Positions 1 through 24,695 of a DNA stretch of 24,695 bases are shown here, in pieces. Positions within the stretch are counted from its first letter, which is position 1, and each line of letters opens with the position of its first letter. Location: assembly GCA_022566355.1 (NCBI GenBank), contig JADFJB010000063.1, positions 1-24,695 on the forward strand, read 5' to 3'. The notes under the pieces were generated by a model. The model was not told the origin of the DNA, did no database searches, and saw nothing but the letters and a program-made list of their open reading frames with translations. Made by a program: the position numbers and the translations under genes. This stretch comes from a candidate division KSB1 bacterium. Lineage in GTDB: Bacteria > Zhuqueibacterota > JdFR-76 > DREG01.

Positions 1-117
1 ATCCAAGATAAGCAGGAACTGTTCTTCAAAATCACCTAGCGCCGAATAGCGAATCGAGATATCCACAGCACGTGATAACATCCACTCAGCAATTTTAGGC
101 GGTTTGTTTTTAATCAT
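1..117 (-). CDS. ABC transporter permease N-terminus (MacB/FtsX-type with permease prefix), partial
   Basis: On the minus strand an ATG at 115-117 opens a frame of 39 codons that runs without a stop to the left edge, so only the extreme N-terminus is visible. The peptide begins MIKNKPPKIAEWMLSRAV and continues with a YSALGDFEEQF segment. A PP-K-x-AEW-x-LSR start followed by a LGDxEE motif is the signature I associate with the cytoplasmic prefix domain of MacB/FtsX-like ABC permeases in KSB1/Calditrichota and Acidobacteria. No membrane segment or FtsX domain lies inside the window. The gene diverges from the sigma factor gene at 485. Sigma factor plus ABC permease neighbourhoods are common in these phyla, but a functional link here is inference. 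No strong Shine-Dalgarno is visible upstream. Confidence 0.6.
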   Translation of the reverse strand, partial: MIKNKPPKIAEWMLSRAVDISIRYSALGDFEEQFLLILD

Positions 118-216
118 AACATAATTTTCAACCGGATTCAAAATTAGTATTCGAAAATAGGAAAACACAATTTTATACTGACGTATACACCTAGCCGGAA
201 TGATTTCATATACTCC

Positions 217-410
217 TTACAAATTCAGCCGACGCGCTTCTCGTGCGAGATTCAAGCTTTGTGGAGATTTGAGACCTTTATACAACTCCATAGTTTTGCG
301 TCAAACGTGCGCCTAATATTGCTCGTTATAGCCCTCAGGTAAAGTGGTATTGATAAAGGCAGTTCGAGGAAGGACTTCACAAATTCTTCCAAATATGCAT
401 CCTTTAGTCT
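217..410 (-). pseudogene. possible decayed coding remnant
   Basis: The 367-nt gap between the divergent genes at 117 and 485 has no intact gene. On the minus strand one frame reads protein-like text (…GRICEVLPRTAFINTT…, then …KTMELYKGLKSP… and …SLNLAREARRLNL) ending at a TAA at 217-219, but it is interrupted by two in-frame stops. That would fit an old gene remnant. I do not recognise the family and the match could be chance. The rest of the gap (118-216 and 411-484) shows only AT-rich promoter-like sequence. Confidence 0.25.
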
Positions 411-431
411 CAAGAATGCATTATATTAATA

Positions 432-461
432 ATGACAAGTAAACTTTCATATAATTATAAA
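432..461 (+). promoter_or_regulatory. possible promoter of the sigma factor gene
   Basis: ATGACA at 432-437 and TATAAA at 456-461 are 18 nt apart and lie 24 nt upstream of the GTG start at 485. This is the only sigma70-like pair I see in front of the gene. A GGGA at 477-480 could serve as a weak ribosome site. FCB bacteria often use a different -33/-7 consensus, so this is a weak call. Confidence 0.25.
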
Positions 462-484
462 TTCGAACCGAATTTTGGGAATTA

Positions 485-1051
485 GTGACACTCGAAGAAG
501 AAAAACGAATTATTCAAAAAGCCAAAAAAGATCCACAATCATTTGGAATACTGTTCGATGAGTATTATCCGAAAATCTTCGGCTATATCCATAGAAGAAT
601 TTTGGATTTTGAGTTGGCAAAAGATATAGCGTCGGAAGTTTTTTTTAAGGCATTCAAACATTTGGGGAAATTTCGCTGGCAAGGTATTTCAATTTCATCA
701 TGGTTGTATCGTATTGCCGGCAATGAAATCAACTATTATTTTCGGCGAAAACGTTATGATGTTCGCTATTTTAGCGAGCTCATAGAAGAATATGGGCTCG
801 ACTGGATTGATTCTCAAACGGCCAATGCAGAAAAAAAAGCAGTACTACAGCAAATGGAAAACTATCAGGATTTTCAACTCATTCAGTCAAAAATGAAATT
901 GCTGCAAGTTAAATATCAAGAGGTTATAGCACTCAAGTATTTTGAGGATAAAAGCATCAAGGAGATTTGTGAAATACTTGGAAAAAAGGAAGGCACAATA
1001 AAATCGTTACTCTCCCGTGGATTGGAAACATTGCGTAACTTAATGGAATAG
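485..1051 (+). CDS. ECF-family RNA polymerase sigma factor
   Basis: This 188-residue protein has the two-domain layout of ECF sigma factors and their usual length. Region 2 covers about residues 20-90, with core-binding DIASEVFFKAF at 47-57 and the DNA-melting helix from ISSWLYRIAGNEIN (70-83) into FRRKR. An acidic linker follows. Region 4 covers about 130-185, with KYQEVIALKYFEDKSIKEI and the recognition helix KKEGTIKSLLSRGLETLR. It should direct core RNA polymerase to a small regulon. The start is GTG at 485, the first start after the promoter-like region, with a short GGGA four bases upstream; the start is not certain. The gene lies 54 nt before a 3-TM protein, the usual arrangement of an ECF factor and a membrane regulator. 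The subgroup cannot be assigned by eye. Confidence 0.93.
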   Translation: MTLEEEKRIIQKAKKDPQSFGILFDEYYPKIFGYIHRRILDFELAKDIASEVFFKAFKHLGKFRWQGISISSWLYRIAGNEINYYFRRKRYDVRYFSELIEEYGLDWIDSQTANAEKKAVLQQMENYQDFQLIQSKMKLLQVKYQEVIALKYFEDKSIKEICEILGKKEGTIKSLLSRGLETLRNLME

Positions 1052-1105
1052 TGCAACTTTCTTGGTCAAACTAGCATTTTGTGTTTAAGAAAGAGGTTGA
1101 ATAAA

Positions 1106-1585
1106 ATGAAAAAAAAGGAGTTCATGAATAAAATGGAAAATTTAGCCAAACCGGATATGCTGAGTGAAAGCCATAAGAGACAATTAAAAATCGCCCTGAT
1201 GAATACACGAAAATCTGCTATCTTCGGTGTTTTCCTGGTCATAGCCCCTTTTCTATTCGCCATGGGTGCAATTTTTAGGCACGAATTGGGCATGGATTTT
1301 AAAATATTCACATGGTTCTTCGATTTCATCGGGGCCATCGATCCCGACTCCGATTCTTCATTGATTAGCTGGGGCATTCGCTTTTTACTGATTGGCGGTC
1401 CGGTCATCGCGGTAATCATTAACTTACTTGCCATTCTGCATTTTCAATTCGATAGTATCACTAAAGAAATTCAGGTGACTATGAAATTAAAATGGAGTAA
1501 TATTGCCGTCATTTTATTTTGTTCCTTCATATTTATGATCTTCTTTGTCTACCTACTTGTCGAAAACCTAAATCCGCTTAAATAA
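1106..1585 (+). CDS. three-helix membrane protein linked to the sigma factor (putative anti-sigma)
   Basis: I place the start at ATG 1106 (159 residues) because AGAGG at 1092-1096 sits 9 nt upstream; a TTG at 1079 in the same frame lacks a ribosome site. The protein has a short basic/acidic cytoplasmic N-terminus (SESHKRQLKIALMNTRKSA, 20-38). Hydrophobic segments lie near 37-56, 91-113 and 131-152, and an Asp-rich loop (DPDSDSS) near 79-85. No zinc-binding HxxxCxxC anti-sigma motif is present. The phrase GGPVIAVIINLLAILHFQFD resembles a family I have seen beside ECF sigma genes in Calditrichota/KSB1-like genomes. A membrane anti-sigma role is inferred from position and topology only. It is probably co-transcribed with the sigma gene. 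Confidence 0.75.
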   Translation: MKKKEFMNKMENLAKPDMLSESHKRQLKIALMNTRKSAIFGVFLVIAPFLFAMGAIFRHELGMDFKIFTWFFDFIGAIDPDSDSSLISWGIRFLLIGGPVIAVIINLLAILHFQFDSITKEIQVTMKLKWSNIAVILFCSFIFMIFFVYLLVENLNPLK

Positions 1586-1776
1586 ATAGTTTGAGTAAAA
1601 GGACAGTGTATTTTTTATTCAATCTTCATTTGAATTAGACATACTACATTCTGCTGAAAATATATCTGTAAATTTTATGAACATGATGGAAATAAAAAAG
1701 GTTCATCATAAAAATGAGTGCTTAGGTATTCTTAGTAAAGACATGGGATTAGAACCTTGAATGATGCAAATTTAAA

Positions 1777-1877
1777 AACCGCTAAAGCGGTTGAAATCTA
1801 TTGATAATCCTATTTACACCTGGCTTAAGCCAGGTGTAAATGACAAAAAACAATATGTTATAACCGTTTCAACGGTT
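1777..1877. repeat. REP-like cluster of three palindromes
   Basis: Three perfect inverted repeats occur within 101 nt: AACCGC-TAAA-GCGGTT at 1777-1792; a 30-nt perfect palindrome at 1812-1841 with arms ATTTACACCTGGCTT / AAGCCAGGTGTAAAT; and AACCGTT-TC-AACGGTT at 1862-1877. The outer two are near copies of each other bracketing the long one. This layout resembles REP elements mobilised by RAYT (IS200-like REP-associated) transposases; no such transposase is in the window. The rest of 1586-1940 holds no gene that I can see. Confidence 0.7.
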
Positions 1878-1949
1878 TCAAAACAATGGTCTATTTCATT
1901 TATCATTTTGTGAATTTTGTTCATCTTGCTAACCTGTCTTAATACTTTT

Positions 1950-2640
1950 ACGAATAAGTCCGCATTATTCAGGATACAGGATAATGCGGACAACACAAAA
2001 CAAGTGGCTTTTGATGTCAGCAAGATTTCAGAGGCTACTACAAGAACTTTTACTTGGCCGGATGTTGACGGTATCGTTCTTGTGGGGAAACTTCCACCAC
2101 CGACAGGTGGGGTTGTTGCTTTTTTCGATGCGTTCGGGTTTCCAACAGCAGCAAGGCTTCTGCATTGGGACGATAATAATGAACGATTGGGTGTCGGTAC
2201 GGGCCACACCCGCAACGCGGTTGCATGTCGCTAACGGTAATAGCGGGGTCACACCAGATTCTAATGCTGATGATCTGTTTGTGGAAAATAGCAGTGACGC
2301 AGGGATAACAATCGGTTCAGGTATCGCAAACTCGGGTGCCATTAAATTTGGTAATACAAATAACTCCTCAATTGGCGCGATAAACTATAATCATGTTTCG
2401 GATAACATGAGTATAACAGTGAACGGAAGTACCGCAATGACAATAGCTAGCGACGGCATGGCCGTCATTGGAGACGTGGCAGTCGCAGGGAAGCTGGTAA
2501 TCGGGGATTTAGACAATGCCGCGTGTATTGCCAATGCTGGCCTAGATGGATTGTTTCTTGATAAGAATTGCGATGACATTAAGCGGTGAGTGTCGAAGGA
2601 GAAATCTATGCCAGTAGTTTCAATCAAGAGGTAAATAAAT
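1950..2640 (+). pseudogene. frameshifted phage tail-fibre-like gene relic
   Basis: Three successive frames read as one protein. The first gives LFRIQDNADNTKQVAFDV, then TTRTFTWPDVDGIVLV and WDDNNERLGVGT. The second resumes with ATPATRLHVANG, then SIGAINYNHVSDNMSITVNG and NAACIANAGLDGLFLDKNCD. The third adds VSVEGEIYASSFNQ. These 'xFRIQDNAD…TRTxTxPDxDG', 'RLGVGTATPATRLHV' and 'NGSTAMTIASDG…VGDVAVAGKL' phrases are typical of phage or prophage tail-fibre and endosialidase-like proteins. The first shift is a +1 in the GGG at 2201-2203; the second is an apparent one-base loss near 2583-2589. No N-terminal region or start is visible. Base composition is clearly richer in G+C than the flanks. It is read as a decayed, probably transferred fragment; either indel could also be a sequencing error. 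Confidence 0.6.
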
Positions 2641-2787
2641 CGGCGCTTACCTCTATTGCTCATGCCAAAGTGTGTGAGTTAAAACAACACCTTACACAAA
2701 CTATAACAAGATTACTACGGAATTCATTAGATGCTTGTTATTGTATTTTCAGGAAGATTCTGTGTTTTCACACAGCCTCTAAAATTT

Positions 2788-2854
2788 GTTTGATATTTGA
2801 AAATTTAATATTTAGATATTGTTTAGTGCTTCGTGCTTCTGATTTCGAATTTAA
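2788..2854 (+). repeat. 67-nt dispersed repeat, copy A
   Basis: This AT-rich segment starts GTTTGATATTTGA, contains TATTTAGATATTGTTTAG and then TGCTTCGTGCTTCTGATTTC. It aligns without gaps to 3923-3989 with 12 mismatches in 67 by my alignment. It abuts the start of the yihY-like gene. The 2640-2787 stretch before it holds no recognisable gene. Confidence 0.75.
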
Positions 2855-2859
2855 TCAAA

Positions 2860-3783
2860 GTGTTTGAAAAAATAAAGTTAATTCTAAACAATAGCTCCAT
2901 CTATAAATCCATCAAAGATTTTTGCTCATTTTATTTTGGCGGTCTATATGATAGGATGGCTTCCCATCATGTTTTTTTGATGAGCGGGGGCTTGGCCTTT
3001 TCGATTTTCACTTGTATCATTCCATTTGTGCTGGTTTTGTTTTCTGTCCTGGGAACCTTACTGGAAATACCCTCGGTAGAGGGGCAGATTAGAACGTTCA
3101 TAAAGAATGCCATACCCTACCCGGAAACCTCAAAATTGATTCAGGATTTCGTATTCGAGAGAATACATGAGTTTAAAATGCTAAAGACGATGGCCGGTTA
3201 TTTGGGGGCGATCGCGCTTTTAATCGCCGCAAGCGGACTCTTTAGCAGCCTGCGCACCATACTCAATTCACTGTACGGTTTTGTGCGGGTCAAATCAGCG
3301 GTTGTCGGCAAACTTAGAGACATCGGCATGGTATTCTTCGTCATTTTATTTGTTCTGCTCACGACGATTCTTTTACCTATTTTAGACATTTTAGATAACT
3401 CCATCGAGAGTATCCCCTTTCTAACCACCATTCAGGTTGGCGTCATACAAAGATTTTTCCTTTCATCGCTGGCAATATTCGTTGTGTTTTTTATCCTGAG
3501 CCTGGTTTATTATTTTGTGCCGGATTCCAGGTTAGAAAAAAAGGTTGTCTTTTTATCCGCCTTTTGGTTTTCCCTGCTTTGGATCGCAGCAAACAAGATT
3601 TTTGGCTACTACATTACAAATTTTGCTACCCTAAAAAATATTTATGGCGCTTATGTATTCCTGATTGTCGGTATTTTTTGGATTTATTACTCTTCGGCGA
3701 TTTTTATCATTGCCGCTGAAATCGGCCAGTTGTTTAGAGAGCGCAGGGCTAAGATAAGTGACCGAACGGTAATCGCAAATTAA
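2860..3783 (+). CDS. YihY/BrkB-family inner-membrane protein
   Basis: The frame extends up to a GTG at 2833, but that codon lies inside dispersed repeat A, so I prefer the GTG at 2860 (307 residues); neither has a clear ribosome site. The protein matches the YihY/BrkB (formerly 'ribonuclease BN') family in length and pattern. It has a cytoplasmic N-terminus leading to FLMSGGLAFSIFTCIIPFVL, then further hydrophobic segments such as LGAIALLIAASGLF, FFVILFVLLTTILLPIL and LAIFVVFFILSLVYYFVPDS. It ends with the family's C-terminal block NIYGAYVFLIVGIFWIYYS…IFIIAAEIGQL and a basic tail. About six membrane helices are likely. The molecular function of the family is unsettled; an RNase role was an old misassignment. 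The gene stands alone between two repeat copies. Confidence 0.88.
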   Translation: MFEKIKLILNNSSIYKSIKDFCSFYFGGLYDRMASHHVFLMSGGLAFSIFTCIIPFVLVLFSVLGTLLEIPSVEGQIRTFIKNAIPYPETSKLIQDFVFERIHEFKMLKTMAGYLGAIALLIAASGLFSSLRTILNSLYGFVRVKSAVVGKLRDIGMVFFVILFVLLTTILLPILDILDNSIESIPFLTTIQVGVIQRFFLSSLAIFVVFFILSLVYYFVPDSRLEKKVVFLSAFWFSLLWIAANKIFGYYITNFATLKNIYGAYVFLIVGIFWIYYSSAIFIIAAEIGQLFRERRAKISDRTVIAN

Positions 3784-3826
3784 GAATTGCGGAAACATTT
3801 TGGTGATTTCTACAAAGATCTAATTT

Positions 3827-3868
3827 CGGAAGCACAAATTTCGAATTTCTAAATCCTAAACAAATTCC
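3827..3868 (-). repeat. diverged inverted copy of the dispersed repeat
   Basis: Read on the minus strand this gives GGAATTTGTTTAGGATTTAG then AAATTCG…TGTGCTTCCG, resembling the TTGTTTAG…TGCTTCGG core of the 67-nt repeat. It faces copy B (3923-3989), so the pair could form a long imperfect stem. Alignment by eye only. Confidence 0.45.
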
Positions 3869-3922
3869 AATTTTAAAATTCCAATAACTAAAAGAATTAG
3901 AAGAATTTACCGAGATTGAGTG

Positions 3923-3989
3923 GTTTGATATTTGAGACATTATTATTTAGATATTGTTTAGAAATTCATGCTTCGGATTTTTGATTTAA
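3923..3989 (+). repeat. 67-nt dispersed repeat, copy B
   Basis: This is the same length as copy A at 2788-2854 and about 82% identical without gaps. The shared core is TATTTAGATATTGTTTAG followed by ATGCTTCGGATTT. It lies downstream of the yihY-like gene, so the two direct copies bracket that gene. A weaker echo (AATCCAAAACAATTCC) occurs near 4058-4073. Confidence 0.7.
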
Positions 3990-4056
3990 ATTAACCCACT
4001 TTTCTTTTGTTTCTCATGAATTCTTTTATATTAGAAATGTGATGATCAGAAATTAA

Positions 4057-4251
4057 AATCCAAAACAATTCCAAAAATTCGGTACGTTTTTAGGTGCATA
4101 CACCCCCAGCGTACTGACCATTCTTGATCTCATCATGTACCTCCCTGGTAATGAATTGATTTATGCACAACGGTTATTTGAGCTGACAGGCGATTTCAAA
4201 ACCACTATTTTAATTCGTAACGCGGGAAAATTTGCAGGACGGTTGGTTTAA
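4057..4251 (+). pseudogene. relic beginning like an SLC12/APC-type permease
   Basis: A short frame reading KFGTFLGAYTPSVLTILDLI-MYL ends in TAA at 4249-4251. The first part matches the conserved N-terminus of bacterial SLC12-like amino-acid/cation permeases (usually KFGTF-G-x-TPSVLTILGVIMYLR). Straight after MYL it jumps to a soluble-looking tail, GNELIYAQRLFELTGDF then LIRNAGKFAGRLV, instead of the next membrane helix. The simplest reading is an internal deletion joining the start of the gene to its C-terminal end; I cannot identify the tail. No start codon or ribosome site is visible, and an in-frame stop lies at 4054-4056. The rest of 3784-4322 has only the repeats already listed. Confidence 0.5.
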
Positions 4252-4322
4252 CAGAATCACAATTTTTTTTATACCCTTCTTACTATGTTCGAGTTCTCTT
4301 CAAATTCAAAATTATTTGAATA

Positions 4323-4375
4323 TTGTACATTAATTTATTATGTACAAATATTGTGTACGTAACAATTAAATGTAC
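4323..4375 (+). promoter_or_regulatory. TGTAC-motif array, putative autoregulatory operator of the AbiE-like pair
   Basis: Perfect arms TTGTACAT (4323-4330) and ATGTACAA (4340-4347) flank a 9-nt AT spacer. TGTAC occurs four times, starting at 4324, 4341, 4354 and 4371, with spacings 17, 13 and 17. The array lies just upstream of the chosen start at 4394. Known AbiEi antitoxins bind inverted repeats and repress their own operon; assigning that role here is inference. Confidence 0.5.
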
Positions 4376-4393
4376 AGTTTAAAGGTAATCAAA

Positions 4394-5404
4394 ATGACCC
4401 TCAGCAATTTTGAGTTAGATATTTTAAATAATGCCGTTGATATTTTCCGCAAAACAACTGGTTTGGATGTAGATATCAAACAAGATAGTCATTTCGAGCC
4501 GATCATCCGAATCAAATACCAAAATAATGAATTTTGTTTCAATGTTGATGTCAAGCCAACTATAAACCAAGCAATGTTTAACATCAACAAGCAATTCGAA
4601 TTGTACCGAAAAAATCAACTTTTGATTACAAATTATGCTACTCCTCAAATGGCGGATCAATTGAAAAAGATGGGAATTCTATTTATAGACTTGGCTGGTA
4701 ACGCACACATTAACCAGCCACCTATATATATTCATATAAAGGGAAATAAGTTAACTAAAATCAAAAAAGATCCTGTTAAAAGATTATTTAGACCAGCAGG
4801 TTTAAAAGTGCTGTTTGCACTTTTATGTAATCCGGGTTTGGAAAAGGCATCCTACAGAGTGATCATGAAGGCCGCTAATGTTGCTTTGGGTACTGTTGAA
4901 ATTGCAATGAAGGAATTAAGGGAGTTAGGTTACCTGATTGATCTCGAAAAAAATAACCGTAAATTAGTGAGAAGAAAGAAATTATTGACTAGATGGGTTA
5001 CTGCGTATCCTGAACAATTAAGACCTGAATTATTGAAAGGTTATTATAAAACAGAAAAAGAGGATTGGTGGACTCATATAAATTTGGAGAAGTATAGTGC
5101 AAAATGGGGCGGTGAAATAGCTGCGGCTTTAATAACAAAATTTTATCGTCCCAAAATTGCTACAATTTACACTAATGAACTTGACAATCGGTTGTTGCTT
5201 GAAAACAAAATGAAAAAGAGTTCTCAAGGAGAAATAGAGATCATACAGATGTTCTGGGGATTTGAATTTAATTGGCAATTTGAGAATATCGTGCACCCAA
5301 TCCTGGTGTATGCAGATTTGGTAGCTAGTGATGCGCCAAGAAATGTTGAAATGGCTGGAAGAATATATGAGCAAGAGCTTCATCGATTTATCCAAGAAGA
5401 TTGA
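4394..5404 (+). CDS. AbiEi-family (AbiEi_2/COG4861-type) antitoxin-like transcriptional regulator
   Basis: I start at ATG 4394 because AAAGGT (4381-4386) lies 7 nt upstream; an ATG at 4370 in the same frame overlaps the TGTAC array and lacks a ribosome site. The 336-residue protein has an N-terminal restriction-enzyme-like or linker region. A conserved block follows: FIDLAGNAHINQPPIYIHIKGNK (97-119). A winged-helix region spans about 134-184 (GLKVLFALLCNPGLEKASYR, then ANVALGTVEIAMKELRELGY). The C-terminal part carries RWVTAYPEQLRPELL and KWGGEIAAALIT, and ends with HPILVYADLVASDAPRNVE. These blocks match the COG4861 family annotated as type IV toxin-antitoxin AbiEi. It overlaps the downstream nucleotidyltransferase, which supports a paired system. 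The DNA-binding role and autorepression follow from the family and from the operator-like repeats; they are not shown here. Confidence 0.8.
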   Translation: MTLSNFELDILNNAVDIFRKTTGLDVDIKQDSHFEPIIRIKYQNNEFCFNVDVKPTINQAMFNINKQFELYRKNQLLITNYATPQMADQLKKMGILFIDLAGNAHINQPPIYIHIKGNKLTKIKKDPVKRLFRPAGLKVLFALLCNPGLEKASYRVIMKAANVALGTVEIAMKELRELGYLIDLEKNNRKLVRRKKLLTRWVTAYPEQLRPELLKGYYKTEKEDWWTHINLEKYSAKWGGEIAAALITKFYRPKIATIYTNELDNRLLLENKMKKSSQGEIEIIQMFWGFEFNWQFENIVHPILVYADLVASDAPRNVEMAGRIYEQELHRFIQED

Positions 5405-6218
5405 TAAAAAAAAAGTAAATATTTTTGAACAAATCGATAAAATATCAAAGTCCTTGGAAATAGATTTTGTGATTATCGGCGCAACTGCAAGAGATATAAT
5501 TCTCAAAACTTACCATAATATTGATACAATTCGTGCTACTTACGATATTGATTTGGCAGTACAAGTGGCGAGTTGGGAGCAATTTAATAATCTAAAAATA
5601 AGCTTTATTGCATCAGGAAAATTTAAACCTTCAAAACTAGATTGCAGAATCCATTTTGAAGATGATACGATCATTGATATTATACCATTCGGGGGAATTA
5701 CGAAAGCAAATCATATACTCACTTTACCAAATAAAAAAACAATGAATTTAACAGGGTTTGAAGAAGCATTTAACACTGCCATAACTGCCCGGATAAGGTT
5801 GAATCCACTTCTCGAAATTAAATTCTTAAGTCCGTCGGGAATGGCTCTAATGAAATTAATTTCATGGGATGAGAAGTATCCTGACCGTGAAAAAGATGCC
5901 GAAGATTTATTTTTATTAATGAGTAGTTATTTGGATGCTGGTAATAGCAAGAGATTGTATGATAAAGAAAAAGATTTATTAGAAATGGATAACTTTGATT
6001 ACACACTTTCTGGTTCGAGATTATTAGGACGAGATCTTGCAATGATTTCAAATAAGGCTACTATAAAAGTAGTATTTGATATCATTAATCGCGAAACCGA
6101 TGGACGAAACAGCAAGCTTGTATTGGACATGATTGGTACGAATTATACAAAATCTATTGAAGCGCTTTCAATACTTAAAGAGCTCAAGGTTGGTATTCTG
6201 GATAGGATCAATATTTAA
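5367..6218 (+). CDS. nucleotidyltransferase partner (COG4849/AbiEii-like putative toxin)
   Basis: I start at ATG 5367 because GGAAG (5357-5361) precedes it by 5 nt; the frame is open from an ATG at 5328 that lacks one. The gene overlaps the end of the antitoxin-like gene by 38 nt, implying translational coupling. The 283-residue protein has the nucleotidyltransferase-fold signature: GATARD at 38-43, the metal-binding pair YDIDLAV (D60, D62) and a third carboxylate in IIDIIPFGG (D104). A helical C-terminal half follows, including SPSGMALMKLISWDEK and KDAEDLFLLM. AbiEii/MenA-type toxins transfer nucleotides to RNA; whether this one acts on tRNA is unknown. All predicted catalytic acids are present, so it looks active. 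A housekeeping nucleotidyltransferase is less likely given the partner. Confidence 0.8.
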   Translation: MSKSFIDLSKKIDKKKVNIFEQIDKISKSLEIDFVIIGATARDIILKTYHNIDTIRATYDIDLAVQVASWEQFNNLKISFIASGKFKPSKLDCRIHFEDDTIIDIIPFGGITKANHILTLPNKKTMNLTGFEEAFNTAITARIRLNPLLEIKFLSPSGMALMKLISWDEKYPDREKDAEDLFLLMSSYLDAGNSKRLYDKEKDLLEMDNFDYTLSGSRLLGRDLAMISNKATIKVVFDIINRETDGRNSKLVLDMIGTNYTKSIEALSILKELKVGILDRINI

Positions 6219-6250
6219 TCTTGTAATGCTCAATTATCATAGATAATGAT

Positions 6251-6808
6251 ATGGCGTCTATTTTCGGTCATTGGCTGGTTGCTGGCTCCTTGAAATTTGC
6301 ATTTTTACCCAATGCTAAAAACAGCAAGCTTTGGATTCTTAGTTACACGTGCTCCATTTTACCGGATATGGATATAATCATGTTTGCTTTTGGTTTTGGC
6401 TATTCTCACATGTTTGGCCATCGCGGTTTTACGCACTCATTAACATTTGCATTCATTGTTGGCATTTCTGTGACAATTGTATTCTTTCGTCAAATTTCAT
6501 CAAGCTCAAAGCAATTTTGGGGTTTATCTTTCTTTTTCTTTTTGATTACAACTTCACACGGCATCCTGGATGCCATGACAAACGGTGGATTAGGAATTGC
6601 TTTTTTCGCCCCTTTCGACAACTCTCGCTACTTTTTACCGTTTCGCCCCATACAAGTCTCTCCGATTGACATCGTGAGTTTTTTCTCCGCCTGGGGACAA
6701 CGAGTGCTTATAAGTGAAATAATTTGGGTTGGGTTGCCTTGTATGGTTTTGGTTTCGATATCGATGTTATTTCGGTTGCTGAAAAAACAAAAACATGAGA
6801 ATATGTAG
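6251..6808 (+). CDS. YdjM-family membrane-bound metal-dependent hydrolase (predicted)
   Basis: This 185-residue membrane protein fits the YdjM/PF04307 family ('LexA-binding, inner-membrane-bound hydrolase'). Conserved candidate metal ligands are visible: H7 in FGHWLVAG, LPDMD at 37-41, HRGFTHS at 57-63, and H103/D107 in TTSHGILDAMT. Four or so hydrophobic segments surround them (28-48, 62-80, 89-101, 152-176), and the tail is basic. The start ATG 6251 gives the usual MASxxxHxL N-terminus; its ribosome site is weak. It is 32 nt downstream of the nucleotidyltransferase gene and may be read through from it, but nothing suggests it is part of the toxin pair. The substrate is unknown. It converges on the transhydrogenase operon; the 84-nt gap shows no obvious terminator hairpin. 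Confidence 0.8.
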   Translation: MASIFGHWLVAGSLKFAFLPNAKNSKLWILSYTCSILPDMDIIMFAFGFGYSHMFGHRGFTHSLTFAFIVGISVTIVFFRQISSSSKQFWGLSFFFFLITTSHGILDAMTNGGLGIAFFAPFDNSRYFLPFRPIQVSPIDIVSFFSAWGQRVLISEIIWVGLPCMVLVSISMLFRLLKKQKHENM

Positions 6809-6892
6809 CCGGAGCAACCTCCACCCACATCCCGAGAAAAGATCGCCACGCTCCGCTCGCGAAGTCACACCCTGCGTTAAACAAATTATCTT

Positions 6893-8260
6893 TTAGCTAT
6901 TCTTCAACAAATTGGCAATATCCGTAAGGATCTTCTTGGCGTCACCAAATACCATCATGGTTTTTTCATCGTAAAACAACTCATTGTCTTCCCCGGCAAA
7001 GCCGGGACTCAGGCTTCTTTTCACAATCATTACAGTTCGTGCCTGGTCCACATTGAGAATCGGCATACCGTATAGCACACTTTCTTTTTTGGATCGCGCT
7101 GCAGGATTAACAACATCATTTGCGCCTACGACTAACGCCACATCGGTATTTTTAAAATCATCATTGATGGCATCCATTTCGTGAAGATCGTCATAGGGCA
7201 CATTCGCCTCAGCCAGCAAAACATTCATATGGCCGGGCATCCTGCCCGCTACCGGATGGATCGCATATCGTACTTGCGTGCCGTTATTGTTGAGCAGTGT
7301 TGCCATTTCGTGCATAACATGCTGGGCTTGGGCAACCGCGAGGCCATAACCCGGGACAATAATAACCGAGCTGGCATTCTCCATAATGATTACGGCATCG
7401 TCCGGGGTATACCGTGTAACTTGCCTTTTGGTCGCCGGACCGGTTCCCTCGGCTACGCCAACTTTACCGAACAGTACATTAGCAAGACTGCGGTTCATGG
7501 CAACGCACATGATTTTGGTAAGAATAATACCCGAAGCGCCAACCAGGGCGCCGCTGATGATCAGGACATTATTTGATAAAACAAAACCGGTCATTGCTGC
7601 CGCAATTCCGGAATATGAATTCAGCAGCGAGATCACAACTGGCATATCGGCGCCGCCAATGGGTATAGTCAGCAATATTCCAAGAACTGCAGCGATAGCA
7701 ATCACGATTAACAATGGATTTGCGTCGGTGGGATTCATGGCAAAAAGTACACCTAAAACCACCACGCTAAGCAGCAAAACGGCATTAATGGTTTGATGCA
7801 AAGGAAAAGATACAGGGGCGCCACTCAAGAAACCCTGGAGTTTACCAAAAGCGATAAAGCTGCCTGTAAAGGTTATTGTTCCAATGAGCAAACTAAGGAC
7901 AAGCGTAATACTAACATCCAGTTCCGGTTGGTTTACCAAGCGATAAAATTCAGCCATTGCCACCAGTGTTGATGCGCCGCCGCCTAATCCGTTGAAAATT
8001 GCCACCATTTGCGGTATGGATGTCATTTGTACTTTTCTTGCAACCACCGCCCCGATAGCGCCACCGATAAGTATTCCTGCAATGATGTATGTAAAATCAA
8101 TAATTTGTTTATCGAATAAGGTCACGACAATAGCGATAAACATTGCGAGACTTGCCAATCTATTTCCCTTTCTCGCTGTCTTTGCCGAACTCAATAATTT
8201 CAAGCCGAAAATAAATAAAACAGCCGAAATTAAATAAGCGATATGCGTAAAAATTTCCAT
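6893..8260 (-). CDS. pntB: NAD(P) transhydrogenase subunit beta
   Basis: This 455-residue protein matches PntB in length and order. The first ~265 residues are membrane helices of domain II, including IPQMVAIFNGLGGGASTLVA (82-101), TIPIGGADMPVVISLLNSYS and TGFVLSNNVLIISGALVGAS. The soluble NADPH-binding domain III follows: VPGYGLAVAQAQ (302-313), MPGHMNVLLAEANVPYDD, VVGANDVVNPAA and SLSPGFAGEDNELFY. Together with the alpha subunits it couples hydride transfer between NADH and NADP+ to proton movement across the inner membrane. The position of the E. coli membrane His91 appears as Asn (N90), a variant I recall from other PntBs. It starts 10 nt after the alpha-2 stop, with AAGGA at that junction as ribosome site. 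Confidence 0.97.
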   Translation of the reverse strand: MEIFTHIAYLISAVLFIFGLKLLSSAKTARKGNRLASLAMFIAIVVTLFDKQIIDFTYIIAGILIGGAIGAVVARKVQMTSIPQMVAIFNGLGGGASTLVAMAEFYRLVNQPELDVSITLVLSLLIGTITFTGSFIAFGKLQGFLSGAPVSFPLHQTINAVLLLSVVVLGVLFAMNPTDANPLLIVIAIAAVLGILLTIPIGGADMPVVISLLNSYSGIAAAMTGFVLSNNVLIISGALVGASGIILTKIMCVAMNRSLANVLFGKVGVAEGTGPATKRQVTRYTPDDAVIIMENASSVIIVPGYGLAVAQAQHVMHEMATLLNNNGTQVRYAIHPVAGRMPGHMNVLLAEANVPYDDLHEMDAINDDFKNTDVALVVGANDVVNPAARSKKESVLYGMPILNVDQARTVMIVKRSLSPGFAGEDNELFYDEKTMMVFGDAKKILTDIANLLKNS

Positions 8261-8270
8261 TTACCTGTCC

Positions 8271-8558
8271 TTACTTTCCGTCTTTTTTGAACATTTCCAG
8301 CATCCGATCTGTTACAAGAAAACCACCCACAACATTAACGGTGGCAAAGATAACAGCGACTAAACCAAGAATAACACTCAACCTCGTCTCACCTGCCCCG
8401 GCGCTGATTAGCGCACCCACAACCGTAATCCCGGAAATTGCATTGGAGCCGGACATCAGGGGTGTATGTAACAGGGGCGGCACTTTTGTAATCACTTCAA
8501 AGCCGACCAATATGGCTAATACAAAAATATACAACGAAACAAGAATCGGTCCTAACAT
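8271..8558 (-). CDS. pntAB: NAD(P) transhydrogenase subunit alpha part 2 (membrane)
   Basis: This 95-residue hydrophobic protein corresponds to the C-terminal membrane part of E. coli PntA, made separately as in Rhodospirillum rubrum. The conserved HTPLMSGSNAISGITVVGAL block covers residues 31-50, followed by LGLVAVIFATVNVVGGFLVTDRML, giving about three membrane helices. Its ATG overlaps the TAA of the upstream alpha-1 gene in a TAATG, with GGAGG 8 nt upstream inside that gene, so translational coupling is likely. It supplies part of the proton channel together with PntB. Confidence 0.96.
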   Translation of the reverse strand: MLGPILVSLYIFVLAILVGFEVITKVPPLLHTPLMSGSNAISGITVVGALISAGAGETRLSVILGLVAVIFATVNVVGGFLVTDRMLEMFKKDGK

Positions 8559-9709
8559 TATGATTTTCCTCCATTTGCCATCAATTTCTTAATCAATTCG
8601 TTCATCAATTCACCGTTGGTGCATATGCAAGAACCCCTGGTAATCTCATCTTCAAAGTCCAGTTTTTTGTCTTCAGCCTGGTACACATGTTTAACAAAAT
8701 TCACAATATTTCTCGAGAACATTTGGCTGGCATGTGTCGGCATTTTGGCGGCTAAATTAACCGGCCCTGCGATCACCACTCCATATTTTCTGATAGCTTT
8801 GCCTGCTTGTGTTAATTCGCAGTTCCCGCCTTGTTCTGCCGCAAGGTCGATAATCACCGAACCCTCTTTCATGGTCTTAACCATTTCTTCAGTCAAAAGA
8901 ATCGGCGCTTTTTTACCAAAAACCTGGGCGGTAGAAATTACGATATCTGTCTTGGGCAACCGCGAACCAATCGCTTCCAATTCCTTTTTAATAAAATCAG
9001 CGGAAATTTCTTTTGCATAACCCTCTTTCGTTTCCACGTCTTCCGGCAATTCCATTTCAACAAATCGCGCTCCAAGGCTTTCAATTTGTTCTTTTACGGA
9101 AGGGCGTACATCGAATGCTTCCACTTTTGCGCCCAGGCGTTTAGCGGTTGCAATGGCTTGTAAACCGGCGACACCGGCGCCCAAAATAAATACGCCGGCC
9201 GGTGGGATAGTCCCGGCGGCTGTCATTAACAATGGAAAAAACTTGCCAAAATATTGTGTTGCCAACAAAACTGCTTTATAACCGGCAACCGTGCTCATGG
9301 AACTCAAAACATCCATACTTTGGGCACGGCTGATGCGTGGCACAAATTCTAAAGAAAATGCAGTGATTTTCTTTTGCAGCATCTTTTCAACTAAATCTAA
9401 GTTTGTTAACGGGGAAAGCAACCCAATTAAAGATGAACCTTCACGCAGCATTTTAACCTCGGAAGATCCGTTTATACTCGGAGGTTGTATCTTCAATACA
9501 AGATCAGCTTCTTCATAAATTTTCTTGGAGTCAGAAACTATTTCGGCGCCGGCTTTTTCATACGCCTTATTTGAAAAAGTTGCCTTCGATCCAGCATCTT
9601 TTTCAACAAGAACCGTTGCACCGATTTTACTAATTTCAGAAACCATAGTTGGGATTAACGCAACGCGAGTCTCATTTTCTAATATCTCGCGAAGTAAACC
9701 AATTTTCAT
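8558..9709 (-). CDS. pntAA: NAD(P) transhydrogenase subunit alpha part 1 (NAD-binding)
   Basis: This 383-residue soluble protein is domain I of the transhydrogenase and resembles alanine dehydrogenase. Visible signatures are MKIGLLREILENETRVALIP at the N-terminus, RISRAQSMDVLSSMSTVAGY (125-144), the Rossmann motif GAGVAG at 177-182 with acidic D200 in EAFDVRP, and PILLTEEMVKTMKEGSVIID plus AEQGGNCELT later on. It lacks membrane helices, as expected for the split form. The start ATG 9709 has a strong AAGGAG (9717-9722) 7 nt upstream. It is the first gene of the minus-strand pntAA-pntAB-pntB operon. The promoter must lie in the long spacer above 9710; I cannot pick a convincing -35/-10 pair. 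Confidence 0.97.
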   Translation of the reverse strand: MKIGLLREILENETRVALIPTMVSEISKIGATVLVEKDAGSKATFSNKAYEKAGAEIVSDSKKIYEEADLVLKIQPPSINGSSEVKMLREGSSLIGLLSPLTNLDLVEKMLQKKITAFSLEFVPRISRAQSMDVLSSMSTVAGYKAVLLATQYFGKFFPLLMTAAGTIPPAGVFILGAGVAGLQAIATAKRLGAKVEAFDVRPSVKEQIESLGARFVEMELPEDVETKEGYAKEISADFIKKELEAIGSRLPKTDIVISTAQVFGKKAPILLTEEMVKTMKEGSVIIDLAAEQGGNCELTQAGKAIRKYGVVIAGPVNLAAKMPTHASQMFSRNIVNFVKHVYQAEDKKLDFEDEITRGSCICTNGELMNELIKKLMANGGKS

Positions 9710-10512
9710 GCAGATTCTCCTTATAAGCTTGAATTACATTGTTTTAGGATTCAGTTGGAAAATAATAATGAATATGACTCACACATCATTCTGAAAAAAA
9801 TACAAGAAAAAATATAACCGGTGCTTTTACCTATTACCATAGGAAAGTACTCCGTTTGATAAAGGTAAAAAATAATTTATTATAAATAAATGACTAAATT
9901 ACATTAAAATTATGGTACAATTTAAGAATTCCAAGTTGCAGATAATTTCTCTTTCAGAGTTTTATAAGTTTAATATTTTATGTAAATCGTGAGTCTTTAT
10001 TGAACTTGAGTTTTAGTAAAAATTGTAATTAACCTGAGATAATTCACAAACCTCATAAACTGATTTATAAAACTGTCATTCCCGTCCCGCCTGGGGCGGG
10101 ATTATCAGGAATCTTGTTACACAGGCTGTCCGAGAACCGGTCTTGTCTCTCCTGCAAGCTTTAATCAAAAGTTCATTTTGTGCTTAACTAATGCAAATAG
10201 ACCCCCGATTAAAGCGCTCGGGGGTGACAGTTTTGGGGTTCTCGGATAACCTGAAAACATTCGAAGATGACATTTTTTGTGTCTCTCGGATAGCCTGAAA
10301 GCATTAGGGAATGACAATCCACTTCTTGTCATACTCCGTGACTGAAACTACTAGCTTAACTCAGTCATGATCTTATCAATAATGTTTTCTGTTCCGTACA
10401 TTTAACCTGGATTATTCATGAATTATGATTTTAAGCTTAAAATTTCCAACTATGTTATCTCGTTGTGCCGGCACCAGCCTACACTTTGGCCTTAAAATCA
10501 TTTTTAAACTAT
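9710..10512. other. gene-free spacer between rlmD-like gene and pnt operon
   Basis: About 800 nt without a credible gene on either strand. The part next to pntAA (9723-10080) is very AT-rich and presumably carries the operon promoter. The middle (10081-10320) is a mosaic of G+C-richer repeats, listed separately. The part near 10320-10512 has a TGACTGA / TCAGTCA inverted repeat (10339-10345 and 10361-10367) and a 16-nt perfect palindrome ATTTTAAGCTTAAAAT (10428-10443) of unknown role. Confidence 0.6.
10086..10316. repeat. intergenic repeat mosaic (hairpins plus 44-nt-period direct repeat)
   Basis: The hairpin CCCGCC-TGG-GGCGGG occupies 10086-10100. ACCCCCGA (10201-10208) pairs with TCGGGGGT (10218-10225) across a 9-nt loop. 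A unit CTCGGATAACCTGAAAACAT (10241-) ending in ATGACA recurs 44 nt later as CTCGGATAGCCTGAAAGCAT (10285-), and a third diverged copy lies inverted near 10110-10130. The motif TGTCATTCCC at 10074-10083 and the GGGAATGACA at 10307-10316 face each other at the two ends. Such sequences look like genome-dispersed REP/BIME-type units; their copy number cannot be judged from this window. Confidence 0.6.
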
Positions 10513-11931
10513 TTAGTTTGAATTTGATTGGTCTAATTCGAATTGGCCAACCAATTCAATGTGATACGTGTGGGGAAACATATCAACCGGTTGTACTTGT
10601 TTTAAAGAATACCCTGAATCGCACAACAATCGGGCATCTCGGGCAAAGGTTGTCGGATTACAAGATACATATACAATTCTTGGTGGACTTAAAGACGAGA
10701 TCGCTGAAATACTTTTTGGATGAATCCCTGCCCGTGGGGGATCAATGATGACAACATCAGGGTTGCCATATTTAGAAAGTATACCGGAAGAATTACCGAA
10801 TATATCTTTCACATCGCCAAGGATGAAATAGCAATTGCTGACATTGTTTTTAAGTGCGTTTTCCTTTGCATTCAGAACCGCAGATTCTATTACTTCAACA
10901 CCAATCATCTTTTTAACTTGTGATGCAAGAAATATGGAAATTGTACCGGTGCCGGCATAGAGGTCATACACAACACTATGCTTTGATAATTTGGCAAAAT
11001 CCTGTATGATTTGAAATAAATTCTCGGCTTGTTTCGTGTTGGTTTGGAAGAAGGAGTTCGCGCTAATTTCAAAAAGGCAATCGCCAATTTTATCTTCGAT
11101 AATTGGTCGCCCGGCAAGGAGGTATTCCTTTTCACCAAATGCTGATCCACCGGTGGATTCCTTCACATTATTTACGATACTGGTTAAATCCGGGAAATCC
11201 TGCAACAACATACTTGTGAACTGCTCCATCACTTCAGGATGATACTCGCGTGTTACAATATTGACCATCTTTTGGCCTGTATTTTTTCCTTCCCTTAAAA
11301 TCAGGTACCTCCAAAAACCAGAATGAGATTTAGTGTCCCATACCGGAAGTCCGGAATTTTTTGCAAATTTCTTAACCAATATTAGAACTCGATTCGAAAA
11401 TTCGGATTGCAGCCAACATTCGTCAATATCCAGTACTTTATCATAACGACCCGGAATATGAAGCCCTAAAGAATAATCCCTCGGTTTAAGTAAGGGGTCG
11501 GTTTCCTCAGACAAAATCCAACGATGGCTGGAAAATGAAAATTCCATTTTATTTCTATAGAAAAAAATCTCAGGGGATGGTTTAATGGGATGGATTAAAA
11601 CCTCATTAAATCCACCTGTACGCTGCAACACTTCCGTAACGATTTGTTGTTTTAGTTCTAATTGGTATGAATAATTTACATCCTGCCATTTACATCCACC
11701 ACAAACACCGAAATGAGGACAGGGCGCTTTAATTCTTTTTTTAGAAGTTTTGTGAATCGCAACAATTCTCGCAATCGCATAATCTTTTCTCTTTTTTATT
11801 ACGGATACTTCTACTTCTTCACCCGGTAGTGTCCGATCTACAAAAATCACCCGGCCATTCTCACGGGCAATACCTTCTGAGCCGTAAGTAACCGATTCAA
11901 TCTTCAGATGAAGAATATCACCTCTTTTCAT
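10513..11931 (-). CDS. rlmD: 23S rRNA (uracil-C5)-methyltransferase, RlmD/TrmA family
   Basis: This 472-residue protein has the full RumA/RlmD architecture. An N-terminal TRAM RNA-binding domain spans about 5-60 (KIESVTYGSEGIARENGRVI, then LPGEEVEV). Iron-sulfur ligands follow as C71, C77, C80 (CPHFGVCGGC) and C172 (DECWL). The S-adenosylmethionine fold has YDLYAGTGTISIFLA (322-336), the IIDPPRAG block is at 395-402, the catalytic cysteine is C424 in YVSCNPTTFARD, and a general-base candidate E459 lies in HTYHIE. It methylates uridine C5 in rRNA; specificity for U1939 rather than U747 or U54 of tRNA cannot be fixed by eye, so the symbol is tentative. It starts at ATG 11931, 108 nt after the giant gene's stop. 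All key residues are present. Confidence 0.93.
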   Translation of the reverse strand: MKRGDILHLKIESVTYGSEGIARENGRVIFVDRTLPGEEVEVSVIKKRKDYAIARIVAIHKTSKKRIKAPCPHFGVCGGCKWQDVNYSYQLELKQQIVTEVLQRTGGFNEVLIHPIKPSPEIFFYRNKMEFSFSSHRWILSEETDPLLKPRDYSLGLHIPGRYDKVLDIDECWLQSEFSNRVLILVKKFAKNSGLPVWDTKSHSGFWRYLILREGKNTGQKMVNIVTREYHPEVMEQFTSMLLQDFPDLTSIVNNVKESTGGSAFGEKEYLLAGRPIIEDKIGDCLFEISANSFFQTNTKQAENLFQIIQDFAKLSKHSVVYDLYAGTGTISIFLASQVKKMIGVEVIESAVLNAKENALKNNVSNCYFILGDVKDIFGNSSGILSKYGNPDVVIIDPPRAGIHPKSISAISSLSPPRIVYVSCNPTTFARDARLLCDSGYSLKQVQPVDMFPHTYHIELVGQFELDQSNSN

Positions 11932-12039
11932 ACAGGTATTCCTGAATTTAATTAAATAGACTCAACCAATTTCGAATAAAGGTGAATATAATAAATTGTA
12001 TCAGAAATGCAAAAGATTGAAGTTTAATAAAATCCGGGT

Positions 12040-15000
12040 CTAACGAATCAATATCATTCGTTTTATTTGGTGATGGTTGTCACTTGAAAATTTATAATAA
12101 TAGATTCCGGAAGGAACCAGATTTCCTAATCGATCCTTACCGTCCCATGAAACCCGGTGAATCCCCGGTTCATAAGTTTTATTTGTCAAAATATGGATTA
12201 ATTGTCCAAGAGTATTGAATATATGAATCGTTACTGCTTCTTTGGCAGGCATGTGAAATTGAATCACTGTGTTCGTTTGGCCAAGTTTTAAAGCCAATGG
12301 ATTGGGAAAATTTTGATCCAATTGAAAATAGGAAGGCAATTGAAACCAAACCTGGACAGGTCCATGTTCTGTAATGAAGCCTTGAATATTTTTATCCAAC
12401 AACTTATAGTAATACCGAAAACCGGGAATTATATCTTCATCGAGAAATTCATAGTTCCCATCAAGATTTGGTGGAATTAATTGAGAATTAATTTTTTTAT
12501 AACCCAAATCCTTTTGCTTTGATCGCAAAATGTCAAATCCTAAATTATCAGACTCAAATGTGGTTTTCCAGTGTAATAAAACGGTATTTGATGCCAGATC
12601 TGCTTGGGCATTAAATTGAACAAGTTTAACCGATACGATTACTGTGACAAACCATTTAAATGAAACAGTATCTTCACTGTCTGATACAAATACCTCCACA
12701 ATATCCTGGCCGGAAAAATTTGGATTGGATTCATAAACAAAACTAACAGATTGACTCACTTCTACGTCATTTAATTCCCAAATATAGGTTAACTCTTCTT
12801 CGTCAGGATCTGTAATTTTCAGGCTAAATTCAATTGAACGACCCCGGATTATGGTAGTGTCGCCTGCAGGATGTACATTTGTAATCATTGGCGGTCTGTT
12901 TACATTTATAACATCGATTATAACAGTATCCTTGACTACTCCACCACGGTTGTCTGCAACCGAATATGCAATTGGATGCTCACCGCTTTGCCTAAAATTA
13001 GGCGTCCAGTCAAACCGCCAGGATACAGCGTTCACTTTAGTAACAACAGCTCCATCCGGTAGTTCATTGACCTCGACGTTTACAGGATCGCTTTCGGGGT
13101 CAATCACTGAAATATCAAAACTGACAAACTCGTTCTCCCTGACTTGTAAATCAGGAGTACTTGAAACTATTAACGGAATTTCATTTTCAATGGCTGTTAT
13201 ATGATAAGATAATACTTGGTTTGGTAAACTGGCAGCAAAGGCTAACGCTTCTATTTGTGTTGCGTTTTCACCAACCCGTAACTGGCTTTTGGCTATTCCT
13301 TCGTCGTTAGTCAGTTTAATAGAATCACCCTCAACTGTCGCCTCACCATCGGATACGACAAAAGCAACAGGTTCATTTGGTACCGGATTATTGTAAATAT
13401 CAGTAACTTTTACCACAAGGGGTTCGGAAAGATAATATCCTTTTGTTCCGATTTGCTGGTCTCCGCTAACCAAAATTATATTGTGTGCCACACTGGAAGA
13501 TATCTGAACAGTGAAGACAACCTTTTCTGCTGGATTCTTTACTAAGCTGGCAGCAATCTTTGCAATTCCGGGAGTAGTCTTAGCTTGTATTATTGTACTG
13601 GCAAGACCAGAACTATTTGAAACTACCGGTTGTGCAGTTATAATAATGGCATCGCCCTCAATAACTTCAAACATGACTCCCGTACCGGAAACAGGGTTAT
13701 GAAACGTATCTCTGGTAATAATTGTCATAGATGTGCTTTGTTCCAAAGGACGAATAACCTGGTTATCACCGGAGTGTAAATCAATTTGTGTTGCTCCGGA
13801 TGGTGCCGTATTGGCAAAAAATGTAAGTGATACACCTTGTACTAAACTTGATTTGGCACTAATAACTTGAGTAATCAGTTCCGGACCAAGTATAGGCTTG
13901 GTTGAAGCTTTGCCAAAAGCATCTGATAAAATGGGTTGTGGTTCAACGAATGAGCCACTGCCGGCACTAAATTGAAAACTAACAGGGACATCCATCACAG
14001 GATCGTCATTTGCATCTAAAGTTTCAACAATTAAGGGTTGGTTCAAAGTATCACCGACTATTCCGGTTTGAAGATCTCCGGAAACTGCAAGTATTTTCGC
14101 CACTGGATTCCGAACTCCGCTGACACTGAAAATTATAGGATTACCTGTCAGACCATCTGCAATCGCTTCAATTATATTCGTTCCTTCGGATTCGCTTAAA
14201 ATATAATGAGTCGAAGCAAACCCTAATGAATCAGTTAGTACAGGTTGGATTTCGACAAAATAACCACCTGTTGTTTGTGACGTAAATGTTACCGGGTAAT
14301 TAGGAACCGGATTATCGAACATATCTGTGACAGAAACAACAATTGGATTCGCTAAAACTGTTCCAACATTTCTGGTTTGAGCATTCCCGTCTTGTAGTTT
14401 AATTTGATTTGCTGTTGTAGAGATAAATTCAGCTACAGCTTTGCTATTTATTTCAATATTGTCATCAACATTTCTGGCATGAATAGTTTTTTTACCGGAT
14501 TTAAGAGAAGTCATATGTCCAACAGTTTGGCCGGTATCGTCAGTAACCGGTGGTTGTTCAAAAAAATTAAGCTCGCCAGTAGCAGATAAAAACACCTCTT
14601 TCCCTGCAATCGGGTTATTAAATTGATCCCGCAAAATAATAGTGATAGTTGCTTTATCCTGATTATCTGCAATGGTTGGAGAAGTTACATGAATTTCAGA
14701 ACTATCAGGATCTGTTAAATCAGGCAGGGTGGTAGCATTAAATGTGATTGGTGATTGAATTAAATCTAAGATGCCGTTGTCCGAAGTAGCTTCAATTTTA
14801 TTTAGATCCGTTCCGATTTTTGTACCTAATGTCCATGAAATTTCAGCAATTCCGCTTTCATTGGTTGATACTACCAGAGAAGTGTCGTGCTGAGCATTGG
14901 CTATTCTCCCATTACCCGTAATAATGCGAAATTTCACCTCATGTGAAGGAACAGGTAAATTTGCACTATCTACAACTTTAACCTGCACAGGTTCAATTAC

Positions 15001-18000
15001 CTTTCCAACTATTCCTGTTAGTTGGGTTTGGGTTATCGCTTCAATTTTAATGGCAGGGCTTTCTGCCGCCGAAGCCAAAATAGATATGGGTGATCCTTGT
15101 AACGGAACAAAACCATCAGAAGCTGTTACTCTTATTTGGTTGTTATTTATGCCGGCTTTGTTTCCGAGAGTAAAAATCACAGAAACCTTTCCATTACTAT
15201 TGGTATTTTTCACCACTGTGGTATCACTATTATTATCAAAGGTGCCTCCACCGGAAATCACCTGAAATTCAACAGGGATACCTGCAACCGGATTATCATT
15301 TGAATTTAAGACCAGAACTTCAATGGGTTGAGGAAGTTGGCTGTCAATTACACCAATTTGATTGTTACCTTTAATAATAGAAATCTTTTCCGCATCAAAT
15401 TTACCTGAGGCTGTAAAAACAACAGGAGAACCAACGAGAGGTAATGATCCACGCAATCCGGATGCATGAACCAGATTTGAGCCTTCCCCAACGAACGAAC
15501 CCATTCTTAAGGTGGCAGATGCAATCCCATCTTCATCTGTTGGCGTTGTCTGACTTAAATCAACTGTATCGACAAATAAACCTCCTCCTGCTATTACTTT
15601 AAAAGTAACAGGATGGTTTTTTATGGGTTCATTAATTGGATTTGTTACACGCACACGAAACGGCGCATCTAACGGTTTATTGATTATCCCAACCAACGAA
15701 TCTCCATCAACAAGAGTGATTTTGTAAGCAGTCGGCGAAACAGCTGTTGCTACAAATTCAACCGGTGATCCTTGCAATCCGTCACTGCTTGCTTGTACTC
15801 GATAAGCAAATTCACTCATATCACTACCTAAAGTTAATATAACCCCAGCTTTCCCCAAGCTATCTGTTGTAACGGATAACTGTGTTAATCCTCCGGCAAA
15901 AATACCATCACCAGAGATTATTTTAAATAAGACCGATATATTTTTTACAGGGTTTCCGAATTCATCACTAACCTCCGCAACAAAAGGTTCAACAAGTGGA
16001 AAATTTGAGATTCCTGCAATACTGTCACCCGAAACTTTCCTTAATTGAAATGCAGGCCCATGTGTTGCACTAACGGAAAAAACAATTGGAGAATCTAATA
16101 AACCCAGAGCAATGGCATGGATGCTATAATTTCCTATACTATTTCCAAAAGTAAAACTAACTTGCGCCTTTCCTTCTGAATTCGTAAGAACCGTATCAGC
16201 AGATAATGAACCCCCCAGGTTTGAAACAATACTAAAAACTACAGGAAACTTTTCAATTGGACTGTTTTGTTGATCGGAAATTTTTACCACTAAAAGTTCA
16301 GGTAAAGTAGACCCAATTTCACCACCCTGGTTTGACCCTGAGACAAATTCTATTTGTGTAGGTATTCCTGATGTGGCTATTGCTAAAAATTCCACCGGAG
16401 AGCCATTTAGTCCGTCAGCATGTGCCAGAACCCGGTTATTGGTCTCACTTTTACCTAATTCCAGGTCAACCGCTGCTTTGCCATCTTCATCTGTAAGAAC
16501 CGGTTGGATTTCTATGATCCTCCCGTCTCCTTCAACAAGCTCATATAACACAGAAACATTTGGGGTGGGATTGCCAAAATCATCAGATGCTAGTACTACC
16601 AACGGATTGGATAATACTTGTCCTGCCGGCCCAGTTTGATTATTCCCTGAAAATTCTGCAATTGTAACCGGAGCATTAGGCAAAGCCCGGATATTAAAAA
16701 TCACTTCTTGCTCGGGTACATCGAACAGGAAAGCCTTAATTGATATATCGCCAGAGCGTGAATTTAACAACACAAAAGCTTCTGATAAGCCAAGATAATT
16801 ACTAAAATATAATGGATTCCCTCCAAATCCGGAAGGTTGAAAAGTTAAGTCACGCGTTATGATTAATCTATCTAATTTTGTGTTGATATCTCTATTTCTT
16901 AAAATTAATTTATGAAAACCTTTATTTAAATTAATTTCATATGGATCTACTGCTGGAGTTTTCACACTTCCGCTTCCACGAGAGGAAACTAGATCCCAAT
17001 CCCAGGCGGATTTTTGATTACCTTGCCAAACATCCCATAAAATTTCATTAAAATCATCCACTTGAATAAAAAAAGAATCCTCTGTTCCTGATGGCGCTAG
17101 AACTCTCCCCCAAATTTTATAAATACCATCTTGATCAATATAAAAATCATACACAACCGTACTTGTATCTGACTCTCCGGCAACAGTGTTAATATAGGAT
17201 CCACCTGATGTGTTAGATGCATTGTCAACAATAAATGAATTGCCTTCAATAATTCCATCTTCTGCCTCAATTCTTATGGTTCCACTTGGATTTAAAGGAG
17301 GAATTAAACGAGCATCGCCTTCAATAATCTCATACTTGATTTTAGCAGCATAAACCGGAGATCCTAAATCATCGTTAACCTTAACAACAAGGGGGTCGGG
17401 AAATAATTGATTTAAAATACCATCTTGATCATCACCGGATTCAACTGATATAGATGCAGGAATTGTCTTTAGTGAAATTACGAAAAAATTATCAGCTGCA
17501 ACGCTTGAGTTGCCCTGGAAAATTAATCCACAATATTGCACCTGAGAATTCCCAAATAATTTATTGTTATCACTTAAAACACCATTGAAGCTACTGTCCA
17601 CAAAAATTACAAAGTCATGAGAAGTTTCTGTGGAATACGTGAATACTTTCAAAGTTGAACCGGAAACCAGATCCATATGATATTTAAATGAATTTATTTT
17701 TTGTAAAGGATTGCCTTGATCCACAGTCCATAATTGAAATTCATTTGTAGAACTTTCAGCTCTTATCATATATCCATTGGCAGTTGTAGTGGGTTCTTGC
17801 AGCATGACTAACAAACCAATTTTATCAATTTCAGATTGTGATGAGATATTCAACCAATTAAAGCCAAGTTCAATAGGCGACGTTGGTGAAATCAAGACTG
17901 CCGCTGACTTCCATCCGGATTGGCTGTTCGCTGTCTTTAAAGCGCCCTCCGATATTACAACATCATCTGAAGTTTGCCATTGCTCTCCAAGTTCGGTTCT

Positions 18001-19638
18001 GTTGAAATCCTCATCAAATTGGACAGATTCAACCGTGGACCCCATTATTGAACCATCCGAAATAGGTGAAGCATTGTTATTTTCATCGATTGCTTTTATT
18101 GCGAAATAATAGTCAGTTTTACGCTTCAACCCGGTAATAAAGATACTTTCATCAGAACCTTGTTCATTTGGAGTTTGAGAAACAATTGCTGCAGTTGCTT
18201 GTTCAAAATTGGATTCAATTATTGGATCAGTTGAAAAACGTAAATCATAATTGGATGCCGAGCCGGTTAAACTGTCGTCACCAGTCGCAGTAAAACTAAA
18301 CTGCGCAGATGTTGGACCGGTACGAACCAGAGCAAAATCGCTAATAGCAGCGGGAGGTTCCTTATCAACAACACTTGATAGGGAAAAATCATCGATATTA
18401 TTGTTCTGACTGCCTTTTAGCATAATGCCGGCATAACGAACTTCATTGGCGCCTGGGGGAGTTGTAGTATGGGTGAGCTCTCCAAAAAGTGTATTGTTGA
18501 TTTTCACCGTTATTCGAAGTTCCGGTGAATTGAAACTCCAATTCATAAAAAACAAATTCCCGGATTGGGGCATAGGCAAAAGTCCAGATTCACTTGCCAA
18601 ATTCGACCCGACCTTGCCATCAATTAATTCCCACAATTTCAGCGATCCGTTATTTAAGGTTAGTAAAAAACCGTTTGCATCAATACTTGAGGAATTTAAT
18701 AAGAAAACTACTCCTGTTTCAGATCTACCTAATTCATCGGAAGTCAGGCTATATTTGAATGTAATTGTGTTGGGGCTGGCTACGGAATTGATAACAGCCA
18801 GGTAATTATCCCAGGTGTCTTGGTTTGAACTGTTTCTCAATTCATTATTACTAATTCGATAATTCGGGTGTGTTGTCCAATTTGGGCCCAGAAAAAATCG
18901 ATCGTTAAAATTGTCTGCAAAAGATTCCGAGGCAATATACCTGGATGAAGAATTTAAACTATTTAAAATGACATCTGCCATTACTCCATAACCATCATCA
19001 TTTGGGAAGTAATCATCACTCATAAAAATACTGGACCAACTTGGAATTTCAGTGAAAGCAGTATTGATATCTACAAAATAAACCGAAATCCCTTGTGCGG
19101 ATTTTGTATCCACTAATGTTTGAAGTTGAAGATTTAAACCATCAATATTTGAATTTACCACCTGGTCTCTACTTGGAATTAATGATGAAAGATAAATTTC
19201 AATTTCAGAGCTGTAATTTGAGATGTTGTCGATTACACTTGATAAACCGTTAAATACAGTGCCAACATTACCATTTGCAATGAGATCTTCCGTTCCCAAA
19301 TGAACAATAACGATATGTGGCTGATAGAGTTGAATTGTTGATAATAAATCCTGATTGATATCATTAACTGTCGAAGCAGCATGACCTTCGTGGTCAGGGT
19401 CCGTTGAGACTCCATCGTTTTGAGTACCTACAAAATCGAAGGGCATTAATCCTGCATTTAAGAACAAATGAAGATCATCACGGAAACCACCTACATTATT
19501 GGTCGATCCGGTACCTATAACCGTAGCATCACCAAGCGGCATTACTCGAATTTGAGAAAACAGGGTGATTGAATTTATACTATTTGAAATAATAAGAAAG
19601 GCAATGAGGAAAGTTAATCCTAATTTCTTATGATTCAT
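12040..19638 (-). CDS. giant secreted protein: degenerate SGNH/CE3-like domain, ConA-like, FnIII, CBM6-like, Ig-repeat stalk, type A sorting domain
   Basis: This is a 2532-residue exported protein. AAAGG 8 nt upstream supports ATG 19638. Residues 1-29 are a signal peptide. Residues 31-229 form an SGNH hydrolase-like domain of CE3 type (GGFRDDLHLFLNAG, FDFVGTQNDG, HEGHAASTV), but the motifs read GDAT (A38 for Ser), GTED (E117 for Asn) and DDYFP (F211 for His), so catalysis is unlikely. Next come a ConA-like domain (~238-422), FnIII (~428-532), a second ConA-like domain (~540-724), then an Ig domain split by a CBM6-like insert (~787-935), followed by about eleven invasin/Big_1-like repeats to ~2200. 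Cadherin-like or PKD-like Ig domains, an FnIII-like segment and a ~97-residue sorting domain (NFPNP … GxxxVxWDGKDRLGNLVPSGIYYYKF … KRMILIR) finish it. It likely acts as a surface stalk or binder. Sorting by a type IX system is inferred. Confidence 0.88.
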   Translation of the reverse strand: MNHKKLGLTFLIAFLIISNSINSITLFSQIRVMPLGDATVIGTGSTNNVGGFRDDLHLFLNAGLMPFDFVGTQNDGVSTDPDHEGHAASTVNDINQDLLSTIQLYQPHIVIVHLGTEDLIANGNVGTVFNGLSSVIDNISNYSSEIEIYLSSLIPSRDQVVNSNIDGLNLQLQTLVDTKSAQGISVYFVDINTAFTEIPSWSSIFMSDDYFPNDDGYGVMADVILNSLNSSSRYIASESFADNFNDRFFLGPNWTTHPNYRISNNELRNSSNQDTWDNYLAVINSVASPNTITFKYSLTSDELGRSETGVVFLLNSSSIDANGFLLTLNNGSLKLWELIDGKVGSNLASESGLLPMPQSGNLFFMNWSFNSPELRITVKINNTLFGELTHTTTPPGANEVRYAGIMLKGSQNNNIDDFSLSSVVDKEPPAAISDFALVRTGPTSAQFSFTATGDDSLTGSASNYDLRFSTDPIIESNFEQATAAIVSQTPNEQGSDESIFITGLKRKTDYYFAIKAIDENNNASPISDGSIMGSTVESVQFDEDFNRTELGEQWQTSDDVVISEGALKTANSQSGWKSAAVLISPTSPIELGFNWLNISSQSEIDKIGLLVMLQEPTTTANGYMIRAESSTNEFQLWTVDQGNPLQKINSFKYHMDLVSGSTLKVFTYSTETSHDFVIFVDSSFNGVLSDNNKLFGNSQVQYCGLIFQGNSSVAADNFFVISLKTIPASISVESGDDQDGILNQLFPDPLVVKVNDDLGSPVYAAKIKYEIIEGDARLIPPLNPSGTIRIEAEDGIIEGNSFIVDNASNTSGGSYINTVAGESDTSTVVYDFYIDQDGIYKIWGRVLAPSGTEDSFFIQVDDFNEILWDVWQGNQKSAWDWDLVSSRGSGSVKTPAVDPYEINLNKGFHKLILRNRDINTKLDRLIITRDLTFQPSGFGGNPLYFSNYLGLSEAFVLLNSRSGDISIKAFLFDVPEQEVIFNIRALPNAPVTIAEFSGNNQTGPAGQVLSNPLVVLASDDFGNPTPNVSVLYELVEGDGRIIEIQPVLTDEDGKAAVDLELGKSETNNRVLAHADGLNGSPVEFLAIATSGIPTQIEFVSGSNQGGEIGSTLPELLVVKISDQQNSPIEKFPVVFSIVSNLGGSLSADTVLTNSEGKAQVSFTFGNSIGNYSIHAIALGLLDSPIVFSVSATHGPAFQLRKVSGDSIAGISNFPLVEPFVAEVSDEFGNPVKNISVLFKIISGDGIFAGGLTQLSVTTDSLGKAGVILTLGSDMSEFAYRVQASSDGLQGSPVEFVATAVSPTAYKITLVDGDSLVGIINKPLDAPFRVRVTNPINEPIKNHPVTFKVIAGGGLFVDTVDLSQTTPTDEDGIASATLRMGSFVGEGSNLVHASGLRGSLPLVGSPVVFTASGKFDAEKISIIKGNNQIGVIDSQLPQPIEVLVLNSNDNPVAGIPVEFQVISGGGTFDNNSDTTVVKNTNSNGKVSVIFTLGNKAGINNNQIRVTASDGFVPLQGSPISILASAAESPAIKIEAITQTQLTGIVGKVIEPVQVKVVDSANLPVPSHEVKFRIITGNGRIANAQHDTSLVVSTNESGIAEISWTLGTKIGTDLNKIEATSDNGILDLIQSPITFNATTLPDLTDPDSSEIHVTSPTIADNQDKATITIILRDQFNNPIAGKEVFLSATGELNFFEQPPVTDDTGQTVGHMTSLKSGKKTIHARNVDDNIEINSKAVAEFISTTANQIKLQDGNAQTRNVGTVLANPIVVSVTDMFDNPVPNYPVTFTSQTTGGYFVEIQPVLTDSLGFASTHYILSESEGTNIIEAIADGLTGNPIIFSVSGVRNPVAKILAVSGDLQTGIVGDTLNQPLIVETLDANDDPVMDVPVSFQFSAGSGSFVEPQPILSDAFGKASTKPILGPELITQVISAKSSLVQGVSLTFFANTAPSGATQIDLHSGDNQVIRPLEQSTSMTIITRDTFHNPVSGTGVMFEVIEGDAIIITAQPVVSNSSGLASTIIQAKTTPGIAKIAASLVKNPAEKVVFTVQISSSVAHNIILVSGDQQIGTKGYYLSEPLVVKVTDIYNNPVPNEPVAFVVSDGEATVEGDSIKLTNDEGIAKSQLRVGENATQIEALAFAASLPNQVLSYHITAIENEIPLIVSSTPDLQVRENEFVSFDISVIDPESDPVNVEVNELPDGAVVTKVNAVSWRFDWTPNFRQSGEHPIAYSVADNRGGVVKDTVIIDVINVNRPPMITNVHPAGDTTIIRGRSIEFSLKITDPDEEELTYIWELNDVEVSQSVSFVYESNPNFSGQDIVEVFVSDSEDTVSFKWFVTVIVSVKLVQFNAQADLASNTVLLHWKTTFESDNLGFDILRSKQKDLGYKKINSQLIPPNLDGNYEFLDEDIIPGFRYYYKLLDKNIQGFITEHGPVQVWFQLPSYFQLDQNFPNPLALKLGQTNTVIQFHMPAKEAVTIHIFNTLGQLIHILTNKTYEPGIHRVSWDGKDRLGNLVPSGIYYYKFSSDNHHQIKRMILIR
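16834..17280 (-). other. CBM6-like carbohydrate-binding domain inserted inside an Ig repeat
   Basis: Within the giant protein, residues ~787-935 read IRIEAEDGIIEGNSFIV, SGGSYINTVAGES, YDFYIDQDGIYKIWGRV and GFHKLILRNRDINTKLDRLII, the strand pattern of CBM6/CBM35-type domains. The segment before it (SVESGDDQDGILNQLFPDPL … IIEGDARLIPP) is the first half of an Ig repeat. The segment after it (LGLSEAFVLLNSRSGDISIK … VIFNIRALP) is the second half, so the domain is a nested insertion. Confidence 0.65.
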
Positions 19639-20036
19639 TTACTAATCCTTTAGATGAATTTAAAAACAGACTCGTCCGATTTAGTAGAAATAGGAAACAA
19701 TTTTTGTGCCAATGTTTTCAACCTAAACTATTGAAAAATAAAGACTATAAATGTGTCATTTTAGTGAGAATGTGTTCCACATTAACACATTATTTCATGA
19801 TTATCAACTGGAAAACTTAAAAAATGTTTAGCTGTAAATATGATAAAATAAGGCAAGCTGCTGCTAATTCATTGCATTGAATAAAAAATGAATTTACCTA
19901 TCAATGAGAATGACCATTTGAAAAATAATAAAAAGGGCAACCTTCTTAAAGAGAGTTTCACTCTTGTTCCATTGATAATAGCCAGAATATTAGTACTTCC
20001 AATCACAAATTTGGATCAATTCATCATTCGGTATTA
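19639..20036. other. 398-nt spacer between the two giant genes
   Basis: No credible gene is present; a small plus-strand frame at 19888-20094 overlaps the end of the neighbouring gene and looks like chance. The spacer is strongly AT-rich and should hold the promoter of the 12040-19638 gene. A ribosome site AAAGG lies close to 19650 on the minus strand. Confidence 0.6.
19769..19791. promoter_or_regulatory. perfect inverted repeat, candidate operator
   Basis: AATGTGTT (19769-19776) and AACACATT (19784-19791) are perfect 8-nt arms around the 7-nt spacer CCACATT, about 130 nt upstream of the giant gene's start on the minus strand. The TGTGT…ACACA pattern is reminiscent of CRP/FNR-type sites, but the spacing is not canonical. 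There is no T-run, so it is not a terminator. Confidence 0.35.
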
Positions 20037-23000
20037 TCAATTTAAAATAATCAAACGCTTTTGCTTAACAAATTCTTCAGTTTGCATAATGTAAAAATAA
20101 ACACCTGAACTAACAATATTACCATAATCATTACGGCCATCCCAAATTGTTTGGTGATATCCAACTTGTTTTTCATCTTGAACCAGGGTTCGTATTTTCC
20201 TACCAAGAATATCGTAAACATTTATCCGTACTTCCCCTTCTTCAGGTAATTGATAATTAATCACAGTTACTTGTAATTCATAGCCGCCTTTAGGATTAAA
20301 TGGATTCGGATAACTTTGCAATAAATCAAATTCTTCAGGAAGAGGTTGAGTTATCTGTGGTTCTAAAATTTCAACAAGCTTGGGAGCAACATTAAATGAG
20401 CTAAAAGGTAAATTAATGACTTGACTATAAGCATTAAAATACGTTTGCGCCATTACTGAATAGCCAAGATCATTTGGATGGAGCTCATCGGACATATAAT
20501 CTTGACTATTTCCAGTAAATAATTGGGAGTTATCTTTAAATGGCGAATAGTGGTTTACAAGATATACCGGTTCAGATTTTCCAGTAATGGTTCCATTATT
20601 AAAATCGTCGACTAATCTTTCGATTTCATCGTTGAAAAACGGTAATTCATCCTCTGGATTTTTTCCATCTGCCAATTCCCAATCTCTATTTTTTCTTGGA
20701 ATTAATTGACTCACAAATAAGTATTCTAAAAAATTACCAAAGACGCCTTCGCGCCATTGAAGTAAATATCTTACAAATTCTGCCAGTTCACCAGAAGTTG
20801 AACTAAGGATTGTCCCGTTACTGGAATAAGGAATATTAAATGTCTCAATAGTCAAATCGTTTGTTCCTAAATGTATCATCAGGACATTTGGATTATATGT
20901 ATTCATGTTATTCGTGATATCATACTCTCCAGTGCCTAATCCGTACCCAAAATTACTTGGAAAGAATTGATTGATCTTTTTCCCAGGGAAAAAATAACCA
21001 GTATATGGATTAGATCCTTCACTACCAACAAATTCAAAACTGAAATTGGAATTTATTAATAAACCGTATAAATCCGGCCGAAATCCTTGGTTATCTGAAC
21101 TGCCTTCACCCCATGTAATTGAATCTCCTACCAACATAATTTTCTTGGTACTTGCAGGAGGAGGTATTATTATTGTTGTGGTCGGTGCATTGCTAGAATT
21201 ACTATATGGCGAAGATCCTATACCATTAAATGATCGAATCCTAAAATAATAGGTGGTACCAGATGTTAACCCAGTTATATTTGTGGATCTTAAATTAGCT
21301 GGAACACTTTTGATAGGAGAAAAATCTGGGTTATTATTCGTTAAACTACTCTCAATAATAAATCCAAACTCGCTAGTACTATTATCAAGCCACGAAAGTG
21401 CAATTTCTGACGAAGATTGTTCCTGTGCAGAAAGGTTAGTTGGAGCTATTGGTAAACTACCGTTTTTATTTGGCGTTCCAGCATTAAAATTTTGTTGGAC
21501 TTCTTCAAAAGATAACGCTCGATTATAAGCCGATACTAAATATATCTTTCCCAACCATTGACGATTATTAGAAGCCTCATTTCCCAATACTAATGGGAAA
21601 GTTGGATCCCAATTCGAAAAACCACCAGATAAAGTGACCGTTTGGTTTTGTAAAATTCCATTCACATACAGCCTTGTTGTTGATCCATCAAATGTGGAAA
21701 CAACATGTTGAGGGGATGTACTAACTGCTCCTTCTACATTCAAGACAGGATCAGCTCCATTCAACCCGCTTTGCGGTGTTCGGACACGCATTACATAGCT
21801 GGTTCCATCTTGTCCAAAAGTAAAATTCCGTGATGACTGATCCTTAGAATTGGAAATAATACGAGCCGGGCCGCTTTGGGTTAAATTCTCAATTTCAACC
21901 CAAGCTTCAACTGTCAAAGAATTAGTAGATGTCATGCTATTAAATACTTTTGTTGCCGCTCCTGATGATTGTGCTTTTACACCTTCCGATATTAAATGCA
22001 ATCCTCCATTTTGCAACCATTGCACTTTGTTAATGTCATTTATTTCCAAATCCAGTGGTTCTCCAAATCCTGAAGCATCATTAATCACATTGCCAGTACC
22101 GGAAAAATTATATAATACGATCAAACCGTCACTTACACGATTAGGATCTGTCAAAGCAATGGAATGATCTTCACTAATAGCAAGATTGCCACTTTGGTCT
22201 CGCGAAAGTACCCTAAAGTGATAAACTACACCTGGAATTAGATTCTTTAACTTAATTGAATGTTGTGTTTTCAAAGTTGTCTCTATTGATGTAATATTTC
22301 CATATCCAGAATTTGTACCATATTCAATTTGACTATCACTTATTTCATCTGTCTCCCATTGAATTACAACCGATGAATTTGTTAAGCTATCAATCACAAC
22401 ATTCGTTATTAAAGGGGTTATGTTATCCAAATAAGTTATTTTATAAACGGCATTATTAATAATTGACAAATAATAAAGATTGCCATCTGCACCGACTTTT
22501 AAATCTACCGGACCCGACACATTTGAAGCAAATTCTTCAACCTGATTATTTTGTTTTAATCTCCTAATAAAACCAAGGATATAATCAGCAAAAAAATAAT
22601 CTCCTTGATATTCTACAGGGTAGAGATCTCCCCGATAAAATGTGCCTCCGGTTATGGCCGCAGAACCTCCATTATGATTGTATGAGTATATTGGATCCTG
22701 AAATGAAGAGTTGGACGAAGATCCCTCTTCCGATGGCCAGCCATAATTAGTACCTTTAACCAAATAATTAATTTCCTCCCAGGTATCTTCTCCAACATCA
22801 TTCACATAAATTTTACCTGACTCCGGATCAACGGCAAATGTGAATGGATTTCGGAAACCAAGTGCCCAGATCTCTTCATGGGCATTTGAAGTTCCAACAA
22901 ATGGATTACCCGGGGGGATGATATTAGGATAATTATTCGGATCAATTCTCAATAATTTTCCAGAAAGAGATTCCAAAGATTGAGAAGACTCTTGAACATG

Positions 23001-24695
23001 CCCGTCTCCAACAGCAACATACAAATACCCGTCTTTGCCAAAATGGATAGCTCCTCCATTATGGTATTCGGAAGGAGAGGGGATGTCGATAATTACAACT
23101 TCACTATTAGGATCAGCAATATCCGGGTTCGTACTACTGATAGAAAAACGGCTAACTCGATTTGAGACTGGATTATTGGATGTATAATGAATATAAATAT
23201 ATCCATTCGATTCAAAGTTTGGATCAAAAGATATACCAAGTAATCCGCGTTCACCATTTGATTCAACAGGAACAGACAAGAAAGGCAAAGGAAGAAACAC
23301 GCCTTCTTTAAAAATTCGTATTTTACCAGCCTTTTCGAGGATAAAAAGTCTGCCATCGGGTGAAAATCCCATTGCTATTGGTGTATCCAAACCATCTACA
23401 ACCAGTTTATTTGAGAATAATTGCGGCAATATAACCGTTGATTCAGATGGTGGAATGCCATCGCCCACAATACTGAATACACCATCACTCACATCTGAAG
23501 GATCGCCGTCTAATGCATCAGATACTCGAACCAAACAACTGCTCGATAGCAAGTCCGGAACTGTCCAATCATAACTGCCATCATTTGGCGTCGAGTCGAT
23601 GATCTCAGTCCAGCTTTGGCCATTGTTCAACGAATATTCCAACTTCACATTCGAAATCTCTCCTTGTGAAGTCCAACTAAGCGACTGTGTGCTATTGACA
23701 AGCCAATTTTCTCCGCCATTCGCTGATGTCAATACAATGGTCTCACCGAGGATTTTTACAATTGTATAATTATCAATTACCTCTCCTGAAGGAATGATGA
23801 ATTTAAATACTGCACTAGTATTGTTTACTTCGACCAGCATGGCTCCGTAATCATCATTATACCTGACAACACTTCCTTCAATAGGAGTCCCAAAACTGCG
23901 TATACTTTTCCCACCCAATCCATTGACAAAATAAGGGAGATCATCAAAAATTATCCGTTCATAATCATGTTCATGTCCGGCAAATACTGCATCGGCTCCC
24001 CATTCTTTAAAAGGCCACTGCATAATAACTTCGGAGCCGTGATGATCACCCGAAGAATAGGGTGGGTGATGCATATAAACAAAATTAAACTGTGAACTAG
24101 AAACAGCTAAATTATTTTTTAACCAAAGAGCCTGGATTGAAGTTTTTGAAATTCCATCCGGCTCAAGAGTATCACTATCCATCGCAAAAAAATGAACCGG
24201 CCCCCATATGAACTCATAATATCTTTCATTGCCAGGTAAGGTAAAATAGTCCCGATAAGGTATTGCACCGCTAGTATTCCAATCATGATTACCTAATGAA
24301 GGAAAAAATCGATTGATATCTGCTCCAGAACCATAGGTGCCCTGATAAGGATAAATAAATTCATGATAATATTGGCCTATATTTACATCAACCGTGGATG
24401 CTTCTCCAAGATCATAGTTATTATCTCCCACAGTAATAATAAAATCCGGATTCCAACTTTTGACCAGATTGGCCACTGTCTCTTCATTATGGCCAGCATC
24501 TCCATAATCTCCAATTACTGCAAAGAGAATTGTTTCAGATGATGGAATGCCATCATCCACAATACTGAACACACCGTCACTCACATCCGATGGATCACCG
24601 TCCGCTGCATCCGACACACGAATCAAACAACTAGTCGAGGGCGCATTCGGAACTGACCAGTCATAACTACCATCATTCGGCGTCGAGCCGATGAT
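20037..24695 (-). CDS. giant secreted multi-enzyme protein: metallophosphoesterase, PQQ-type sugar dehydrogenase, LamG, FnIII, SGNH esterase, type A sorting domain (5' end missing)
   Basis: The frame is open to the right edge, so the N-terminus is missing; 1552 codons are visible, numbered here from the edge. Residues 1-49 are the end of an Ig-like (Kre9/KNH-like) repeat. Residues 56-308 are a purple-acid-phosphatase-like metallophosphoesterase with GDYGD (D63), GDNNY (D91), GNHDW (N136, H137), MHHPP and GHEHDYER (H241, H243). A second Kre9-like repeat spans 316-411. Residues 420-758 are a glucose/sorbosone dehydrogenase (LDTPIAMGFSPDGRLFILEK, ERGLLGISFDPNF, YHNGGAIHFGKDGYLYVAVG with H545, WALGFRNPF, GTNYGWP). 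FnIII (759-849), a LamG-like domain (853-1073) and FnIII (1083-1175) follow. The SGNH domain (1184-1423) has intact GDSIT (S1192), GTND (N1279) and DELHPND (D1403, H1406). The last ~98 residues are a sorting domain (SYPNPFNP … WDGRNDYGNIVSSGVYFY). Substrates are unknown; extracellular glycan or phosphoester processing is plausible. Confidence 0.88.
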   Translation of the reverse strand: MIGSTPNDGSYDWSVPNAPSTSCLIRVSDAADGDPSDVSDGVFSIVDDGIPSSETILFAVIGDYGDAGHNEETVANLVKSWNPDFIITVGDNNYDLGEASTVDVNIGQYYHEFIYPYQGTYGSGADINRFFPSLGNHDWNTSGAIPYRDYFTLPGNERYYEFIWGPVHFFAMDSDTLEPDGISKTSIQALWLKNNLAVSSSQFNFVYMHHPPYSSGDHHGSEVIMQWPFKEWGADAVFAGHEHDYERIIFDDLPYFVNGLGGKSIRSFGTPIEGSVVRYNDDYGAMLVEVNNTSAVFKFIIPSGEVIDNYTIVKILGETIVLTSANGGENWLVNSTQSLSWTSQGEISNVKLEYSLNNGQSWTEIIDSTPNDGSYDWTVPDLLSSSCLVRVSDALDGDPSDVSDGVFSIVGDGIPPSESTVILPQLFSNKLVVDGLDTPIAMGFSPDGRLFILEKAGKIRIFKEGVFLPLPFLSVPVESNGERGLLGISFDPNFESNGYIYIHYTSNNPVSNRVSRFSISSTNPDIADPNSEVVIIDIPSPSEYHNGGAIHFGKDGYLYVAVGDGHVQESSQSLESLSGKLLRIDPNNYPNIIPPGNPFVGTSNAHEEIWALGFRNPFTFAVDPESGKIYVNDVGEDTWEEINYLVKGTNYGWPSEEGSSSNSSFQDPIYSYNHNGGSAAITGGTFYRGDLYPVEYQGDYFFADYILGFIRRLKQNNQVEEFASNVSGPVDLKVGADGNLYYLSIINNAVYKITYLDNITPLITNVVIDSLTNSSVVIQWETDEISDSQIEYGTNSGYGNITSIETTLKTQHSIKLKNLIPGVVYHFRVLSRDQSGNLAISEDHSIALTDPNRVSDGLIVLYNFSGTGNVINDASGFGEPLDLEINDINKVQWLQNGGLHLISEGVKAQSSGAATKVFNSMTSTNSLTVEAWVEIENLTQSGPARIISNSKDQSSRNFTFGQDGTSYVMRVRTPQSGLNGADPVLNVEGAVSTSPQHVVSTFDGSTTRLYVNGILQNQTVTLSGGFSNWDPTFPLVLGNEASNNRQWLGKIYLVSAYNRALSFEEVQQNFNAGTPNKNGSLPIAPTNLSAQEQSSSEIALSWLDNSTSEFGFIIESSLTNNNPDFSPIKSVPANLRSTNITGLTSGTTYYFRIRSFNGIGSSPYSNSSNAPTTTIIIPPPASTKKIMLVGDSITWGEGSSDNQGFRPDLYGLLINSNFSFEFVGSEGSNPYTGYFFPGKKINQFFPSNFGYGLGTGEYDITNNMNTYNPNVLMIHLGTNDLTIETFNIPYSSNGTILSSTSGELAEFVRYLLQWREGVFGNFLEYLFVSQLIPRKNRDWELADGKNPEDELPFFNDEIERLVDDFNNGTITGKSEPVYLVNHYSPFKDNSQLFTGNSQDYMSDELHPNDLGYSVMAQTYFNAYSQVINLPFSSFNVAPKLVEILEPQITQPLPEEFDLLQSYPNPFNPKGGYELQVTVINYQLPEEGEVRINVYDILGRKIRTLVQDEKQVGYHQTIWDGRNDYGNIVSSGVYFYIMQTEEFVKQKRLIILN
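23440..23603 (-). repeat. internal DNA duplication encoding an Ig-like module, copy 1
   Basis: This stretch pairs with 24532-24695 at a constant offset of 1092 nt (364 codons) with no indels and roughly four-fifths identity by eye. Both encode the Kre9-like segment ending STPNDGSYDW…VP…SC-L/I-VRVSDA-x-DGDPSDVSDGV. The similarity may extend beyond the window edge. Confidence 0.85.
24532..24695 (-). repeat. internal DNA duplication encoding an Ig-like module, copy 2 (cut by the edge)
   Basis: This is the partner of 23440-23603. The two modules precede the metallophosphoesterase and the sugar dehydrogenase respectively, so each catalytic domain has its own copy of the linker module, as if enzyme cassettes had been joined by recombination or duplication. 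Confidence 0.85.

Follow-up and report, generated by a model that had tools for sequence, protein, structure and literature searches.

A conserved, predicted CE3-type pseudo-esterase, putatively a non-catalytic binding head, in a giant KSB1 protein with a type IX sorting tail

The closest described relatives of the domain considered here are the carbohydrate esterases of family CE3, for which structures exist of CtCes3-1 (2VPT), of TcAE206 (5B5S) and of the S10A mutant of the latter (5B5L). These SGNH-fold enzymes carry their nucleophile Ser in a GXSXT motif of block I, together with the Asn of block III and the catalytic His of block V. A calcium loop with the motif DFVGXnDXD also belongs to the family (PMC9487903). 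Mutagenesis of another SGNH enzyme, the lipase SrL of Streptomyces rimosus, indicates what the catalytic positions contribute, as Ala at the equivalent Ser, Asn or His inactivates the enzyme and a Gly to Ala change merely weakens it (PMC10779480). Two further systems illustrate non-catalytic roles of related domains. The active site of the CE2 domain of CtCel5C-CE2 (CtCE2) doubles as a cellulose-binding site (PMC2661963), and the plant GDSL pseudoenzyme ERMO3/MVP1/GOLD36 has Gly at the Ser position and a non-catalytic role (PMC3498303). SGNH pseudoenzymes as such are thus already mentioned in the literature; a limited search found no description of a CE3-type pseudoenzyme, and likewise no paper on type IX secretion in KSB1.

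The window, which is the whole stretch of 24,695 nucleotides that was analysed, is one complete contig (C63) of genome G000 (4.62 Mb in 213 contigs, 98.5% complete). It encodes two large secreted proteins, P0001 and P0002, whose reading frames were found where the preliminary description had placed them. The other two genomes of the window's family, G001 and G002, belong to different genera, and each encodes a dead orthologue of P0001. The features discussed below are as follows.

12040..19638, minus strand: P0001, giant secreted protein of 2532 aa
12052..12309, minus strand: type A sorting domain of the type IX secretion system (T9SS) in P0001 (TIGR04183)
13219..17463, minus strand: array of Big_1/invasin-type Ig-like domains in 9 stretches, the presumed stalk (Pfam)
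16834..17283, minus strand: carbohydrate-binding-like region, residues 786-935 (soft label; weak, sub-threshold GH115_C match)
18367..18933, minus strand: first LamG-like region, residues 236-424 (soft label)
18949..19551, minus strand: CE3-type SGNH domain, residues 30-230, catalytically dead as judged by its sequence
19006..19008, minus strand: codon 211, catalytic His of block V, here Phe; Tyr in G001 and His in G002
19288..19290, minus strand: codon 117, oxyanion Asn of block III, here Glu; Asp and Glu in the orthologues, hence acidic in all three
19375..19377, minus strand: codon 88, oxyanion Gly of block II, here Ala; Glu and Asn in the orthologues
19525..19527, minus strand: codon 38, nucleophile of block I, Ala for Ser; Gly in both orthologues
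20037..24695, minus strand: P0002, secreted protein of 1552 aa, truncated at its 5′ end
20046..20312, minus strand: T9SS type A sorting domain of P0002 (TIGR04183)
20436..21149, minus strand: intact SGNH domain of P0002, residues 1183-1420, with GDSIT (Ser1192), GTND and DELHP

At the start of P0001 lies a hydrophobic, signal-like stretch, followed by the SGNH domain, a LamG-like region, fn3, a second LamG-like region, the carbohydrate-binding-like region, the Big_1 array, Big_9/PKD and the T9SS tail. The carbohydrate-binding-like region falls inside the span of the Big_1 array, and since neither it nor the LamG-like regions gave a Pfam match above the cut-off when searched alone, these labels are soft. 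P0002, whose 5′ end is cut off by the end of the contig, combines a purple-acid-phosphatase-like metallophosphoesterase, a glucose/sorbosone dehydrogenase-like domain (GSDH), LamG, fn3, the SGNH domain and a T9SS tail. P0001 lies 398 bp downstream of P0002 on the same strand, and its other neighbours in the window are an rlmD-like methyltransferase gene and pntAB, with no glycan context. Near the two genes, promoter and terminator scans did no better than on shuffled sequence.

P0002 has peculiarities of its own. The motifs of its metallophosphoesterase (23961-24524, minus strand) look intact (GDYGD, GDNNY, GNHDW, MHHPPY and GHEHDYER), and the joining of this domain, the GSDH-like domain (22467-23390, minus strand) and an SGNH domain in one T9SS-tailed protein is an unusual catalytic set. 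A repeat of 166 nt, 83% identical between its copies at 23438-23603 and 24530-24695, ends exactly at the contig edge, which is probably why the assembly stops at 24695.

That both proteins end in a type A sorting domain was borne out by TIGR04183 scores of 29.7 bits for P0001 and 27.7 bits for P0002, against a cut-off of 23 bits. A search of the genome found SprA, two C25 peptidases and 82 sorting-tail matches, which makes type IX export of P0001 plausible. This T9SS signature thus occurs in a KSB1-like lineage.

The SGNH domain of P0001 is predicted to have the fold of a CE3 esterase. An AlphaFold2 model of residues 28-232, built with 66 sequences, reached a pLDDT of 96.0 and a pTM of 0.92, and its closest solved structure is CtCes3-1 (2VPT; TM 0.88), on which it superposes with a Z score of 30.2 over 193 residues (rmsd 1.4, 28% identity). 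The next matches are TcAE206 (Z 27) and its Ser-to-Ala mutant, and a sequence search of the PDB agrees with this kinship (phmmer E 1.6e-18). Identity to the two enzymes is 24-28%, and the DFVG text of the calcium loop and the HEGH motif are shared. The preliminary description had proposed both the homology and the fold, and its conserved stretches GGFRDDLHLFL, FDFVG and HEGHAAST are indeed retained; they include the calcium loop, which is complete in P0001 (DFVG...DPD; Asp68, Asp80 and Asp82) and partly altered in both orthologues. Pfam GDSL families match P0001 and P0002 alike. The SGNH domain of P0002, which had been described as intact, does carry GDSIT, GTND and DELHPND, and was modelled with lower confidence (pLDDT 85.1).

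Unlike the CE3 enzymes, P0001 has replaced its catalytic Ser, Gly, Asn and His as well as the Thr of block I, and its SGNH domain forms the head of a 2532-residue protein with an Ig stalk and a T9SS tail. The degenerate motifs GDAT, GTED and DDYFPND were found as previously read: block I is GDATV, with Ala38 and Val40, and Glu117 and Phe211 occupy the positions of the Asn (block III) and the His (block V). In the 73 intact relatives collected from the phylum, Ser38, Thr40, Arg53, Asn117, Asp118 and His211 are invariant, so that the combination Ala, Glu and Phe at the three catalytic positions is far from chance. Three losses come in addition to those noted before, namely Gly88 to Ala in block II, Thr40 to Val in block I and Arg156 to Ser. 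By analogy with the SrL mutants, the domain would have no esterase activity. In all, about eight conserved positions of the catalytic region are remodelled, and the core motifs GGFRDDL, FVG, HEG and the calcium loop are kept.

Much of this remodelling is common to the three family members. Ser38, Thr40 and Asn117 are gone in all three dead proteins, as are Gly88 and Arg156 (the latter pair 93% conserved in the intact relatives); an aromatic residue at position 89, present in 47 of the 73, is absent throughout the trio. An acidic residue at 117 was gained by all three, and aromatics at 210-211 by two. The earlier suggestion that nucleophile, oxyanion Asn and His were replaced all at once holds for P0001 and fails for the clade: Ser and Asn are lost in both orthologues, but whereas G001 also lacks His, G002 still has it, which suggests a loss in steps.

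A survey of 82 genomes of the phylum yielded 92 unique SGNH domains, of which 83 are intact at Ser, Asn and His, 5 are dead and 4 are truncated, which makes the dead state rare (5 of 88 readable domains). At the Ser, Asn and His positions the dead five read A/E/F in P0001, G/D/Y in G001, G/E/H in G002, and G/V/L and E/A/H in two proteins of the distant genome G075. Giant SGNH-LamG-Big_1 proteins elsewhere in the phylum, such as G006:C211 (2537 aa), share the full-length domain order of P0001 at 26-42% identity per domain and, unlike it, keep the catalytic set intact. Two trees, one of the SGNH domain with the catalytic columns removed and one of the adjacent LamG-fn3-LamG region, both show the family trio as one fully supported clade and put G075 elsewhere; at least two independent losses are therefore needed. 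We propose that the P0001 domain goes back to a CE3-type polysaccharide acetyl-esterase whose catalytic set disappeared along the stem of the window's family.

The two G075 proteins, both of independent origin, sit in different surroundings. One is a 3396-codon frame adjoining a polysaccharide deacetylase gene (C110; L208 3331-13518), and the other lies among protein-kinase-like and PP2C-phosphatase-like genes (C228; L209 9240-12752). A contig scan with the whole of P0001 as query matched nothing, whereas an alignment query matched relatives. A wider scan of genomes with patterns that did not require the catalytic Ser gave two more candidates, in Anaerolineae SJ143 (L063, L/L/L) and in a member of the Polyangiaceae (L109, G/N/K); as CE3-like SGNH domains that lack Ser and His by sequence, these are possible further independent pseudo-esterases. 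No relative of the P0001 head was found in the viral contigs searched.

Loss of the catalytic set has not freed the domain from constraint. Within the dead trio the SGNH domains are 60, 50 and 48% identical, which makes this the best conserved domain in two of the three comparisons and places it no more than 1 percentage point off the best in the third. Of six domains compared between G000 and G001, it has the lowest dN (0.33 vs 0.39-0.54), and the domains of the intact pair from G006 and G004 rank likewise (0.30 vs 0.43-0.52), so by identity and dN, the two measures that apply where synonymous sites are saturated, the constraint on dead and intact SGNH domains is about equally strong. No copy has internal stop codons, and the frames are open over 1883-2532 codons. 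A fold kept under purifying selection and a loss of essential residues shared by orthologues of three genera mark the domain as a probable pseudoenzyme, and its rank among the best conserved domains of the dead trio indicates selection for something other than catalysis.

Taken together, the catalytic loss common to three genera and the good conservation of the domain make it probable that the pseudo-esterase is a glycan-binding or structural head and not an enzyme. P0001 would be a type IX-secreted surface protein in which an N-terminal head is carried on a long stalk of Ig domains. The first domain of this head would descend from a CE3-type polysaccharide acetyl-esterase whose catalytic set was lost and whose fold has since been kept, and it would serve as a non-catalytic binding head for a polysaccharide or for a neighbouring surface protein, in whose recognition the LamG-like and carbohydrate-binding-like regions that follow would share. 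From the architecture we infer that the SGNH domain lies outermost on the head at the stalk tip, the stalk being attached or released through the T9SS. Taken as a whole, this reading, a conserved pseudo-esterase that tops an Ig stalk displayed by the T9SS and binds without catalysis, has in our view an even chance.

Binding, which we infer as the function of the domain, can be set beside the known cases. Genes for glycosyltransferases, a flippase or a polysaccharide deacetylase adjoin the intact giants of G004 and G006 as well as one of the dead proteins of G075, a hint that the ancestral substrate was a polysaccharide. With catalysis lost, the cleft may serve binding, as that of CtCE2 does for cellulose, or the domain may work by protein contacts, as ERMO3/MVP1 seems to do. 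CtCE2 resembles the proposed head as an SGNH-type carbohydrate esterase domain of a modular protein whose cleft is used for non-catalytic polysaccharide binding (PMC2661963); it belongs to family CE2, however, is still active, and binds cellulose via a Ser-His dyad that is absent in P0001. ERMO3/MVP1/GOLD36 shares with the dead domains of G001 and G002 the Gly in place of the nucleophile Ser, but it is a vacuolar/ER protein of plants and belongs to another GDSL group.

The alternative that survives best is that the dead domain has no ligand and simply heads P0001 as a structural spacer or a folding cap. The remodelling of some eight positions with retention of the core motifs would fit such a role, as would the fixed multidomain order, common to intact and dead versions, in which the domain is embedded. 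The residue changes point both ways: an acidic 117 and, in two of the trio, aromatics at 210-211 were gained, but since the aromatic at 89 is lost throughout the trio, the old ligand need not be retained, and with Thr40 and Arg156 lost as well, the ancestral ligand may now go unbound and the domain could be purely structural. On the other hand, the domain is held about as tightly as its counterpart in the intact pair and at least as tightly as the domains around it, and a mere spacer would not obviously need the conserved derived residues (Val40, the acidic 117 and the small residue at 38). We regard a spacer as rather unlikely, and favour binding as roughly twice as probable.

A second alternative follows the preliminary description, which took the dead member for a possible lectin or scaffold, in pairing an active with a dead protein: P0002 and P0001 would form a dedicated pair in which the dead member presents substrate to the active one. 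The two genes are adjacent on one strand, and intact SGNH domains are present in all four genomes that have dead ones, although the CE3-like one of G001 is a fragment at a contig end. In G002 an intact SGNH paralogue even lies about 3 kb upstream of the dead giant, but this is a different protein of 885 aa with an N-terminal SGNH domain, and the arrangement is not a conserved operon. The SGNH domain of P0002, moreover, belongs to a different, strongly separated clade. P0002 itself lacks an orthologue in the family; as query it found common modules and no full-length relative in family or order genomes, so that the adjacency is not conserved. No fixed or conserved active partner was found among the four genomes with dead copies. 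The pairing is accordingly quite improbable, and P0002 is an independent secreted protein and not a fixed partner of P0001. A recent duplication of the P0002 SGNH domain into P0001 was also considered and rejected.

New catalytic chemistry, through the acidic residue at 117 or others, is still less probable. In its favour, the dead orthologues of the trio all have an acidic residue at 117 (E, D, E), and several of the substitutions are common to them and non-random; yet Ala or Gly at 38 offers no nucleophile candidate at the old position, and we know of no SGNH enzyme that works in such a manner. Finally, sequencing or assembly error and gene decay, which drafts in many contigs and the rarity of the dead state (5 of 88) might suggest, are rejected as having next to no likelihood: Ser and Asn are missing alike from the orthologues of three genera, all frames are open over their 1883-2532 codons, and the SGNH domain is under strong constraint.

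A GDSL or CE annotation of a giant surface protein therefore does not amount to esterase activity unless the catalytic residues are checked. The proteins form a natural series that runs from intact relatives of the same order through an intermediate with its His retained to fully dead versions, and the series lets the change from enzyme to presumed receptor be tested directly. More speculatively, and with considerable doubt, esterases at the tips of T9SS stalks may have been converted repeatedly to non-catalytic glycan receptors, at least twice in the phylum and with candidates in Chloroflexota and Myxococcota; they would then constitute a class of CE3-derived surface lectins, whose signature in the window's family would include an acidic residue where the oxyanion Asn had been.

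Follow-up and report, generated by a model that had tools for sequence, protein, structure and literature searches.

What protein is encoded by a single open frame that joins a metallophosphoesterase, a PQQ-type sugar dehydrogenase, a LamG domain and an SGNH esterase, and would these enzymes act together? The frame lies at one end of the window analyzed here, which is one whole contig of 24695 bases. We regard it, as the probable reading though with some reserve, as a T9SS-exported modular cargo with two competent-looking hydrolases, a glycan-holding LamG domain and a propeller of doubtful redox role.

Domain organization of the fusion protein

The frame runs stop-free on the minus strand from 24695 to 20037 and encodes 1552 amino acids followed by a stop. 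The contig end falls inside the first Ig repeat (Ig1), so the 5' end and the start of the gene are lost, together with any signal peptide encoded there. The order is a cut Ig repeat, a calcineurin-like phosphoesterase, a second Ig repeat (Ig2), GSDH, FnIII, LamG, FnIII, SGNH and a T9SS C-terminal signal, as follows:

20037-24695, minus strand: whole open frame of 1552 aa, truncated 5' at the end of the contig
24549-24695, minus strand: incomplete linker repeat Ig1, aa 1-49; GC3 0.49; 82% DNA identity to Ig2
23742-24542, minus strand: metallophosphoesterase of purple-acid-phosphatase type, aa 52-318; D63, D91, Y94, N136, H209, H241, H243
23463-23741, minus strand: Ig2 linker repeat, aa 319-411; GC3 0.44
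22425-23438, minus strand: GSDH six-bladed propeller, aa 420-757; H545, R615 and N616 kept; F618, G728 and V730 at the canonical Gln, Arg and Arg
22158-22424, minus strand: FnIII, aa 758-846
21474-22157, minus strand: LamG/concanavalin A-like domain, aa 847-1074
21180-21461, minus strand: FnIII, aa 1079-1172
20400-21158, minus strand: putative SGNH esterase, aa 1180-1432; S1192, N1279, D1403, H1406; closest solved structure 2vpt
20040-20378, minus strand: T9SS type A C-terminal sorting domain, aa 1440-1552

Pfam identified GSDH (E 1.2e-56), LamG_3 (6.4e-22), fn3 (6.1e-17), Metallophos (1.7e-15) and Lipase_GDSL (5.1e-11), values far outside chance; the Ig repeats on either side of the phosphoesterase escape Pfam recognition. 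One open frame together with the Pfam and NCBIfam matches establishes that the fusion described in the first-pass annotation, with its domains, their order and their coordinates, is real. The catalytic motifs, all of which had been called apparently intact, are so by residue comparison in the phosphoesterase and the SGNH esterase and only in part in the PQQ-type domain. Recovery of the missing N-terminus had also been proposed, and searches of the same genome that used residues 1-413 or Ig2 as the query returned no contig that carries it.

Phosphatase domain

The phosphoesterase is the best supported of the three predicted enzymes. It contains all seven metal ligands of purple acid phosphatases, including the tyrosine, and each of them is conserved in 65-76 of the 76 rows of an alignment. 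The top matches of a 13-sequence profile were the rat and human purple acid phosphatases, and the AlphaFold2 model of the domain (pLDDT 90.7) matched 2bq8 and 5uq6 with Z 29.2 and an rmsd of 2.1-2.2 over 241 residues.

This subfamily reaches at most 40% identity to anything else in its own phylum, taken here as the 82 genomes of the collection used and all searched, and is mostly 50-66% identical to proteins of Ignavibacteria, Calditrichota, Bacteroidota and Chloroflexota. Since identity reaches 66% outside the phylum against a maximum of 40% inside, and the tree contains a starred split, the domain was probably gained laterally. The deep order inside the subfamily is unresolved in that tree, so no donor can be named. 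The subfamily spans distant phyla and sits within large exported proteins. One Chloroflexota protein (L078:6240-8798) presents it fused to an M1 peptidase.

SGNH domain and export

The SGNH domain keeps Ser1192, Asn1279, Asp1403 and His1406, belonging to blocks I, III and V. Its closest solved structure is 2vpt (E 2.7e-11, in an alignment covering part of the domain), which we take to be a member of carbohydrate esterase family 3 (CE3). By their conserved residues, the phosphatase and SGNH domains are two competent-looking hydrolases.

The NCBIfam T9SS type A sorting domain was matched with 27.7 bits against a cut-off of 23, and the translocon protein SprA was identified in the same genome (PF14349, E 1.2e-41). 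Both bear out the earlier description of an exported, sorted protein, and from them we infer a location at the cell surface.

The neighboring gene (12040-19638, minus strand) encodes a protein of 2532 amino acids comprising an SGNH domain at its start, ten Big_1 repeats and a T9SS domain. The catalytic positions of this SGNH domain are replaced (GDS by GDA, GTND by GTED and D-x-x-H by D-D-Y-F), and its SGNH relatives in the phylum keep the residues that it has lost. It is probably a dead esterase.

The GSDH propeller and PQQ

The GSDH domain was modeled as a six-bladed propeller (pLDDT 82.8) with Z 33-36 to PQQ enzymes. Under one alternative explanation all three enzymatic domains are active, the propeller being a PQQ-dependent aldose dehydrogenase working on scavenged PQQ, and the protein dismantles a phosphorylated and acylated glycan. 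The model agrees with this in its matches to 3a9g (Z 36.3), 1cq1 (Z 35.8) and 2g8s (Z 34.8), as does the best single-sequence match, 2ism, titled putative glucose dehydrogenase. The catalytic His545, the Arg615-Asn616 pair and the Tyr-Gly-Trp motif are also retained. However, the Hedgehog-interacting protein (HHIP; 7pgm, Z 35.4), which has the same fold, is not a known sugar dehydrogenase and was solved with heparin, matches about equally well and is the best profile match of a seven-sequence GSDH alignment.

Two residue losses also count against this explanation. The C-terminal Arg-x-Arg is absent, with GPVD in place of the RIRD of E. coli YliI, and Phe618 replaces the Gln that follows Arg-Asn-Pro in 2ism, 2g8s and 3a9g. 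In bacterial enzymes the C-terminal arginines bind the carboxylate of PQQ, and their site is presumably that of Arg406/Arg408 in the Acinetobacter enzyme (PMC6881789). By a simple pattern, and with some frames cut short, the arginine pair was found in none of 39 GSDH frames from the fetched loci, 33 of them from the same phylum, and it is present in YliI.

The presence of PQQ biosynthesis genes had been proposed as a check, and it gave a negative answer: in the genome of the fusion no PqqC was found and no PqqE match exceeded the cut-off, and PqqC was over the cut-off in none of the phylum's 82 genomes. With the anchoring residues missing and the synthesis genes undetected, the oxidizing function tentatively ascribed to the protein is left unsupported. 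GSDH proteins are common in the phylum (22 of 59 genomes), though PqqC does not reach its cut-off in any of the 82.

The residue losses are not decisive against PQQ use, because some PQQ enzymes of the AA12 family bind PQQ without the residues of the canonical site (PMC4133262, PMC6881789) and PQQ can be scavenged, as in E. coli, which likewise lacks PQQ synthesis and depends on external PQQ (PMC6881789). PQQ use by this propeller appears doubtful nevertheless, given the loss of Arg-x-Arg and Gln and the failure of PqqC to reach the cut-off in any of the 82 genomes. The domain has the sugar-dehydrogenase fold and more likely does not have the role of a classical PQQ enzyme, and the explanation with three active domains is accordingly held to be unlikely. 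The label 'PQQ-dependent sugar dehydrogenase' may be wrong for proteins of this phylum, where the arginine pair was absent from all 33 frames checked and no PqqC passed its cut-off.

Linker repeats and possible domain exchange

Ig1 and Ig2 are identical in 128 of 156 bases, the longest exact run being of 13. Their GC3 exceeds that of 93-codon stretches elsewhere in the fusion and its neighbor (mean 0.27, sd 0.05, highest 0.43). High GC3 may stem from causes other than transfer; composition and similarity fit an exchange of modules via linkers and hint that further such repeats may lie upstream of the contig end. The genome assembly contains two copies of the repeat only.

A second alternative is neutral shuffling, where Ig and FnIII cassettes recombine and modules co-occur without functional cooperation. 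It is favored by the likeness and the distinct GC3 of the Ig copies and by the different partners with which relatives of the same domains occur: M1 peptidase with phosphatase (L078), the C-terminal domain of GH115 and CBM60 with GSDH (L088), FnIII with SGNH (L101), PA14 with phosphatase (L076) and LamG with phosphatase. Against it stand the unbroken frame and the conservation of active-site residues in two of the enzymes, both of which point to selection acting on the parts. Neutral shuffling is held to be somewhat less probable still than the explanation with three active domains. An assembly chimera of two genes joined at an Ig repeat, suspected because the contig terminates in such a repeat and repeats break assemblies, is very improbable, as a 13-base exact run is too short to make assembler confusion likely, the assembly holds two copies only and the frame is open across every joint.

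Distribution of the architecture

No second example of the architecture was identified in the following searches. The whole protein, searched against the 82 genomes of the phylum with six candidates scored per genome, gave matches to single parts only. In searches with GSDH (59 genomes) and with the phosphatase (82 genomes), no other genome paired the two on a listed contig. A pattern scan across the genome contig collection found relatives of the parts and none with the whole architecture; no record of the plasmid collection covered >80% of the query, and no paper combining the domain names with T9SS was found in the literature library searched. The scans are not exhaustive, and within the collections searched the architecture is new, each of its parts being already known. 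The domain order, which the first-pass annotation had called unfamiliar, is so to this extent.

Separate GSDH and phosphatase genes were identified together and on the same strand in three Chloroflexota loci (L070, L072 and L086). In L070 and L086 an M1 peptidase gene lies between the two; L072 has none. The scan that found these loci favors those with both genes. Among 400 Chloroflexota genomes sampled evenly, 1 of 34 phosphatase sites had GSDH nearby, and this site is in the genome of L072 itself. The link between the two genes is real for a small group and is not general. A link between such an operon and the fusion was rejected on this count and on the GSDH tree, which does not place the GSDH of the fusion as sister to those of L070, L072 and L086.

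By RpoB the genome falls with the FCB group, near Calditrichota (64% identity) and Ignavibacteria/Bacteroidota (59-60% to Ignavibacteria), and is not resolved further. Elsewhere in the window (4370-6218, plus strand) an AbiEi-type antitoxin gene overlaps a gene of 296 aa with a weak PADLOC match (PDC-M21B), possibly a toxin-antitoxin or defense pair.

Proposed function

As an exported modular cargo, the protein would be built from interchangeable modules and probably held at the cell surface. Its phosphatase domain, of the two-metal purple-acid-phosphatase type, would cleave phosphate esters outside the cell, and the SGNH domain, related to an enzyme of acetyl-xylan-esterase type, would strip acyl groups off polysaccharide. 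LamG, and perhaps the propeller too, may anchor the protein on glycan. The cargo of T9SS gains an unusual combination of phosphatase and esterase.

For joint action of the three domains on one complex substrate, as first imagined, no evidence was found. The Chloroflexota gene pairing, a possible functional link, holds for three loci but for only 1 of the 34 evenly sampled sites. That one surface protein dephosphorylates, deacylates and oxidizes one glycan, its propeller using PQQ or another electron carrier at a non-canonical site in a phylum without detected PQQ synthesis, is regarded as improbable.

Comparison with known systems

The phosphatase domain resembles the mammalian-type purple acid phosphatases (TRAP; 1ute, 2bq8, 5uq6) in the seven ligands and overall fold, but it is only 21-22% identical to them, shorter, bacterial and placed inside a large exported fusion. 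The propeller shares its fold, His, Arg-Asn and Tyr-Gly-Trp with soluble aldose sugar dehydrogenases and PQQ glucose dehydrogenases (YliI 2g8s, 3a9g, 3das, 2ism, 1cq1), and differs from them by lacking the C-terminal Arg-x-Arg, by Phe for Gln and by being fused. The HHIP propeller (7pgm, 2wft) is similar in fold and in the GSDH family overall, but it has lost the Arg-Asn pair that is kept here. The SGNH lipolytic enzyme 2vpt has in common the GDS block, G-x-N-D and D-x-x-H; in contrast to it, the present domain aligns over part of its length and has an insert ahead of the last block. The Chloroflexota runs of GSDH, M1 peptidase (missing from L072) and phosphatase likewise bring the GSDH and phosphatase families together, but as separate genes and with a GSDH that is not sister to this one. 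Finally, a T9SS protein of the same phylum (genome G015, L101, 1315 aa) also comprises FnIII, SGNH and a sorting domain, with 48% identity over residues 1176-1551, but has neither the phosphatase nor GSDH.
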